Made by a program: the position numbers and the translations under genes. The notes beneath the pieces were generated by a model that saw nothing but the letters and a program-made list of their open reading frames with translations, was not told the DNA's origin and searched no databases. Shown here piece by piece: positions 1 through 64,000 of a DNA stretch of 64,000 nt (its first letter is position 1; each line of letters opens with the position of its first letter). This DNA is from Thermohalobacter berrensis (GTDB lineage Bacteria > Bacillota > Clostridia > Tissierellales > Thermohalobacteraceae), in assembly GCF_003609645.1 (NCBI RefSeq), contig NZ_MCIB01000001.1, forward strand, positions 124,001 through 188,000. Direction: 5' to 3'.

Positions 1-852
1 GATTCAATGTTAGTTATTGGTGATGAAGAACATATAAAGGTTCATATTCACACTAATAATCCAGGTGAAGTATTAGAAAAGGGGTTAAAAATTGGAGAAT
101 TAACTAATATAAAAATTGATAATATGAGATATCAACACAAAAGTAAAGTAGTTGATGAAAAACATGTACAACAAAATCAAGAAGATGAAATGAAGAAATA
201 TAGTATAATAACAGTTGCAATGGGTGAAGGAATAAAAAATGTTTTTAAGGATCTAAGGGTAGACTATGTTATTTCAGGTGGACAAACTATGAATCCAAGT
301 ACAGAAGATATTTTAAAAGCTGTAGAAAATGTAAAGGGTGAAAATATAATTATATTACCTAATAACAGTAATATAATCTTAGCAGCAAAACAGGCCAAAG
401 AATTAAGCAATAGAAATATTGAAGTGGTACCAACTAAAACTATACCTCAAGGTGTTACAGCTTTATTATCCTTTGATGAAGACCTTGATCTAGATGAAAA
501 TATTGAGAATATGGAAGAGGCTATAAAAGAAGTAAAAACTGGAGAGGTAACATTTGCAGTTAGAGATACTACAATTAATGGTAAAGAAATAAAAAAGGAT
601 GATGTAATAGGAATATCTGAAGGTGAAATAAAATCAATTGGTAATGATATTAGAGAAGTTTCAATGGACCTATTAAGAAATATTATAGATGAAGATGAAA
701 ATGATTTAATAACCATATTTTATGGAGAAGATATTAGTAAGGAAAAGGCAGAAGAATTAGGGGAATTATTAGAAGAAGAAATGGAAGAGTGTGATATTGA
801 AGTAGTTTATGGAGGTCAGCCACTTTACTACTATATATTTTCAGTGGAGTAA
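1..852 (+). CDS. fakA: Fatty acid kinase catalytic subunit FakA (YloV/DAK-type), 3' part only
   Basis: The reading frame is open from base 1 (Asp-Ser before the first Met at 7), so the gene starts upstream of the window. The visible 283 residues match the C-terminal part of YloV/FakA: an HIHTNNPGEVLEKG segment (around residues 15-30), then VISGGQTMNPSTEDIL and LPNNSNIILAA, which are typical of the middle and C-terminal domains. In this family FakA phosphorylates fatty acids carried by FakB (DegV) proteins so that the acyl-phosphate can enter PlsX/PlsY phospholipid synthesis. The N-terminal DhaL ATP-binding domain would lie outside the window. In Bacillus yloV also sits just upstream of recG. 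The identification is by family resemblance and gene order and is fairly secure. Confidence 0.88.
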   Translation, partial: DSMLVIGDEEHIKVHIHTNNPGEVLEKGLKIGELTNIKIDNMRYQHKSKVVDEKHVQQNQEDEMKKYSIITVAMGEGIKNVFKDLRVDYVISGGQTMNPSTEDILKAVENVKGENIIILPNNSNIILAAKQAKELSNRNIEVVPTKTIPQGVTALLSFDEDLDLDENIENMEEAIKEVKTGEVTFAVRDTTINGKEIKKDDVIGISEGEIKSIGNDIREVSMDLLRNIIDEDENDLITIFYGEDISKEKAEELGELLEEEMEECDIEVVYGGQPLYYYIFSVE

Positions 853-886
853 AAGTAGTTAGGCATTATGCTTAGCTACTTTTTTA
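851..886 (+). terminator. Rho-independent terminator after fakA
   Basis: An imperfect hairpin (arms AAAGTAG at 852-858 and CTACTTT at 876-882, extended by TTAG/CTTAG) is followed by a T run. It overlaps the fakA stop codon and separates fakA from recG. Confidence 0.7.
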
Positions 887-987
887 TTTAAGTTTAACTA
901 TAACAATTACTTGATTACTTACTTGGTTGCTTGGAAAATATTCTTTTTATATAATAAATATAAACATATGTTCTAGGGGTGAAGAAT

Positions 988-3051
988 TTGGAAAATTTAA
1001 ATACATCAATCCAATATGTAAAAGGTGTTGGCCCAAAAAGAGCAAAAAAACTTAAAAGGCTTAACATAAAGACTGTTGAAGATATGCTTTATTACTTTCC
1101 AAGAACCTATGAAGACAGAAGAAAATTAAATAGTATAAAGGAATGTAGAAATGGAGAAAAGGTAAATTTAAAGGTAATCGTATCTGGTTCTCCAGTAATA
1201 TATAGACCAAGAAGGGGACTTTCCATAACAAAGGTTCCTGTAAAAGATGAAACGGGATTAGCCTTTTTAGTTTGGTTTAATCAAGAATATATGGCAAAAA
1301 ATTTTAAAATAGGTGAGATTCTAAGGGTTAATGGAAAAGTAAAAATTGCCTATAATGAAATTCAAATACAAAACCCTGTATTTGACAAAAATGATAGAAA
1401 AGGGGAAAAGGTAGGAAAGATAATACCAATATACCCCTTAACAGAAAAGTTAAGTAATAATGAAATGATTAAGATAGCTAATAATGTTTTAAAAAATTAC
1501 ATAGATAAAGTTGAAGATTGCCTTCCTGATGTTATTAGAAAAAATTTTAATTTAATTTCTGTAAATGATGCTTTAAAAAATATTCATTTTCCTAAGGACA
1601 GGAAATGCTATATAAAAGCAAGACAAAGACTAGTATTTGAAGAGTTATTAATACTGCAACTAGGGTTGTTAATGATAAAAGAAAATTATAGTAACAATAA
1701 AAATGGTATAAAATTTAATAAAGTTGATGAAATTAAAAAGTTTATAAATACACTTCCTTTTGAATTAACTAATGCTCAGAAGAGAGTATTTAAGGAAATT
1801 GAACAAGATATGGAATCAGATAAGCCTATGAATAGACTAGTCCAAGGAGACGTTGGATCAGGGAAGACTATTATTGCTGTACTTTCAATGTTAAAAGCTG
1901 TTATGTCTGGATATCAAGCTGTCATGATGGCACCTACTGAAATTTTAGCCACACAGCATTATGAAAGTATAAAAGAATTTTTAAATAATTATAATATTGA
2001 AATAGAGTTATTAGTGGGTAGTGTGCCTGATAAAAGGAAAAAAGAAATACTTAAGAAAATAAAAGAAGGGAAAATAGATATTGTAGTTGGAACACATGCA
2101 TTAATACAAGATACTGTAGAGTTTGATAAGTTAGGTCTTGCAATAACAGATGAGCAGCATAGATTTGGGGTAAGACAAAGGGCTAAATTGACACAAAAAG
2201 GTTTAAATCCAGATGTTTTAGTAATGACAGCTACTCCGATACCTAGAACTTTAGCACTAATTTTATATGGGGATTTAGATATATCTATAATTGATGAACT
2301 TCCACCAGGAAGAAAAAAGGTAGAAACATATGCAGTTAATAGTAAAATGAAAAAAAGAGTATATGATTTTGTAAAAAAACAAATAAAAGAAGGAAGACAA
2401 GCTTATATTGTTTGTCCATTAGTAGAAGAATCTGATTCTTTAGATATAAAATCTGCTACAGAGCTATATGAAGAGTTAAGTAATGAGTATTTTACAGATT
2501 TGAGATTGGCACTTTTACACGGTAAAATGAATGCAAAGGATAAAGATGAAATAATGGCTAAATTCAAAAACCATGAAATTGATATACTTATTTCAACCAC
2601 CGTAATAGAAGTCGGAGTAAATGTCCCTAATGCAAATATAATTGTAATTGAAAATGCAGAAAGATTTGGATTGGCACAGCTTCACCAGTTAAGAGGAAGG
2701 GTAGGAAGAGGAAAATATCAGTCATATTGTATATTAATAAATGATAGTAATAGTAAAGTTGCTAGAGAAAGAATGAAGATAATGGAAAGAACAAATAACG
2801 GGTTTGTTATTTCAGAAAAAGATTTAGAAATTAGAGGTCCCGGAGAATTCTTTGGAACTAGACAACATGGAATTCCTGATTTAAAAATTGGTAATATTTT
2901 TAGAGATATGGATATGTTAAAACAGGCTCAAAAGTTGGCACTTAAAATACTAGAAGAGGACAGACATCTACAATCTGAAAAATATAAAAAGATTAAGAAT
3001 AAAATAATTAATCTTTTTAAGGATAAAATAAAAGATATAAGCTTTAATTAA
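988..3051 (+). CDS. recG: ATP-dependent DNA helicase RecG
   Basis: RecG remodels stalled replication forks and branch-migrates Holliday junctions. The 687-residue product has the family layout: an N-terminal wedge/OB domain beginning SIQYVKGVGPKRAKKL, Walker A GDVGSGKT (about residue 288), the TDEQHRFG box of RecG (its DExH motif), motif III TATPIPRT, and a C-terminal helicase domain with LHQLRGRVGRG and a RecG tail containing GTRQHG. I chose TTG at 988 because AGGGGTG (975-981) lies 6 bases upstream. GTG at 979 is in frame but overlaps that ribosome site. Full-length, no disruptions seen. Confidence 0.95.
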   Translation: MENLNTSIQYVKGVGPKRAKKLKRLNIKTVEDMLYYFPRTYEDRRKLNSIKECRNGEKVNLKVIVSGSPVIYRPRRGLSITKVPVKDETGLAFLVWFNQEYMAKNFKIGEILRVNGKVKIAYNEIQIQNPVFDKNDRKGEKVGKIIPIYPLTEKLSNNEMIKIANNVLKNYIDKVEDCLPDVIRKNFNLISVNDALKNIHFPKDRKCYIKARQRLVFEELLILQLGLLMIKENYSNNKNGIKFNKVDEIKKFINTLPFELTNAQKRVFKEIEQDMESDKPMNRLVQGDVGSGKTIIAVLSMLKAVMSGYQAVMMAPTEILATQHYESIKEFLNNYNIEIELLVGSVPDKRKKEILKKIKEGKIDIVVGTHALIQDTVEFDKLGLAITDEQHRFGVRQRAKLTQKGLNPDVLVMTATPIPRTLALILYGDLDISIIDELPPGRKKVETYAVNSKMKKRVYDFVKKQIKEGRQAYIVCPLVEESDSLDIKSATELYEELSNEYFTDLRLALLHGKMNAKDKDEIMAKFKNHEIDILISTTVIEVGVNVPNANIIVIENAERFGLAQLHQLRGRVGRGKYQSYCILINDSNSKVARERMKIMERTNNGFVISEKDLEIRGPGEFFGTRQHGIPDLKIGNIFRDMDMLKQAQKLALKILEEDRHLQSEKYKKIKNKIINLFKDKIKDISFN

Positions 3052-3053
3052 TA

Positions 3054-3088
3054 AAAAAGAAAGATGTCAAAAAGGCATCTTTCTTTTT
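3054..3088 (+). terminator. Terminator after recG
   Basis: A perfect 13-bp stem (AAAAAGAAAGATG at 3054-3066, CATCTTTCTTTTT at 3076-3088) with a 9-base loop ends in a T run, 3 bases after the recG stop. Confidence 0.85.
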
Positions 3089-3210
3089 ATTAATTTAGTT
3101 GGGAGAGGAGAATTTTAAGGAATAGTTTTAGGGGAATTTTCTTCTATGTACATATTATTTGTTTTTTAAAGTAAAATATACAGTAACAATTTGTAAAAAA
3201 ATATTTAATT

Positions 3211-3239
3211 TTGTACTAATTTTGATATTGTGCTAAAAT
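3211..3239 (+). promoter_or_regulatory. Sigma-A-type promoter for rsmD-coaD
   Basis: TTGTAC (3211-3216), a 17-base spacer and TAAAAT (3234-3239) preceded by TG (extended -10). It sits 24 bases upstream of the rsmD start in an otherwise empty 170-base gap. Confidence 0.55.
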
Positions 3240-3262
3240 AATGGTATTAGAGAGGTGAAAAA

Positions 3263-3823
3263 ATGAGAGTAATAACTGGAACAGCTAAGGGACATAAATT
3301 AAAAGCTCCTAAAGGACTTGAAACAAGACCTACAACTGATAGAATTAAAGAATCTTTATTTAATATATTAGGTAAAATTCCTGGAAATAGTATTGTACTA
3401 GATTTATTTTCAGGAACAGGAAATATAGGAATTGAATTTTTAAGCAGAGGAGCTGATGAATGTTATTTTATTGACTATAGTTCAGAGTGTATAAAAATAA
3501 TTAAAGAAAACCTTTCAAATACAAAACTATTAAATAAGTCATATGTTTATAAAAATAAAGTAGGTAGAGCAATAGAAATTCTTGGAAAAAAGAATGTAAA
3601 ATTTGATTTTATTTTCATGGATCCACCTTATAATAAAGGCTTTGCTGAACCAACACTAAATAAAATCGCAGAGCATAAAATCATAAAACATAATGGAATA
3701 GTAATTGTTGAACATAGAACCAATACTATTTTACCCGAAAAAGTACATAATTTAATAAAAGTTCATTCAAGGGAATACGGAAATACAACTATTTCTTTTT
3801 ATAAAGCAGAGGAGGAAGTATAA
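3263..3823 (+). CDS. rsmD: 16S rRNA (guanine(966)-N2)-methyltransferase RsmD
   Basis: A SAM-dependent methyltransferase that modifies G966 of 16S rRNA during 30S assembly (YlbH in Bacillus). The 186-residue product begins [10 protein letters not shown] and has [15 protein letters not shown], the SAM-binding [13 protein letters not shown] loop (about residues 48-60) and the catalytic DPPY motif (about residue 121). An AGAGGTG ribosome site precedes the ATG. Its TAA overlaps the ATG of coaD by one base (TAATG), which indicates translational coupling; rsmD-coaD is a conserved pair. Confidence 0.95.
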
Positions 3824-4302
3824 TGGTTGTACTCTATCCTGGAAGTTTTGATCCAGTAACAAATGGACATCTTGATATTATCAAAAGATGTTCTAAAAAG
3901 TTTAATAAAGTAATAGTGGCAGTATTAAATAATCCCTCAAAAAAGCCAATGTTCACTGTTGAGGAAAGGGTAAAGCTATTACAAGAAGTATGTAAGGATT
4001 ATGATAATGTAGAAATTGATTGTTTTTCAGGCCTTTTAGTTGATTATGCAAAAAAAAGGGATATATCAGCTATAGTAAAAGGCTTAAGGGCAGTTTCAGA
4101 TTTTGAATATGAACTACAAATGGCATTAATGAATAGGAACTTAGATAATGATATAGAAACATTATTTTTAATGACAAGTGCAAAATATTCGTTTTTAAGT
4201 TCAAGCTTGGTAAAGGAAGTTGCAAGGTTTAATGGTGATATATCAGATTTAGTACCTAAATCAGTAGAACAAGCAATAAAAGTAAAGATAAAGGGGGAAT
4301 AA
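3823..4302 (+). CDS. coaD: Phosphopantetheine adenylyltransferase CoaD
   Basis: Catalyses the fourth step of coenzyme A synthesis, 4'-phosphopantetheine plus ATP to dephospho-CoA. At 159 residues it is the normal family length. The N-terminal [16 protein letters not shown] carries the nucleotidyltransferase TNGH motif, and the C-terminal [14 protein letters not shown] segment is the second signature. It is coupled to rsmD by a one-base stop/start overlap and followed 4 bases later by a coiled-coil gene. Confidence 0.97.
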
Positions 4303-4306
4303 GGAT

Positions 4307-4753
4307 ATGGAAGTAATGGATCTTTTAGATGAAATTGAAGATATTCTTGATGAAAGTTCTTCTATACCTTTTGCAGGAAAAGTATTATTAGATAAAGAGG
4401 AATTATTAGAAATAATAAAAGAAATAAGAATTAAACTACCAGATGAAATAAAACAGGCTGAATGGATAAAAGAAGAAAGACAAAAGATTTTAGCAGAAGC
4501 TCAAAACGAAGCTGATACAATTATTAATGAAGCTAAATTACATATTGAGGAAATGGTTGAGGAAGATGAAATAACAAAGAAGGCTCAAGAAAGAGCTGAA
4601 GAAATAATAAATAAGGCCAAAAGTAATGCAAAGGAGATAAGAATAGGAGCAAGAGAATATGCAGATGAACTACTAAAAAATGTTCAAGAACAATTGAAGA
4701 CACTTATAGATACACTAGATAAAAATAGAGAAGAACTAAAAGGTTTAAAGTAA
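4307..4753 (+). CDS. Coiled-coil protein of unknown function (V-ATPase subunit G/H-like)
   Basis: A 148-residue charged protein. Residues about 45-110 read as one long Glu/Lys/Ala-rich helix (repeats such as AEAQNEADTIINEAK and AQERAEEIINKAKSNAKEI), resembling the stalk subunits of rotary ATPases and the DivIVA-type coiled coils often annotated only as 'ATPase' downstream of coaD in Clostridia. There is no catalytic motif or membrane segment. It lies 4 bases after coaD with an AGGGGGAATAAGG site, and a terminator follows, so it closes the rsmD-coaD operon. A second in-frame ATG at 4316 is possible. Function unknown. Confidence 0.7.
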   Translation: MEVMDLLDEIEDILDESSSIPFAGKVLLDKEELLEIIKEIRIKLPDEIKQAEWIKEERQKILAEAQNEADTIINEAKLHIEEMVEEDEITKKAQERAEEIINKAKSNAKEIRIGAREYADELLKNVQEQLKTLIDTLDKNREELKGLK

Positions 4754-4754
4754 G

Positions 4755-4783
4755 AAGGTTCCAGATTATGGAGCCTTTTTTTT
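4755..4783 (+). terminator. Terminator closing the rsmD-coaD operon
   Basis: An 8-bp stem with one G-T pair (AAGGTTCC 4755-4762, GGAGCCTT 4770-4777) followed by a T run. Confidence 0.8.
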
Positions 4784-4823
4784 GTTTGAAAATATACTAT
4801 TATTACAAAATATGTAAAAGGAT

Positions 4824-4852
4824 TTGTTGTTTACCATATAATGTAATATAAT
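4824..4852 (+). promoter_or_regulatory. Promoter upstream of the first lipoprotein pseudogene
   Basis: TTGTTG (4824-4829), 17 bases, then a consensus TATAAT (4847-4852). It lies 42 bases before the disrupted lipoprotein start, so the broken gene still carries an apparently good promoter. Confidence 0.55.
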
Positions 4853-4894
4853 TAATTTGTAGTTAACTTAAATTTTAAAAGGAGAATATGTAGT

Positions 4895-5402
4895 ATGAAA
4901 AAAATATTTACTTATTCTATTATCTTTTTTATTTTGAACTTATTTTTTATAGGCTGTGCTTCTAACTCAAATACTGTAAACTTGCTGAAATTGACAGAGG
5001 GAGAAAAAAGAAATATATAGTAAATTTGCACAAGACCATGATGATTCAGTTTTAAATGGATTAGATCCTATTACTGTATGCAAACTATATCTACATGCTG
5101 GACAAATACAAGATTATGAAACAGAATATGAATTTTATATACAAGATGACAAATATTTAGGTTGGTCTAAAGAAAAACACTTAGAAGATATAAATAAAAG
5201 AACAAGCAGAAATCTTGAGGTATTTAAAAATGTTGAAAACTTGAAAGTTAAATACTCTGAAAATAAACAAGAGGCTATAATAACATGGGAAAATAATAAA
5301 GTTTACTCTAATACAGAAAATGAAGAAGATTTTGTTTTTACTTTTAGGCTAATAAAAAATAAAGAAGGCATATGGAAAGTTTGTTTCTTGCCTATGCAAT
5401 AA
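4895..5402 (+). pseudogene. Lipoprotein gene broken by a one-base frameshift
   Basis: The ATG at 4895 follows AAAAGGAG (4877-4884). It opens a lipoprotein signal peptide with Lys-Lys start, hydrophobic core and lipobox FIGC (Cys at residue 21), but the frame stops at 5018-5020 after 41 codons. The +1 frame continues to a stop at 5400-5402 with a coherent protein containing KFAQDHDDSVLNGLDPITVCKL and ending in a GIWKVCF-type strand. Removing one A from the six-A run at 5004-5009 joins the halves (TEGEKEIYSKFAQ) into a protein of about 168 residues. The visible part resembles small extracytoplasmic lipoproteins of Clostridia of unknown function. It is either a real pseudogene, a slippage-switched gene or a sequencing error. 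Confidence 0.75.
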
Positions 5403-5441
5403 ATTTATAAAAATATATTATGTAAAAAATAGGAGTTAAAT

Positions 5442-6032
5442 ATGAAAAAGAAAAGTATAAATATTTGTAATATTAATTCCTTTACTTTTTACAGGCTGTA
5501 GTACTCATATAAATGATAAAAAGGATAATTTTGAAGATAATAAATTAGATTCACGTGTTAATACAGAAATAAAGAATTGGAGAGCAATAATTACTAAAAT
5601 TGAACAAAGTCAAAAGGAAAAAAAAATATTCTCGAGTTTTTTTTGGAAGATCCAATGAAAGAATCTGGAGGAAAATTTTTAGTTTCTAATTCTGAAATTT
5701 ATAAATATAATCTAAAATCCAGAAATTTTGTTCAAATGGTTGTTGAAGTTTCGAAAGCTGGTTGTAATATAAAAGATGTAAAGAAAATGGATTTTAGAAA
5801 TATTATAGGAGTTATAGAAAAAATAGAAAACTATTATGAAGGATTGCTAATAATCTTACAACCTTTAAAAAAATATAATAGGGATTTAAGAATAAACATA
5901 GTTACGGATTCAAATACAGAATTTAATAGAATGATAGAAGAAGGATTACAAGAAGGTTACATTATAGAAGTATTAGGTATATATAAAGGTGGACAATTAT
6001 ATAAAGAAGTTGTAACTCTTAAAAATAAATAA
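5442..6032 (+). pseudogene. Second lipoprotein gene broken by two frameshifts
   Basis: The ATG at 5442 follows AGGAG (5431-5435). The signal peptide is restored only if one base is removed from the AAA at 5459-5461, giving MKKKSIIFVILIPLLFTGC with lipobox FTGC. This frame later runs out near 5650. The continuing frame (open from about 5622 to the stop at 6032) joins if one A is added to the nine-A run at 5618-5626, giving NILEFFLEDPMKES. The repaired protein is about 196 residues, lipid-anchored, with a basic/acidic mixed C-terminal half and no family I recognise. It sits 39 bases after the first broken lipoprotein gene. Confidence 0.7.
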
Positions 6033-6121
6033 TAAATTTAAGGCAAGTTTACAAATTTTATGTTTAATGGATTTCTTGAATACATTTTTAAATTTAATCA
6101 AAGGTGCTGGAGTGAAGAGAG

Positions 6122-6364
6122 ATGAACAAAGATAAGACTAAATATCTAAATATAATAAAATATATTTTAGCCACACTATTAATTATTATAGGAATTATGA
6201 CAATTATGAATATGGTTGATTTAATATATTTAGTTATAATAGTTATTATTAATTCTACACTTGAAATAATTAATGAATTAATGTTTAAAGATAGAAGGCC
6301 AGTTAAAATTATTTTAAATCTAGTGGTATTGATTATGTTTGTTGTAATATATACAAAGCTATAA
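6122..6364 (+). CDS. Small hydrophobic membrane protein, unknown
   Basis: An 80-residue protein with a short basic N-terminus, then hydrophobic segments at about residues 12-32, 34-50 and 60-78, so two or three membrane helices with an NELMFKDRRP loop between the last two. A GAAGAGA sequence sits just upstream of the ATG. It has no recognised family. It converges on the damaged ytaF gene with a 13-base gap and no obvious terminator. Confidence 0.5.
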   Translation: MNKDKTKYLNIIKYILATLLIIIGIMTIMNMVDLIYLVIIVIINSTLEIINELMFKDRRPVKIILNLVVLIMFVVIYTKL

Positions 6365-6377
6365 TAATATAAGTAAA

Positions 6378-6904
6378 TTACATGATAAATATAATGTTAA
6401 AGCAAAATACTAAAGGTAAAAAATAAAGATAATTAATTCCACCTAAAGAAAGTCCAAATCCGGCCCCAAGAGCATCAATCGATAATACAAAGCCCAAATA
6501 GAAAGCTTCCTTTATGTTTATATCTCCAGAAACATCTAAGTCGGCTTTAGTGGTATCAAGTGCAATATCTATTATAAGTCCTAGCTTGAGTATATAAAAT
6601 TTAGCTAGTTTATCATCATTTGTATTTTCAATTTTATATTTAATGTATCCTTCCAACATGAAAATTAATCCTAAGTTAATTAGTATAATGCAACTTATTA
6701 AAGTGGAAGTATTTTCAGATATATACTTTACTACTATATGACTTGAATATATTGAAATTCCTAAGATGATAATAGTTACAAAATTTATTATTAATGTGGC
6801 TGCTTTTGGAATTCGTATTTGTTTAATACCATAGGTCATACCTAAAGCAAAAGAGTCAATACAAATAGCTAGTGCTATTAAAGTTGCTTCAATTACTAAA
6901 ACAT
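6378..6904 (-). pseudogene. ytaF: YtaF/MntP-like membrane protein gene, damaged at both ends
   Basis: The continuous frame 6378-6839 encodes TM segments plus TKADLDVSGDINIKEAFYLGFVLSIDALGAGFG, the second-repeat signature of the sporulation membrane protein YtaF. Coding continues upstream in the same frame (IEATLIALAICIDSFALGMTYG, the first repeat), but no ATG, GTG or TTG opens it. The ATG that abuts the AAAGGAGG site (ATG at 6904-6902) is out of frame and would connect only with one extra T in its four-T run. The 3' end is also short: it stops after the fifth helix, and the last roughly 40-50 residues normal for the family are missing. Either a pseudogene or a sequence error plus a truncated form. 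Confidence 0.6.
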
Positions 6905-6967
6905 CCTCCTTTGTATGGCAATCTTCACATTTATAATATACATTAACATAAACATATCTAGTACTAG

Positions 6968-7915
6968 TTACATATGTATTCTATATAGTATACATATATA
7001 TAATGCATATAAAATTAATAAAGAAATGGACTGAAATCTACTAATTTTATTTTTAAATAAACACGGAATTGTAAGAATTAATAGCATTAAAAAAGCAACA
7101 GGAAAATCTAAAACTAAATTCTGTCTTTCAATTATAAGTGAAGATACCATTCCAGAGGATCCAAGAACTAGTGCTACGTTTAGAATATTAGCTCCTACAA
7201 TATTCCCTGCTGATAATGAGGTATGACCTTTCTTTAAAGCAGTTAGTGCAGTTGTTAGTTCTGGTAAAGAAGTTCCAAAAGCAATTAAAGATAAACTAAT
7301 TACTGATTCTGGAACACCAATAAATTTAGCTAAATCTATACCGTTATCAATAAGTAAATTAGAGCCAACTATAATACTAAATATACCAGTAATAAAGAAG
7401 AATATTGTCTTAACTTTTTTCCTAAGATTAAAGATTTTTCTTTTATATTGTGAAGTTTGATTATTCTTATATCTTAATATATAGGTATCTAAGATAATAT
7501 ATCCTAATAAAATTATAATTAAAATTACAGAATCTTTTGTAGTAATTAAACCATCATAAGAAATAGTAGAAAAGATTAAAAATACGGCTAGAAGAATAAG
7601 AGATTTTAATCTAAAAAATTTACCTTTAATTCTACTGGGAGAGATTATATTGGTAACACCTAATACTAGACCTGTATTACAAATTATGGAACCGACTGCA
7701 TTTCCCACACTCATGGTAGTGTGTCCTGCAGTTGCAGCCGTGACTGAAACAATTGCTTCAGGAGCTGTTGTTGCTATACTCACTATTGTAGCCCCAATAA
7801 ATATCTCGGGCAGATGATACGTCCTAGCTATATTAACAGATGACTCAACAAACAGATCTCCACCCTTGACAACTAGAATAAGACCTAAACAGAATAGTAG
7901 AATAGTTATTATCAA
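6968..7915 (-). CDS. Sodium:calcium antiporter (CaCA family, YrbG type)
   Basis: A 315-residue inner-membrane exchanger with two inverted repeats. The alpha-1 repeat is GATIVSIATTAPEAIVS (about residues 41-57), and the alpha-2 repeat is IAFGTSLPELTTALTA, with GNIVGANILN following. The paired acidic residues inside these repeats are the cation-binding sites in this family. About ten hydrophobic segments are present, with a basic cytosolic loop (KNNQTSQYKRK) between the halves. It starts at TTG 7915 with AGGAGG upstream. It is co-directional with ylbJ and the damaged ytaF. It exchanges Ca2+ for Na+; other cations are possible. Confidence 0.88.
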   Translation of the reverse strand: MIITILLFCLGLILVVKGGDLFVESSVNIARTYHLPEIFIGATIVSIATTAPEAIVSVTAATAGHTTMSVGNAVGSIICNTGLVLGVTNIISPSRIKGKFFRLKSLILLAVFLIFSTISYDGLITTKDSVILIIILLGYIILDTYILRYKNNQTSQYKRKIFNLRKKVKTIFFFITGIFSIIVGSNLLIDNGIDLAKFIGVPESVISLSLIAFGTSLPELTTALTALKKGHTSLSAGNIVGANILNVALVLGSSGMVSSLIIERQNLVLDFPVAFLMLLILTIPCLFKNKISRFQSISLLILYALYICILYRIHM

Positions 7916-8021
7916 AATTTTTACCTCCTAATTATTACAACTATTCTTAATCATCTACTAATTTCTATGCAATATAAAATAGTTATATTCAATATAACTT
8001 CTATTAAATACCTATTTACTT

Positions 8022-9308
8022 TTACCTAGTTACAATTTTTTGATTTAATAAACTTAAAGTTATACCTATAAGTATCAAACATAATAGTATAATGAAATAT
8101 ATTTTAGTTGAAAAACTAAATATTGAGATCCAATCACTTGAAACAAAATTAACTTTACCTTGCTGCAGAACTATTGAAGCAGGCTTTACTTTATCTTTAA
8201 AGAAAAGTATATAAAGTAATATTGTATAAATACTTGCAAATATACCATGTAGGAATTTACTTAAAGTATAAATACTAAGCTTAATATCAGTCTTACTAAT
8301 AATACTAGCAGCTTGACTAATAATTGAAAAACCACTCCAGCCGATTAAAAAACTCACAATTGAAATTTTCGATAGATAGCTACTATTAGTAACATTTGAA
8401 AGCATGTTACATCCATTGGTAATTTCAATAATACCGCTTAACGTTGCTCTAATAAGCTCTTTGTCTTCTAATATAGGAACTAATGAAGTAATTAAGTAGG
8501 ATATTAATTCTTCTAATCTAGTTAAAGTAAGAATTTCAATTATTACTGAATAAAGTATAATAAAGCCACCTATCATAAGCATTGTATTAAAGGATTCCTT
8601 TACAGCATCTCCCATAAGCATACCGAAGCTTCTACCATCATTTTCTTTTGCTTTAATCAATTCCCTAAAGGCTTTTTTAATATAGCTTTTTTCTGATTTT
8701 TTAGGAATTTTTCTCTTATCACCATAAAATCTAAATATTAATCCTACTGTTATTGCTCCCAGATAGTGTGCTATAGCGATTAAAGCACCTAAAGTAGCAT
8801 TATTAAACATACCAACTGCAACAGCTCCTATCATAAACAATGGACCAGAGGTACTAGAAAAAGAAACTAACCTTTGTGCTTCTGCTTTAGTCAAAATGTT
8901 TTGAGTTCTAAGCTTAGCGGCTAACTTTACCCCTACAGGATAACCAGAGGTTATACTCATAGCAAAGGGAAATGCCCCTTCTCCTGGAACATTAAAAAAA
9001 GGATTCATTATAGGTTGAAGAAGCGTTCCAATAAAATTTACAACACCTAATCCAATTAAAATTTCTGAACATATAAAAAAAGGTAATAAAGACGGTAGAA
9101 CAATATTAAACCAAGTATTAACTCCTCTGTAGGCTGCTTTTACCGAGTTTTCAGGGAATAAAACGATTGTAAGAACAATTAACATTACTGATAATGCTGA
9201 AAAATACGTTACAATATATTTTCTATACTTTTTTAAAAATGAATTGAGAGTAATTTTTAATGCAATTATAAACCCAAAAAATAAAGGTAAAAAGATTAAG
9301 CTAGACAT
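8022..9308 (-). CDS. ylbJ: Sporulation integral membrane protein YlbJ
   Basis: A 428-residue polytopic protein. PSLLPFFICSEILIGLGVV, PGEGAFPFAMSITSGYPVGVKLAAKLR and FSSTSGPLFMIGAVAVGMF are hallmark gate-like segments of YlbJ, which is required for spore-coat and heat-resistance functions in Bacillus under mother-cell sigma-E control. The start at 9308 has AGGAGG 6 bases upstream; an in-frame ATG nine codons earlier lacks a site. In Bacillus ylbJ follows coaD directly, whereas here 3.3 kb of accessory material separates them and the gene is on the other strand. Confidence 0.9.
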   Translation of the reverse strand: MSSLIFLPLFFGFIIALKITLNSFLKKYRKYIVTYFSALSVMLIVLTIVLFPENSVKAAYRGVNTWFNIVLPSLLPFFICSEILIGLGVVNFIGTLLQPIMNPFFNVPGEGAFPFAMSITSGYPVGVKLAAKLRTQNILTKAEAQRLVSFSSTSGPLFMIGAVAVGMFNNATLGALIAIAHYLGAITVGLIFRFYGDKRKIPKKSEKSYIKKAFRELIKAKENDGRSFGMLMGDAVKESFNTMLMIGGFIILYSVIIEILTLTRLEELISYLITSLVPILEDKELIRATLSGIIEITNGCNMLSNVTNSSYLSKISIVSFLIGWSGFSIISQAASIISKTDIKLSIYTLSKFLHGIFASIYTILLYILFFKDKVKPASIVLQQGKVNFVSSDWISIFSFSTKIYFIILLCLILIGITLSLLNQKIVTR

Positions 9309-9651
9309 ATTGTACCTCCTGAAGTTTCTTATCATATATATATTGAATATGTTAGATTAATATGATTTTAAAGGAAACTATCATAAGTAATAAACTTAAA
9401 TATTTTATAGTTTTACAGTTGAGCTTATAAGTACAGTAGAAGAACTGAATAACTATAATGATAGCAATGGAACCTGGTATAATGGAACCTAATAAGGATA
9501 AAATTTACAATAAAGAGGATAAATAGGAATTAATAAAGAAGTAAGATAATATAAATAATTCTTAATACTTAAAATTAAGAATTATTTATGTCAACAAGTT
9601 TTGAAGTAGTTTTTATTATGTGAATTTTAGTATTATAAGGGGAGAATAATA
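9309..9651. other. Gene-free stretch with one AT-rich palindrome
   Basis: This is a 343-base gap between divergent genes (ylbJ leftward, the AlkD-like gene rightward). I see no open frame with a ribosome site. A short near-repeat (ATGGAACCTGGTATAATGGAACCTAATA, of which ATGGAACCT occurs twice) lies near 9469-9492, and a 15-bp perfect inverted repeat at 9551-9589 is listed separately. Confidence 0.5.
9551..9589. repeat. Perfect 15-bp AT-rich inverted repeat
   Basis: The arms ATAAATAATTCTTAA (9551-9565) and TTAAGAATTATTTAT (9575-9589) are exact reverse complements with a 9-base spacer. No T run follows, so it is not a classical terminator. It lies 62 bases upstream of the AlkD-like gene and could be an operator or a structured 5' leader. 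Confidence 0.55.
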
Positions 9652-10320
9652 TTGGAGAAAAACCGCAAGATTTTAGAAAAAATATATAATGAGTTTAATA
9701 AATTAGGAATGGCATCTAATGCTAAGGCAAGGGAACAAGTACAAAGAAAAATATACCCAGAGTTACCTAGTGACAATGACCAATTAATGGAACTTTTTGA
9801 TTTCTTAGTTTCAGTTGAGGAATGGAGATTATTTTGGCTTGTCACTATGTGGATAAAAAGAAGAAAAGAATTATATAAACTTAAATACATGTCATATTAT
9901 GAAAAGTGGTTATATAATTATATTAATCATTGGGGAACATGTGATGTTTTTTGTTATAGAGTCCTTAACCCGATGGTAGATAAATACCCTCAGTTATTTC
10001 AAAATGTATTGAAATGGACAGATTCCACAAAAACATATGTAAGACGAGCAGCACCTGTCAGTTTGTTAAAATCAAATAGAAGTTTTACTGTTAATTGCAG
10101 TTTTGAAAAGGTTTATACGATTGCAGAGAAATTAAAACATGATGATGAAATACATGTACAAAAAGGTGTTGGATGGCTTCTAAAATATGCTTATTTAAGT
10201 TATCCAGAAAAAATATATAATTATTTAAAAAATAATGTTAATAATTTACCTCGGACTATTTTTAGATATGCACTTGAAAAAGCTCCACAAGATATAAAAG
10301 AGGAACTAATGAGCCTATAA
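9652..10320 (+). CDS. DNA alkylation repair family protein (AlkD-like HEAT repeat)
   Basis: A 222-residue all-helical protein. The pattern of paired helices (FWLVTMWIKRRKE; VLKWTDSTKTYVRRAAPVSLL; HVQKGVGWLLKYAYLSYPEKIYNYL) matches the HEAT-like repeats of PF08713, whose members excise bulky or cationic alkylated bases (AlkC/AlkD). It starts at TTG 9652 after AAGGGGAG. No neighbour links it to a pathway; it lies among acetyltransferases in the accessory region. The exact substrate cannot be read from the sequence. Confidence 0.75.
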   Translation: MEKNRKILEKIYNEFNKLGMASNAKAREQVQRKIYPELPSDNDQLMELFDFLVSVEEWRLFWLVTMWIKRRKELYKLKYMSYYEKWLYNYINHWGTCDVFCYRVLNPMVDKYPQLFQNVLKWTDSTKTYVRRAAPVSLLKSNRSFTVNCSFEKVYTIAEKLKHDDEIHVQKGVGWLLKYAYLSYPEKIYNYLKNNVNNLPRTIFRYALEKAPQDIKEELMSL

Positions 10321-10382
10321 TATATATTTATTTTAAAACTGAATTAAAAATAGGCTTATTTACCAAACTGAGATAATTTTAA

Positions 10383-10883
10383 ATGGATGTGATGAAAATG
10401 AAATTAATCTTTAATAATATGAAAAAAGAAGAAGCAAAAGAAATTTCAAATTGGAAATACGAAGAGCCTTATTCCATATATAGTTTAGATGGAAGTGAAG
10501 AAACAATTGCAGAATTTATGAATGGATCCTATTATTTTGTTTATGAAAATAACAAACTGATAGGATATTTTTGCTTTGGTGAGTCTGCACAGATACCAGT
10601 AGGAAAAAAGTACGGTGTATATGATAATGAAAATTATATTGATATTGGGTTAGGTTTAAAACCTGAAATGTGTGGAAAAGGAGAAGGATATAATTTTGTT
10701 AAAGCAGGATTAGATTATGCTAAAAGTATTTTTATAAAAAATAAATTTCGTTTAACAGTTGCAAGCTTTAATAAAAGAGCAATTAAAGTATATAAAAAAG
10801 TTGGTTTTGAAGAAATAGATTATTTTACTAGGAAAAATAAAAAAGGGAATATTAATTTTATTGTTATGATATTGGATAACTAA
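10383..10883 (+). CDS. GNAT family N-acetyltransferase
   Basis: A 166-residue single-domain acetyltransferase. The acetyl-CoA-binding region is IDIGLGLKPEMCGKGEGYNFVKAGLDYAK (about 94-122), where the usual Q/RxxGxG/A loop appears as CGKGEG, followed by LTVASFNKRAIKVYKKVGFEE, the typical beta-5/alpha-4 segment. It is related to RimI/RimJ-like enzymes; the acceptor is unknown. Alternative in-frame ATGs exist at 10392 and 10398. A strong terminator follows. Confidence 0.8.
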   Translation: MDVMKMKLIFNNMKKEEAKEISNWKYEEPYSIYSLDGSEETIAEFMNGSYYFVYENNKLIGYFCFGESAQIPVGKKYGVYDNENYIDIGLGLKPEMCGKGEGYNFVKAGLDYAKSIFIKNKFRLTVASFNKRAIKVYKKVGFEEIDYFTRKNKKGNINFIVMILDN

Positions 10884-10891
10884 GTAGAATT

Positions 10892-10917
10892 AAAGTGAGG
10901 TACAACCTCACTTTTTT
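10892..10917 (+). terminator. Terminator after the first GNAT gene
   Basis: A perfect 10-bp stem (AAAGTGAGGT 10892-10901, ACCTCACTTT 10905-10914) with a 3-base loop and a T run. Confidence 0.9.
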
Positions 10918-11036
10918 ATTTATAAAGAATTATAAGGGGTATAGTTGAAGCTAAATATCATAACAAATCTTATCATAAATGATAATGATATCTATTCAAA
11001 ATATGTATTACTGGAGAAGATATACTAGATTATTAT

Positions 11037-11065
11037 TTGATTTTAATAATTTGTTTTTATATAAT
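11037..11065 (+). promoter_or_regulatory. Promoter of the Isf-like flavoprotein gene
   Basis: TTGATT (11037-11042), 17 bases, TATAAT (11060-11065), 67 bases before the start codon. Upstream at 10971-10984 lies a small inverted repeat (TATCAT, 2 bases, ATGATA) that could be an operator. Confidence 0.55.
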
Positions 11066-11131
11066 AATGGTTAAATTTAGCAATTTTATATTCCTTAGGT
11101 TTAGATAAACTTTCGAAAGGAGTTATTAAAT

Positions 11132-11695
11132 ATGAAAATTTTAGGAATATCAGGTACACAAAGACCGAATGGAAATAGTGAGATATTATTAAAACATTCT
11201 TTAAAACCCTTTAAAAATAAAGGATTTGAGACAAAACATATAAAATTAAGTGAAATAAGAGTAAATCCCTGCAAAGGCTGTGAAGAATGTAATAAAAGTG
11301 GGGTTTGCATAATAAAAGATGATATGCATCAAATCTACGAGGCTTTTAGATGGTGTGATGGAATAATAATTTCTAGCCCTGTATATTCTAGAAATATTTG
11401 TTCTCAATTATTAGCAATATTAGATAGACATTATGCAGTTAAAAATGAAAGACCACTAGAAGGTAAATTTGGCGGTGCAATAGCAGTTGGTAGAGGGGCT
11501 GGTCAAGCTATTACTATAAATGCAATTTATAATTGGATGCTATCATGTGGGGTAATATGTGTTCCTGGTGAATTAAATGGTGTTACAGCAAAAGCATCTG
11601 ACCCTGGTGATATTCTCCAACAAAAAGAAGCTTTAAGACAAGCTGAAATCCTTGGAACTAATATACTAAAATTAATTAAGAAGGTAAAAAACTAA
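11132..11695 (+). CDS. Iron-sulfur flavoprotein (Isf/NADPH-dependent FMN reductase family)
   Basis: A 187-residue flavodoxin-fold protein. The N-terminal LGISGTQRPNGNSEILL is the FMN phosphate-binding loop, and SSPVYSRNICSQLLAILDR is the second FMN segment. Residues about 49-61 carry CKGCEECNKSGVC, a C-x2-C-x2-C-x5-C motif like the one that ligates a [4Fe-4S] cluster in Methanosarcina Isf. Such proteins shuttle electrons from reduced ferredoxin or NAD(P)H to oxygen species or other acceptors. It has its own promoter and an AAAGGAG site, and a GNAT gene follows 21 bases later. Confidence 0.82.
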   Translation: MKILGISGTQRPNGNSEILLKHSLKPFKNKGFETKHIKLSEIRVNPCKGCEECNKSGVCIIKDDMHQIYEAFRWCDGIIISSPVYSRNICSQLLAILDRHYAVKNERPLEGKFGGAIAVGRGAGQAITINAIYNWMLSCGVICVPGELNGVTAKASDPGDILQQKEALRQAEILGTNILKLIKKVKN

Positions 11696-11716
11696 TTATT
11701 TTTTAGGGGAAGAATA

Positions 11717-12226
11717 ATGCAACTAGAAACTAAGAGGACATTTTTAAAAAGAGTTCAATTAAAAGATACTGAAAAGCTTTTTAAGATATTTAGTGATGAA
11801 GAGTTAACTAGATATTTCGTATCAGGAAAAGATGAAACTATAGAACAAACTGGAAGGAGAGTCAAAAAGATTGTATCTCATTGGGAGAATAATAGGTTTG
11901 GAGATTTTATTGTACTTAATAAAAGTTCTTTAAAGACCGTCGGTTTTGGAGGTTTACATTATAAGATTAAAGGGGGAAATATAAATATTTCTTACATTGT
12001 AGATAAAGCATATTGGGGACAAGGGTTAGGGTATGAAATAGCTCAAGCATTGCTTAAATACGGATTTAACACACTAAGATTAAATAAAATAGTTGCAGAA
12101 ATAGATCCTAAAAATATATCATCCATTAAATTAGCTGAAAAATGTGGTTTTGAATATAATAGAACTATTGAATATAAAGGGATAGAAAGATTAGAATATA
12201 TTATGTTAAATCCAGAGTTTGATTAA
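11717..12226 (+). CDS. GNAT family N-acetyltransferase (RimJ/RimL type)
   Basis: A 169-residue enzyme with the RimJ/RimL layout: TKRTFLKRVQLKDTEKLF at the N-terminus, ISYIVDKAYWGQGLGYEIAQALLKYGF (acetyl-CoA loop GQGLGY, about residues 100-106) and LNKIVAEIDPKNISSIKLAEKCGF near the end. Members acetylate protein N-termini or small molecules; the acceptor is unknown here. It follows the flavoprotein by 21 bases with an AGGGGAAG site, so it is probably cotranscribed. Confidence 0.82.
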   Translation: MQLETKRTFLKRVQLKDTEKLFKIFSDEELTRYFVSGKDETIEQTGRRVKKIVSHWENNRFGDFIVLNKSSLKTVGFGGLHYKIKGGNINISYIVDKAYWGQGLGYEIAQALLKYGFNTLRLNKIVAEIDPKNISSIKLAEKCGFEYNRTIEYKGIERLEYIMLNPEFD

Positions 12227-12272
12227 ATTGTAAAGGCTTTTAGATAATATTAATACTTATTAAAATAAATAT

Positions 12273-12336
12273 ATTTCACTCCCATATTTTTCAATTCATA
12301 TTCTATACTAAACAAATATAAAGTTAGGGAGTGAAA
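12273..12336. repeat. 10-bp inverted repeat overlapping the ykuD-like ribosome site
   Basis: TTTCACTCCC (12273-12282) and GGGAGTGAAA (12327-12336) are exact reverse complements, 44 bases apart. The right arm contains the ribosome-binding GGGAG directly before the ATG at 12339. If both arms are in one transcript the site would be sequestered; a possible -10 (TATACT, 12304-12309) between the arms makes a DNA-level role also possible. Confidence 0.45.
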
Positions 12337-12338
12337 AA

Positions 12339-12695
12339 ATGTATTTTTATCCTTCAATTTTGCAAACTTATAGTATTACAATTAATACAAGTTCTCGTAC
12401 ATTAACTTTATTTAAAAATGGACAATGGTTTAAATCATACCCTATTGCAGTAGGCAAACCATCAACTCCCACACCGAAAGGGACCTATACAATTGTAAAT
12501 AAGGCTGTTAACCCTGGAGGACCTTTTGGAGTGAGATGGCTAGGGTTAAGTATACCCCATTACGGGATTCATGGAACAAATAATCCAGCATCAATAGGTA
12601 AAGCAGTATCAAATGGTTGTGTTAGAATGTATAATAAAGATATTATTGAGCTTTTTAATATAGTTCCAATTGGTACTACTGTAAAAATAATATAG
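12339..12695 (+). CDS. L,D-transpeptidase, YkuD domain, minimal form
   Basis: A 118-residue protein consisting of only the catalytic YkuD domain. It has GTYTIVNKA..., the His of [13 protein letters not shown] (about residue 84) and the catalytic Cys/Arg in SNGCVRM (about residues 96-102). These enzymes form 3-3 cross-links in peptidoglycan or attach proteins to it. No signal peptide, LysM domain or membrane anchor is visible, although residues 1-14 are mildly hydrophobic. Its export route is unclear, which is unusual but seen in spore-associated YkuD-only proteins of Firmicutes. Confidence 0.85.
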
Positions 12696-12834
12696 TATTT
12701 TTATAGTTAACTAAAGTAAAGTCTAAGTAATTTGTAACTATTAAGAGGAATTTAAGTTTATTATTATAACAGTAAAAAATCTTTATAAGTCTATAGACTT
12801 TTAATACAAAAATTATAGAAGATACTTTTTAAAG

Positions 12835-12869
12835 AGCCTAATTAATAAAAAGTAAGTTAGGCTTTTTTT
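12835..12869 (+). terminator. Terminator downstream of the ykuD-like gene
   Basis: A 7-bp stem (AGCCTAA 12835-12841, TTAGGCT 12857-12863) followed by seven T. It lies about 140 bases after the stop, with nothing recognisable in between. Confidence 0.7.
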
Positions 12870-12978
12870 ATTTTGTATTTCTAGAATTATTATAACTCGA
12901 TAATGAAATATTAAGGAGTATTTGGTATGATTTTAATAACTATGATATAGTAAATGGAAAAGGATTAGGAGGTTTATT

Positions 12979-13434
12979 ATGGAGTGGAAGATAAAGCATT
13001 TTAATGAATTAACTACAAATGGATTATATGAAATTATTAAACAGAGAATAAATGTTTTTGTTGTTGAACAAAAATGTCCTTATTTTGAATGTGATGATAA
13101 AGATTTAGACTCATATCATATATATGCAACTGATAATAATGAAATTGTCGCTTATGCTAGAATTATTCCACCGGGAGTTTCTTATAAGGAAGCATCAATA
13201 GGGAGAGTGCTAGTAAAAAAAGATTATAGAGGAAATGGATTAGGTAGAAGTCTAATGGAGAGGGCAATAAAGTATATTATAGATGAGTTAAGAGAAGACA
13301 GAATCAGAATATCAGCACAGGAGTATTTGCTTAATTTTTATAAAAGCTTAGGGTTTAAAGCAGTGTCAGGTACATATTTAGAAGATGGCATCCCACATAT
13401 TGAAATGCTATATGAGAAAAAAATTATTAAATAA
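12979..13434 (+). CDS. GNAT N-acetyltransferase, ElaA family
   Basis: A 151-residue protein matching ElaA: KHFNELTTNGLYEIIKQRINVFVVEQKCPYFECDDKDLDSYH at the N-terminus (the family's LR..VFVVEQ.C.Y.E.D..D pattern) and SIGRVLVKKDYRGNGLGRSLMERAI, where RGNGLG is the acetyl-CoA loop. The acceptor is unknown. AGGAGG lies 9 bases before the ATG. It stands alone upstream of the Spo0A-box/riboswitch region. Confidence 0.88.
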   Translation: MEWKIKHFNELTTNGLYEIIKQRINVFVVEQKCPYFECDDKDLDSYHIYATDNNEIVAYARIIPPGVSYKEASIGRVLVKKDYRGNGLGRSLMERAIKYIIDELREDRIRISAQEYLLNFYKSLGFKAVSGTYLEDGIPHIEMLYEKKIIK

Positions 13435-13455
13435 AGTTTTTTTATTTATAGAAAA

Positions 13456-13549
13456 TTCGACAAAAGACACAAAAAATACCAAAAAACTTGTAAAAAAATT
13501 TAACATGCGACAAACTTCGACAAACTTTATAGATTTTTTATATTATAAT
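13456..13549 (+). promoter_or_regulatory. Spo0A-box promoter upstream of the c-di-GMP riboswitch
   Basis: TTCGACAAA, the reverse complement of the 0A box TTTGTCGAA, occurs at 13456-13464 and 13516-13524. A one-mismatch copy TGCGACAAA is at 13506-13514, ten bases from the last, which makes CGACAAACTT a tandem direct repeat (13508-13527). The last box overlaps a -35-like TCGACA (13517-13522) that is 21 bases from a perfect TATAAT (13544-13549). A long spacer with a box over the -35 is the arrangement known from Spo0A-activated spoIIE and spoIIG promoters. The predicted start (about 13556) coincides with the beginning of the riboswitch RNA. Confidence 0.6.
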
Positions 13550-13555
13550 AGATGC

Positions 13556-13757
13556 GGTGTTTCCAGCTAAAAAATACCGATAAGGGCAAACTTACTGAAA
13601 GGTAAGGGCGCAAAGTCATGGGTCTAAGGGGATACTTATATCCCTATGATTGCCAGACTACCGAAGTAATATTTAAAATTTAAATATGTACTTTTATAGG
13701 TAGTCTTAAACAATCAAAATGACTCATTTTTTGCGCCTTAAAAAGGCGCTTTTTTTG
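13556..13757 (+). ncRNA. Cyclic di-GMP-I (GEMM-I) riboswitch with expression platform
   Basis: Bases 13578-13663 carry the conserved GEMM-I core: GATAAGGGCAAAC, a helix CTTAC/GTAAG closed by a GAAA tetraloop, GGGCGCAAAGTCATGGGTCTAAGG, and ATGATTGCCAGACTACCG. Upstream 13554-13580 can form a short stem (CGGTGTTT/AAATACCG). Downstream, AGACTACC (13655-13662) is complementary to GGTAGTCT (13699-13706), and an internal ATATTTAAA/TTTAAATAT repeat extends this alternative hairpin. GCGCCTT/AAGGCGC plus eight T (13733-13757) forms a terminator just before the HD-GYP gene. Whether ligand turns expression on or off cannot be decided by eye. Confidence 0.92.
13733..13757 (+). terminator. Riboswitch terminator
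   Basis: A perfect GC-rich 7-bp stem (GCGCCTT 13733-13739, AAGGCGC 13743-13749) and an eight-T tail. It lies 17 bases upstream of the HD-GYP start, so read-through decides expression of that gene. Confidence 0.88.
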
Positions 13758-13774
13758 TTTGAAGGGGGAATTTA

Positions 13775-14377
13775 ATGTATAACTTTAAAATAAAGAATAA
13801 TATTTCTTATGAAATAATGCTTTGTTTAGTTGCATCACTTGAAGCAAAAGATAGATATACTAGTGGTCATTCTAAAAGGGTAGCACAAATGACTTATGAA
13901 TTATGCAAATCAATTGGACTAAAAGAATATGAAATAGAACAAGTTTATATTGCAGCAAAACTACATGATATAGGTAAAATTAGTGTTCCAAATTCTATCT
14001 TAAATAAAAAAACCCCACTAGACAAAAAAGAATGGGAAAAGATTATGGAACATCCTGCAATTGGATATTCAATACTTAGCCAATCGAATAACTTGAAAAA
14101 TGTTGCCAAAATTGTTTTACACCATCATGAGTGGTGGGATGGAAAAGGATATCCCCATAAAATTAAGGGAGAAGACATACCTATTAGCTCACGTATTATA
14201 TCAATATGTGATTCTATTGATGCTATGCTATCTGAAAGACCTTACAGAAAAAGATTAACTTTTAAGGAATGTTTAAATGAAATTCATAATAATAAAGGGA
14301 CTCAATTTGACCCATATTTAGTAGATAAAGTAGAAATGTTATGGCCTAAATTTAAAAATTTGTTTAGAGAAAGTTAA
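13775..14377 (+). CDS. Stand-alone HD-GYP cyclic di-GMP phosphodiesterase
   Basis: A 200-residue protein made of only an HD-GYP domain. It has GHSKRVAQMTYELCKSIGL, the metal-binding HDIGK (about residues 69-73), HHHEWWDGKGYP (about 121-132, the HHExxDGxGYP signature) and IPISSRIISICDSIDAMLSERPYR. All residues of the dinuclear metal site appear present, so it should hydrolyse c-di-GMP to pGpG/GMP. There is no receiver or sensor domain, so control is likely transcriptional, through the c-di-GMP riboswitch and Spo0A-like boxes immediately upstream. A GAAGGGGGAA site precedes the ATG. The chemoreceptor gene follows 73 bases later without a terminator. Confidence 0.93.
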   Translation: MYNFKIKNNISYEIMLCLVASLEAKDRYTSGHSKRVAQMTYELCKSIGLKEYEIEQVYIAAKLHDIGKISVPNSILNKKTPLDKKEWEKIMEHPAIGYSILSQSNNLKNVAKIVLHHHEWWDGKGYPHKIKGEDIPISSRIISICDSIDAMLSERPYRKRLTFKECLNEIHNNKGTQFDPYLVDKVEMLWPKFKNLFRES

Positions 14378-14450
14378 ACAATTAATCATGATATTTAAAG
14401 TTTATTTTTAAAAAGAATATAAATTAATTTAATAGAAAAGGAGGATAACA

Positions 14451-16505
14451 ATGAAGAAAAAAAGTAAAAAGAAGATTAATAAGAAAAAGCATTCAAGGGG
14501 AAAATTGAGGAATAAACTTATTCCAATATTGATAATAGCAATAGTATTACCTTTAAGTTTGCTAGGTTATTTCTCATATCAGAGATCTTTTAATATACTA
14601 GAAGACAAATTAGTACTTACAAGTGGACAAACTGTGGCAGAAGTAAATGAAGCCTTAAATGAGTATCTTATTGGAGTTGAACATATTGTTGATATTTTAG
14701 CTGCTGACTCACGTTTTAAAGAGATAGATAGTACTACTTTAGAAGGTGAACAAGGAGGTAACCCTAAGGCTAATTTATCATTTATGGAAATTCTAAAGAA
14801 TACACAAGAAAGTAGCTCAGACATTACTAATGCATATTTTGGATCTACGGATGGTAAAATGCATCTATACCCAATTCAAGATTTAGATGATGACTACGAC
14901 CCTAGACTAAGACCTTGGTATAAGGGTGCTATTAAGAATAAAAATAGGGTAACTTGGTCAAAACCATACATAGACGCAGTTACAGGAAAAGTTGTTATTA
15001 CAGCGTCAAAACCAGTAGTAAAGTATGGAGAGGTAATTGGAGTAATTGGGATTGACATAGACCTTGATAGACTGTCTAAAAAGTTAGCTCAAATAGTTGT
15101 AGGCGAAGAGGGTTATGTTTTTATATCAGATGCTGTAGGGACAATAATTAGTCATCCTAGTAAAGAATTAGTTGGTACTAATGCTCCTACAGAACAGGAG
15201 TTTTGGCCAACAGTTAAATCTAATAGTAAAGGATTTGCCCGTTATACATACGAAGGGGAAGATAAGTTTTTAACTTTTGTTACAAATGAAAAGACCGGAT
15301 GGAAGATAGCTGCTACCTTAAAGGATAGAGAACTATTAAATGATACAGATGCTATTAAAAACTTTACTTTAGTTGGAGTAGCCATTGGTTTAGCAGTTGC
15401 TGTAATAATCTCCATACTAATTTCAGGTTATATCTCTAAACCTATAAATACTATAAAAAATGCTTTTACTAAGGCTACAACTGGAGATTTAACAACTACA
15501 GTTAATATTAAGTCTAATGATGAATTTGGTGAAATTGGCCAAAGCTTTAATGAAATGATTACAAATATAAAGGCTTTAATAAAAGATGTAATAAAATCTT
15601 CAAATACTGTATATGAATCATCAAATTCTCTAAATGAAATTACAGAACAAACTGTTACAGCTACAGAAGAAATAGCTAAAACAGTTGAAGAAGTAGCAAA
15701 AAGTACTGATGAACAAGCAAAGGATACTGAAAGAGGAGCTTCTAACACTCATGAATTAGCTAGTAAAATTGAAGATGTGGTTAATTTAACAGAAGAAATA
15801 AGTGATGCTTCTAATGAAACAAATAGGCTAAGTAATAAAGGGTTAGAGACAGTAAATCTTTTAACAGAAAAGAATAAAGAAAGTAATGAATCTACAAATG
15901 AGGTAAATGAGGCTATACAACAGGTAGATAAAAGTTCAGAAGAAATCGGAGTAATAACAGAGACGATAGCACAAATAGCTGAACAAACGAATTTACTTGC
16001 TTTAAATGCTGCAATAGAGGCAGCAAGGGCAGGAGAACATGGAAAAGGCTTTGCAGTAGTTGCAGAAGAAATAAGAAAATTAGCAGAAGAATCTTCAAAA
16101 GCAGCAGATGAAATAAAAAAACTGATTGAAGGTATTCAAAATAAATCCAAGTTAGCAGTTTCAGCTATGGATAAGTCAAAATCTATTATAGAAGCTCAAG
16201 ATGTTGCTGTAAAAGAAACTAAAGAGATATTCAGTCAAATAATTGAATCTATACAGAATTTAAGTCAAAAAGTTTCCCAAATAAAGATTTACAACGAAGA
16301 AATGTCAAATAAAAAGGATGAAATTGTTGATATAATTTCTAATATTTCATCAGTAGCACAGCAAACTTCTGCTGCTACTCAACAGGTATCAGCTTCAACT
16401 GAGGAACAATTAGCTTCAACTGAAAATATTCTATCTAATGTAGATAATCTAAAAACTCTTGCAGAAGAGTTACAAGGTGCAGTTAACAGGTTTAAAGTAG
16501 AGTAG
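14451..16505 (+). CDS. Methyl-accepting chemotaxis protein with dCache sensor
   Basis: A 684-residue transmembrane chemoreceptor. After a very basic N-terminus, TM1 is at about 21-43, a periplasmic dCache domain at about 45-300 and TM2 at about 306-328. A HAMP domain follows, then the coiled-coil signalling domain with the hairpin-tip sequence [40 protein letters not shown]. The sensor has [12 protein letters not shown] (about 149-160) followed by PYIDAVTG, resembling the Tyr-Arg-Trp-Tyr-Asp amino-acid-binding motif of dCache_1 domains, so amino acids are a reasonable ligand guess. It signals to CheA/CheW. It is 73 bases after the HD-GYP gene with no terminator between, possibly the same transcript. 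Confidence 0.95.
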
Positions 16506-16540
16506 GTTGAGAGATAAAATACAAAATATGGTTAAAACTA

Positions 16541-16580
16541 CAAAAAGTAGATGTGTTGATAATGCATCTACTTTTTGTAT
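16541..16580 (+). terminator. Terminator after the chemoreceptor gene
   Basis: A perfect 13-bp stem (CAAAAAGTAGATG 16541-16553, CATCTACTTTTTG 16565-16577). Confidence 0.88.
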
Positions 16581-16747
16581 ATATTTAAATATCATAATTA
16601 ACTTCATCATAAATGATAAATATTAATAGATACAATTTTATATAAGTTATCAAAATATTTCAAGCCATATTTAACTTAAATCTACATATAATATTAAATG
16701 TAAGGTTAAAACCTTAAAATAAAATTAAATTTGGAGGTATGCCTTTA

Positions 16748-16984
16748 ATGAACTATCAAAATGCTCCTAGTTTAAATGACTCTACAGCTGTTGGGCAAGG
16801 AGAAGTTCAAAAAGCTCAACAAGAAATGAGAAATATGGGTCAAACTACTCAAGGTAATATGACAATGGGTGGAATTCCATCTCTTAAGAACTCAACTTCA
16901 GTTGGACAACAAGAAATTCAGCAAGTAAGACAAGAAATGCAAAAAAGTGCTACTCAAGGTCTAACAAATAGAGGATTAGTATAA
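16748..16984 (+). CDS. Small Gln/Asn-rich protein with two internal repeats (possible gamma-type SASP-like)
   Basis: A 78-residue protein built from two copies of one unit: PSLNDSTAVGQGEVQKAQQEM and PSLKNSTSVGQQEIQQVRQEM (20 of 21 quoted residues each, 36 codons apart). It is rich in Gln, Asn, Ser, Gly and Met and has no Cys, membrane segment or signal peptide. Composition and tandem-unit design recall gamma-type small acid-soluble spore proteins (SspE, units with EVKQQN), but the sequence is not a clear member. Start chosen at ATG 16748, 9 bases after GGAGGT; an ATG at 16739 touches the site. Function unconfirmed. Confidence 0.6.
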   Translation: MNYQNAPSLNDSTAVGQGEVQKAQQEMRNMGQTTQGNMTMGGIPSLKNSTSVGQQEIQQVRQEMQKSATQGLTNRGLV

Positions 16985-16996
16985 TTTAGCTATTAA

Positions 16997-17023
16997 AAAT
17001 CCCCGAGTTTAACTCGGGGATTT
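16997..17023. terminator. Strong bidirectional terminator between convergent genes
   Basis: A perfect 13-bp stem with a one-base centre (AAATCCCCGAGTT 16997-17009, AACTCGGGGATTT 17011-17023), flanked by A and T runs on either side. It serves the repeat protein gene and the convergent membrane protein gene. Confidence 0.9.
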
Positions 17024-17034
17024 ATTAAATAATA

Positions 17035-17709
17035 TTAAGCTTTAGCTTTGTTTCGTTTAGCAAAGGCTAAGATAGCCCCTAAAGCGATAGATAAAAATGC
17101 TGCAACTAAAACTCTATATACTGAAGGTAGCATGAAAGTTACAGTATGGGCTGGAATCCAGAAAAAAGGTATAGTTTTTAAAACAACAAAGCTTATAAAG
17201 CCATTCCAATCAATGTTATTAATTACATCATCAAGTTTAACCTTTAGTATCTTTTCTAAGCTTCCTTTGCCTAAATCTATATAGGTATCCGTTACTCTAT
17301 GAAGTGCCATAAATGTAGGTGCAAATATTAAATTCATAAATGTACTAGTAAAGAATGCAAATAATATTTTAGATCCTAAAGGATTATTAGATAATGCTGG
17401 AAGCAAACCTTTTCCCATAGCCCCTTTAACTCCATTAGCAAACAAATCAAATACTATTACAAAACACATTCCTAAAAAGCCCCATACAATAAGACGATAA
17501 ATAAGCCCGTGGGGTTTAGTAAATTTTCCTGTAGCAATTCTTAAGGCTAACAACTCACCCATTGTTGCAAGTATTGCAACTTTTATAAATCCCATAATAT
17601 ATGGATGGGAATTTGTTGCAGAAACAAAAACATTATGAGTTGTAGGATATAAAAGAATAAAAGCAACTAGTAAGAGTCCTAATAACCACAATATGTCGAA
17701 CTTTTTCAA
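17035..17709 (-). CDS. Six-helix integral membrane protein, unknown family
   Basis: A 224-residue protein with hydrophobic segments at about 6-24, 38-56, 74-92, 113-135, 175-195 and 200-218 and a basic C-terminus (AKRNKAKA). HTVTFMLPSVYRVLVAAFLSIALG near the end vaguely recalls the tail of Mpv17/PMP22 proteins but is not enough for assignment. The start is TTG at 17709, 7 bases after AAGGAGGT; the frame extends further upstream without a better site. It converges on the repeat protein gene across a shared terminator. Confidence 0.65.
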   Translation of the reverse strand: MKKFDILWLLGLLLVAFILLYPTTHNVFVSATNSHPYIMGFIKVAILATMGELLALRIATGKFTKPHGLIYRLIVWGFLGMCFVIVFDLFANGVKGAMGKGLLPALSNNPLGSKILFAFFTSTFMNLIFAPTFMALHRVTDTYIDLGKGSLEKILKVKLDDVINNIDWNGFISFVVLKTIPFFWIPAHTVTFMLPSVYRVLVAAFLSIALGAILAFAKRNKAKA

Positions 17710-17879
17710 TATTTTTACCTCCTTTTTGTTAATATACAAAAATATTATATCAAATATGTAAAGTTAAATCTAATTAATTTTATTATAGATAATAATTAAG
17801 GAGGTTCACTGATATTGAATAAATATTTAATTATTGAGTACAATAAAATATGTTAAAATAAGGTTATTAAGGTGGTATT

Positions 17880-18029
17880 ATGAAAAAACGAAAAGAAAAC
17901 GAAGAAGTTGAAAACAAAAAATCAGGAAAAATAGGTTATGATATGAAGCAGATTAATACAAAAGGAGCAACAGGATCAGACCCTGATATTCATAATGAAT
18001 TATATAAAAATAGAAAAGATGTTGACTGA
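17880..18029 (+). CDS. Small charged protein, 49 residues, unknown
   Basis: The ATG at 17880 follows AAGGTGG (17869-17875) and the frame ends with TGA at 18027-18029. The product is very Lys/Glu/Asn-rich (starts MKKRKENEEVENKKSGK, later MKQINTKGATGSDPDIHNELYKNRKDVD in two parts), without hydrophobic segments. A TTGAGT-like box and TAAAAT-type sequence lie upstream (17835-17865). It is short, but the ribosome site and amino-acid composition make it a plausible gene. Confidence 0.5.
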   Translation: MKKRKENEEVENKKSGKIGYDMKQINTKGATGSDPDIHNELYKNRKDVD

Positions 18030-18092
18030 TGATAATACATATATAAATAAGAAATATCTATAACTTAAATAGATTAGTTTTGGGGGGGTTTT

Positions 18093-18884
18093 TTGATGAG
18101 TAATAAGCCTAAGATAGGTTTAGCACTTGGATCAGGGGCAGCAAAAGGATTAGCTCATATAGGAGTTTTAAAAGCTTTAGAGGAGAATAATATAGAGATT
18201 GATTATGTAGCGGGTAGCAGTATTGGGGCATTAATTGGATCTATATATTGTTGTGGTATTGATCCTGATACTATTGAAAGAATAGCCATGCAGTTAGATA
18301 GAAAACTGTGGGTAGATTTATCTGTGCCTAAAAGGGGATTTATAAAAGGTGATAGAATAGAGGAGATAATTAAATTATTAACAAAGGAAAGAAATATAGA
18401 GGATTTAGATAAAAAATTGGCAATTGTAGCAACAGATTTAAAAACATCTAAAAGATATATTTTTACGGAAGGCCCAATCTATAAAGCTGTGAGGGCTAGT
18501 ATTTCTATTCCAGGTATTTTTATACCTTTAAAAATGAATAATATGGTTTTAGTTGACGGTGGAGTAACCGATAGACTACCTGTTACAGTAGTAAAGCAAA
18601 TGGGGGCAGACATTGTTATAGGTGTTGATGTTGGTTTTTCTAATAATCAGGGTAGAATCAATCATATATTTGATGTAATATTACAATCGATTGATGTAAT
18701 GTCTATGCAGATATTATCTAATAGTGTTACACATGCAGATATATTAATAGAACCCCATTTATCTGACATTAGACCATCTAGATTTGATGAAGTAGAAAAA
18801 TGTGTAAAAAGGGGTTATAATGAAGCAAAAAAGAGAATTGGAGATATTAATAAGGTACTTGAAAAAAGTATTGTAATGAAATAA
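18093..18884 (+). CDS. ylbK: Patatin-like phospholipase (YlbK/RssA family)
   Basis: A 263-residue serine hydrolase. The oxyanion loop GLALGSGAAKGLAHIG is at residues 8-23, the nucleophile elbow GSSIG at about 41-45, and the Asp of the catalytic dyad is in VDGGV (about 156-160). The family contains acyl hydrolases acting on membrane lipids; the specific substrate of YlbK is not established. A GGGGGG run upstream serves as the ribosome site. Its TAA (18882-18884) directly abuts the stop of the convergent tmcAL gene, with no base between. Position beside tmcAL matches the Bacillus ylbJ-ylbK-ylbM order. Confidence 0.88.
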   Translation: MMSNKPKIGLALGSGAAKGLAHIGVLKALEENNIEIDYVAGSSIGALIGSIYCCGIDPDTIERIAMQLDRKLWVDLSVPKRGFIKGDRIEEIIKLLTKERNIEDLDKKLAIVATDLKTSKRYIFTEGPIYKAVRASISIPGIFIPLKMNNMVLVDGGVTDRLPVTVVKQMGADIVIGVDVGFSNNQGRINHIFDVILQSIDVMSMQILSNSVTHADILIEPHLSDIRPSRFDEVEKCVKRGYNEAKKRIGDINKVLEKSIVMK

Positions 18885-20144
18885 TTATTTTTTTATATAT
18901 GGATTTGTATAGAAGTCTAAATTCTTTTTTTCACTATTATAATTTTTAAGACCTAAAAAATATATATCAGTAGCCCTTTTATCGAAGCTTATCATTCTAT
19001 TTATTTTATGGTCTTTTAGTTTCCTATAATTAGAGAAATTAGTTATTATTGGGAGTTTTGCTTTCTTTTTTGCTTCCCTAAGCAATTCTATTCCTTTACT
19101 ATTAAAACCTAAAACTCTAATATATAATGGGCCAGTTTTATGAAATTCTGAAAATATCTTTTCATTAATATTAATTAGTAGATGCATGATAATTCTCTGA
19201 ATTCTTGTTAAAGTATATCTTTTAGTTTTTATGCAGTTTATTAAGCCTTCAATTGTATTATTTTCATTGAAACATTTTAATATCCTATTTTCTAACCCTT
19301 CCTCTACATCTAAGATTTCCTTTAATTTTTTACGATCTGTGTTAATTAAAATATATTGTAGTATATCATTATAATTACAAGTTTTATTAAAAGAACCATA
19401 TTTATTAAGAAAATTATTTAAGTGTATATATGTGTGGTATGGAACAATATCTTTAATGGTATCTAAATTTCCATCTTCAAAAATCTTCTTTCTTATTGAA
19501 GTTGCACTTGAGAATTTTCCCGTGATATCTTCCTGATGATAATCACTTCCTATTCTCTTGATAGTATAAGGTACTATTTTACTATTAATTTTCTTTAGGG
19601 CCTTTAAATATTCTATTCCTAAAATATTATTAGGGGAATTAATTATATCTTCTATATCTTCAGTTGATAATTTTGAATTTAAATGGTTTCTAGCATATTT
19701 AATTAATGCTTTAGTTCTAGATTTAGGAAAAGTATTCCCTTTACTTAGATAATCTTTTAGGTAATTTTTAAAATTATTAGGTTCTTTTAATAATATATCA
19801 GCTATCGCATTTATTTTTTTTACATCTCCACTTTCACTTCCAAAAACAATACTATCTACTACTCCGAGAGAATCTAATAGTTTTACAGAACCATATGAAA
19901 AGTACTCTGCACTTTGGCATGCATAAACAACTGGTAGCTCAATAACTAAATCTACACCACTATCTATAGCCATTTTTGCTCTTGTCCATTTATCAACTAT
20001 AGCTGGCTCTCCTCTTTGAAGAAAATTACCACTCATTACAGCAACTGAATAATTACTTCTAGATATCTCTTTTGATTTTTCTAAATGGTATTTATGACCA
20101 TTATGGAATGGATTATATTCTGTAATTAATCCAACAACTCTCAT
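18885..20144 (-). CDS. tmcAL: tRNA(Met) cytidine acetate ligase TmcAL (YlbM)
   Basis: Forms N4-acetylcytidine at the elongator tRNA-Met wobble position from acetate and ATP. The 419-residue product starts MRVVGLITEYNPFHNGHKYHL, containing the nucleotidyltransferase HNGH motif, followed by VAVMSGNFLQRGEPAIVDKW and DLVIELPVVYACQSAEYFS, all characteristic of the family. It uses acetate directly, and ackA (acetate kinase) lies next door on the other strand. An AGGA site precedes the ATG at 20144. Confidence 0.95.
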   Translation of the reverse strand: MRVVGLITEYNPFHNGHKYHLEKSKEISRSNYSVAVMSGNFLQRGEPAIVDKWTRAKMAIDSGVDLVIELPVVYACQSAEYFSYGSVKLLDSLGVVDSIVFGSESGDVKKINAIADILLKEPNNFKNYLKDYLSKGNTFPKSRTKALIKYARNHLNSKLSTEDIEDIINSPNNILGIEYLKALKKINSKIVPYTIKRIGSDYHQEDITGKFSSATSIRKKIFEDGNLDTIKDIVPYHTYIHLNNFLNKYGSFNKTCNYNDILQYILINTDRKKLKEILDVEEGLENRILKCFNENNTIEGLINCIKTKRYTLTRIQRIIMHLLININEKIFSEFHKTGPLYIRVLGFNSKGIELLREAKKKAKLPIITNFSNYRKLKDHKINRMISFDKRATDIYFLGLKNYNSEKKNLDFYTNPYIKK

Positions 20145-20296
20145 TTTTATCCTCCAATTTAAGTAATATTATTGATAATTACAAATTATATTTTACTACA
20201 AAATTAAGTAAACTATAAAAAACATACCAAAAATTATTTGAAAAGTAAACAGAGTGAATAAAAAATACTGAAAAAGTTAAATAAATTACAATATAG

Positions 20297-20325
20297 TTGA
20301 TTTTTTTTATAAGTTATAATAATAT
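20297..20325 (+). promoter_or_regulatory. ackA promoter
   Basis: TTGATT (20297-20302), 17 bases, TAATAT (20320-20325), 40 bases before the ackA start. Confidence 0.55.
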
Positions 20326-20364
20326 GGATAATGGTAAATATTATAAAAAGTAGGAGGTATACAT

Positions 20365-21561
20365 ATGAAAATTCTAGTTATTAACTGTGGTAGTTCGTCT
20401 TTAAAATACCAGTTAATTGACATGACAAAAGAAGAAGTTTTGGCAAAAGGTTTGGCAGAAAGAATAGGAATAGATGGTTCAAGGGTTGAGCATAAACCAT
20501 CAGGAAAAGAAGAGGTTGTAATTGAAAAACCAATGAAAGACCATAAGGTAGCTTTAGAAATAGTAATTAATGCCTTAGTAAATCCTGAGCATGGCGTTGT
20601 GGAATCTATGGAAGAAATAAATGCTGTAGGACATAGGGTAGTTCATGGTGGAGAAAAATTTGCGGAATCAGTTATAATTGATGATGAGGTTATGAAAGCT
20701 ATTGAAGAATGCGCTGATTTAGCACCACTACACAACCCACCAAATATGATGGGTATTCAGGCTTGCAAAGAGCTTATGCCAAATGTACCAATGGTAGCAG
20801 TATTTGATACGGCTTTCCATCAAACTATGCCAAAATCATCATACATATATGCTCTTCCATATGAATTATATGAAAAATATGGTATTAGAAAGTATGGTTT
20901 CCACGGAACTTCACACAAGTATGTATCAAATAGAGCAGCTGAAATATTAGGCAAAAATATTGAAGATTTAAATATTATTACTTGCCATCTAGGAAATGGT
21001 GCAAGCTTAGCTGCTGTAAAAGGTGGAAAATCAGTAGATACTAGTATGGGATTCACTCCATTAGAAGGATTAGCTATGGGAACAAGAAGTGGAGATATAG
21101 ACCCAGCTATTGTTCCTTTCTTAATGGAAAAAGAAGATATGACATTAGATGAGGTTAATAATCTTCTTAACAAAAAATCAGGTGTTTTAGGAATTTCTGG
21201 TGTTAGCAGTGATTTTAGAGATATAGAAGGAGCTGCAGAAAATGGAAACGAAAGAGCTCAACTAGCACTTGATAAATTTGCTAGTAGAGTTAAAAAGTAT
21301 ATAGGAGCTTATGCTGCTTTAATGGGTAGAGTTGATGCTATAGTATTTACTGCTGGATTAGGAGAAAACTCAGCTGAAATGAGAGAAAAGATTTGCGAAG
21401 GCTTAGAGTTTATGGGTATAGAATTAAATAAAGATAAAAATAAAGTAAGAGGCAAAGAAGCTATTGTTAATACTGAAAGCTCAAAGGTAAAAATATTAGT
21501 AGTTCCAACAAACGAAGAACTTATGATTGCAAGAGATACAAAGGAACTAGTAGTGAAATAG
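20365..21561 (+). CDS. ackA: Acetate kinase AckA
   Basis: Interconverts acetyl phosphate plus ADP and acetate plus ATP, the energy-yielding end of acetogenic fermentation. The 398-residue product is the standard length. It starts [19 protein letters not shown] (phosphate-binding N-terminal motif) and has [10 protein letters not shown] (catalytic Asp), the signature [38 protein letters not shown] (ATP region) and GLGENS near the C-terminus. AGGAGG precedes the ATG. It is monocistronic, with its own promoter and terminator; pta is not in the window. Confidence 0.98.
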
Positions 21562-21568
21562 TTTAGGA

Positions 21569-21599
21569 TTTAAAGGCAGGATAGCTTCCTGCCTTTAAA
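21569..21599 (+). terminator. Terminator after ackA
   Basis: A perfect 12-bp stem (TTTAAAGGCAGG 21569-21580, CCTGCCTTTAAA 21588-21599). Confidence 0.85.
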
Positions 21600-21613
21600 T
21601 ATACAATTATAAC

Positions 21614-21642
21614 TTGACAAATGAGATTTGCGCTTATATAAT
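21614..21642 (+). promoter_or_regulatory. Consensus sigma-A promoter of yceD-rpmF
   Basis: A perfect TTGACA (21614-21619), 17 bases and a perfect TATAAT (21637-21642), the strongest promoter in the window, 33 bases before the yceD start. Confidence 0.85.
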
Positions 21643-21675
21643 AAAATTTGTGTCAACATTTTAGAGGTGAATAGT

Positions 21676-22188
21676 ATGCGAATAGATTTGTCTAAATTAA
21701 TTGATGGAACAGAGAGTAAAATAAGCTTTGACGAAACTGCTGATATTAAGAAAATAAAAACTAAAGATAGGGAGATTATACTTACAAGTCCAGTTAAAGT
21801 TACTGGTAATGTATTTAAAACAAATGATGGACTTTACTTAAGTGCAAATATTACCTATGAATATTCAGATGAATGTGCTAGGTGTTTAAAGGAAGTAAAA
21901 GATAAAGTTGACACTTCTATCTCAGGTAGACTTGTGGAGAAAGAGCAAAAAAATAAAATTGAAAATGATGAAGATGAAACTGAAATTTTTTATGAGGGAA
22001 ATGAAGTTGATTTAGATGAACTAACTATTAATACAATTCTTCTATCCTTACCTATGAGGGTTCTTTGTAATGAAGAGTGTAGAGGAATTTGTCCAAAATG
22101 TGGTCAAGATTTAAATGAAGTTGAATGTAATTGTGAAGATGACAATATTGACCCACGCTTTGCAAAATTAAAAGAACTACTTGACTGA
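21676..22188 (+). CDS. yceD: YceD family protein (DUF177), 23S rRNA accumulation protein
   Basis: A 170-residue protein. The conserved YSDECARCLKEV (about residues 70-81) and CNEECRGICPKCGQDLNEVECNCE near the C-terminus give a Cys-rich zinc-like site, and DPRFAKLKELL ends the protein as in most members. YceD in E. coli affects 23S rRNA levels; the family is almost always encoded directly upstream of rpmF, as here (18 bases to the rpmF start). The start at 21676 follows AGAGGTGA; the frame extends upstream into the promoter, which excludes earlier starts. Confidence 0.93.
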   Translation: MRIDLSKLIDGTESKISFDETADIKKIKTKDREIILTSPVKVTGNVFKTNDGLYLSANITYEYSDECARCLKEVKDKVDTSISGRLVEKEQKNKIENDEDETEIFYEGNEVDLDELTINTILLSLPMRVLCNEECRGICPKCGQDLNEVECNCEDDNIDPRFAKLKELLD

Positions 22189-22206
22189 TTTAAGGAGGTG
22201 TTTTTA

Positions 22207-22386
22207 ATGGCAGTACCTAAGCGTAAAACTTCAAAAGCAAGAAGAGATAAAAGAAGATCTGCAAATTCTAAGTTAGCGGCACCAGCAATTAGCAAGTGTC
22301 CACAATGTCATGAACCAAAATTACCTCATAGAGTATGCAAGTCATGTGGATACTATAAAAACAAAGAGGTTATTGATGCTGAGTAA
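22207..22386 (+). CDS. rpmF: 50S ribosomal protein L32
   Basis: A 59-residue ribosomal protein: [17 protein letters not shown] at the N-terminus, and a zinc-ribbon of four cysteines ([20 protein letters not shown]), the zinc-containing form of L32. The start at 22207 follows AAGGAGGTG; a GTG three codons upstream lies inside that site. It is coupled with yceD and followed by two consecutive terminators. Confidence 0.98.
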
Positions 22387-22393
22387 TTTTCTT

Positions 22394-22426
22394 AAAAGAT
22401 GGTGATGTTATATCACTATCTTTTTT
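22394..22426 (+). terminator. Terminator after rpmF
   Basis: A near-perfect 13-bp stem (AAAAGATGGTGAT 22394-22406, ATCACTATCTTTT 22412-22424, one G-T pair) with a T run. Confidence 0.85.
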
Positions 22427-22459
22427 ATTATATAAAATTTATTAGTGATATTCTTAACT

Positions 22460-22483
22460 AAAGCGAGCTTTGCTCGCTTTTTT
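22460..22483 (+). terminator. Second tandem terminator
   Basis: A perfect 9-bp GC-rich stem (AAAGCGAGC 22460-22468, GCTCGCTTT 22472-22480) and a T run, 34 bases after the first. It gives tight insulation of the FapR operon from the strong upstream promoter. Confidence 0.88.
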
Positions 22484-22520
22484 GATTTATATAATAGGAA
22501 GATAATAATGGAAAAATTTC

Positions 22521-22549
22521 TTGCTTTTTTTAAATAATTGATATATACT
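22521..22549 (+). promoter_or_regulatory. Promoter of the fapR-fab operon
   Basis: TTGCTT (22521-22526), 17 bases, TATACT (22544-22549). The expected start point (about 22556) falls inside the FapR operator. Confidence 0.65.
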
Positions 22550-22551
22550 TA

Positions 22552-22572
22552 CTATTAGTAATAGGTACTAAA
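22552..22572. promoter_or_regulatory. FapR operator
   Basis: The inverted repeat ATTAGTA (22554-22560), 4 bases, GTACTAAAT matches the FapR box of Bacillus (TTAGTACC...TACTAA type). It overlaps the predicted transcription start and lies 28 bases before fapR itself. In Bacillus, FapR bound here blocks transcription until malonyl-CoA or malonyl-ACP releases it; the same feedback is inferred here. Confidence 0.8.
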
Positions 22573-22599
22573 TGCAAGTGTTAATTTGAGGTGAAAATA

Positions 22600-23163
22600 A
22601 TGGGTGTAAAGAGATTGCCTAAAAAAGAAAGGCAAAAAAGACTTAAATTAGAGCTGGAAAAAGACCCGTTTTTGACAGATGAAGAGTTAATGCAGATGTT
22701 TAATGTTAGTATTCAAACAATCAGGTTAGACAGACTAGAATTAGGAATTCCAGAATTAAGACAGCGAATAAAAAAAGTAGCTGAACAAAACTATTCAAAG
22801 GTTAGGTCAATAGGTGGAGCAGAAATAGTAGGAGAACTGGTAGATTTAAATTTAGGAGAAAATGGAATATCAATATTAGAAACAGATAAAAGTATGGCTT
22901 TTAAGAAAACAAATGTTATAAAAGGACACCATATTTTTGCACAAGCAGAATCTTTAGCTATGGCTGTTATAGATGCTGATGCAGCATTAACAGGTGTTTC
23001 AAATATAAAGTATAAAAATCCTGTGAAGGCAGGCCAAAAGCTTATTGCTAAAGCAGAAGTTGTAAGACGAAGGAATAATAAGCACTTTGTTCATGTTTTT
23101 ACATATGTAGGTCAAGAACAGGTTTTTAGAGGTAAGTTTATATTAGTTTCTATAGATGATTAG
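22600..23163 (+). CDS. fapR: Malonyl-CoA-responsive transcription factor FapR
   Basis: A 187-residue repressor of fatty acid and phospholipid genes. It has an N-terminal helix-turn-helix ([19 protein letters not shown]...[29 protein letters not shown], about 5-60), a linker helix and a C-terminal hot-dog effector domain (about 80-187; [25 protein letters not shown]) that binds malonyl-CoA/ACP. The start at 22600 follows GAGGTG. It is the first gene of the operon with its operator 28 bases upstream, so it should be autoregulated. Confidence 0.95.
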
Positions 23164-23183
23164 TTTTACATAGGAGGGTAAAA

Positions 23184-24170
23184 ATGAAGATAGTAGTTGA
23201 TGCTATGGGAGGCGATAATGCCCCTAGAGCTACGGTAAAGGGGAGCATCCAAGCTGCATCTGAGTATGACATAGATTTAATTTTAGTAGGTAAAGAAAAT
23301 GAAATTAAAAAGGAATTAGAAAGAAACGGATATAAAGGAAATAATATTGAAATAATAAATGCAGAAGAAGTTATAGCCAATGAAGACAAACCAGTAAAAG
23401 CAATAAGAAGGAAAAAAGATTCTTCTATGGTTGTTGGTTTGAAAATGGTAAAAGACAAAAAAGCTGATGCTTTCATTTCTGCAGGGAATACAGGAGCATT
23501 ACTTACAGGAGGCTTATTTGTAGTTGGTAGATTAAAAGGAATAGAAAGGGCAGCCTTAGCACCTGTTTATCCGACTAAGAGAGGTATTTCAGTACTTCTA
23601 GATGCAGGGGCTAATGCTGATTGTAAGCCAAAATTTTTAGAACAATTTGCAATTATGGGTTCAATTTATGCTGAAAAAGTGTTAAATATTAAAAATCCTA
23701 AAGTAGGCCTTGTAAATATCGGAACAGAAGAAGGGAAAGGAAACGAATTAACAAGGGATACATACGAAATTTTGTCTCAATCTAATATTAACTTTTATGG
23801 TAATTTAGAGGCTAGAGATATTCCTGAAGGTTTAGTTGATGTACTAGTTTGTGACGGATTTGTTGGTAATATAATATTAAAACTGACAGAAGGCCTAGCT
23901 TTAACAATATTTTCAATGTTAAAAGAAGAATTTACGAAAACTCCATTTACAAAATTAGGTGCTTTAATGTTAAAACCAGGACTAAAGAACTTTAAAAATA
24001 AACTTGACTATACAGAATATGGAGGAGCACCTTTATTAGGTGTAAATGGAGCAGTTATAAAAGCACATGGTAGTTCAGATGCTAAGGCAATTAAGAATGC
24101 AATTAGACAGGCTAAAATTTTTGTTGAAAATAAAGTATTAGAAAAAATTAAAGAAAATATTGAAGAGTAG
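23184..24170 (+). CDS. plsX: Phosphate acyltransferase PlsX
   Basis: Converts acyl-ACP to acyl-phosphate, the acyl donor for PlsY in phospholipid synthesis. It is 328 residues, the normal length. It begins [20 protein letters not shown], with [12 protein letters not shown] (about residues 95-106), [13 protein letters not shown] and [21 protein letters not shown] typical of the family. It is second in the FapR operon, 20 bases after fapR with an AGGAGGG site. It links to FakA at the window start, which feeds the same acyl-phosphate pool. Confidence 0.97.
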
Positions 24171-24179
24171 GGGGTAAAA

Positions 24180-25178
24180 ATGGAACTTAATAACATGGGA
24201 GTAGGAATAATAGGTACTGGAAGTTTTGTTCCGGATAAGATACTTACAAATTTTGATTTAGAGAAAATTGTAGATACAAGTGATGAATGGATAAGAACTA
24301 GAACAGGTATAAGAGAAAGAAGGATTCTTGAGGAAGATAAAGCTACTTCTTATATGGCTACAGAAGCAGCTAAAAGAGCTATAGAAAATGCAGGTATAAA
24401 CGCTGAAGACATTGATCTAATTATGGTAGCAACTGTAACGCCAGATATGGCTTTTCCATCAACTGCATGTATTGTTCAGGATAATTTGGATTGTAAAAAT
24501 GCCGCTGCATTTGACTTAGAAGCGGGATGTTCAGGTTTCTTATATGGACTATCTTTAGCTTATAGTCAAGTTAAGGCAGGATTAAGTAATAATGTACTTT
24601 TAATAGGAGCTGAGACTCTATCTAGAATTATAAACTGGAAGGATAGAAGCACTTGTGTTCTTTTTGGTGACGGTGCAGGTGCTGCTGTAATTAGTAGAGT
24701 TCCAAATGAAAAGGGTATATTAGCTATTGACCTTGGAGCAGATGGTAGTGGAAAAGAATATTTAACTCAGCCTGCTGGTGGTTCAAAGATGCCTGCAACT
24801 AAAGAATCTATTGATAATGAGCTACATTATATTAATATGGAAGGAAATGAAGTATTTAAATTTGCTGTTAGAACTATGAAAAAGGCTTCAGTAAAGGTTA
24901 TACAAAAAAGTGGATTAGATATTGAAGATATAGACTTTTTAATTCCTCATCAAGCTAATATTAGAATAATAGAAGCAGCTAGAAAAAGACTTAAATTAGA
25001 TGAAGATAGAGTATATGTAAATCTAGATAAGTATGGTAATATGTCTGCTGCTTCAATTCCTGTTGCTCTAGATGAGGCAAATAGAAAGAATAAAATAAAA
25101 GATGGTGACAATATAGTTTTAGTTGGTTTTGGTGCTGGATTAACTTGGGGATCATGTGTAATAAAATGGCACAAGTAG
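24180..25178 (+). CDS. fabH: Beta-ketoacyl-ACP synthase III FabH
   Basis: Starts fatty acid synthesis by condensing acetyl- or branched acyl-CoA with malonyl-ACP. The 332-residue product has the Cys-His-Asn triad: Cys in FDLEAGCSGFLYGL (about residue 117), His in LIPHQANIRII (about 257) and Asn in YGNMSAASIP (about 287). TSDEWIRTRTGIRERR near the N-terminus and GFGAGLTWG at the C-terminus are family marks. It is 9 bases after plsX. A second ATG at 24195 is a possible alternative start. Confidence 0.97.
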   Translation: MELNNMGVGIIGTGSFVPDKILTNFDLEKIVDTSDEWIRTRTGIRERRILEEDKATSYMATEAAKRAIENAGINAEDIDLIMVATVTPDMAFPSTACIVQDNLDCKNAAAFDLEAGCSGFLYGLSLAYSQVKAGLSNNVLLIGAETLSRIINWKDRSTCVLFGDGAGAAVISRVPNEKGILAIDLGADGSGKEYLTQPAGGSKMPATKESIDNELHYINMEGNEVFKFAVRTMKKASVKVIQKSGLDIEDIDFLIPHQANIRIIEAARKRLKLDEDRVYVNLDKYGNMSAASIPVALDEANRKNKIKDGDNIVLVGFGAGLTWGSCVIKWHK

Positions 25179-25193
25179 TTAGGGGGTAAAAAA

Positions 25194-26132
25194 ATGTTCA
25201 ATACAGAAATATGTAAGCTATTAAATATAGAATATCCAATAATCCAAGGAGGTATGGCTTGGGTTGCAACAGCTGAACTAGCGGCTGCTGTTTCAAATGC
25301 AGGGGGACTAGGAATTATTGGCTGTGGTAATGCTCCTGCGGAAGTTATAAAAGAGGAAATTGATAAAGTTAAAAAATTAACTGATAAACCATTTGGAGCA
25401 AATGTAATGTTATTATCACCTTATGTTGATGAAATAATGGATTTGCTTTATGAAGAAAAAGTTCCTGTAATTACAACTGGAGCAGGAAATCCAGGAAAAT
25501 ACATAGATAGATTTAAAAGTATTGGTACTAAAGTAATTCCTGTTGTACCATCAGTAGCATTAGCAAAGAGAATGGAAAAGGTAGGAGCAGATGCTATAAT
25601 AGCAGAAGGAACAGAAGCCGGAGGGCATATAGGAGAATTAACAACAATGGCTTTAATTCCTCAAATAGTAGATGCAGTAAATATACCTGTAATTGCTGCA
25701 GGAGGTATAGCTGATGGCAGAGGTGTTGTAGCAGCATTAGCACTAGGGGCTAAGGGTGTTCAGATAGGAACTAGGTTTGTTTGCACAGAAGAATGTATAG
25801 CCCATGACAATTATAAAGAGAAAATAATTAAGGCAAAGGATAGAGATGCTATAGCAACAGGAAGGAGTACAGGACACCCAGTAAGAATAATTAAAAATAA
25901 ACTTGCTAAAAAGTTTATAAAGCTAGAAAAAGAAGGTGCTAATAAGGAAGAAATCGAAAAGCTAGGTGTTGGTGCTTTAAGGAATGCTGTTATTAATGGT
26001 GATGCTGATAATGGTTCAGTAATGGCAGGACAGATAAGTGGTCTTATAAAGGAAATAAAGACTTGTGAAGATGTTATTAAAGATATTATAAGTGAAGCGA
26101 AAGAAGTAATTGGAAGTTTAAAAACCTTATAG
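25194..26132 (+). CDS. fabK: Enoyl-ACP reductase II FabK
   Basis: An FMN-dependent NAD(P)H enoyl-ACP reductase, unrelated to FabI, that completes each elongation cycle. The 312-residue TIM-barrel protein of the nitronate monooxygenase/FabK superfamily has IIQGGMAWVATAELAAAVSNAGGLGIIG (N-terminal), AEGTEAGGHIG (about 140-150, FMN/substrate region), PVIAAGGIADGRG and GAKGVQIGTRFVCTEE. Its place between fabH and fabD identifies it as FabK rather than a nitronate monooxygenase. No fabI is in the window; FabK-only organisms are insensitive to triclosan-type FabI inhibitors. Confidence 0.95.
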   Translation: MFNTEICKLLNIEYPIIQGGMAWVATAELAAAVSNAGGLGIIGCGNAPAEVIKEEIDKVKKLTDKPFGANVMLLSPYVDEIMDLLYEEKVPVITTGAGNPGKYIDRFKSIGTKVIPVVPSVALAKRMEKVGADAIIAEGTEAGGHIGELTTMALIPQIVDAVNIPVIAAGGIADGRGVVAALALGAKGVQIGTRFVCTEECIAHDNYKEKIIKAKDRDAIATGRSTGHPVRIIKNKLAKKFIKLEKEGANKEEIEKLGVGALRNAVINGDADNGSVMAGQISGLIKEIKTCEDVIKDIISEAKEVIGSLKTL

Positions 26133-26142
26133 GAGTGATAAA

Positions 26143-27087
26143 ATGGGTAAGATAGCATTTTTATTTTCTGGACAGGGCTCACAATACGTTGGAATGGGTC
26201 AAGAAATAGCTAATGAATATGAAAGTGCTAATCAAATTTTTGAAAGGGCAAATGAAAGTTTAAACTTTGATATAAAGAAGTTATGCTTTGAAGGACCGGA
26301 GGAAGAACTGGTAAAAACGGAAAACACACAGCCTGCAATATTAACAACTTCAATTGCTATTTTGCAGGCAGTAAAAGAAATGGGAATTAACGCAGACGTT
26401 ACAGCCGGTTTAAGTTTAGGAGAATACTCAGCATTAGTATATAGTGATGTACTAAAATTTGAAGAAGCAGTAAACTTGGTTAAAAAAAGAGGTAAATATA
26501 TGCAGGAAGCTGTACCATTAGGGAAGGGTACTATGGCAGCAATAATAGGATTAGATAGAGAAGTTGTTGATGGAATAATAGATAGTGCTAAAGAAACTGG
26601 AGTAGTTGAAGGTGCTAACTACAATTGTCCAGGACAAATTGTAATATCAGGTGAAGTACCAGCTGTAGAAAAGGCTTGTGAATTAGCTAAAGAAAAAGGA
26701 GCAAAAAGGGCTATAAAGTTACCAGTAAGTGCTCCATTCCATAGTAGTATGCTAAAACCAGCTGGTGATAAACTAATGGAAGAATTAAAGAAGGTAAGCA
26801 TTAATAAACCAACAAAGAAAGTTATTTCAAACGTAACTGCTAACTATATATCTGGAGATGATGATATTAGAAGTTTATTAATGCAACAAGTTTCAAAATC
26901 TGTTTTATGGGAAGATAGTATAAGACTTATGATAGAAGATGGTGTAGATACATTTATAGAAATAGGACCTGGTAAAGCATTAACTGGATTTACTAAAAAG
27001 ATTTCAAGGAAATTAAAGAAAAAAGTTACAGCACTTAATGTTGAAAATTTAAAGACTTTAGGAAAGCTGAAGCAAAAATTAACTTAA
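26143..27087 (+). CDS. fabD: Malonyl-CoA:ACP transacylase FabD
   Basis: Loads malonyl groups onto ACP. The 314-residue protein has the N-terminal FSGQGSQYVGMGQE, the nucleophile elbow GLSLGEYSAL (Ser about residue 90), the Arg region KRGKYMQEAVP, and His in PVSAPFHSSML (about 199). TNVTANYISGDDDIRSLL..., then FIEIGPGKALTGF at the C-terminus complete the family pattern. It lies 10 bases after fabK with an AGGAGTGA site. Confidence 0.97.
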   Translation: MGKIAFLFSGQGSQYVGMGQEIANEYESANQIFERANESLNFDIKKLCFEGPEEELVKTENTQPAILTTSIAILQAVKEMGINADVTAGLSLGEYSALVYSDVLKFEEAVNLVKKRGKYMQEAVPLGKGTMAAIIGLDREVVDGIIDSAKETGVVEGANYNCPGQIVISGEVPAVEKACELAKEKGAKRAIKLPVSAPFHSSMLKPAGDKLMEELKKVSINKPTKKVISNVTANYISGDDDIRSLLMQQVSKSVLWEDSIRLMIEDGVDTFIEIGPGKALTGFTKKISRKLKKKVTALNVENLKTLGKLKQKLT

Positions 27088-27101
27088 GGGGTGGATAAAC
27101 T

Positions 27102-27845
27102 ATGAATCTAGAGGGAAAAGTTGCTTTAGTAACTGGAGGTTCTAGAGGAATCGGAAAAGCAATTGCTTTAAAACTTGCTTCTGCGGGAGCAAACATTGTA
27201 ATAAATTATTCAAGAAATGATAAAAAAGCAAAGGAAGTTATTAAAGAAGTTGAAGATTTAGGTAGAAAGGGTATAGCGATACAGGCCGATGTTTCTAAGT
27301 TAGATCAAGCACAGGAATTAATAAATAAAGCTATTGAAAAATTTGGAAAAATAGATATACTTGTAAATAATGCAGGTATTACAAGGGATAATCTTTTAAT
27401 GAGAATGTCAGAGGATGAATGGGATGATGTAATAAGTGTAAACCTAAAAGGAGCTTTTAATGTTACTAAATCCATAATAAGAAAAATGTTAAGGCAAAAA
27501 TCTGGTAGCATAATAAATATAGCTTCAGTAGTTGGCTTATCAGGAAATGCTGGACAATGTAATTATGCAGCATCAAAGGCTGGACTTGTAGGATTTACAA
27601 AATCAGTAGCTAAGGAAGTTGCTAAAAAGAATGTAAGAGTAAATGCAATAGCTCCAGGATTTATTCAAACTGATATGACAGATAAGCTACCAGATAAAGT
27701 TAAAGATGAATATATTAAAAAGATACCATTAAATAGATTTGGAGAGACTGAAGATATTGCAAATGCAGTATTATTCTTAGCAAGTGATATGTCAAAATAT
27801 ATAACAGGGCAAGTATTAGTTGTAGATGGTGGAATGTTAATGTAA
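27102..27845 (+). CDS. fabG: 3-oxoacyl-ACP reductase FabG
   Basis: An NADPH-dependent short-chain dehydrogenase reducing beta-ketoacyl-ACP. At 247 residues it has the TGGSRGIGKAIA cofactor loop (about 12-23), NNAG (about 89-92), catalytic Ser in INIASVVGL, and the YxxxK pair in CNYAASKAG (about 155-163), ending with the GQVLVVDGGMLM motif usual for FabG. It lies 14 bases after fabD. Confidence 0.97.
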   Translation: MNLEGKVALVTGGSRGIGKAIALKLASAGANIVINYSRNDKKAKEVIKEVEDLGRKGIAIQADVSKLDQAQELINKAIEKFGKIDILVNNAGITRDNLLMRMSEDEWDDVISVNLKGAFNVTKSIIRKMLRQKSGSIINIASVVGLSGNAGQCNYAASKAGLVGFTKSVAKEVAKKNVRVNAIAPGFIQTDMTDKLPDKVKDEYIKKIPLNRFGETEDIANAVLFLASDMSKYITGQVLVVDGGMLM

Positions 27846-27892
27846 TTTGTTAATATAAATTTTTTTAGTAATTTTGAAAGGAGGTGTACATA

Positions 27893-28120
27893 GTGGCATT
27901 TGAAAAACTAAAAGAAATAATAGCTGAGCAATTAGAAATTGATGAAGATGAGATTGAAATGGAATCTTCATTCCAGGATGATTTAGATGCAGATTCATTA
28001 GATGTTGTTGAACTTATAATGGCTATTGAAGATGAATTTGACATTGAAATTCCTGATGAAGATGCAGAAAAGATTGAAACAGTTAAGGATGCTGTGGAGT
28101 ACATCGAAAAGCATGCATAA
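27893..28120 (+). CDS. acpP: Acyl carrier protein
   Basis: A 75-residue acidic protein carrying the growing acyl chain on 4'-phosphopantetheine. The [18 protein letters not shown] motif (about residues 35-52) contains the modified Ser. The start is GTG 27893, 7 bases after AAAGGAGGTG; GTG at 27884 overlaps that site. A hairpin without a T run separates it from fabF. The pantetheine arm ultimately derives from the CoA made by coaD at 3.8 kb. Confidence 0.98.
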
Positions 28121-28133
28121 TTAAGAAAACACT

Positions 28134-28157
28134 AGGTCCCGAAAAAATTCGGGACCT
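28134..28157 (+). other. GC-rich hairpin between acpP and fabF
   Basis: A perfect 10-bp stem (AGGTCCCGAA 28134-28143, TTCGGGACCT 28148-28157) with a 4-base A loop, followed by CTAAATAAAT rather than T's. It may be a partial terminator or an RNA-stabilising/processing site that raises acpP mRNA over fabF. Confidence 0.6.
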
Positions 28158-28202
28158 TCTAAATAAATATATTTATTTAACAAGTTTTAGGAGGGTTTAA
28201 AA

Positions 28203-29444
28203 ATGAAAAAAAGAGTCGTTGTAACTGGTATAGGAATAGTAAGCCCTGTAGGAATTGGAAAAGAAAATTTTTGGACAGCTTTAAAAGAAGGCAAAAGTGG
28301 TGTTGATTATATAACTAGATTTGATACAGAAGAATTTACTACTAAAATAGCTGCAGAAGTAAAAGAGTTTGACCCTCGTGATTATATAGATAAAAAAGAA
28401 GCTAAGAGGATGGATAGATTTACTCAATATGCTGTTGCAGCTAGTAAAATGGCAGTAGAAGACGCTGATCTAAAAGCTGATGAAATAAACCAAGAAAAGT
28501 TTGGGGTAGTTCTTGGTTCAGGAGTAGGTGGAATAGAGACACTTGAAAAACAACACAAAAGATTGTTAAAGAAAGGGCCAAAAAGGGTAAGTCCATTTTT
28601 TATACCTATGATGATAAGTAACTTAGCTGCAGGTCAAATATCTATTATTCTTGGAGCTAAAGGGCCTAATGAAACGGTTGTAACTGCATGTGCATCATCG
28701 ACTAATGCTATTGGAGATGCCTTTAAAATAATACAAAGAGGAGATGCAGATATAATGATTACTGGTGGAGCTGAGGCATCAATAACACCTTTAGCATTAG
28801 CAGGTTTCTCATCAATGAAGGCATTATCTACTAATAATGAAAATCCTAAAGGAGCAAGCAGACCTTTTGATAAAAATAGAGATGGATTTGTTATGGGGGA
28901 AGGTTCAGCAATTTTAATACTTGAAGAATTGGAACATGCTTTAAATAGAGGAGCAAGAATATATGCAGAAGTTGTTGGATATGGAATGACTTCAGATGCA
29001 TATCACATTACAGCACCTGTAGAGGATGGAGAAGGTGCAGCTAGAGCAATGAAGTTAGCTTTAGAAGATGCTAATATAAATCCAACTGATGTAGATTATA
29101 TAAATGCACATGGTACATCTACTCCATATAATGATAAATTTGAAACGATAGCAATTAAGAATGTATTTAAGGAGCATGCGTATAAATTAAAGGTTAGTTC
29201 TACAAAGTCTATGACAGGACATCTTCTTGGAGCTGCAGGAGGCTTAGAGGGAAGTGTAATAGCCCTTTCATTATATGAAGATTTTATTCCTCCAACAATT
29301 AACTACGAGACAAAAGATGAAGATTGTGACTTAGATTATGTACCTAATAAAGGGATTGAACATACTGTTGAGTATGCAATGTCAAATTCACTTGGATTTG
29401 GTGGCCATAATGCAACAATAGTTATGAAAAAATTTAAAGAGTAA
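28203..29444 (+). CDS. fabF: Beta-ketoacyl-ACP synthase II FabF
   Basis: The elongating condensing enzyme. The 413-residue protein has the Cys-His-His triad: Cys in [14 protein letters not shown] (about residue 164), His in [14 protein letters not shown] (about 304) and His in [12 protein letters not shown] (about 341). [13 protein letters not shown] ends the protein. An AGGAGGG site lies 7 bases before the ATG. It is the last gene of the FapR operon. Confidence 0.97.
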
Positions 29445-29532
29445 ATATATTTATAATAAAGATTTGCATTAATTATATAATATATAGTAAACTATATACT
29501 GATTTAAAGTTTTATTTTGTTGGAGGTAGCTA

Positions 29533-30255
29533 ATGGGTAAGTTAAGTACCGAAAGAAAAAAGCAATTAATAGATTTACAAAATAAAATAAAATATAACTT
29601 TAAAGATTTGAATTTAATTGATAGGGCATTAACTCATAGTTCTTATGCTAATGAGAATAAAGATAAAAATATTAAAAATAATGAAAGACTTGAGTTCTTA
29701 GGGGACTCTGTTTTAGGGTTAGTTGTTAGCAACTACATTTTTGAAAAGTATCCTAATTATCCCGAAGGAGAGCTTAGTAAGTTAAGAGCACTTGTTGTTT
29801 GCGAACCTTCTCTAGCTAATGTAGCTAAAAAAATAGAGCTTGGGAAATATTTGTCTTTGGGAAAAGGTGAAGAAGCTACTGGAGGCAGAGAAAGGGTTTC
29901 TATACTTGCAGATGCTTTTGAAGCACTTATAGGCTCTATTTATTTAGATGGTGGTTTCAAAAATGCTAAAAATTTTGTTCTATCAAATTTATCCAAACTC
30001 ATTGAAGAAGCTGTTAAAGGAAAACTTTTCTTAGATTACAAGACTCAGCTACAAGAAGAAGTACAAAAGGATAGTAATGATAAGATAAAATACAATGTTA
30101 TAGATGAAGAAGGGCCAGACCATAGAAAAACCTTCTATGTTGAAGTAAGAGTTGGTAATAATGTTTTAGGTGAAGGAAAGGGAAAAAGTAAAAAGGAAGC
30201 GGAACAATGTGCAGCTAAAGCCGCATTATTTAGAATGGGTGTTTTAGATGAGTAA
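29533..30255 (+). CDS. rnc: Ribonuclease III
   Basis: A double-stranded RNA endonuclease that processes rRNA precursors and turns over structured RNA. The 240-residue protein has the N-terminal endonuclease domain with NERLEFLGDSVLGLVVS (catalytic signature, about 51-67) and ADAFEALIGSIYLDGG, and a C-terminal dsRNA-binding domain (about 165-237; GKGKSKKEAEQCAAKAAL). A GGAGGTAG site precedes the ATG. Its 3' end overlaps the radical SAM gene by 8 bases, which couples their translation. A TATATAGT/ACTATATA inverted repeat lies upstream at about 29483-29500. Confidence 0.96.
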   Translation: MGKLSTERKKQLIDLQNKIKYNFKDLNLIDRALTHSSYANENKDKNIKNNERLEFLGDSVLGLVVSNYIFEKYPNYPEGELSKLRALVVCEPSLANVAKKIELGKYLSLGKGEEATGGRERVSILADAFEALIGSIYLDGGFKNAKNFVLSNLSKLIEEAVKGKLFLDYKTQLQEEVQKDSNDKIKYNVIDEEGPDHRKTFYVEVRVGNNVLGEGKGKSKKEAEQCAAKAALFRMGVLDE

Positions 30256-31336
30256 TAGATATAGAATCATTCCTATTTTTGTTCCCCATAGAGGTTGTCC
30301 CCATGATTGCGTATTTTGCAATCAGAAAAAGATAACAGGTTTAACAACTGATGTAACTAGTGATGAAGTAGATAAAATAGTAACAGAATATTTAAAAACA
30401 ATACCAGAGGGTGTTAATAATATAGAGGTAGCATTTTATGGTGGGAGTTTTACAGGTATAGAGTTAAAGACACAAAAAGAGCTTTTAGAAACTGTTTTTA
30501 AATATAAAGAAAAAGGGTTAATTCATAGAATCAGGTTGTCTACTAGACCAGATTATATAGATATAGAGAGACTAGAATTATTAAAAAAACTTGGTGTTGA
30601 TATTATAGAATTAGGAGTTCAATCTTTAGATGAAACTGTTTTAGAAAGAAGCTTTAGGGGACATACTCCTGAAGATGTAATAAATGCAGTTAAATTAATA
30701 AAAGAATATAGCTTTAAATTAGGATTACAAATGATGATAGGATTACCTGGTGATACAAGGGAAAAATCCCTTAATACAGGTAAAAAGATTATTGAATTAA
30801 AACCAGACTTTGTAAGAATATATCCTACACTTGTAGTAAAGGACACATATTTAGAAAGAATGTATTTAAATGGAACATATACTCCCTTATCTCTAGAAGA
30901 GGCAGTAAGTATATGTACTGAGCTTTTAATGTTGTTTAACTATAATAATATTATGGTAATTAGAATTGGATTACAACCTAGTGAAAATATTGCTTTAGAT
31001 AAAGATGTAATAACAGGCCCTTTTCACCCTTCTATTAGACAACTAGTTGAATCAAATTTTTATAAAATTATATTGGATAATTTTATAAAAAACAGACAGT
31101 TCAAAAATGATATAATAATATTTAGGGCAAATAATAAGGAAATAGCTAATATAGTTGGTCAAAAATCAAGTAATATTAAATACTTAAAATCAAAATTTGG
31201 TTTTAAAAAGGTAAAAGTCTTAAGAGAAAATATACCTAGTGGATATTTTTATGTTGAATATGATAATTTAAAACTAAAAATAGATAAAATGTACTATATA
31301 GAAAAATACTTAAAAGAAAGGAAAATAATAAATTAG
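30248..31336 (+). CDS. Radical SAM protein, Elp3-like
   Basis: A 362-residue protein with the radical SAM cluster motif C-x3-C-x2-C in PHRGCPHDCVFCNQKK (about residues 14-29), then VAFYGGSFTGIE (GGE-like) and DIIELGVQSLDETVL (strand beta-5/6). The overall pattern matches the Elp3/MiaB-like superfamily members encoded between rnc and smc in many Clostridia; the C-terminus lacks a GNAT acetyltransferase domain. Substrate unknown; an RNA-modification or tetrapyrrole-related role is only a guess. It overlaps rnc by 8 bases. Confidence 0.85.
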   Translation: MSNRYRIIPIFVPHRGCPHDCVFCNQKKITGLTTDVTSDEVDKIVTEYLKTIPEGVNNIEVAFYGGSFTGIELKTQKELLETVFKYKEKGLIHRIRLSTRPDYIDIERLELLKKLGVDIIELGVQSLDETVLERSFRGHTPEDVINAVKLIKEYSFKLGLQMMIGLPGDTREKSLNTGKKIIELKPDFVRIYPTLVVKDTYLERMYLNGTYTPLSLEEAVSICTELLMLFNYNNIMVIRIGLQPSENIALDKDVITGPFHPSIRQLVESNFYKIILDNFIKNRQFKNDIIIFRANNKEIANIVGQKSSNIKYLKSKFGFKKVKVLRENIPSGYFYVEYDNLKLKIDKMYYIEKYLKERKIIN

Positions 31337-31352
31337 AGAGAATATATAAAAT

Positions 31353-31383
31353 AAGGTTTCCAATATAAATGGAAACCTTTTAA
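31353..31383 (+). terminator. Hairpin terminator between the radical SAM gene and smc
   Basis: A perfect 10-bp stem (AAGGTTTCCA 31353-31362, TGGAAACCTT 31370-31379) followed by TTTAATTT. It lies only 38 bases before the smc start, so it may attenuate rather than fully stop transcription into smc. Confidence 0.7.
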
Positions 31384-31420
31384 TTTGCCTAAATTAGATA
31401 AAAAGAAGAGGTGTATGACA

Positions 31421-34400
31421 TTGTATTTAAAAAGACTAGAAATACAAGGCTTTAAATCATTTGCAGACAAAGTAGCAATCGAATTTCAAGGCGGTATAAC
31501 TGGTGTTGTGGGACCAAATGGAAGTGGAAAAAGTAATATATCTGATGCAATAAGATGGGTATTAGGTGAACAGAGTGCTAAATCTTTAAGAGGAAGTAAG
31601 ATGGAAGATGTAATTTTTTCTGGTACTTCTAAAAGAAGGCCCTTAGGCTTTGCTGAAGTAACTTTAGTTTTTGATAATAAGGATGGTAAATTGCCAATAG
31701 ACTATTCTGAAGTAAGTATAACTAGAAGATTGTTTAGGTCTGGTGAAAGTGAATATTATATTAATAAAACATCATGTAGATTAAAAGATATTAGAGAGCT
31801 ATTTATGGATACAGGTGTTGGTAAAGAAGGTTATTCTATAATTGGACAAGGAAGAATAGATGAAATTTTAAGTAGTAAATCAGAAGATAGAAGAAGTATT
31901 TTTGAAGAAGCTGCAGGTATAGTTAAATATAAAACTAGAAAAATAGAGGCAGAGAAAAAATTGGACAAGACTAAAGAAAATTTAGTTAGAATAGAAGATA
32001 TAATTGGTGAGTTAGAAAATCAACTAACACCATTAGAAAAGCAATCTAAAAAAGCTCAGGAATATTTAACTTTAAAGGAAAAACTAAAGGATATAGAGGT
32101 TAATCTTTTTGCAAGGGAAATAGAAAGACTTAAAGAGCAAATTTCTCATATTGAAAACCAAAAAGAATTAATAAATGAACAATTAAAATATAATGAAGAT
32201 AGAAAAAAAGAGATAGAAAAAAAATACAATAAATCTAAAAACGAAATTGAAAAACTAGAATCAAGCTTAGAGGAAATTCAACAATTTAAGCACAGTACTG
32301 AAAATAAACAAGAAAAAATTGAAGGGGAATTAAATCTAAATAATGAAAAAATAATCTTATTAAGAAAGGACTTACAGAGGTTAGAGAAGGAAAAAGAAAA
32401 CCTACAAGAAAGAATAGAAAAAATAAATAAAGAAAAAGAAAAATTAGAAGAACATAGAAAAAGTATAGAGACAAATGTTAATAATTTAAATAATAAACTT
32501 GAAACAAAATCTGAAAAACTACAGATAATAAATGCTGATATTATAAACAAAGAAAAGAATATAGAAGAACAAAAAAGTGATATTATACAGTCATTAAATG
32601 ATATTGCTAATATAAAAAGTAAAATTAATAGTATAAATTCATTTAAACAAAATATAGACAAAAGAATAAAACAAATAGAGATTGAAATAGATGAGCTTAA
32701 CAAAAGCAAAATTAATAAAGAAAGTGAAATTAAGACAAATTATGAAAAAACAAAAGATCTTAAAGATAATTTAAATAGATTAAAAAGGGAGAAAGATAAT
32801 TTAGAAAAAATAAAAAAAGAAAAAGAAGTTAACTTTAATGAGAATCTAGACAAATTAAACAACCTAAAGGGTGAAATACAAGGAAAAGTTTCAAGATATA
32901 ACTTCTTAAAAGAAATGAAAGATGACTATGAAGGTTTTTATAAAAGTGTAAAAAATGTCCTTAAGGCATGTGAAAGAAATAGAGACTTAGGAAAGGGAGT
33001 AAAAGGAGTAGTAGCTGAACTTATTAAAGTTAATAAAAAATATGAAAAGGCAATTGAGGTAGCTTTAGGTTCTTCAATACAAAATATAGTTACTGAAACA
33101 GAGGAAGATGCAAAAAATATTATTCAATATATTAAAAAGAGAAAGCTTGGAAGGGTTACTTTCCTACCTATGACTTCAATTAGAGGAAGAGGACTTAATA
33201 GTAGAGAGAAAAAAATTCTAGATAGTAAAGGATTAATTGGAATAGCTTCTGATATAATTGAATTTGAAAACAAATATATAAATATATTTAAATATCTTCT
33301 AGGAAGGGTTTTAATAGTAGAAAATATTGATGATGGAATAAATATAGCTAAAAAGATTAATTATACCTTAAAAATAGTTTCATTAGATGGAGATGTAATT
33401 AATCCAGGTGGTTCAATAACAGGAGGAAGTTATAAGACACAAAATAATTCAAGTCTATTGGGTAGAAAAAGACAAATAGAAGAATTAGAAAATGATATAA
33501 GAAAATTGAAAGATAAGTATAATAATTATAATACAAAACTTGAAGAGTATAAGAAAGAGTTATCAAAATTAGATTCTAAATTAGAAAGTAGTAATACAAA
33601 AATTAACGACATGGAAATGAAGTTAGTGAGGTTAGAAAATACCCTAAACCAGACTCAACAGGAAATGAAAAATATTGAACATTCTATATCAAAGAATTTA
33701 AAAGAAAAAGAACAACTTTTAGAAGAGAAGGATAGCTTAAACAGAGATGAATATAGCCAAAAGGAAAAATTGGAAAAACTAAAAGAAAAGAATGCTTCAA
33801 CTCAAGGAAATATAGATAATATGATAAAATATTTTGAGAATGAAAAGAAAAAAAGAGAAGGACTTCAGAAGGAAATTACAGATTTAAAAGTAAAAATAGC
33901 ATCATACAATCAAGAAATTAAAGCAGTTGATGATTCATTAAATAAAATGAATCAAGACAAAAATAGAATTTTAGGTGAGATAAAATCTAAAGAAGAAGAA
34001 TATAAAAAATCACAAGATACAATTGATAGATTGAAAGATAAAATTGATTCATTGAAAAAGGAGAAAAGTCATCTTAAAGAAACATTAATAGAGTTTGATA
34101 TAAAACTAAAGGAGTTAAAAAGTGATAAAAATAATTTAATGCAAAGTTTTTATTCCTTTCAGGAAAATCTTAAGGATATGAATTTAAAGATAAGCGATTT
34201 ACAAAAAAGTTTAAATACATTAGATGTGAAATATGCTAAATATAATATGAAAATGGAAAATTATATTAATAAATTATGGGATGAATATGAATTATCATAT
34301 CAAATGGCACTAAAATATAAAAAGAATATTGAAAATGTAACAAAAGTTCAGAATGAAATAAGGAATTTAAAGAAAAAAATAAAAGAATTAGGAAATGTAA

Positions 34401-35005
34401 ATATTGATGCAATAGAAGAATTTAAACAAGTTAAGGAGAGGTATGAGTTTATTAAAGGTCAAAGAGATGATTTAATCGAAGCTGAAGAATCCCTTAAAAA
34501 AGTAATAAAAGATATGGAGAAGAAAATGAAAGAAGAATTTATTGCTAAATTTAAAATAATAAAAAAATATTTTAATGATGTATTCAAAAAGCTATTTGGT
34601 GGAGGAAAGGCCGAGATTTACCTTGAAAATGAAGATGATATTCTAAAAAGTGGGATTGAGATTACTGCTCAACCTCCAGGAAAAAAACTTCAAACTTTAT
34701 CTCTTTTATCTGGTGGAGAAAGGGCTTTAACAGCTATTGCATTGCTTTTTGCAATATTAAAAACTAAACCAACTCCTTTCTGTGTATTAGATGAGATTGA
34801 AGCAGCATTAGATGAAGCTAATGTTTACAGGTTTGCCGATTATTTAAAAGAATTCTCAAAACAGACACAGTTTATAGTAATTACCCATAGGAAGGGTACT
34901 ATGGAATCTGTAGATACACTTTATGGTGTAACTATGGAGGAAGAAGGAGTTACAAAAATGGTTTCAGTTAAACTAACAGATAAAATAAAAGAAATGGCTA
35001 GTTAA
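31421..35005 (+). CDS. smc: Chromosome segregation protein SMC
   Basis: The ATPase of the bacterial SMC-ScpAB condensin, organising and separating sister chromosomes. The roughly 1194-residue product has Walker A GPNGSGKSN (about 32-40), a long coiled coil, a hinge at about 500-660 (GVVAELIKVNKKYEKAIEVALG and GDVINPGGSITGGS), the returning coil, the ABC signature LSGGERALTAIALL and Walker B FCVLDEIEAALDE near the C-terminus. The start is TTG 31421, 7 bases after AAGAGGTG (31406-31413), giving MYLKRLEIQGFKSF, the usual SMC N-terminus; an ATG at 31415 is too close to the site. It is followed by ftsY. Confidence 0.96.
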   Translation: MYLKRLEIQGFKSFADKVAIEFQGGITGVVGPNGSGKSNISDAIRWVLGEQSAKSLRGSKMEDVIFSGTSKRRPLGFAEVTLVFDNKDGKLPIDYSEVSITRRLFRSGESEYYINKTSCRLKDIRELFMDTGVGKEGYSIIGQGRIDEILSSKSEDRRSIFEEAAGIVKYKTRKIEAEKKLDKTKENLVRIEDIIGELENQLTPLEKQSKKAQEYLTLKEKLKDIEVNLFAREIERLKEQISHIENQKELINEQLKYNEDRKKEIEKKYNKSKNEIEKLESSLEEIQQFKHSTENKQEKIEGELNLNNEKIILLRKDLQRLEKEKENLQERIEKINKEKEKLEEHRKSIETNVNNLNNKLETKSEKLQIINADIINKEKNIEEQKSDIIQSLNDIANIKSKINSINSFKQNIDKRIKQIEIEIDELNKSKINKESEIKTNYEKTKDLKDNLNRLKREKDNLEKIKKEKEVNFNENLDKLNNLKGEIQGKVSRYNFLKEMKDDYEGFYKSVKNVLKACERNRDLGKGVKGVVAELIKVNKKYEKAIEVALGSSIQNIVTETEEDAKNIIQYIKKRKLGRVTFLPMTSIRGRGLNSREKKILDSKGLIGIASDIIEFENKYINIFKYLLGRVLIVENIDDGINIAKKINYTLKIVSLDGDVINPGGSITGGSYKTQNNSSLLGRKRQIEELENDIRKLKDKYNNYNTKLEEYKKELSKLDSKLESSNTKINDMEMKLVRLENTLNQTQQEMKNIEHSISKNLKEKEQLLEEKDSLNRDEYSQKEKLEKLKEKNASTQGNIDNMIKYFENEKKKREGLQKEITDLKVKIASYNQEIKAVDDSLNKMNQDKNRILGEIKSKEEEYKKSQDTIDRLKDKIDSLKKEKSHLKETLIEFDIKLKELKSDKNNLMQSFYSFQENLKDMNLKISDLQKSLNTLDVKYAKYNMKMENYINKLWDEYELSYQMALKYKKNIENVTKVQNEIRNLKKKIKELGNVNIDAIEEFKQVKERYEFIKGQRDDLIEAEESLKKVIKDMEKKMKEEFIAKFKIIKKYFNDVFKKLFGGGKAEIYLENEDDILKSGIEITAQPPGKKLQTLSLLSGGERALTAIALLFAILKTKPTPFCVLDEIEAALDEANVYRFADYLKEFSKQTQFIVITHRKGTMESVDTLYGVTMEEEGVTKMVSVKLTDKIKEMAS

Positions 35006-35018
35006 AGGAGGAATCTAA

Positions 35019-36044
35019 ATGTTTAAAAAACTTTTTGGAAAAAAAAATAATAGTGAAAATAATAATCAACAGACTCAGCAGATTGAAAAAGAAAATAACA
35101 CTACTGAGTCAGAAGAGAACAAAAAGGAAGGTTTTTTTAGTCGTTTAAAGAAAGGGCTTTCTAAAACGAGAAAGGGAATTACTGAAAAGGTAGATGTTAT
35201 TTTAAAGTCTTATAAAAAAATTGATGAAGAACTTTTTGAAGAATTAGAAGAGGTATTAATTACTGCTGATGTAGGAGTAAATACAACAATGAGAATTATT
35301 GAGGATGTAAAAGATAAGGTAAAGGAAAGAAAAATAACAGAAGTTGAAGAGATAAGAGAATTATTAAAAGAGGAACTAAAAGAAATATTAACTGAGGTTG
35401 ATGAAAATATTTCACTTAATATTGAACCGTCCCCAGCAATTGTATTAGTTGTTGGAGTAAATGGAGTTGGAAAGACAACGACTATAGGAAAGCTAGCTTA
35501 TAGGCTTAAAAATGAGGGTAAAAAGGTTCTTATAGCAGCTGGTGATACTTTTAGAGCTGCAGCAATTGAGCAATTAACTGAATGGTCAAATAGGGCTGGC
35601 GTAGATATTATAGCTCATCAAGAGGGTGCAGATCCAGCTGCAGTTATTTATGATGGAATTCAAGCTGCCAAAGCACGAAAATCAGACGTATTGATTTGTG
35701 ATACAGCTGGTAGACTTCATAATAAGAAAAATTTAATGAATGAATTAAATAAAATTTTCAGAATAGTGGAGAGAGAATATCCTGAGGCAACTAAAGAAGT
35801 ACTATTAGTTGTAGATGCTACAACTGGACAAAATGCTGTATTACAAGCAAAAACATTTAAGGAAGCATGTGATATATCTGGTATAGTATTAACAAAATTA
35901 GATGGTACAGCTAAAGGTGGAGTAGTATTAGCTGTACAGTCAGAGTTAAAGGTTCCTGTAAAACTAGTAGGTGTTGGAGAAAAGATATATGATTTACAAG
36001 ATTTTGATCCAGATAATTTTGTAGAAGCAATTTTTTCTGAATAA
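35019..36044 (+). CDS. ftsY: Signal recognition particle receptor FtsY
   Basis: The membrane-associated SRP receptor GTPase. In the 341-residue protein, about 45 N-terminal residues are Lys/Asn/Gln/Glu-rich (the A region), followed by an amphipathic GFFSRLKKGLSKTRKG helix used for lipid contact, the N domain and the G domain with GVNGVGKTTTIGKLA (G1), DTFRAAAIEQL, DTAGR (G3), TKLDGTAKGG (G4) and GVGEKIYDLQDFDP at the end. It is 13 bases after smc with AAAGGAGG. It pairs functionally with Ffh 0.5 kb downstream. Confidence 0.97.
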   Translation: MFKKLFGKKNNSENNNQQTQQIEKENNTTESEENKKEGFFSRLKKGLSKTRKGITEKVDVILKSYKKIDEELFEELEEVLITADVGVNTTMRIIEDVKDKVKERKITEVEEIRELLKEELKEILTEVDENISLNIEPSPAIVLVVGVNGVGKTTTIGKLAYRLKNEGKKVLIAAGDTFRAAAIEQLTEWSNRAGVDIIAHQEGADPAAVIYDGIQAAKARKSDVLICDTAGRLHNKKNLMNELNKIFRIVEREYPEATKEVLLVVDATTGQNAVLQAKTFKEACDISGIVLTKLDGTAKGGVVLAVQSELKVPVKLVGVGEKIYDLQDFDPDNFVEAIFSE

Positions 36045-36049
36045 AAATA

Positions 36050-36078
36050 TTGACAAAAGTAAATTATTATTATAAAAT
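36050..36078 (+). promoter_or_regulatory. Promoter P1 for ylxM-ffh
   Basis: A perfect TTGACA (36050-36055), 17 bases and TAAAAT (36073-36078), beginning 5 bases after the ftsY stop. The predicted start falls inside the palindrome at 36082-36106. Confidence 0.7.
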
Positions 36079-36081
36079 ACT

Positions 36082-36106
36082 CCTGTCAAGTTGTTAACTT
36101 GACAGG
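36082..36106. repeat. Perfect 11-bp palindrome at the ylxM transcription start
   Basis: CCTGTCAAGTT (36082-36092) and AACTTGACAGG (36096-36106) are exact reverse complements with a 3-base loop. It sits just downstream of the -10 of P1, and its right arm contains the -35 TTGACA of a second promoter. No T run follows. It could be an operator or a 5' stem-loop on the ylxM-ffh message. Confidence 0.75.
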
Positions 36107-36127
36107 TAAAATGTTGGTGATTATAAT
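36099..36127 (+). promoter_or_regulatory. Consensus promoter P2 overlapping the ylxM start codon
   Basis: A perfect TTGACA (36099-36104), exactly 17 bases and a perfect TATAAT (36122-36127), whose last two bases begin the ylxM ATG (36126). Transcripts from P2 would begin inside ylxM and could serve ffh and genes beyond. Functional status unknown. Confidence 0.5.
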
Positions 36128-36494
36128 GTATGAGAAGGTTGTTGAAATAGGTTTACTATTTGACTTTTACGGAAAACTTTTAAGTGAAAGACAGTATATA
36201 ATTATTGAGATGTATTATTTACATGACTTATCACTTGCAGAAATAGGCGAACAACTTAAGATAAGCAGACAAGGAGTTTATGATATATTAAAAAGGGCAG
36301 AAGATAAATTGTATTCTTATGAAGATAAATTAGGTCTCGTTAAGAAATTCCAAGATAATAAAAAGAAACTTAAAAAGATTTTAGATTATGCTAATAAAGT
36401 AAATGAAGAACTGACAGCAGAACAAAACGGCGAGTTAAAAAATCATATAAAAGAGATTAAGGAAATTGCTTTGGATATTTTAGAAAAAAATTAG
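36126..36494 (+). CDS. ylxM: YlxM family DNA-binding protein, SRP-associated
   Basis: A 122-residue protein with a sigma-factor-like helix-turn-helix (ERQYIIIEMYYLHDLSLAEIGEQLKISRQGVYDILKRAED, about residues 18-57). YlxM/p13 is encoded upstream of ffh in most Firmicutes, and in Streptococcus it modulates SRP GTPase activity. The start at 36126 (MYEKVVEIGLLFDFYG) follows GGTGAT (36115-36120); earlier in-frame starts lie in the palindrome/promoter. It is 11 bases before ffh. Confidence 0.92.
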   Translation: MYEKVVEIGLLFDFYGKLLSERQYIIIEMYYLHDLSLAEIGEQLKISRQGVYDILKRAEDKLYSYEDKLGLVKKFQDNKKKLKKILDYANKVNEELTAEQNGELKNHIKEIKEIALDILEKN

Positions 36495-36505
36495 GAGGTT
36501 AAGTA

Positions 36506-37846
36506 ATGATTTTTGAAAGTTTAGCCGAAAAGCTGCAAAAGTCTTTAAATAAGTTAAAGGGAAAAGGTAAGTTATCGGAAAAAGATGTAAAACAGGTTAT
36601 GAGAGAAGTAAAGCTAGCCCTACTTGAAGCAGATGTTAACTTTAAAGTTGTAAAGAAGTTTGTAAACAGTGTTAAGGAAAGAGCAGTAGGGCATGAGGTA
36701 ATGGAAAGTTTAACACCTGGACAACAAGTAATTAAAATAGTTAATGATGAATTAACTAAATTAATGGGTGAAGAACAGAAGAAAATAGAGTTTGCACCAC
36801 AACCTCCTACTATAATCATGATGTGCGGATTACAAGGAGCAGGTAAGACAACTACTTCTGGAAAATTAGGTATTTTATTAAAGAAAAAAGGTAAATCACC
36901 ATTACTAGTAGCTTGTGATATATATAGACCAGCAGCAATAAAGCAATTAGAAGTAGTTGGTGAAAAGGCTGATATACCAGTTTTCTCAATGGGTGATAAG
37001 CAAAATCCAGTAAATATTGCAAAAGCATCTATTGAACATGCAAAAAAGAATGGATATGATGTGGTAATTTTAGATACAGCTGGAAGACTTCATATAGATG
37101 AAGAGCTTATGGATGAGTTAGAAAATATAAAAAGTGAAGTAAATCCTAAAGAGATTCTTTTAGTTGTAGATGCAATGACAGGACAGGATGCTGTAACAGT
37201 TGCAGAATCTTTTAATGATAAGTTAGGTATAGATGGTGTTGTTTTAACAAAACTTGATGGTGATGCTAGAGGAGGGGCAGCTTTATCTATAAGAGCTGTT
37301 ACCGATAAACCTATCAAGTTTGTAGGTATGGGAGAAAAGTTAGACCAGCTTGAGCCTTTTTATCCAGATAGAATGGCTTCAAGAATATTAGGAATGGGAG
37401 ATGTCCTAACACTAATAGAAAAGGCTCAAGCAAACATAGATGCTAAAAAAGCAATGGAGTTTGAAAAAAAGTTAAAAACTCAGCAATTTACATTTGATGA
37501 TTTCCTTGAACAATTACAGCAAATGAAAAATATGGGACCACTTGATCAAATACTTGAGATGATACCAGGTATAGGATCAAAACAGCTTAAAAAGCTAAAG
37601 GTAGATGAAAAGGAATTAGTTAAAATAGAAGCAATTATTCAATCTATGACTAAAGAAGAAAGACAAAATCCATCTATAATAAATGGAAGCAGAAGAAAAA
37701 GAATAGCTAGAGGTAGTGGTACAAATATACAAGATGTAAATAGACTTTTAAAGCAATTTAAAGAAACTAAAAAGATGATGAAGAAGATGACAAATATGGA
37801 AAAAGCTATGAAAAAAGGAAAGTTTAAATTTCCATTTTTCAGATAG
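36506..37846 (+). CDS. ffh: Signal recognition particle protein Ffh (SRP54)
   Basis: The SRP GTPase that binds signal sequences and 4.5S/6S SRP RNA. The 446-residue protein has an N domain (KLQKSLNKLKGKGKLSEKDV), a G domain with GLQGAGKTTTSGKLG (G1), DIYRPAAIKQLE, DTAGR and TKLDGDARGGAAL, then a Met-rich M domain (about 330-446) ending in KKMMKKMTNMEKAMKKGKF. AGGAGG precedes the ATG. It is in one unit with ylxM, rpsP and khpA. Confidence 0.97.
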   Translation: MIFESLAEKLQKSLNKLKGKGKLSEKDVKQVMREVKLALLEADVNFKVVKKFVNSVKERAVGHEVMESLTPGQQVIKIVNDELTKLMGEEQKKIEFAPQPPTIIMMCGLQGAGKTTTSGKLGILLKKKGKSPLLVACDIYRPAAIKQLEVVGEKADIPVFSMGDKQNPVNIAKASIEHAKKNGYDVVILDTAGRLHIDEELMDELENIKSEVNPKEILLVVDAMTGQDAVTVAESFNDKLGIDGVVLTKLDGDARGGAALSIRAVTDKPIKFVGMGEKLDQLEPFYPDRMASRILGMGDVLTLIEKAQANIDAKKAMEFEKKLKTQQFTFDDFLEQLQQMKNMGPLDQILEMIPGIGSKQLKKLKVDEKELVKIEAIIQSMTKEERQNPSIINGSRRKRIARGSGTNIQDVNRLLKQFKETKKMMKKMTNMEKAMKKGKFKFPFFR

Positions 37847-37874
37847 ATAAAAATATTTAAGGAGGTGCATTTTA

Positions 37875-38144
37875 ATGGCAGTAAAAATTAGATTAAGAAG
37901 AATGGGTGCTAAGAAAAAGCCTTTCTACAGAATTGTAGTTGCTGATTCTCGTTCACCAAGAGATGGTAGATTTATTGAGGAGTTAGGTTTTTATAACCCA
38001 GTATCAGAGCCTAAAGAAGTTAAAATTGATGCTGAGAAGGCTGTTAAGTGGCTAAAAAATGGGGCAAAGCCAACTGATACTGTAAATGACTTATTTAAGA
38101 AAAATGGAATTTATGAAAAATTAGAAGAATCAAAAGAAGCATAA
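37875..38144 (+). CDS. rpsP: 30S ribosomal protein S16
   Basis: An 89-residue ribosomal protein needed for 30S assembly: [40 protein letters not shown] is the universal N-terminal half, quoted in part. A strong AAGGAGGTG site precedes the ATG, 28 bases after ffh. It is followed by khpA, the normal order. Confidence 0.98.
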
Positions 38145-38168
38145 TTATTCCTCAGGGGGTGAAACTAT

Positions 38169-38399
38169 GTGGGAGAACTAGTAGAAACAATTGCGAAAGC
38201 ACTAGTTGACAGACCAGAAGATGTAAGAGTAAATGAAATAGAAGGAACACAATCAGTTATAATTGAGCTAAAGGTAGCCCCAGAAGATATGGGTAAAGTT
38301 ATTGGTAAGCAAGGTAGAATAGCAAAAGCTATAAGAACAGTAGTGAAAGCAGCTGCTACTAAGGAGAATAAAAGAGTAGTAGTAGAGATAATTCAGTAA
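38169..38399 (+). CDS. khpA: KH-domain RNA-binding protein KhpA
   Basis: A 76-residue single KH domain. It has LKVAPEDMGKVIGKQGRIAKAIRTVV with the GKQG form of the GxxG RNA-binding loop (about residues 44-47). KhpA pairs with KhpB (Jag/EloR) in Firmicutes to bind small RNAs and influence cell elongation. The start is GTG 38169 after CAGGGGGTG; ATG at 38167 is out of frame and stops at once. It is in the standard place between rpsP and rimM, followed by a hairpin. Confidence 0.93.
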   Translation: MGELVETIAKALVDRPEDVRVNEIEGTQSVIIELKVAPEDMGKVIGKQGRIAKAIRTVVKAAATKENKRVVVEIIQ

Positions 38400-38430
38400 A
38401 GGGATTAGTTTTACTAGTCCCTTTATTTTA
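38398..38430 (+). terminator. Terminator or attenuator after khpA
   Basis: An 11-bp stem with one G-T pair (AAAGGGATTAG 38398-38408, CTAGTCCCTTT 38414-38424), followed by ATTTTAT. It lies 20 bases before rimM, so some read-through is likely. Confidence 0.7.
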
Positions 38431-38449
38431 TATAAGAGGGGTAATGGGT

Positions 38450-38950
38450 ATGACTGATTATATTCAAATTGGTAAGATAGTTAATACTCATGGTATTAAA
38501 GGTGAATTAAAGGTTATTCCTTTAACTGATGATATTGAAAGGTTTGAAAAATTAGATACTATCTTTATTGAAAAGGAAGAAGATGAATTTCAAGTTAAAA
38601 AGGTTTGGTATAAGAAAAATTTTGTTATTCTAAAATTAAAAGGATATAATAATATAAATGATGTTTTAAAATTTAAAAATAGATTTATTTTAATTCATAA
38701 AGATGATGCAATTGAATTACCTGAGGACAGTTATTTTATCTTTGAAATAAAAGGATTAGATGTATATCATATCAATGGAGAAAAGATAGGTAAAGTAGTT
38801 GATGTATTACAACCAGGAGCTAATGATGTATATGTTGTTAAAAATGGAAATAAAGAATATCTAATACCAGCAGTAAAAGAGTTTATAAAGGAAATTAATC
38901 TTGAGGAAGGAAAAATAGTAATAGACCCTATTGAAGGAATGATAGAATGA
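38450..38950 (+). CDS. rimM: 16S rRNA processing protein RimM
   Basis: A 30S maturation factor that binds S19. The 166-residue protein has the N-terminal RimM domain ([25 protein letters not shown]) and a C-terminal PRC-barrel (about 95-166; [13 protein letters not shown]...[12 protein letters not shown]). I prefer ATG 38450 (8 bases after AGAGGGG) over ATG 38444, which is too close to the site. Its stop overlaps the start of trmD by 4 bases (ATGA). Confidence 0.95.
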
Positions 38951-39684
38951 AAATAGATATTTTAACTCTATTTCCTGAAATGTTTAAGGGTGTTTTTGGA
39001 AGTAGTATATTAAAAAGGGCTATTGAAAAAGAAATTGTTGATATTAATTGTATTAATATTAGGGATTTTTCTAAAGATAAACATAAAAAAGTAGATGATT
39101 ATCCCTTTGGTGGAGGTCCAGGAATGGTGATAAAGCCTGAACCTATTTATGATGCAATAGAATCCGTAAAAGCTGCTGATTCTAGAATTATATTTCTAAC
39201 ACCAAAAGGGAAAGTATATAATCAATCAATTGCAAATAGTTTATCTAAGGAGAAGCATTTAATATTCCTATGTGGACACTATGAAGGAGTAGACAATCGA
39301 ATTATTGAAAATTATGTAACTGATGAAATTTCAATAGGAGATTATGTATTAACTGGTGGAGAATTACCTGCCATGGTTGTTATAGATTCTGTGGTTCGAT
39401 TAATACCAGGAGTATTAGGGAAAGAAGAATCCTTTATAGAAGAATCACATTATGATGGGCTATTAGAATACCCACAATATACTAGGCCTAGGGAATTTAA
39501 AGGTCATAAGGTTCCTGAAGTATTGCTATCAGGTAACCATAAAAAAATAGAAGAATGGAGAAAATATAAAGCCTTAGAACTTACATATATTAGAAGACCA
39601 GATCTACTAAAAAATAAGAAGCTAACAAAGGAAGAAGAAAAATTATTAAAACAAATTAAAGAAGATATGAATAAATTATTGTAA
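38947..39684 (+). CDS. trmD: tRNA (guanine-N1)-methyltransferase TrmD
   Basis: Methylates G37 of tRNAs reading CUN, CCN and CGG codons to keep the reading frame. It is a 245-residue SPOUT-class enzyme with the trefoil knot motifs [15 protein letters not shown] (about 97-111) and [20 protein letters not shown] (about 128-147), plus [11 protein letters not shown] near residue 55. It overlaps rimM by four bases, and its stop overlaps the -35 of the rplS promoter. Confidence 0.97.
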
Positions 39685-39707
39685 TTTTATTCTATATATG
39701 CTATAAT
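39679..39707 (+). promoter_or_regulatory. rplS promoter
   Basis: TTGTAA (39679-39684, overlapping the trmD stop), 17 bases, TATAAT (39702-39707) preceded by TG. The predicted start at about 39714 begins the L19 leader. Confidence 0.7.
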
Positions 39708-39712
39708 TACAT

Positions 39713-39777
39713 GTGGCAAAACGGGCGGTCCTCTGTCACATAATGTGATAAGAACGTCTAGGAAGAAAGGAGGTACA
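39713..39777 (+). ncRNA. Ribosomal protein L19 leader RNA
   Basis: Between promoter and ribosome site lies GGGCGGTCCTCTGTCACAT, a TGTCACAT/ATGTGATA hairpin (39734-39751) and GAACGTCTAGGA, where TCCT (39729-39732) can pair with AGGA (39760-39763). This matches my recollection of the Firmicute L19 leader (conserved GCGGUCCUCUGU...AGAACGUCUAGGA). Such leaders are thought to let excess L19 repress its own synthesis. Confidence 0.7.
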
Positions 39778-39780
39778 GCC

Positions 39781-40128
39781 ATGGATATAATAAGACAAAT
39801 AGAACAAGAACAACTAAGAAACGATATACCAGATTTCAACGTAGGAGATACTGTACAAGTACACTATAAGGTAAAAGAAGGAAACAGAGAAAGAGTACAG
39901 GTATTTGAAGGTACAGTACTTAAAAGACAAGGTGGAGGTTGTAGAGAGACTTTCACTGTAAGAAGAATATCTTACGGTGTAGGAGTAGAAAGAACTTTCC
40001 CTGTGCACTCTCCAAGAATAGAGAAGTTAGTTGTAACTAGAAGAGGTAAGGTTAGAAGAGCTAAACTTAATTACTTAAGAAATAGAACTGGTAAAGCTGC
40101 TAGAGTAAAAGAGAAGAGAGATTATTAA
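39781..40128 (+). CDS. rplS: 50S ribosomal protein L19
   Basis: A 115-residue protein at the 30S-50S interface. [19 protein letters not shown] and [28 protein letters not shown] with [24 protein letters not shown] are canonical. The start at 39781 follows AAAGGAGG; the frame is open upstream through the leader RNA but without a site. It has its own promoter, leader and terminator. Confidence 0.98.
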
Positions 40129-40132
40129 TGGT

Positions 40133-40165
40133 ATTGGGACTGTTTTTCAGTCCCAATATTTATTT
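40133..40165 (+). terminator. Terminator after rplS
   Basis: A perfect 10-bp stem (ATTGGGACTG 40133-40142, CAGTCCCAAT 40148-40157) with a T-rich tail. Confidence 0.85.
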
Positions 40166-40232
40166 TTAAATAAAGATAATTAGAATAAAGACTTACTATT
40201 AGGTGATAATAGAAAAAAAGGCTGGTGATAGA

Positions 40233-41096
40233 ATGAAAATTAACTGGTATCCTGGGCATATGAAAAAAACAAAAGAGTTACTTAAAAAGAATCTTAAGCT
40301 TATAGATATTGTATTTGAATTGCTCGATGCAAGAATACCTATAAGTAGTAAGAATCCAGAAATTGATAAGATAATAGGGAATAAGCCTAGGATAGTTATC
40401 CTTAATAAAGCCGATTTAAGCAACAAAGATATAAATACTAAGTGGATAGAGTATTTTAATTCTAAAAATATTCCAATTGTGTTAACGAATGCTGCAAATA
40501 ATAAGGGAATTGACAAAATAATAAAAAAATCTAATGAGATTATGAAAGATAGAATAGAGGCATTAAGAAAAAAAGGAATTAAGAACAAGCCAATAAGGTC
40601 TATGATAGTGGGAATACCTAATGTGGGAAAATCAACATTGATTAATGCTTTGGCAGGGAAAAAGAGAGCTAAGACTGGAAATAAACCTGGTGTTACAAAA
40701 GGAAAACAATGGATTAAACTTAGAGGAAATTTAGAGCTTTTAGATACGCCGGGAATTTTATGGCCAAAGTTTGATGATGAAAGGGTTGGGCTTAATCTCG
40801 CATTTACAGGAGCCATTAAAGATGAAATAATAGATACTGAAACTTTAGCTTTAAGGTTAATTGAAAGATTAATAGAAATATCCCCTGAAAAACTAGAGAA
40901 TAGATATAATGTTGAAATATCAGATAAAACAGGACTACAAGTATTAGATGATATTGCAGTAAAAAGAGGTTGTATTGTAAGTGGTGGAGAAGTTGACTAT
41001 ACTAGAGTAGCCCATTTAATACTTGATGAATTTAGAAAAGGGATAATTGGTAAAATAACACTGGAAGAACCTAATCAAATTGAGGGCACATTTTAA
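40233..41096 (+). CDS. rbgA: Ribosome biogenesis GTPase RbgA (YlqF)
   Basis: A circularly permuted GTPase needed for late 50S assembly. The 287-residue protein begins INWYPGHMKKTKELLKKNL, with motif order G4 (NKAD, about residue 61), G5, G1 (GIPNVGKSTLINAL, about 127-140) and G3 (DTPG), then an ANTAR-like helical C-terminal domain (about 190-287). I chose ATG 40233 with GGTGAT 4 bases upstream; GTG 40203 is in frame but atypical. It is followed by a terminator that covers its stop codon. Confidence 0.95.
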   Translation: MKINWYPGHMKKTKELLKKNLKLIDIVFELLDARIPISSKNPEIDKIIGNKPRIVILNKADLSNKDINTKWIEYFNSKNIPIVLTNAANNKGIDKIIKKSNEIMKDRIEALRKKGIKNKPIRSMIVGIPNVGKSTLINALAGKKRAKTGNKPGVTKGKQWIKLRGNLELLDTPGILWPKFDDERVGLNLAFTGAIKDEIIDTETLALRLIERLIEISPEKLENRYNVEISDKTGLQVLDDIAVKRGCIVSGGEVDYTRVAHLILDEFRKGIIGKITLEEPNQIEGTF

Positions 41097-41113
41097 ATTA
41101 ATGTGCCTTTTTT
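41083..41113 (+). terminator. Terminator overlapping the rbgA stop
   Basis: A perfect 10-bp stem (AGGGCACATT 41083-41092, AATGTGCCTT 41100-41109) and a T run. It separates rbgA from the downstream RNA element and rnhB. Confidence 0.85.
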
Positions 41114-41206
41114 ATTGTCTATATAAAGTATATTTTTATGTATTCTTTAAAAAAAAGAAAATACAACATTTGAGGAATGTGTAGATTTTTGTGAGACAAT
41201 AAAAAT

Positions 41207-41323
41207 AAAGGGTTGTAGGGGATGAAATCCCTTGGTATTAGAGGAGTTCTAAAGACTTACAAGCAATGGCCGAAGGGGAACTAGGATCCCCTAGCGGAAG
41301 CGAGCAAAGCTGGCTTTTTTTAT
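41207..41323 (+). ncRNA. GC-rich structured RNA of unassigned class, upstream of rnhB
   Basis: About 115 bases, clearly less AT-rich than the flanks, fold by eye as follows. An outer TTGTA (41213-41217)/TACAA (41258-41262) helix encloses two hairpins, GGGAT/ATCCC (41219-41231, GAA loop) and TTAGA/TCTAA (41238-41252). Next comes CCGaAGGGGA (41270-41279)/TCCCCTagCGG (41287-41297), then GCGAGC/GCTGGC (41300-41314, one mismatch) with a T7 tail as terminator. A further hairpin TACAACATT/AATGTGTA precedes it (41162-41183). It contains no convincing open frame. It does not match any riboswitch class I can recall; it may be a leader of rnhB or an independent small RNA. Confidence 0.5.
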
Positions 41324-41383
41324 TTTTAAAAAGGAATTTATATATTAAAAGAGAATTTATTAATATAGGTGGAGGGAGATATA

Positions 41384-42037
41384 ATGCTTAAAATAGAAAA
41401 AGAATTATGGGAAAAAGGCTATGATTATATTGCTTGTATAGATGAAGTTGGAAGAGGTTGTTTAGCTGGAGATGTTGTAGCCTGTGCATTAATAATGCCA
41501 AAAGAGTTAGTAATAGAAGATGTAAAAGATTCAAAAAAGTTAACTCCTAGAAAAAGGGAAAAATTGTATGATATTATTTTAGATAAAGCAATTGGTGTTG
41601 GGATTGGTCGTGTTGATTCTAAGACAATAGATGAAATCAATATTAAAAAAAGTACATTATTAGCTATGAAAAGGGCAGTTGAGAATTTAAAAGATAAAGA
41701 AGGTAATAAGATTAAACCTGATTTTCTTTTAATTGATGCAGAAAAAATAGATATGAATATACCACAAATGAGTGTTATAAAAGGGGATAGTAAATGTCAT
41801 GGAATTGCTGCTGCATCTATAATAGCTAAAGTATTTAGAGATAGATTATGTTATGATTGGTCAAAAAAATATGAAGGCTACGACTTAGAAAATAATAAAG
41901 GTTATGGGACAAAAAAACATAGAGAGGCTTTGAAAAAATTAGGACCTTCAGCTATACATAGAAAAAGTTTTTTAAAAAAAATATTAACTCAAGAAAAGCA
42001 GATAAGCCTATTTGGTGATGAAAATGAGGATAGGTAA
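41384..42037 (+). CDS. rnhB: Ribonuclease HII
   Basis: Removes ribonucleotides from DNA and RNA primers. The 217-residue protein has the catalytic IDEVGRGCLAGDVV (Asp-Glu, about residues 20-33), DSKKLTPRKRE, LLIDAEK (Asp about 118) and GIAAASIIAKVFRDRL. The start at 41384 follows GGAGGGAG with 7 bases spacing. The 3' end overlaps the next gene by 20 bases. The family and the rbgA-rnhB order agree. Confidence 0.96.
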   Translation: MLKIEKELWEKGYDYIACIDEVGRGCLAGDVVACALIMPKELVIEDVKDSKKLTPRKREKLYDIILDKAIGVGIGRVDSKTIDEINIKKSTLLAMKRAVENLKDKEGNKIKPDFLLIDAEKIDMNIPQMSVIKGDSKCHGIAAASIIAKVFRDRLCYDWSKKYEGYDLENNKGYGTKKHREALKKLGPSAIHRKSFLKKILTQEKQISLFGDENEDR

Positions 42038-43406
42038 ACTTTTATCAGATAGTTTACAAATAAAGAATGAAAAGAGTATAGCTTTATCCAAAGGGACTGT
42101 TATTAGAGCTAAGGTAATAGAAATTAATGGAGAATATGTGACATTAGATTTAGGCCATGGAAATATTTTGAAGGGTAAAACTAATATCCCTCTTAAAGAA
42201 GAATTAGGTAAAACTCTAAGATTTTTTATAAAGGATGCAAATGATTCTAAAATAATTATGACACCTCTTAATAATGAAAATGTTAATACAATGGATAATG
42301 AAGAAAACTTAAAGACAGTACTTTTAAAAAATAATTTAGAAATTAATGAAGAAAATCTTGAGATATTAAAAAATTTATTTAAATATAAAATGCCAGTAAA
42401 TCGAGAAACAATTAATAGAATACGTGTACTTATTAACAAAATAATTGGATTAAGTAATCTTAAGGAAGATGAAAATATTGAAGTAATGGGTAATAGTAAA
42501 GATATACTCAATGAAAGCCTAGAAAAGTTAATTAAGGTTAAAGTAAAGGGTAATATAAATAATGAAATGAAAAACCAACTTTCCTTAGCAAATAAAAGTG
42601 TATTAAAGGATATGTTCAATAATATAACTAGTGATTATAAAGAAAAAAAGGTAATCTATCAGCTTATTAAAAGAGTAGTTTTTTTATTAAAAGCAGATAT
42701 GAAAATATCAATTAATAGTTTTAAATTTTTGTCTGAAATATTAGAGGGGAAAAATCCAATTGAAAAGGATATTGACGCAATAATTAATCTTTTAAAAGAA
42801 AAAATCTCAGATAAAGAATTAATAAATAAAGCATCCAAAATAATTGAAGGTGTCAATGTAAAGTTTAATAATGAAGATAAAGAAAATATTAAGAATTACT
42901 ATCAAAAATTAAATGAAATTATTAATAATATAAAAGATATTTTAGAGAAAAATAGAAAGATTTCTAAGGAAGTTTTAAATAAATTTGAGCAAATTCAAAG
43001 TAAAATAGATTTTATTAATAGATTAAATGAGAATGGTACATTTCTATATATACCAATTACTCTAAATAATAAAAATAAAAAAGGTCAACAACTATTTATT
43101 TTAAATAAAAAAAGACTAAAAAGAAATAGTAATGATTTTAAGGTTTTTATATCACTAAATACAAAAAATTTAAATAAAGTTAATATTTTATGCCATTTGA
43201 ATCAATCGAATTTAAATGTAATATTTAATTTAGAAAATGAAGGTATTATAAAACTATTTAAAGAGAAACAAGAGAACTTAAAAAACAAATTATCAGAATA
43301 CGGATTCAATGTAAATATAAAATTTAAGGTTAAAGAAAAAACTGACCCTTTAGACCTCTTTTCAGAAGATAGACCAAGTAATTACTTGCTTGATATAAGG
43401 GTGTGA
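42018..43406 (+). CDS. ylqG: FliK-like protein (YlqG type) with C-terminal hook-length-control domain
   Basis: A 462-residue, Asn/Lys-rich, low-complexity protein that overlaps rnhB. The C-terminal 110 residues (FLYIPITL...FKVFISLNTKNLNKVNILCHLNQSNLNVIFNLE, with L-SEYGFNVNIKFKV after it) have the strand/helix pattern of the FliK C-terminal domain (Flg_hook). The middle is predicted helical without motifs. In Bacillus ylqG sits in the same place, followed by the FlhB-like ylqH as here. A role in switching or tuning type III flagellar export is an inference. Several start codons (42012-42024) are possible; ATG 42018 is used here. Confidence 0.7.
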   Translation: MKMRIGKLLSDSLQIKNEKSIALSKGTVIRAKVIEINGEYVTLDLGHGNILKGKTNIPLKEELGKTLRFFIKDANDSKIIMTPLNNENVNTMDNEENLKTVLLKNNLEINEENLEILKNLFKYKMPVNRETINRIRVLINKIIGLSNLKEDENIEVMGNSKDILNESLEKLIKVKVKGNINNEMKNQLSLANKSVLKDMFNNITSDYKEKKVIYQLIKRVVFLLKADMKISINSFKFLSEILEGKNPIEKDIDAIINLLKEKISDKELINKASKIIEGVNVKFNNEDKENIKNYYQKLNEIINNIKDILEKNRKISKEVLNKFEQIQSKIDFINRLNENGTFLYIPITLNNKNKKGQQLFILNKKRLKRNSNDFKVFISLNTKNLNKVNILCHLNQSNLNVIFNLENEGIIKLFKEKQENLKNKLSEYGFNVNIKFKVKEKTDPLDLFSEDRPSNYLLDIRV

Positions 43407-43410
43407 TTAA

Positions 43411-43692
43411 ATGAAAAATGGCAATAAAAAAAAGGCAGTGGCAATTAAATATAATGAAGGTGATATTGCACCTAAAGTAATTGCAAAGGGAAAAGGTGAA
43501 GTAGCTAAAAAAATTATAAACAAAGGAAAAGAAGAAGGCATAGAGGTAGTAGAAAATAAAGAAATTACAGACAAACTTATTAATTTGGATATTGGTCAGG
43601 AAATACCTGAAGAGTTATATACAGCTGTTGCTGAAATTTTAGCTTTTGTTTATCAACTGGATAAAAATAAGGGGGATAATCTTGGGGAATAG
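43411..43692 (+). CDS. ylqH: FlhB C-terminal-domain-like protein (YlqH)
   Basis: A 93-residue protein matching the cytoplasmic domain of FlhB/YscU without the membrane part: KKAVAIKYNEGDIAPKVIAKGKGEVAKKII and LDIGQEIPEELYTAVAEILAFVYQLD. The autocleavage NPTH motif of true FlhB is absent, since the protein begins just after where NPTHY would be, so it resembles the free FlhB-CC fragment. It is 4 bases after the FliK-like gene and overlaps yraN by 11 bases. Confidence 0.88.
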   Translation: MKNGNKKKAVAIKYNEGDIAPKVIAKGKGEVAKKIINKGKEEGIEVVENKEITDKLINLDIGQEIPEELYTAVAEILAFVYQLDKNKGDNLGE

Positions 43693-44035
43693 GATTACAG
43701 GGATAATTGGTGAAAAAATTGCAGCTAAGTATTTAACCAAAAACAAATATAAAGTTTTAGAGAAAAACTATAAAAATAAAATTGGAGAGATTGATATAAT
43801 TGCTAAAAAGGATAAGACAATTATTTTTATAGAGGTTAAGACGAGAAAAAATCTTAATTATGGTTATCCTTATGAGGCAGTTAATAAAAGAAAAAGAAAT
43901 AAAATTATTAATACAGCCTATTGTTATATAAGACAAAATAAATTGAATAATACACAATATAGATTTGATATAGTAGAAGTCTATTTAAATAAAAAAGAAA
44001 AGATTAACCACATTAAAAATGCTTTTTGGATATAA
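43682..44035 (+). CDS. yraN: YraN family putative endonuclease (UPF0102)
   Basis: A 117-residue protein with the PD-(D/E)xK-like core GEIDIIAKKDKTIIFIEVKTR (about residues 39-59) and GYPYEAVNKRKRNKI after it, diagnostic for UPF0102. Biochemical function is not settled; relatives resemble Holliday-junction resolvases. The start is TTG 43682, 5 bases after GGGGGAT, which overlaps the ylqH end by 11 bases. It is the last gene of the rnhB-ylqG-ylqH-yraN unit, ahead of a terminator. Confidence 0.9.
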   Translation: MGNRITGIIGEKIAAKYLTKNKYKVLEKNYKNKIGEIDIIAKKDKTIIFIEVKTRKNLNYGYPYEAVNKRKRNKIINTAYCYIRQNKLNNTQYRFDIVEVYLNKKEKINHIKNAFWI

Positions 44036-44042
44036 AAACTAC

Positions 44043-44066
44043 AGGGCATCCCAATATGGATGCCCT
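44043..44066. terminator. Bidirectional hairpin between yraN and the CmpB-type gene
   Basis: A perfect 9-bp stem (AGGGCATCC 44043-44051, GGATGCCCT 44058-44066). It ends on the stop codon of the convergent gene. Confidence 0.75.
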
Positions 44067-44479
44067 TATTCTATGTGCGCAATTTTACTATCTAAGAAAT
44101 CATGAAATCTTTCAAAAAAGATACCAGCTAGAAACCATGCAGGAAAATAATCTAATCTTATATATCCATAAAGTGTATATTTTGTAGATTTTGTATAATC
44201 CCATGGACATATACCTATTAGATAATCTAAAAGCATACCTGAAAAAAATTCTATTGTATATATTAAAACCGTCCAAACTATGCCTCTTAAAAAAATATTA
44301 TTGTTTCTTATTTTATCGTGTATAGGTTCTAAGAATACAGCAAAACCATATATAAAAAACATCCATATATAAGTATGACCAGTTAAAGAAAGATTTCCTG
44401 AAAATAATGACCCTAATCCAGTCCAGAAAATTTCAATTATTAAGCCACTAAATCCATATATAATATAACGAGTTAACAT
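44066..44479 (-). CDS. CmpB-type putative ABC transporter integral membrane protein
   Basis: A 137-residue protein with four hydrophobic segments (about 5-25, 36-52, 62-88 and 112-128) and the conserved CPWDYTKSTKYTLYGYIRLDYFPAWFLAGIFFERFHD tail of PF06541 ('putative ABC-transporter type IV', CmpB), quoted in part. These short proteins occur widely in Clostridia without an obvious ATPase partner; no ATPase is adjacent here. Function unknown. Confidence 0.78.
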   Translation of the reverse strand: MLTRYIIYGFSGLIIEIFWTGLGSLFSGNLSLTGHTYIWMFFIYGFAVFLEPIHDKIRNNNIFLRGIVWTVLIYTIEFFSGMLLDYLIGICPWDYTKSTKYTLYGYIRLDYFPAWFLAGIFFERFHDFLDSKIAHIE

Positions 44480-44595
44480 AAACTTATTATGATCAAATCA
44501 CAAATTTTTATTCATTAAAAGATAATAATACATTTTAGGACAAAAAAGGGCATGAATGTCGGTATTTGACTATTACCCAGGGAATAAAAATAAAA

Positions 44596-45408
44596 CTATA
44601 TATTTATAAAATCAACAAAAATAGGAGTTCTGTTTCTAAATAAAGTTATTTTATTAAAACCTGCTCTCTCTAAGAGGTTATATGCCTTTTTAAAGTGAGA
44701 GCATATATCTTCAACAATGTGAGAATCTGAGCCTATTGTAATTATACTTCCACCAAGCTCTTTGTAACGTTTTAATATACTAAATTGAGGGTGGGTTTGA
44801 TCTAATTTGTAACGATAACCAGAAGTGTTTAACTCTAACCCTTTTCCCTTTGTTATGAGGCTTTTTAAAATTGTATCAACTATATCAGTATAATCATTAT
44901 AAGAAAGCTTTTTAGTTTCATAATTTCCATATCTTATTATATAGTCTATGTGTCCTAATACATCAAATTCATCATGTATTTTTATATTTTCCAAGACATT
45001 TTCAAAGTATCTCAAATAAGCATTTTTTTGACTTTTACCTCTAAAAAAATCCCCATTATATAAGTCCATTCTGTCTGCTGCATGAATTGAACCTATCACA
45101 AATGCAAATGGGTATTTATTGACTAGTTTTTTTATTTTATCTGAAATATGAGGCTGAAGACCTACCTCTATCCCTAAAATAATATTTATTTTATGATTAT
45201 ATTTGTCTTTAATTTCGTTAAACTTTTCAAGATAGTCATCAAAATCTATTTCAAAATTAGGGTCAGGAGATGGGTAGTCAAAATCCACATGATCAGTAAA
45301 AGCAATTTCTTTTAATTCTAAATTTACTGCATGTTTAACTATATCTTCCATGGGAGTATTACAATCACCTGAAAAATGAGAGTGTATATGGTAGTCAGCA
45401 ATATACAT
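44596..45408 (-). CDS. PHP-domain histidinol-phosphatase (HisJ/HisK family)
   Basis: A 270-residue metal-dependent phosphoesterase. It has DYHIHSHFSGDC (about residues 5-16), AFTDHVDFDYP (about 38-48), GIEVGLQ, GSIHAAD, FDVLGHIDYIIRYG and ITIGSDSHI, the nine metal-ligand motifs of the PHP family, most similar to histidinol-phosphate phosphatase HisJ of Firmicutes. The start at 45408 has AAAGGAGAT upstream. No his operon neighbours it, which is common for this family, so the substrate could differ. Confidence 0.85.
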   Translation of the reverse strand: MYIADYHIHSHFSGDCNTPMEDIVKHAVNLELKEIAFTDHVDFDYPSPDPNFEIDFDDYLEKFNEIKDKYNHKINIILGIEVGLQPHISDKIKKLVNKYPFAFVIGSIHAADRMDLYNGDFFRGKSQKNAYLRYFENVLENIKIHDEFDVLGHIDYIIRYGNYETKKLSYNDYTDIVDTILKSLITKGKGLELNTSGYRYKLDQTHPQFSILKRYKELGGSIITIGSDSHIVEDICSHFKKAYNLLERAGFNKITLFRNRTPIFVDFINI

Positions 45409-45692
45409 AATTATCATCTCCTTTTCATAACACATAGGAAATTATAATCAAATAAATATTGTAGATAAAAAATATAATTTCCGTTATGTGTTTCAAAAAA
45501 GTCAACCTTGAGAATCTTCAATTTTTAATAAAAGACTTTTTTATTTTCTAAATAATTTTATCATATATAAACTATTAAATAAATATAAAATTAATGTGAC
45601 AAAAAACTTAAATTTATTTAGACTGTTTGAGAATAATAAATAGGGGTAACAAAATAATATTATAAAAAAATTAGTAATAAGGAGGAGTAAGT
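45409..45692. other. Gene-free divergent spacer before the encapsulin pair
   Basis: 284 bases between the PHP phosphatase (leftward) and the ferritin-like gene (rightward). AAAAAAGTC (45494-45502) can pair with GACTTTTTT (45534-45542) around a TTGA/TCAA inner stem, a possible weak structure. AT-rich sequence at 45652-45665 resembles half a PerR/Fur box, but not convincingly. I see no open frame with a ribosome site. Confidence 0.4.
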
Positions 45693-46064
45693 ATGCCACA
45701 AATGCCAAATCCTTTCGGAATGAAAATACCAAAAAAAATAACTAAGGAAGAATTAATTCAAGCTATTAGGCAGGATATAGTAGGGGAGTTAGAAGCTATA
45801 TTTTTATATGATGCACATGCTCAAGCTACAGATGACCCTAGGGCTAAAAAAATATTAGAAGATATCAGGGATGAGGAAAGGGAGCATGTAGGTGAGTTAA
45901 TGACTTTACTTAACATACTTGACCCTAGAGAAGCAGAACTATTTGCCAATGGAAAAGAAGAAGTAAAAGAAATGATGGAAGAATTAAACATAGAAATGCC
46001 TAAAAAAGAAATAGATTTATCTGACAAGGAGCCAAAAACTGTAGGTAGTCTTATTAATAAATAG
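45693..46064 (+). CDS. Encapsulated ferritin-like cargo protein (EncFtn)
   Basis: A 123-residue half-ferritin. Two helices carry GELEAIFLYDAHA and IRDEEREHVGEL; Glu32, Glu62, His65 and Tyr39 fall exactly at the positions described for the Rhodospirillum rubrum EncFtn ferroxidase centre. The C-terminus ends TVGSLINK, matching the encapsulin targeting peptide (TVGSLxG type), after an acidic linker. EncFtn forms open decamers that oxidise Fe(II) and needs the encapsulin shell to store iron. AAGGAGGAG precedes the ATG. The shell gene follows within 15 bases. Confidence 0.93.
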   Translation: MPQMPNPFGMKIPKKITKEELIQAIRQDIVGELEAIFLYDAHAQATDDPRAKKILEDIRDEEREHVGELMTLLNILDPREAELFANGKEEVKEMMEELNIEMPKKEIDLSDKEPKTVGSLINK

Positions 46065-46079
46065 AAGGGGTTGATGATT

Positions 46080-46913
46080 TTGAAAGATTATTTAATGAGG
46101 GAAGAAGCTCCATTAACTGAAAAACAATGGGAAGAGATTGATGAGTTAGTAGTAAAAATAGCATCTAACAGATTAGTTGGTAGAAGATTTATTGACATAT
46201 TTGGACCTTTAGGGGGAGGTTATCAAAGTATAGAATTAGATAAGATTGAGGATGATGGAAAAGCAAACTTAGGTGATAAAGGTAATGAAACTGAAGATAT
46301 AATTGAAACTAAAGATAGAAAATATATTTCTATATCACTTATTTATAAAGATTTTTTATATACTTGGAGAGATTTAGAATTAGTTAAAGAAATGGGTAGA
46401 CCTTTAGATTATTCAGTATTAGGTGCAGCCGTAAGTGCTCTTTCATATAAAGAAGATGATATTATATTTAATGGAACAAAAGAAACAGAGGGTATAATGA
46501 ATGTGAAGGGAAGACTGGTAGTTGAAAAGGGTGATTGGGCAGTAGATGATAACCCTTATAAAGATGTTGCTAAATCAATAGAGAATTTACTAAATGAAGG
46601 TTCCTATGGACCCTATTCCTTAGTAGTTAGTCCATCATTATATGTAAAAATGCAGAGGATTCAAGATGGAACAGGTGTTACAGTTTTATCACGTGTAAAA
46701 GAGCTAGTAGATGGTAGAGTATATCAAACTCCTGTTATTAATAATGATAAAGGGGTAGTTGTATCAATGGGTAGGCAAAATTTAGACCTAGTTATAGGTC
46801 AAGATATGGTAACAGCATATTTAGGTGATGAGCAGCTAAATCATATTTTTAGAGTTATGGAAAGTGTAGTCCTTAGAATTAAAAGACCAAAAAGTATATG
46901 TACTATTGAATAA
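46080..46913 (+). CDS. Family 1 encapsulin shell protein
   Basis: A 277-residue HK97-fold shell protein: KDYLMREEAPLTEKQWEEIDELVVKIASNRLVGRRFIDIFGPLG (opening, quoted in part) is the linocin/CFP29 signature, SALSYKEDDIIFNG and SLVVSPSLYVKMQRIQDG are further conserved blocks, and LRIKRPKSICTIE ends it. It assembles into a nanocompartment that packages the preceding ferritin-like cargo. The start is uncertain: TTG 46080 (9 bases after AAGGGG, giving the usual short N-terminus) is preferred; ATG 46074 and TTG 46071 are alternatives. A terminator follows immediately, so the two genes form a compact operon. Confidence 0.95.
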   Translation: MKDYLMREEAPLTEKQWEEIDELVVKIASNRLVGRRFIDIFGPLGGGYQSIELDKIEDDGKANLGDKGNETEDIIETKDRKYISISLIYKDFLYTWRDLELVKEMGRPLDYSVLGAAVSALSYKEDDIIFNGTKETEGIMNVKGRLVVEKGDWAVDDNPYKDVAKSIENLLNEGSYGPYSLVVSPSLYVKMQRIQDGTGVTVLSRVKELVDGRVYQTPVINNDKGVVVSMGRQNLDLVIGQDMVTAYLGDEQLNHIFRVMESVVLRIKRPKSICTIE

Positions 46914-46914
46914 A

Positions 46915-46944
46915 AAATTCCCATCTTTTGATGGGGATTTTTTT
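46915..46944 (+). terminator. Terminator after encapsulin
   Basis: An 11-bp stem with one G-T pair (AAATTCCCATC 46915-46925, GATGGGGATTT 46930-46940) and a T run. Confidence 0.85.
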
Positions 46945-47025
46945 ATGCGAAATATATTTGCTGTAGTATCATTGAGCTAGACATAAAATATATATCCCCA
47001 AGTGGCGTGAGCTTTAATCACCTTT

Positions 47026-47054
47026 TTGGAATACAATCCAGTTGTATATAATAC
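47026..47054 (+). promoter_or_regulatory. comM-dprA promoter
   Basis: TTGGAA (47026-47031), 17 bases including an ATACAA/TTGTAT inverted repeat (47031-47047), then TAATAC (47049-47054). Upstream, CCAAGTG.../CACCTTTTTGG (46999-47029) can form a weak hairpin. Confidence 0.5.
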
Positions 47055-47138
47055 AGAATTTTCAAAAAAAATAGAGGATTTAATAATAAGATATCGAATT
47101 TTAATCAATATGGTATAGATAGGGAGGAAGTAGATATA

Positions 47139-48677
47139 ATGTTAGCCAAGATTAACACATGTGTTTTACAGGGTTTAAAGGGGTATTTAGTTGAAGTAGA
47201 AACTGATATATCCCGTGGTATGCCAGCCTTTAACATTGTAGGATTACCTGATACATCTATTAAAGAATCAAAGGAAAGGGTAAGAACAGCTATTAAAAAC
47301 AGTGGATTTCAGTTTCCTTTAAACAGAATAACAATAAATTTGGCACCGGCAGATTTAAAAAAGGAAGGTTCACAATTAGACTTATCAATTGCTGTAGGAA
47401 TTCTTAGGGCTACTGAAGTAATTAAGAATTCCAGTTTGAATGATTTTGCTTTTATCGGAGAATTGTCACTTGATGGGAAGATAACTAAAATAAATGGAGC
47501 ATTACCAATAATAATATCTTTAAGGGAAATGGGTATAAAAAAAGTAATTGTTCCTTATGAAAATAAAAAAGAATGTAGTGTAATTAGTGATATTGATATA
47601 ATACCTGTATCAAATCTTTATGAACTAGTACAATTTCTTAATAAAGAAAAAGAAATTTATCCCTATAAAACAAAAACAGAGTCATTCTTTGATATAGATA
47701 ATGAAAACTATGAAGACTTTGAGGATGTAAAGGGACAGGAAAATATTAAACGAGCTATGGAAGTTGCAGCTGCCGGGGGACATAATATATTAATTATTGG
47801 ACCACCTGGGTCAGGAAAGACTATGCTTTCAAGAAGACTACCATCTATATTACCCAAATTAAGCTTTGAAGAATCTTTAGAGATTACAAAAATATATAGT
47901 ATTTCTGGTAACCTTTCTAAAAATTCTTTAGTAACTGAAAGACCTTTTAGAGCACCTCATCATACTATATCAAAAGTATCTTTAGTTGGAGGAGGAAGAA
48001 TTCCAAAGCCTGGTGAAGTATCTTTAGCTCATCATGGAGTTCTTTTTTTAGATGAATTACCTGAATTTTCAAAAAGTGTCTTAGAGGTTTTACGCCAACC
48101 TATGGAAGATGGACTTGTAACTATCTCTAGAGTAAATGCTACCTTGTCATACCCTGCCAAGTTTATGTTAGTAGCAAGTATGAATCCATGTCCTTGTGGA
48201 TATTATGGTGACCCTATTCATGAGTGTACATGTTCATTTAGAGAAATAAGTAAATACCAAAATAAAATTAGTGGACCTTTATTGGATAGGATAGATATAC
48301 ATGTTGAAGTTATGCCAGTAAAATATGAAGATTTAGAAAGTGAAAATTTAAAATCGGAATCATCTAAAGAAATTAGAAAAAGAGTAAATAGAGCTAGAAA
48401 AATTCAGTTGGAAAGGTATTCAAAAGAGGAGAAAAATATATATTCCAATGCACAATTAGGAGCTAAAAGCATAAATAAATATTGCAAGCTTGATAAAGAA
48501 TGTAAAGAACTTATAAAAACTGCTTTTGATACATTAGGGTTAAGTGCTAGGGCTTATAACAAAATATTAAAAATTTCAAGAACTATTGCTGATTTAGAAA
48601 ATAGTGAACAAATAAAAAAACATCATTTAGCAGAAGCTATTCAATTTCGAAGTTTAGACAGGAAATTTAACAGTTGA
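47139..48677 (+). CDS. comM: YifB/ComM family Mg-chelatase-like AAA+ ATPase
   Basis: A 512-residue protein with an N-terminal ChlI-like domain (RGMPAFNIVGLPDTSIKESKERVRTAI), Walker A GPPGSGKTMLSRRL (about residues 220-233), Walker B FLDELPEF (about 303-310), a zinc-like CPCGYYGDPIHECTCS and a C-terminal Mg-chelatase helical domain ending with FRSLDRKF. In naturally competent bacteria ComM is a helicase promoting branch migration during transformation; in Firmicutes the role is less defined. It is directly upstream of dprA, supporting a link with incoming DNA. Confidence 0.93.
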   Translation: MLAKINTCVLQGLKGYLVEVETDISRGMPAFNIVGLPDTSIKESKERVRTAIKNSGFQFPLNRITINLAPADLKKEGSQLDLSIAVGILRATEVIKNSSLNDFAFIGELSLDGKITKINGALPIIISLREMGIKKVIVPYENKKECSVISDIDIIPVSNLYELVQFLNKEKEIYPYKTKTESFFDIDNENYEDFEDVKGQENIKRAMEVAAAGGHNILIIGPPGSGKTMLSRRLPSILPKLSFEESLEITKIYSISGNLSKNSLVTERPFRAPHHTISKVSLVGGGRIPKPGEVSLAHHGVLFLDELPEFSKSVLEVLRQPMEDGLVTISRVNATLSYPAKFMLVASMNPCPCGYYGDPIHECTCSFREISKYQNKISGPLLDRIDIHVEVMPVKYEDLESENLKSESSKEIRKRVNRARKIQLERYSKEEKNIYSNAQLGAKSINKYCKLDKECKELIKTAFDTLGLSARAYNKILKISRTIADLENSEQIKKHHLAEAIQFRSLDRKFNS

Positions 48678-48707
48678 TTATAATATTAAGAGGAAGTAGG
48701 TAATAAT

Positions 48708-49799
48708 ATGAATAACAAAGATATTTTAATCTGGTTAAACAGTTTAAATATTGATAATATTACAATAGATAAATTGCAAAAAAAATTTATTGACTTATCA
48801 TATATTTGGGAAGCTTCCAACAAAGAAATAATGTCATTAAAAGGAATTAGTGATAAAATAAAAAATAAAATAATATCATATAAAAATAAAGAATACTTTG
48901 AAAAAATAAAGAAATTAATCTATAATACTGGAATAGATGTACTTTGTATTAATGACATAAATTATCCTGATAGACTTAAAGAAATTTATAACCCCCCTAA
49001 AGTATTGTATGTTAAGGGCAGCTTAAAAGTAAATGATAAATTAGCAATTGCAATAGTTGGTTCAAGAAAAGCTACCCCATATGGTAAATGGGCATCAGAG
49101 AAATTTGCAAAAGAACTTGCTAAAATGGATGTTACTATAATTAGTGGAATGGCTGTAGGTATAGATACAAAAGCACATGAAGGTGCATTAAAAGCAAATG
49201 GACGAACTATTGCTGTATTAGGTAGTGGGGTTGATGTTATTTATCCTAAATCAAATAAAGTATTATATGATAAAATACAGGAGAACGGTGCTATTATTTC
49301 TGAATATTTTCCTGGCACCAAACCATTTCCAGGGAATTTTCCTAAAAGAAATAGGATTATTAGTGGATTAGCAATAGGGATAGTTATAATAGAAGCTAGT
49401 GAAAAAAGTGGGTCACTAATAACAGCAAATCATGCATTAGAGCAAGGTAAGGAAGTGTTTGCACTTCCAGGCAATATTAATAGTATATACAGTAGAGGAA
49501 CTAATCTTCTTATAAAGGATGGAGCTAAAGTTTTAACAGAAGTAGAAGATATTTTTGATGAGATTAAACAATTAAAAGAAAAGTCTAAAAAAATAAAAAA
49601 TCAAAAAATTAACTTAGACAATTTAAGTGAAGATGAAGCAAAAATAGTAAAATGTATCTATGAATATCCTATGCATTGTGATAAAATTTCATATCATACA
49701 GGTATAGAAATTTCAAAAGTCAATAGTATATTAACCATATTAGAAATGAAAGGAATTGCAAAACAATTACCAGGGAAAATATTTTCACTGTCATTATAA
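48708..49799 (+). CDS. dprA: DNA processing protein DprA
   Basis: Loads RecA on single-stranded DNA in transformation. The 363-residue protein has an N-terminal SAM/HhH-like region, a Rossmann core with IVGSRKATPYG, SGMAVGIDTKAHEGAL, VLGSGVDVIYP, FPKRNRIISGLA and EASEKSGSLITANHALEQGKEVFALPG, and a C-terminal winged-helix (about 300-363). It lies 30 bases after comM. An AAGGTGG site then leads toward topA. Confidence 0.95.
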   Translation: MNNKDILIWLNSLNIDNITIDKLQKKFIDLSYIWEASNKEIMSLKGISDKIKNKIISYKNKEYFEKIKKLIYNTGIDVLCINDINYPDRLKEIYNPPKVLYVKGSLKVNDKLAIAIVGSRKATPYGKWASEKFAKELAKMDVTIISGMAVGIDTKAHEGALKANGRTIAVLGSGVDVIYPKSNKVLYDKIQENGAIISEYFPGTKPFPGNFPKRNRIISGLAIGIVIIEASEKSGSLITANHALEQGKEVFALPGNINSIYSRGTNLLIKDGAKVLTEVEDIFDEIKQLKEKSKKIKNQKINLDNLSEDEAKIVKCIYEYPMHCDKISYHTGIEISKVNSILTILEMKGIAKQLPGKIFSLSL

Positions 49800-49879
49800 T
49801 AAATTAAGGTGGTACATATTGTTATACATATACTTGTTTTTAATTATAATAATCATTATTATATTCGGAGGTGCATACT

Positions 49880-51973
49880 TTGGCAAAATCTTTAGTTATT
49901 GTCGAATCACCATCAAAAGCAAAAACTATAGCCAAGTTTTTGGGAAGAAAATATAAAGTAAAAGCATCAGTAGGACATGTAAGAGACCTGCCTAAAAGTA
50001 AATTAGGAATAAATATAGAAGAAGATTTTCAGCCACAATATATTACAATAAGAGGTAAAGGACCGGTATTAAAGGAATTAAGGAAAGAGGCAAAAAAAGC
50101 AGAAAAAATTTTTCTAGCTACAGACCCAGATCGAGAAGGGGAAGCTATATCGTGGCATTTAGCATATATTTTAGGCTTAGATGAAAATGATAATGTAAGA
50201 ATAGAGTTTAATGAAATAACAAAAAATGCCATTAAAAATGCGATAAAGCATCCAAGACCAATTAATCAAAACTTAGTTGATGCACAGCAGGCTAGAAGAA
50301 TTTTAGATAGATTAGTAGGATATAAAATTAGTCCTTTACTTTGGAGAAAAATAAAAAGGGGTTTAAGTGCTGGAAGGGTTCAGTCAGTTGCTGTCAAACT
50401 GATTTGTGATAGAGAAAAGGAAATTGAAAATTTTAAACCCAAGGAATACTGGACTATTGATGCAATTTTAAGCAAAAATAGTGAAGAGTTCAAAGCTTCA
50501 TTCTACGGTAAAAAAGAGGGAAATAAGGAAGTAAAAGTAGAGATTAATAATAAAGATGAAGTTAATAAAATTTTAAAAGATATACAAGACAAGCAATTTA
50601 TTGTTGATGAAGTTAAACAGAAACAGAAAAAAAGAAACCCTTATCCACCTTTTACAACAAGTAGTTTACAGCAAGATGCTTCAAGAAGATTAGGCTTTTC
50701 TACTAAGAAGACTATGCTAATAGCTCAACAATTATATGAAGGAATTGATATTAAGGGAGAAGGTTCTGTAGGTTTAATAACTTATATAAGAACAGATTCT
50801 GTTAGAATTTCTAAAGAGGCTCTAAATAGTGCTAATAATTATATAAAAGAGAAAATAGGAGACAAATATTCTGTAGGAAAAAGACAATTTAGCAAAGGTA
50901 AAAAGAATGATATACAGGATGCCCATGAATGTATAAGACCTACGTCAATTTATAGAACGCCTGAAGCAATTAAAGAATCATTAAATAAAGACCAATATAA
51001 ACTATATAAACTAATCTGGGAGAGATTTGTAGCCAGTCAAATGAGTCCAGCAATATATGATACCCTTTCAGTAAAAATTAAAGTGGGAAGCTATATTTTT
51101 AAAGCTAGGGGTTCAAAACTTAAATTTGACGGATTTTTAAAAATTTACAATATATCAAGTAAAGATAAAGATATTGATATACCTAGTTTAGCTAAAGGTG
51201 AGAAGATAGAATTAAATAAAATAGAACCAAAACAACACTTTACTCAACCACCTTCAAGATATACTGAAGCTTCTTTAGTAAAAACTTTAGAAGAATTAGG
51301 AATAGGAAGACCCAGTACTTATGCTCCAACCATTAGTACCATCTTAAGTAGGGGATATGTAATATATGAAAACAAAAGCCTTAAACCAACTGAACTTGGA
51401 ACTGTTGTTACAGAGTTGTTAGAAGAATATTTCAAAAACATAATGAATGAGAAGTTTACAGCAGAATTAGAAGAAAAATTAGACAAAGTTGAAGAAGGAA
51501 AGGTACAATGGAAAGATGTAATAAAGAATTTTTACTCAAGCTTTAAACCAATATTAGAAACTGCTGAAAAAGAGATTAATAAAATAGAAATAGAAGATGA
51601 AGAAACTGATGTAATATGTGAGAAATGTGGTAGGAATATGGTTATTAAACATGGTAGATACGGAAAATTCCTCGCATGTCCTGGTTATCCAGAATGTAAA
51701 AACACAAAACCTATAGTAAAAGAGATAGGAGTTAAATGTCCTGAATGTGGTAATGAAATAGTAGAAAGAAAATCAAAAAAAGGTAGAAAATTTTACGGAT
51801 GCAGCAATTATCCTGATTGCAAGTTTGTTTCTTGGGATGAGCCAGTTAACGAAAAATGTCCTGAATGCGATGGTATGATGGTACTAAAAAGAACAAAAAA
51901 GGGAACATATATAAAATGTACAAATAAAGAATGTGGTCACAGAAAAGAATACAATAAGAAAAAAAGAGGGTGA
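49880..51973 (+). CDS. topA: DNA topoisomerase I
   Basis: A type IA enzyme relaxing negative supercoils. The 697-residue protein begins [16 protein letters not shown] (Toprim start, Glu) with [12 protein letters not shown] (DxDxE), [12 protein letters not shown], and the active-site Tyr in [12 protein letters not shown] (about residue 302). Three C-terminal C4 zinc ribbons occur (CEKCGRNM...[15 protein letters not shown]...[15 protein letters not shown]...CTNKEC). The start is TTG 49880, 7 bases after GGAGGTG; GTG 49871 lies in that site. It is followed 4 bases later by trmFO. Confidence 0.97.
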
Positions 51974-51977
51974 TATA

Positions 51978-53300
51978 ATGACTAACGAAGTAATCGTTAT
52001 AGGTGGAGGTTTAGCAGGAAGTGAAGCAAGTTGGCAATTAGCAAATAGAGGGGTTAAAGTTAAGTTATATGAGATGAGACCCAAAAAAAATACTGAAGCA
52101 CATCATACTGAGAAGTTAGCAGAACTTGTGTGTAGTAATTCTTTAAGATCAAACAGTCTTGAAAATGCAGTAGGTTTGCTTAAAGAAGAAATGAGAAAAT
52201 TAAATTCCATTATTATTGAATGTGCTGATAAACATAGAGTGCCAGCAGGAGGGGCTTTAGCTGTAGATAGAGAAAAATTTTCAGAAGAAATAACAGAAAG
52301 AATAACTAACCATCCTAATATTGAATTAATTAGAGAAGAGTTAACAGAAATTCCAAAGGATAAATATGTAATTGTTGCTACTGGACCTTTAACCTCTAAG
52401 GGGTTAGAAAAGGACATTGCTAAATTAACAAATGAAAAGTATTTATATTTTTATGATGCAGCTGCTCCAATAGTTGCTTATGATTCAATAAACAAAGAAA
52501 GAGTTTTCAAAGGTTCAAGATATAATAAGGGAGAAGCTGATTATATTAATTGTCCAATGAATAAGGAAGAATATGAAAAATTTTACCAAGAACTAATAAA
52601 TGCAGAAGTACATTCATTAAAAGAGTTTGAAAAACAAATAGTATTTGAAGGATGTATGCCAATTGAAGTTATGGCAAAAAGGGGTAAAGATACCCTTCGA
52701 TATGGGCCATTAAAGCCTGTTGGGCTTGAAAATCCTAAAACAGGAGAAAGCTATTATGCTGTTGTTCAGTTAAGGCAGGATAATAAAGAAGGAACATTAT
52801 ATAATATAGTAGGATTTCAAACAAACCTAAAATGGGGTGAACAAAAAAGAGTATTTAGTTTAATTCCTGGATTGGAAAATGCTGAGTTTGTAAGATATGG
52901 GGTAATGCATAGAAATACATTTATTAATTCACCTAAAGTTTTAAAGGCAACTTATCAATTTAAACAAAATACCAAAATACTTTTTGCAGGGCAGATTACT
53001 GGTGTAGAAGGATATGTGGAATCAGCTTCATCAGGATTAGTATCAGGAATTAATATGGCAAGAGTAGTTAAGAATAAAGAACCATTAGTTTTTCCAAAAG
53101 AGACTGCAATTGGAGCATTAAGCCATTATATTTCAGATGGTAGTATTTCAAACTTTCAACCAATGAATGTGAACTTTGGTCTTATGCCAAAATTGAATAA
53201 AAAAATCAAGTCAAAAAGAGACAGAAATAGAAAAAAATCGGAAAGAAGTTTAGAAATATTAGATGAATTTTTAAAAATTAATAAAATTTATGTTGAATAA
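51978..53300 (+). CDS. trmFO: Methylenetetrahydrofolate-tRNA-(uracil-5-)-methyltransferase TrmFO
   Basis: A folate- and FAD-dependent enzyme making m5U54 in tRNA. The 440-residue protein has the FAD loop [19 protein letters not shown] (about 6-24), [29 protein letters not shown] (family block), [10 protein letters not shown] and [16 protein letters not shown]. The start at 51978 follows GAGGGTGAT, 4 bases after the topA stop. The topA-trmFO-hslV-hslU-codY order is as in Bacillus, except that xerC (codV) is missing between trmFO and hslV. Confidence 0.97.
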
Positions 53301-53352
53301 TGACTTAATTTTTGTTATTATTCAAATGGTCTGTTTTTTCAGGGGGGATAAT

Positions 53353-53883
53353 GTGTTACATGGTACAACAATTATAGCAGTTAAAAAAGGTAATAATCTA
53401 GCAATTGCTGGTGATGGGCAAGTAACAATGGGTGATAAAACAATAATGAAACACACTGCTAAAAAAGTTAGAAGGTTATATAACAAAAAAGTACTAGTAG
53501 GATTCGCAGGTTCTGTTGCTGATGCATTTACTCTGTATGAAAAACTTGAAGAAAAATTAGAGCAATATGGTGGAAATTTAAGACGTGCAACTGTAGAACT
53601 TGCAAAAGAATGGAGAAAAGATAAGGTTTTAAGAAAATTAGAGGCTATGTTAATTGCAGGTGATAAGGAAAATTTGTTTGTAATATCGGGAAATGGTGAG
53701 GTAATAGAACCAGACGATGGAATAGCTGCAATAGGCTCAGGAGGCAACTATGCTTTAGCTGCCGGAAAGGCTTTGCTAAAGTATTCAAATCTAGGTGTAA
53801 ATGAGATTGCTAAGGAAGCCTTAATGATAGCCTCCTCAATATGTGTATTTACAAATAGCAATATAACTGTGGAGGAGGTATAG
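53353..53883 (+). CDS. hslV: ATP-dependent protease subunit HslV (ClpQ)
   Basis: The peptidase of the HslUV two-component protease. The 176-residue product starts GTG 53353 (after AGGGGGGAT) as [28 protein letters not shown]. The N-terminal nucleophile Thr is expected to be exposed by removal of the four residues MLHG. AAKVRR-like [25 protein letters not shown] and [18 protein letters not shown] are conserved. It is 12 bases before hslU. Confidence 0.95.
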
Positions 53884-53895
53884 GGGAGTGTTAAT

Positions 53896-55287
53896 ATGAA
53901 GGAGTTAACTCCAAAACAGATTGTTAAAGAATTAGATAAATATATAATAGGCCAAGATAGTGCCAAAAAATCAGTGGCAGTAGCATTAAGGAATAGGTAT
54001 AGAAGAAGCCTTTTAGATAAAGAGTTTCAAGAAGAAGTAAAGCCCAAAAATATTTTAATGATAGGACCTACTGGAGTAGGGAAAACTGAAATTGCTAGAA
54101 GATTAGCCAAACTAGTTAATGCCCCCTTTGTTAAAGTTGAAGCCACTAAATTTACTGAAGTAGGTTATGTTGGCAGAGATGTTGAATCTATGATAAGGGA
54201 ATTAGTAGAAACCTCAATAAGATTAGTAAAGACAGAAAGAATAGAAAAGATATATAGTAAAGCTAAAGAAATGGCAAATAATAAAATAGTAGAAATTTTA
54301 CTACCATTGCCAAGTCAAAAAAGTGATTTTGCCAATCCATTAGAAATATTTTTTGGAGATAACAAAGAAAAAGAAAGTAATATCCATGCCGAGAATGTTC
54401 AAAATATTATGAAAAAAAGACAGAAATTGAAAGAACGACTAAAAAACGGAGAATTGGAAAATGAAATAGTAGAAATAGAAGTTGAAGAAAATAGAAATTC
54501 TACTATAGAGATGTTTAGTGGAATAGGAACTGAGGAACTAAATATTAATATGAATGACATTTTAGGTGGTATCTTACCTAAAAAAACTAAAAAAAGAAAA
54601 GTTACAGTAAAGGAAGCTAGAAAAATCCTTGCAACTCAAGAGGCACAAAAGCTTATAGATATGGATGAAGCTGTTAATGATGGTATTAAAAGAGCTGAAC
54701 AGCATGGAATAATTTTTATTGATGAGATTGACAAGATAGCAGGAAGGGGATATGGTGCAGGACCTGATGTTTCAAGAGAAGGTGTTCAAAGAGATATACT
54801 CCCCATAATAGAGGGAAGTACGGTAATTACAAAATATGGACCAGTAAAAACTGACCATATATTATTTATAGCAGCTGGAGCATTTCATGTTGCGAAAGTT
54901 ACTGATTTGATTCCAGAGATTCAGGGAAGGTTCCCTATTAGAGTAGAGCTTGAAAATCTTACAAAAGAAAATTTTGAAGAAATTTTAATTAAACCAAAAA
55001 ACGCTCTTATAAAGCAATATGAGCTTTTATTGGAAACCGAGGGTATAAAAATAACATTTACAGAGGATGCTATTAGTGAAATAGCTAAAATTGCTTATAA
55101 GATTAATGAGCAATCTGAAAATATAGGAGCTAGACGATTACATACAATATTAGAAAAACTTTTAGAAGACATATCTTTTGAAGCACCTGATATAGATAAA
55201 AATGAAATTATAGTTGATAGCAAATATGTAAGTCAAAAACTCAAAAGAAAACTAGAGGATAGCAACATGACAAAATACATTTTATAA
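53896..55287 (+). CDS. hslU: ATP-dependent protease ATPase subunit HslU (ClpY)
   Basis: The AAA+ unfoldase that feeds HslV. The 463-residue protein has [25 protein letters not shown] near the N-terminus, Walker [10 protein letters not shown] (about 57-65), the pore loop GYVGRDVES, a variable intermediate domain (about 110-235), Walker [12 protein letters not shown] (about 271-281) and sensor [11 protein letters not shown] residue run [10 protein letters not shown] is as in other HslU. The C-terminus is slightly extended ([12 protein letters not shown]) compared with the usual short tail that activates HslV. Confidence 0.97.
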
Positions 55288-55302
55288 AAGAGGAGGATTA
55301 TT

Positions 55303-56085
55303 ATGGGAGAAACTTTATTACAGAAAACTAGAAAACTTAATAGGATTTTGCAAGATACTGGAAGCAAGCCTGTTTCTTTTTCAGAATTAAGTAGAGCTCT
55401 AAGTGATATATTAGAAGCTAATGTATATATTGCTAGTAGAAAAGGAAGGGTTTTAGGTTTTTCACTGCTAGAAGGATTTGAATGTAGCATAATAGAAAAT
55501 GAAGTAGTTGAAGAAAGAAGATTTCCTAAAAAATATAATGAAGAACTATTAAAAATTTCAGAAACTAGAGAAAATGTAAAAGAAATTGCTGAATGTGTAT
55601 TTGATCAAGTATCTAAGTGTAATTATCCAAATAAATTGAGTACAATTGTACCTATAAACAGTGGTGGTACTAGATTAGGAACTTTAGTTTTGGCGAGGTT
55701 TGGTAGAGAATTTACTGAAGAGGATCTAGTTTTAGCTGAATACAGTGCTACTATAGTAGGAATGGAAATCCTTAGAGCTAAAAATGAAGAGATCGAAGAA
55801 GAAGCAAGGAAAAAGGCAATTGTTCAAATGGCAATTGGAACCCTTTCATATTCAGAGCTTGAAGCAGTAGAACATATTTTTAATGAATTAGATGGCAATG
55901 AAGGTTTACTAGTTGCAAGCAAAATTGCTGATAGAGTAGGTATCACTAGATCAGTAATAGTTAATGCATTAAGAAAATTTGAAAGTGCGGGTGTAATAGA
56001 ATCTAGATCACTAGGGATGAAAGGAACTTACATTAAAATATTAAATGATAAGCTATTAGATGAATTAAAAAAGGTTAATAGATAA
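55303..56085 (+). CDS. codY: GTP-sensing transcriptional regulator CodY
   Basis: A global nutrient-responsive repressor sensing GTP and branched-chain amino acids. The 260-residue protein has an N-terminal GAF-type effector domain (about 1-155; [30 protein letters not shown]) and a C-terminal winged helix-turn-helix with [37 protein letters not shown] (about 204-240). AAAAGAGGAGG precedes the ATG, 15 bases after hslU. It sits between hslU and the flagellar operon, as in Bacillus. Confidence 0.97.
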
Positions 56086-56096
56086 AAATCCTATCT

Positions 56097-56129
56097 AATG
56101 GTATGACGAAAAGTCATACCATTTTTTTT
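56097..56129 (+). terminator. Terminator after codY
   Basis: A perfect 11-bp stem (AATGGTATGAC 56097-56107, GTCATACCATT 56113-56123) and a T run. It separates codY from the flagellar operon. Confidence 0.9.
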
Positions 56130-56160
56130 GTATTAATTAGAGCAAATTTTGTTAAATTAA

Positions 56161-56188
56161 GATGTCGAAATTTCCACTACAATATAAT
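56161..56188 (+). promoter_or_regulatory. Putative flagellar operon promoter with a Spo0A-like box
   Basis: A perfect TATAAT (56183-56188) has no -35 hexamer at 17 bases; instead ATGTCGAAA (56162-56170), containing the 0A-box core TGTCGAA, occupies that region. It lies 177 bases before flgB. Only one box is seen. Confidence 0.35.
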
Positions 56189-56364
56189 TATAGGACTTTT
56201 GGACTAATAAACTGGAGAATTAACTTTTAAGAAGGATATTAAACAATTGAATAGAATAGAATATTGTGGAAAATTATAGAATTATGTATTATACTATTTT
56301 ATGCGGAGGATTTTGTAAAAAAATATCGAATATATATTTATGAAAGTATAAATGAGGTGATTTT

Positions 56365-56766
56365 GTGTTAAATAAGCTTTACTCAAACATCAATTTTTTA
56401 CAAAAAGCATTAAATGGATTATCACTTAGACATGAGGCAATTTCTAACAATATTGCAAATGTAAATACACCAGACTATAAAAAAGTAGAAGTTGAATTTG
56501 AAAAGCATTTAAAAGATTCTCTAGACGAAAAGTCGGTACAATTAATAACAACTAATAATAAGCATATTAGTAACCCATTAAGAAATTTTTCTCCTTTAAT
56601 TAAGAGAGATAAAAGCACTTCTACTAGAAAAGATGGAAATAACGTTAATATAGATGTGGAAATGGCAAACTTGGCTAAAAATACAATTATGTATAATGCT
56701 ATCATAAGACAGGTTTCAGATGAGTTTAATAAAATTAAAACCGTTTTAAGAGAAGGAGGCAAATAG
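56365..56766 (+). CDS. flgB: Flagellar basal-body rod protein FlgB
   Basis: A proximal rod subunit. The 133-residue protein has LQKALNGLSLRHEAISNNIANVNTPDYK (rod family N-terminal signature, about 14-41) and a C-terminal helix MANLAKNTIMYNAIIRQVSDEFNKIKTVLREGGK, quoted in part as the conserved heptad region. It starts at GTG 56365 after GAGGTGAT. It is the first gene of the flagellar operon; flgC begins 4 bases after its stop. Confidence 0.96.
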   Translation: MLNKLYSNINFLQKALNGLSLRHEAISNNIANVNTPDYKKVEVEFEKHLKDSLDEKSVQLITTNNKHISNPLRNFSPLIKRDKSTSTRKDGNNVNIDVEMANLAKNTIMYNAIIRQVSDEFNKIKTVLREGGK

Positions 56767-56769
56767 TAA

Positions 56770-57210
56770 ATGGGTGTATTTAATTCAATAAATATAAGTG
56801 CTAGTGGACTAACAGCTGAGAGGACTAGAATGGATATTATTTCTGAAAATATAGCTAATGCTAACACCACAAGAACTAGTAGTGGTAAACCATACAGAAG
56901 AAAAATGGTAGTTTTTAAAGAAAAGGAATCTAAGTCGTTTGCTGAATACCTATCTAGTTATACTCAAAAAGACGTTAAAACGGGTGGAGTTGAAATAAGT
57001 ACAATTGCTGAAGATAAAACACCTTTTAAAAAGGTTTATAATCCAGGTCACCCAGATGCTAATGAAGAAGGTTATGTATTAATGCCTAACGTAGATATAG
57101 TTAAAGAAATGGTAGATATGATATCTGCAACCCGTGCATATGAAGCTAACATTACTGCGATAAACTCCTCTAAGTCAATGGCAATGAGGGCTTTAAATAT
57201 TGGAAAATAA
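56770..57210 (+). CDS. flgC: Flagellar basal-body rod protein FlgC
   Basis: A second rod subunit, 146 residues. It has INISASGLTAERTRMDIISENIANANTTRT (signature ANxxT form) and YVLMPNVDIVKEMVDMISATRAYEANITAINSSKSM at the C-terminus, as in other FlgC; both are quoted in part. It lies 4 bases after flgB and 18 before fliE. Confidence 0.97.
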   Translation: MGVFNSINISASGLTAERTRMDIISENIANANTTRTSSGKPYRRKMVVFKEKESKSFAEYLSSYTQKDVKTGGVEISTIAEDKTPFKKVYNPGHPDANEEGYVLMPNVDIVKEMVDMISATRAYEANITAINSSKSMAMRALNIGK

Positions 57211-57227
57211 TGAGGAGGTTATAAGAA

Positions 57228-57521
57228 ATGATAGATAGTGTTAATAAAATTGGCAGTGAAATAATAAAAAATAAAGTTAAGGTTAATGAAAAAGAAAGCT
57301 CTATATCATTTGGGACATATCTTGAAAATGCCTTAGATAATGTAAATAGGCTACAAATAGAAGCAGATAGTTATAGAAAGCTTTTAGCTACAGGACAAGT
57401 TAATAACATACATGAAGCTATGATTGCTACTGAGAAAGCAAACATTGCTTTACAGTTTACTATTAGTGTTAGAAATAAAATTATGGATGCATATAGAGAA
57501 ATAATGAGAATGCAAATTTAA
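57228..57521 (+). CDS. fliE: Flagellar hook-basal body complex protein FliE
   Basis: An adapter between the MS ring and the rod, 97 residues. It has SFGTYLENALDNVNRLQIEADSYRKLLATGQVNNIHEAMIATEKANIALQFTISVRNKIMDAYREIMRMQI, quoted in essence as LLATGQ..NIHEAMIATEKA and the C-terminal RNKIMDAYREIMRM. An AGGAGG site precedes the ATG. It is in the conserved flgB-flgC-fliE-fliF order. Confidence 0.95.
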   Translation: MIDSVNKIGSEIIKNKVKVNEKESSISFGTYLENALDNVNRLQIEADSYRKLLATGQVNNIHEAMIATEKANIALQFTISVRNKIMDAYREIMRMQI

Positions 57522-57551
57522 CTTAGACGCAGTAAGAAATGAGGTGATTAG

Positions 57552-59099
57552 GTGGGAGAAATAATTGCCAAGATTAAAAAGCAGCTTAATGAATTTTGGC
57601 AAGGATTAGATAAGAATAAAAAAATAAAATTAGGAATTAGTAGTTTATTTATAGTTATAAGTATGACAGCAATTATTTATTTTACTACTAGAACAGAGTA
57701 TGAGGTTTTATATAAAAACTTAACCCTTAAAGATACAGCTTCAATTACACAACAGTTGGATGAAATGGGTGTACAGTGGAAAAGTGGAGATAACGAAACA
57801 ACGATACTCGTTCCAAAGGGAATGAAAAACAAAATTAAAATAGAACTAGCTTCTGAAGGCTTACCAAAGGAAGGATACAGCTTTTTAGATGCTATAAATA
57901 GTACAAGCTGGACTATGACTGACTATGAAAAAAAGCAAAGGTTAAAATTGGCTCTACAAAGCGAATTAGCAAGTACTATATCAGAAATAAATGGTATAGA
58001 AGATGCTAAAGTTTACATAGATATTCCAGAGGAGTCAGGATATATATTAAACGAAGATACAAATGCCAAGGCTTCTGTTTTTGTAAAACTTGCAAAGGGA
58101 ATCCCATTATCAAATGCTAAAGTATCGGCTATTAAAAATTTAGTTGCTGGAGCTATTAAAGGAATGAGTATTGATAATGTAACAATTATTGATGATTCAG
58201 GCAGCCTTTTAACAAATGATGAAGATTCTTTGGAGAATTATAACTTAACTGAACAGTTAAATATCCAACAAAATATTCAAAATAGGATTAATAACAGTAT
58301 AAAAAGGTTTTTAGAAAATGTATTTGGGTATGGAAATGTAGATGTAAGAACTAATGTAAAAATGAATTTTGATAGTGAAGTAACAAGTATAGTACAGTTT
58401 TCACCGCCTATAGAAGGCAATGATGAAGGACTCATTAGGAGTATGGAAGAAATTGAAGAAGAAATGGTTAATGGAGCAAATGGTGGAGTACCCGGTACAG
58501 AGTCAAACACAGATGAAATTACAGACTATGCACAAATTGAAAATGAAAATTCTAAATACCAAAAGGCTAGTAGAGTTATTAATTATGAGTTAAATGAAAT
58601 TAATAGACAAATTAAAAGGGCACCTGGTCAAATTGAATCTGTGACAGTTGCAATACTTATAAACGAAGATTCTTTAGTTGATGGTGAATTAACTGAAGAG
58701 AAAGAAAAAGAGATAACAAATTTAATTTATGCAGCAACCGGTTTAAATACAAAACAGGTATTTGTTAGTGCAAGTAGATTTAATAAAGAACTAATTGGCT
58801 CAAATGAGAATGTATTTGGTGATAATGAAGCCCAAATACCTGATAACTGGTATATGTGGGCAATAGCAATTGGAGCTTTATCTATAATAGGAATTTTAAG
58901 TTTTGTTGTTTATAGAAGAAAAACTCCAAAATATGACATAAATGATGTTCTTGAGGAAAAGAGCTCGGAAATGGAAGAAGTAGAGGAAATAGATTTAGAC
59001 GGGGATAAGTCTGAAGTTAAGAAACAAATTGAAAAATTTGTAGACAAAAACCCAGAGGCAGTAGCACAATTACTTAGAACATGGTTAAATGAAGATTAA
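57552..59099 (+). CDS. fliF: Flagellar MS-ring protein FliF
   Basis: Forms the MS ring in the inner membrane. The 515-residue protein has TM1 at about 27-45, ring-building domains with YEVLYKNLTLKDTASITQQLDEMGVQW and LAKGIPLSNAKVSAIKNLVAGAIKGM, a spacer with Glu/Gly/Asn-rich sequence (about 295-330), TM2 at about 436-455 and an acidic cytoplasmic tail ending EAVAQLLRTWLNED that binds FliG. GTG start at 57552 after GAGGTGAT. fliG follows at once. Confidence 0.96.
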   Translation: MGEIIAKIKKQLNEFWQGLDKNKKIKLGISSLFIVISMTAIIYFTTRTEYEVLYKNLTLKDTASITQQLDEMGVQWKSGDNETTILVPKGMKNKIKIELASEGLPKEGYSFLDAINSTSWTMTDYEKKQRLKLALQSELASTISEINGIEDAKVYIDIPEESGYILNEDTNAKASVFVKLAKGIPLSNAKVSAIKNLVAGAIKGMSIDNVTIIDDSGSLLTNDEDSLENYNLTEQLNIQQNIQNRINNSIKRFLENVFGYGNVDVRTNVKMNFDSEVTSIVQFSPPIEGNDEGLIRSMEEIEEEMVNGANGGVPGTESNTDEITDYAQIENENSKYQKASRVINYELNEINRQIKRAPGQIESVTVAILINEDSLVDGELTEEKEKEITNLIYAATGLNTKQVFVSASRFNKELIGSNENVFGDNEAQIPDNWYMWAIAIGALSIIGILSFVVYRRKTPKYDINDVLEEKSSEMEEVEEIDLDGDKSEVKKQIEKFVDKNPEAVAQLLRTWLNED

Positions 59100-59112
59100 A
59101 GGAGGAGAAACT

Positions 59113-60120
59113 GTGACTAATATTAGGCAACTTTCAGGCAGACAGAAGGCTGCAATTTTATTAATTGCATTAGGACCTCAGCAATCAGCAGATATTTTCA
59201 AACATCTAAGCGATGAAGAAATAGAGGAGCTAACTTTAGAAATTGCAAATATAAGAATGGTTTCTCCTGAAGAAAAACAGAAAATATTAGAAGACTTTTA
59301 TCAACTATGCCTTGCCCAAGAATATATTTCAGAAGGTGGTATCAATTACGCTAAGGACGTATTAGAAAGGGCATTGGGCTCACAGAAGGCAGTTGATATT
59401 ATAAACAGACTAACAGCTTCATTACAAGTAAGACCATTTGAGTTTATAAGAAAAGCTGACCCGAATCAACTTTTGAATTATATACAAAATGAACATCCTC
59501 AAACTATTGCTTTGATACTTTCATATCTAAAACCAAGCCAAGCTGGACAAATTATGTCTAGTTTATCTGATAAAAAACAAGCTGAGGTTGCAAAAAGAAT
59601 AGCAACAATGGATAGAACATCCCCTGAAATTATTAAAGAGGTTGAAAGGGTATTGGAAAGCAAGTTTTCTACAATGGTTTCTCAAGATTTTACTTCAGCT
59701 GGTGGCATTGAATCTATTGTTTCAATACTAAACTCAGTTGATAGGGGTACAGAAAAGAGAATAATGGAAGAACTAGAAGCGCAGGATCCAGAGCTAAGTG
59801 AAGAAATTAGAAAAAGAATGTTTGTATTTGAAGATATCGTTACCCTTGATAGTAGATCAATACAAAGAATTATTAGAGAAATTGATAATAATCAATGGGC
59901 TGTTGCATTAAAAGCTGCTAGCGACGAGGTTAAAGAGGTTATATTTTCTAATATGTCTAAACGTTTAGCTGAAATGATAAAGGAAGATATGGAATTTATG
60001 GGACCTGTTAGACTTAAAGACATAGAGGATGCACAACAAAATATAGTTAATGTAATTAGAAGATTAGAAGATGAAGGAGAAATTGTCACTCCAAGAGAAG
60101 GAGATGAGATAATTGTCTAA
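59113..60120 (+). CDS. fliG: Flagellar motor switch protein FliG
   Basis: A rotor protein that transmits torque and binds FliF and FliM. The 335-residue protein has LSGRQKAAILLIALGPQQSADIFKHL (N-terminal), EHPQTIALILSYLKPSQA (middle EHPQ motif, about 124-141) and a C-terminal torque helix with DDRSIQRIIREID-like LDSRSIQRIIREIDNNQWAVALKAA. I chose GTG 59113, 7 bases after AAAGGAGG; the frame extends upstream to 59089 inside fliF. It overlaps fliH by 8 bases. Confidence 0.97.
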   Translation: MTNIRQLSGRQKAAILLIALGPQQSADIFKHLSDEEIEELTLEIANIRMVSPEEKQKILEDFYQLCLAQEYISEGGINYAKDVLERALGSQKAVDIINRLTASLQVRPFEFIRKADPNQLLNYIQNEHPQTIALILSYLKPSQAGQIMSSLSDKKQAEVAKRIATMDRTSPEIIKEVERVLESKFSTMVSQDFTSAGGIESIVSILNSVDRGTEKRIMEELEAQDPELSEEIRKRMFVFEDIVTLDSRSIQRIIREIDNNQWAVALKAASDEVKEVIFSNMSKRLAEMIKEDMEFMGPVRLKDIEDAQQNIVNVIRRLEDEGEIVTPREGDEIIV

Positions 60121-60850
60121 TGTTATAAAGTCTAACCAGGTTATTGAAACTAAAATTAAAAAAGACGTTATTCTTAGTTCTCAAAAAGATAATTCTGCCC
60201 TTACAATAGAAAAAACTATTCAAGAAGCAAAAGAAAAGTATAATCAAATTTTAAAGGAAGCTAATGAAAAAGCAAACAAAATAATTGAAGATGCTGAGAA
60301 AAAAGCTGATTCAATTCTTGAAGAGACATATATAGAAACAAAAAGTATTATTGAAGAATCTAAAGAAAAAGGTTTTGAAGAAGGATATAAAAAGGGTTTT
60401 TCAGAGGGTAAAGAAAAGGCTGATAGATTAATCAAAGAAGCAAATGAGATAAAAAAGGAATATCTTTTGAAGAAAAAAGAAGTGCTTGGATCATTAGAGA
60501 AAGATCTTATAGACTTAACGATTACTATCTGTGAGAAAATTTTATGCCAAAAAGTTGATAATGATAAAGAAATACTAATTAATGTTATTAAGGATGGACT
60601 AGAAAAATTAGCTGTAAGTGATGAAGTTATGTTAAGGGTCTCTAACGATGATTATGATTTTATTTTAGAATCTAAGGATAGAATATTAGCCATGGCTAGT
60701 TTAGTTGAAGATATTGATATAAAATTAGATAATAATTTGGCCAGAGGGGATTGTATTATTGAGACTTCTAAAGGTAATGCCGATATAAGTTTATCAACAC
60801 AAATTGAAGAAATGAAAAATCTACTTTATAACTTACTAAACGGTGAGTGA
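60113..60850 (+). CDS. fliH: Flagellar assembly protein FliH
   Basis: The regulator and peripheral stalk of the FliI export ATPase. A 245-residue protein with a long charged coiled coil (about 30-110, ILKEANEKANKIIEDAEKKADSILEE) including the GFEEGYKKGFSEGKEKAD glycine-repeat region typical of FliH, and a C-terminal domain resembling ATPase delta. TTG start at 60113 overlaps the fliG end by 8 bases. Followed 6 bases later by fliI. Confidence 0.92.
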   Translation: MSNVIKSNQVIETKIKKDVILSSQKDNSALTIEKTIQEAKEKYNQILKEANEKANKIIEDAEKKADSILEETYIETKSIIEESKEKGFEEGYKKGFSEGKEKADRLIKEANEIKKEYLLKKKEVLGSLEKDLIDLTITICEKILCQKVDNDKEILINVIKDGLEKLAVSDEVMLRVSNDDYDFILESKDRILAMASLVEDIDIKLDNNLARGDCIIETSKGNADISLSTQIEEMKNLLYNLLNGE

Positions 60851-60856
60851 TAAGTA

Positions 60857-62179
60857 ATGGATACGATAACAGATATTAAAAGATATATAAACGCCGTCAA
60901 CAACACTGAATTTATAAAATATACTGGAAGAGTTACTAAAGTTATTGGTTTAACAATTGAATCTAACGGCCCTTTGTCTAAAATAGGGGAACTCTGTTAT
61001 ATATATCCGGTTAAAAGTAAAGAACCTATTTTAGCAGAAGTTGTAGGATTTAAGGAAGATAAGATTCTTCTTATGCCCCTTGGTGAAATGGAAGGCATAG
61101 GTCCAGGTAGTAAAGTAGTAGCCAGTGGATATTCCCTTAAGGTGAATGTAAGTCATAACCTTGTAGGAAGGATATTAGATGGATTAGGTAATCCAATAGA
61201 TGGAAAAGGTCCTTTAAAAAATGTGACCTACTACCCTGTATCTAATACACCTCCTAACCCCCTTGAAAGGAAAAAGATTAAAGAAATACTACCATTAGGT
61301 ATAAAAGCAATAGACGGTTTATTAACATGCGGAAAAGGACAGAGAATAGGTATTTTTGCAGGTAGTGGAGTAGGTAAAAGTACTTTAATGGGTATGATTG
61401 CTCGAAATGCAGAAGCAGATATTAATGTTATTGCTTTAATTGGAGAAAGGGGAAGAGAGGTTAGGGAGTTTATAGAAAATGACCTTAAAGAAGAGGGACT
61501 TAAAAAGTCAGTAGTTATTGTTGCAACTTCTGACAAGCCTGCCCTAATAAGAATGAAAGGGGCATTGCTTGCAACGGCTATAGCAGAATATTTTAGAGAC
61601 CAAGGGAAAAATGTTATGCTTCTTATGGATTCTCTAACAAGGTTTGCCATGGCACAAAGAGAGGTTGGACTAGCTATTGGAGAACCACCTGTTACACGAG
61701 GTTTTACTCCTTCAGTATTTGCTACACTACCTAAATTATTAGAAAGATCTGGAACTTCAAATAAAGGATCAATTACAGCACTATATACTGTGCTTGTTGA
61801 TGGTGATGATTTAAATGAGCCTATAACTGATACCGTAAGGGGTATATTAGATGGACATATAGTTCTTTCGAGAAAATTAGCAAGCCAAAATCATTACCCA
61901 GCAATAGACATATTAGCCAGTATAAGTAGGGTAATGCCCAACATTTGTGATGATAAGCATTTAAGCATATCAAATAAGGTAAAAGATATTATAGCAACAT
62001 ATAGAGAGTCAGAGGATTTAATAAACATAGGAGCATACAAAAAAGGAAATAATAAAAAGCTTGACAAGGCTGTTGAATCAATAGATAGAATTAACAGTTT
62101 CTTGAGACAAGGCATAATGGAAAGTTTTAAAATGGAAGATACTTTAAGTTTATTAGAAGATATCTCTAAGGATATCTAA
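60857..62179 (+). CDS. fliI: Flagellum-specific ATP synthase FliI
   Basis: The ATPase that powers type III export of flagellar proteins. The 440-residue protein has NPLERKKIKEILPLGIKAIDGLLTCGKGQRIGIFAGSGVGKSTLMGM, with Walker A AGSGVGKST (about 173-181), GERGREVREF, MLLMDSLTRFAMAQRE (Walker B, about 255-270) and the F-type signature PAIDILASISR. It lies 6 bases after fliH. Confidence 0.97.
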   Translation: MDTITDIKRYINAVNNTEFIKYTGRVTKVIGLTIESNGPLSKIGELCYIYPVKSKEPILAEVVGFKEDKILLMPLGEMEGIGPGSKVVASGYSLKVNVSHNLVGRILDGLGNPIDGKGPLKNVTYYPVSNTPPNPLERKKIKEILPLGIKAIDGLLTCGKGQRIGIFAGSGVGKSTLMGMIARNAEADINVIALIGERGREVREFIENDLKEEGLKKSVVIVATSDKPALIRMKGALLATAIAEYFRDQGKNVMLLMDSLTRFAMAQREVGLAIGEPPVTRGFTPSVFATLPKLLERSGTSNKGSITALYTVLVDGDDLNEPITDTVRGILDGHIVLSRKLASQNHYPAIDILASISRVMPNICDDKHLSISNKVKDIIATYRESEDLINIGAYKKGNNKKLDKAVESIDRINSFLRQGIMESFKMEDTLSLLEDISKDI

Positions 62180-62193
62180 TGGGGTGATACTCT

Positions 62194-62631
62194 GTGAAGA
62201 AATTCATATTTAAAATGAACAACCTATTAGAATTTAAAGAACAAATTGAAAATAATAAAAAGGCTCATTATGTACAAGCTCTAAAGAAATATAGAACAGA
62301 AAAACAAAAACTGGATAACTACATTATAAACAAAAAAAAGATTATCAATCAAAAAAATAAAGTCTCTGAAAATTCAACAATACTTGATTTGAAACATTAT
62401 AGTTTATTTTTAACCCATGTAAATAAAAAAATAGAGAAACAAAAAGAAGTTGTTTTTACATATCAACAGGAATTAGATAACAGAAAAAAAGAACTTATAG
62501 AGGCTTCAAAGGAAAAAAGAATGTTAGAAAAATTAAAGGAAAGACACTATGAAAATTATCTATATGAGGTTAAAAAAGAAGAGGATAAAATTACAGATGA
62601 ATTAGTATCTTTTAAAAATAGTAAAAATTAG
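62194..62631 (+). CDS. fliJ: Flagellar export protein FliJ
   Basis: A 145-residue, almost entirely helical coiled-coil protein: FIFKMNNLLEFKEQIENNKK at the N-terminus, then Lys/Glu-rich heptads to the end (LEKLKERHYENYLYEVKKEEDK is a typical FliJ C-terminal block). FliJ is the central stalk of the export ATPase. GTG start at 62194 after GGGGTGAT, 14 bases after fliI. Identified chiefly by position and coiled-coil layout. Confidence 0.88.
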   Translation: MKKFIFKMNNLLEFKEQIENNKKAHYVQALKKYRTEKQKLDNYIINKKKIINQKNKVSENSTILDLKHYSLFLTHVNKKIEKQKEVVFTYQQELDNRKKELIEASKEKRMLEKLKERHYENYLYEVKKEEDKITDELVSFKNSKN

Positions 62632-62643
62632 TGGGGGTATATC

Positions 62644-63876
62644 ATGGTAAAAGAACAAAAACAAAACAATGTATTTAAAATAATAATAATCCTTTTTATA
62701 GTTTTTATTTTAGTCCCCATAGGAATTATTTCTTTAATTTATTACAGTAATGATGCTTTTAGAACTTCTGCTAATAATTATTTAAGGAAAGTACCTGGTT
62801 TTATAGGAGATCATTTTAAAAAGTATCCAACAGAGGAAGAAAGGGAAAGCAAAAAGCAATATTTGGCCCAATATTACTTATCCCTTAATGAAAAAAATGC
62901 AGCAGATAAAATGTATATTATAAAACAGGAAGATGAATTATTGTATAACGATATAGTAAAATACATGGCAAATTACTCATCTAATAAGACTAAAAAAATA
63001 GTAGAACAGGTTAGAAATATTGAGTTAAGAAAGGATTTGCTTTTTTCCATCTATGAAGAAGTAATAAATGAAAAAGAATCTAAAATAAAAAATGAGGCTG
63101 AAACTCTGGAAAATTTACAATTATATTTAGCAGTAAATGAAATAGAGAATATATTAGCAGAAAGTGAAGATGGATTAAATTATATATTATCTCTAATCCA
63201 TTTAATGGATGAACAAATAGTGGCCGACATTCTTTATTATCTAGATCAAAATAAGAGGATGCAAATAATATCATCTATTAATAATGTTAATAAACGTCAA
63301 CAACTTGATATTCTACTTCTACAAAAAGAAATAAGAAATAATGAACTAAAGAAAATAGCTAAAGAATATGAACAAAAAGACCCTTATGAAGCATTTAGAG
63401 AATTAGGTAATACAGAAATTTATTCAATGGAAGAACTAGCAATAATATTTATGAATTTACATGTAAAAAATGCTGCAGAAATACTTAAATTTAGTACAGA
63501 TAATCAATTTCTGGATGAACTTTTTACAGAAATAAGAGAAGAAGAAAGACTATTAGGAGTTAAAGATTCCTATACAATAAAAATTAATAAAGCAATAAAT
63601 GCAATAAAAGATTATGAGAGTAAAGTAGACAAACTTGTAAACATTTATGAAAAAATGAATCCTCAGGAAGTGGCAAATATTGTAGAAAAAATGATGATAA
63701 ATGATAATAGGGTTACATTATTCGAAATTGGACCCGATTTTCAATATCAAATTTCAGATTCAACAATAATTTTAGACATATTAAGTAGAATAAAAAGGAA
63801 TAATCTATCTGAGATATTAAATTATTTAGACACAAGAAAGGCAGCTGAAATAACAAAAAGGCTTGCCATTGAATAA
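62644..63876 (+). CDS. Long MotE/YlxF-like flagellar protein
   Basis: A 410-residue protein with one N-terminal membrane helix (about 12-33), then charged helical repeats. Several segments resemble MgtE_N/MotE-like helical repeats (LIHLMDEQIVADILYYLDQNKRMQII; IIFMNLHVKNAAEILKF; IYEKMNPQEVANIVEKMM; ILSRIKRNNLSEILNYLDTRKAAEITKRLAIE, the last two partly quoted). In Bacillus the gene here is ylxF, of about 200 residues. This one is roughly twice as long with repeated MotE-type units. Possible roles are in stator or export chaperoning. It is in the fliJ-fliK gap, so flagellar function is inferred from place. Confidence 0.75.
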   Translation: MVKEQKQNNVFKIIIILFIVFILVPIGIISLIYYSNDAFRTSANNYLRKVPGFIGDHFKKYPTEEERESKKQYLAQYYLSLNEKNAADKMYIIKQEDELLYNDIVKYMANYSSNKTKKIVEQVRNIELRKDLLFSIYEEVINEKESKIKNEAETLENLQLYLAVNEIENILAESEDGLNYILSLIHLMDEQIVADILYYLDQNKRMQIISSINNVNKRQQLDILLLQKEIRNNELKKIAKEYEQKDPYEAFRELGNTEIYSMEELAIIFMNLHVKNAAEILKFSTDNQFLDELFTEIREEERLLGVKDSYTIKINKAINAIKDYESKVDKLVNIYEKMNPQEVANIVEKMMINDNRVTLFEIGPDFQYQISDSTIILDILSRIKRNNLSEILNYLDTRKAAEITKRLAIE

Positions 63877-63907
63877 AAAAATAACTTCATAGAAAGGAGG
63901 TGAAAAG

Positions 63908-64000
63908 ATGAGAAATGGTGGTAATGTTTTAGCAGTTAACCAATTTAATAATTTTCTTAATGATGAAAAGATAAATAAACAAAATAAAGGTAATAAAACA
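63908..64000 (+). CDS. Start of a probable fliK (hook-length control), truncated by the window end
   Basis: The ATG at 63908 follows AAAGGAGGTG (63893-63902). The 31 visible residues (MRNGGNVLAVNQFNNFLND, then Lys/Asn-rich) are polar and low-complexity, as at FliK N-termini, and in Bacillus the gene after ylxF is fliK. The identification is by position only; the diagnostic C-terminal domain is outside the window. Confidence 0.55.
   Translation, partial: MRNGGNVLAVNQFNNFLNDEKINKQNKGNKT

Follow-up and report, generated by a model that had tools for sequence, protein, structure and literature searches.

Can entry into sporulation and the level of c-di-GMP be read at one and the same promoter and leader? 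This question is raised by a locus on the + strand of the window (the whole 64-kb stretch of DNA that was analysed), where three Spo0A-like boxes precede a c-di-GMP riboswitch and a gene for an HD-GYP-type phosphodiesterase. A sequence-only reading of this DNA had proposed that Spo0A drives the riboswitch promoter. The answer matters for how Clostridia couple c-di-GMP signalling to the sporulation decision: if the proposal is true, one short DNA stretch takes both inputs and feeds back on one of them. What is shown here comes from computation and covers the promoter elements, with their presence, spacing and rarity, as well as the aptamer, terminator, alternative pairing and protein domains.

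Three sites of the form TKCGACAAA were found, beginning at 13456, 13506 and 13516. The Spo0A core motif, given as TGTCGAA in PMC3485338, is contained in the reverse complement of box 1 (TTCGACAAA, 13456-13464). Box 3 has the same letters (TTCGACAAA, 13516-13524) and lies 10 bp past box 2 (TGCGACAAA, 13506-13514), which departs from the core at one position (TGCGACA, that is TGTCGCA vs TGTCGAA). Together, boxes 2 and 3 form a head-to-tail repeat of CGACAAACTT. The -35 position, overlapped by box 3, is occupied by TCGACA (13517-13522), and a TATAAT -10 element (13544-13549) follows 21 bp further on; transcription would be expected to start near 13556. The three sites, their tandem repeat and their coordinates had all been claimed before and were re-read correctly in the window letters, as was the 21-bp distance from TCGACA to a perfect TATAAT.

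How readily could such boxes arise by chance? All copies of TKCGACAAA in the 64-kb window are the three at this locus, vs 0.16 expected, and none of 100 shuffles reached three. The tandem TKCGACAAANTKCGACAAA has a single perfect copy in the 2.76-Mb genome, at the window promoter. When up to three mismatches were allowed, two matches were found in the window, both here, vs 0.12 expected (1/100 shuffles reached two). At the same setting the whole genome gave 15 matches (two of them here) vs 8 for a backwards control, so loose tandem matches carry little meaning. These counts bear on the explanation that Spo0A is uninvolved and that the boxes arose by chance or by slippage that duplicated 10 bp (CGACAAACTT twice), or serve another regulator. 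Boxes 2 and 3 are indeed an exact 10-bp tandem repeat, and upstream windows often contain a single core (3/59), but neither accounts for three copies within 70 bp, for the exact spoIIG register of the gene-proximal copy or for a further instance in another family (G052, below). We regard this explanation as quite unlikely. A single core box was itself rejected as evidence, because its frequency upstream of riboswitches (8/112, vs 0.99 in shuffles with a largest value of 4) was no enrichment over those same 59 windows, taken from real sequence ahead of reading frames.

The genome encodes one Spo0A_C protein, and spoIIGA and spoIIE genes are also present. Promoters of these two genes in the own genome and in relatives served as a yardstick (31 genomes searched per gene, 21 promoters each). 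The pattern [TC]GACA-N21-TA..AT was readable in 20/21 spoIIGA and 19/21 spoIIE promoters, the own copies being TTCGACTTCAGCATATGACA-N21-TATAAT and TTGACA-N21-TAAAAT, respectively. As described in PMC3789822, the mapped promoter of C. difficile spoIIGA is a sigma-A one whose boxes are GTGACA and TATAAT. When the whole own genome was searched with CGAC-N6..11-GACA-N21-TAWAAT, two matches were returned, spoIIGA and the window locus, with 0 in the control. This is our strongest single result: within its own genome, the window promoter has its signature in common only with spoIIGA. The 21-bp spacer with TATAAT was dropped as stand-alone evidence, since YGACA-N21-TATAAT alone gave 8 genome matches vs 7 in the control. 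The promoter case therefore depends on the combination of box and spacer, which is rare (2 matches, control 0).

The resemblance to the spoIIE/spoIIG class claimed in the sequence-only reading thus held in part. Like the sigma-A promoters that Spo0A activates at spoIIGA and spoIIE, the window promoter has the core box over the -35, GACA, the 21-bp spacer and TAWAAT, in a genome with Spo0A and its pathway. It differs from them in that its boxes are 10 bp apart, whereas the second box lies 13 bp upstream in the 13/21 spoIIGA promoters showing such a box, in the single core mismatch of its upstream box, in its lack of conservation in the G001 and G002 orthologs, and in its output, a riboswitch leader and a c-di-GMP enzyme and not a sporulation gene. 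It may be regarded as a sub-type and was not filed as a plain member of the class. Two further sites in the own genome were observed. At L017 (1494-1520), a TTCGACA box is followed after about 37 bp by a gene resembling abrB by eye, abrB being a classic Spo0A-repressed gene in B. subtilis. At L013 (about 1495-1545), TTTCTACAAAATTTGACAGACC stands with a TATAAT-like sequence ahead of a long reading frame, a weaker candidate for the same kind of promoter.

The usual sigma-A spacer is 16-18 bp, and shorter readings of the window promoter also fit, namely TCGACA-N16-TATATT and TCGACA-N18-TATTAT, each with one mismatch per hexamer (10/12 consensus matches). The locus could accordingly be read as an ordinary sigma-A promoter working in growing cells and repressed, when sporulation begins, by Spo0A~P bound over the -35. 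The Spo0A boxes of B. subtilis are able to repress as well as to activate, as stated in PMC12090719, and plain sigma-A was the commonest promoter class that we scanned for before class I riboswitches (35/112 upstreams at up to one mismatch, shuffles 1.4). On the other hand, 16- or 18-bp spacers were also readable in 11/21 spoIIGA promoters, and a box over the -35 in exactly the 21-bp register is a feature of spoIIGA and spoIIE that the genome shows nowhere else apart from this locus. The promoter of the G002 ortholog, moreover, is sigma-H-like, i.e. of a type that is on at sporulation entry (below). We consider repression of an ordinary sigma-A promoter rather unlikely, although the letters cannot tell whether Spo0A activates or represses at the window promoter.

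The leader carries a c-di-GMP-I aptamer (RF01051, 13575-13665) that covers the full model (1-87) and scores 82.5 bits, above the gathering cut-off of 35. An expression platform is also present, consisting of an intrinsic terminator (13733-13756; stem 13733-13749, followed by a T tract) and a competing antiterminator pairing. The 5' strand of the antiterminator is the aptamer segment GGCGCAAAG (13607-13615), which can pair with 13729-13737, a stretch that overlaps the 5' arm of the terminator. In the free fold of 13556-13757 (-66.6 kcal/mol) this pairing is formed and blocks the terminator; when the Rfam aptamer pairs were forced (-50.2 kcal/mol), the terminator formed. The duplex between aptamer and platform (-42.4, vs a shuffled mean of -23.8) was lower than in all 500 shuffles (minimum -36.3). 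The leader is therefore predicted to be an OFF switch for c-di-GMP, the ligand-free fold blocking the terminator and the aptamer-forced fold having it. The best fold is only 3.8 kcal/mol below one that bears the terminator without the aptamer, so the switch may be leaky.

Two relatives appear to follow equal OFF logic with different letters: in the G001 and G002 leaders, the aptamer segment CAUGGGU is complementary to ACCCAUG at the terminators. Class I c-di-GMP riboswitches of C. difficile are described as uniformly OFF in PMC6200980. An ON switch under a Spo0A-activated promoter would give negative feedback on c-di-GMP, with no self-reinforcing loop. Such feedback is a natural role for a phosphodiesterase, and a second long pairing (13655-13662 with 13699-13706) does break the aptamer while leaving the terminator untouched. 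This alternative is nevertheless improbable in our judgement, given that the ligand-free fold sequesters the terminator arm and that the C. difficile switches act in the opposite sense.

The first gene after the terminator (13775-14377) encodes a 200-aa HD-GYP-type phosphodiesterase. Both blocks of the HD-GYP consensus, HDxGK and HHExxDGxGYP, are visible in it as HDIGK and HHEWWDGKGYP, and Pfam returned PF13487 (HD_5, 132.8 bits) and PF01966 (87.7 bits). It differs from HD-GYP phosphodiesterases in being a stand-alone single domain; no sensory domain was found in it. The next gene (14451-16505) encodes a chemoreceptor with dCache_1, HAMP and MCPsignal domains. Terminator scans of the + strand found no terminator between these two genes, which probably belong to the same operon. 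A terminator-like hairpin with an AT-rich stem lies 3' of the chemoreceptor gene (16539-16579), though one such site was expected from shuffles (1 found vs 1.0). The chemoreceptor, which sits behind the HD-GYP gene and is served by the single riboswitch, shares 57% identity over 660 residues with a chemoreceptor of G001 behind a riboswitch of its own.

To place the window promoter among those of other riboswitches, we scanned the DNA ahead of 112 class I riboswitches, taken from the own genome and its relatives, out of about 210 matches (the rest unlisted or unfetched, at least one of them, G021:C176, starting at a contig end). Two further upstreams (L319 and L320) were inspected by eye only, outside the 112. 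The window leader resembles the c-di-GMP-I (GEMM-I) riboswitches of Clostridia in its RF01051 aptamer, its terminator and its predicted OFF logic, and in the relatives inspected the downstream genes include ones for c-di-GMP turnover and motility. It differs from them in its Spo0A-type promoter: a box with GACA-N21-TAWAAT was found in only 2/112 upstreams, those of the window and G052, and in none of 300 sets of dinucleotide shuffles. GACA-N21-TATAAT with one mismatch was equally frequent on the opposite strand (6 vs 8).

Other promoter types were also seen in this survey. A sigma-D promoter was considered and set aside, there being one exact sigma-D-like site (G002:C13) in the 112 upstreams and none at the window locus. 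At L134 and L129 (G002:C13 and G001:C8), sigma-D-like promoters precede c-di-GMP-I riboswitches and a gene that resembles, by eye, one for a secreted surface protein; G002:C13 fits the sigma-D pattern and G001:C8 is sigma-D-like by eye only. At L289 and L319 (G033 and G044), a perfect TGTCGAA lies just 3' of a TATTATAAT-type -10 and just 5' of a class I riboswitch, where it would be well placed to repress. From the side of the enzyme, 20 of 80 HD-GYP homolog loci from named genomes (the top 12 and eight others) were scanned with Rfam and showed no RF01051 at gathering score; lacking the riboswitch, these 20 are uninformative on the window promoter. The remaining 60 were covered by a crude pattern scan only.

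A stricter pattern, TTCGAC-N6..11-GACA-N21-TAWAAT, was searched for in 100 relatives and 391 genomes of the class (19 in common, 472 in total); the window promoter itself, with TGCGAC, fails this pattern. The relatives gave 26 matches vs 1 in the control. The class genomes gave 35, including the own spoIIGA, vs 22 in the control, a higher background than in the relatives. Most of the distinct matches (45/60) precede spoIIGA, as recognised by a profile built in this analysis. The other 15 comprise five from relatives (G052, G081, G020, G084 and G096) and ten from the class sample, among which L355 is cut by a contig end, L377 is inside a reading frame and L376 is spoIIE-like by eye. The 10-bp box spacing of the window recurs in the G052, G020, G084 and G096 matches. 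At L341 and L342 (G084 and G096, two genomes of one genus), a Spo0A-like promoter of this 10-bp type lies before a gene that by eye resembles one for a TAXI-type substrate-binding protein.

All 15 loci were scanned with Rfam. The G052 match was found directly 5' of a c-di-GMP-I riboswitch, and the G081 match directly 5' of a c-di-GMP-II riboswitch (RF01786, 64.1 bits, gathering 53.5); the scan detected no riboswitch at the other 13. Riboswitch-linked matches thus made up 2/5 in the order-level sample and 0/10 in the class sample, and the association of promoter and riboswitch was seen only in the former. G052 has spoIIGA, and Spo0A is present in other members of the G052 and G081 families. The two loci are further instances of the promoter-riboswitch pairing, and together with the window they bring the total to three, each in a different family of the order (f1, f18 and f7). 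Judged by its set of families, this order belongs to Clostridia and may be Tissierellales. Two chance riboswitch neighbours among 15 promoters would be unlikely, because relatives have only about two class I riboswitches per genome (about 210 in 100 genomes), though the number is low and one of these very cases had prompted the idea. The G081 locus (L336, G081:C185, 1501-1650) shows a spoIIG-type promoter with 13-bp box spacing and the c-di-GMP-II riboswitch, and the gene that follows encodes a HisKA_3 histidine kinase domain.

In two of three other genomes of the family (G001 and G002), the riboswitch is likewise followed by an HD-GYP gene (64% identity), and in G003 the single riboswitch precedes a chemoreceptor instead; genome searches turned up no other genome of the window's genus. 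Conservation of the boxes in relatives had been named as a check on the proposal, and when we ran it the result was negative: the boxes are absent from both orthologous riboswitch-HD-GYP promoters, as they would be if Spo0A had no part in the window promoter. The two ortholog promoters read GAAGG(G/A)ATT-N11-GTAGAATAT. The spo0A promoters of the order read GAAGGR-N13-TGTCGAA in 20/21 loci used, and a mapped SigH promoter of the GAAGGR type is described for C. difficile spo0A in PMC7438776.

We scanned the 112 upstreams for sigma-H promoters in two ways. With the consensus (AGGA at -35, GAAT at -10), the G002 ortholog showed zero mismatches, as did one other of the 112 upstreams (2 in all, shuffles 0.03); at one mismatch the count was modestly above chance (9/112 vs 2.9 in shuffles, largest 7). 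With a matrix built from 20 spo0A promoter sites, whose training scores were 28.3-37.8 bits, G002 scored 12.8 bits (at least 12 bits was reached 0.00 times per shuffled set) and G001 only 3.6 bits. Five of the 112 upstreams reached 10 bits, vs 0 on the opposite strand and 0.10 per set in shuffles, and one of these five, G028:C17, is without the GAAT -10. The best riboswitch score, 15.1 bits, is far under the training sites and belongs to the riboswitch of the G001 chemoreceptor mentioned above. The window promoter had no sigma-H-like site at up to one mismatch and was absent from the 14 best matrix scores listed. The G002 ortholog carries a sigma-H-like promoter of the spo0A type; the window locus shows no such site.

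The HD-GYP unit therefore appears to stand under a sporulation-entry promoter in relatives too, of another type, with G002 a good and G001, taken alone, a weak match. The idea of expression at sporulation entry may thus be kept, with the mechanism changed in the orthologs to a sigma-H-like one. Promoter turnover would then have taken place, between a sigma-H-like form in relatives and the Spo0A type at the window, with riboswitch and gene retained. As to the original proposal of a Spo0A-driven promoter before the riboswitch, the spacer, the signature and the presence of Spo0A, spoIIGA and spoIIE in the same genome speak for it; the orthologs without boxes and the 10-bp box spacing speak against it. 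A perfect 0A core, TGTCGAA, was observed upstream in 21/22 spo0A loci (L003, L297-L316), and in 20/21 spo0A matrix loci it falls on the -10 of the sigma-H-like promoter, so genome scans for the 0A core will catch sigma-H promoters.

Taking the window locus as a whole, we consider it reasonably probable that Spo0A~P and low c-di-GMP are both needed to switch on the enzyme and the receptor. At sporulation entry, Spo0A~P would occupy boxes 2 and 3, box 1 serving as an upstream site, and would activate sigma-A RNA polymerase at this promoter of spoIIG/spoIIE type with its 21-bp spacer. To judge from the fold and the relatives, in the absence of ligand GGCGCAAAG would capture the terminator's 5' arm, letting transcription continue; with c-di-GMP bound, the aptamer would keep GGCGCAAAG, the terminator would form and transcription would stop near 13756. 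Phosphodiesterase and chemoreceptor would be produced only at high Spo0A~P and low c-di-GMP. The enzyme, made when c-di-GMP is low, would drive it lower still, and the loop would be self-reinforcing and would favour commitment to sporulation.

Among the genes repressed by Spo0A in B. subtilis is yuxH (pdeH), which encodes a c-di-GMP phosphodiesterase. The parts of the proposed arrangement are known, but for their pairing the sequence-only reading knew of no described example, and our search agrees: in the open-licence literature we found no report of a Spo0A-driven c-di-GMP riboswitch, of Spo0A acting at a riboswitch promoter or of a 0A box tied to a riboswitch. The closest precedent found is RCd5, a GEMM RNA of C. 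difficile, which according to PMC3649979 rises 199-fold as stationary phase begins and drops 7-fold when sigH is mutated, SigH control being judged indirect. The link of a c-di-GMP riboswitch to the transition phase is thus not wholly new, since RCd5 already shows one. RCd5 differs from the window locus in having a sigma-A promoter with a 17-bp spacer (TTGAAA, TATTAT) and in adjoining a transcriptional regulator gene (PMC3649979). Of the growth-phase RNAs in that paper, RCd6 alone is reported lower in a spo0A mutant, and RCd5 is not. On the physiological side, raised c-di-GMP in C. difficile cut the sigE transcript about 2-fold, i.e. lowered early sporulation gene expression, and riboswitches had no apparent effect on sporulation-related genes in conditions not favouring sporulation (PMC8653836).

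A wider reading is possible, though we hold it only tentatively and with some doubt: across the order, sporulation-entry promoters, either Spo0A/sigma-A with a 21-bp spacer or sigma H, may have been joined repeatedly to both classes of c-di-GMP riboswitch, giving units that need both inputs. The window unit would be one whose output, a c-di-GMP-degrading enzyme, locks it in one state. Sigma-H-like promoters were also observed before c-di-GMP-I riboswitches at L138 (G010:C39, 13.8 bits) and L143 (G026:C6, 10.6 bits), and the gene behind the latter riboswitch encodes a PAS-GGDEF protein.
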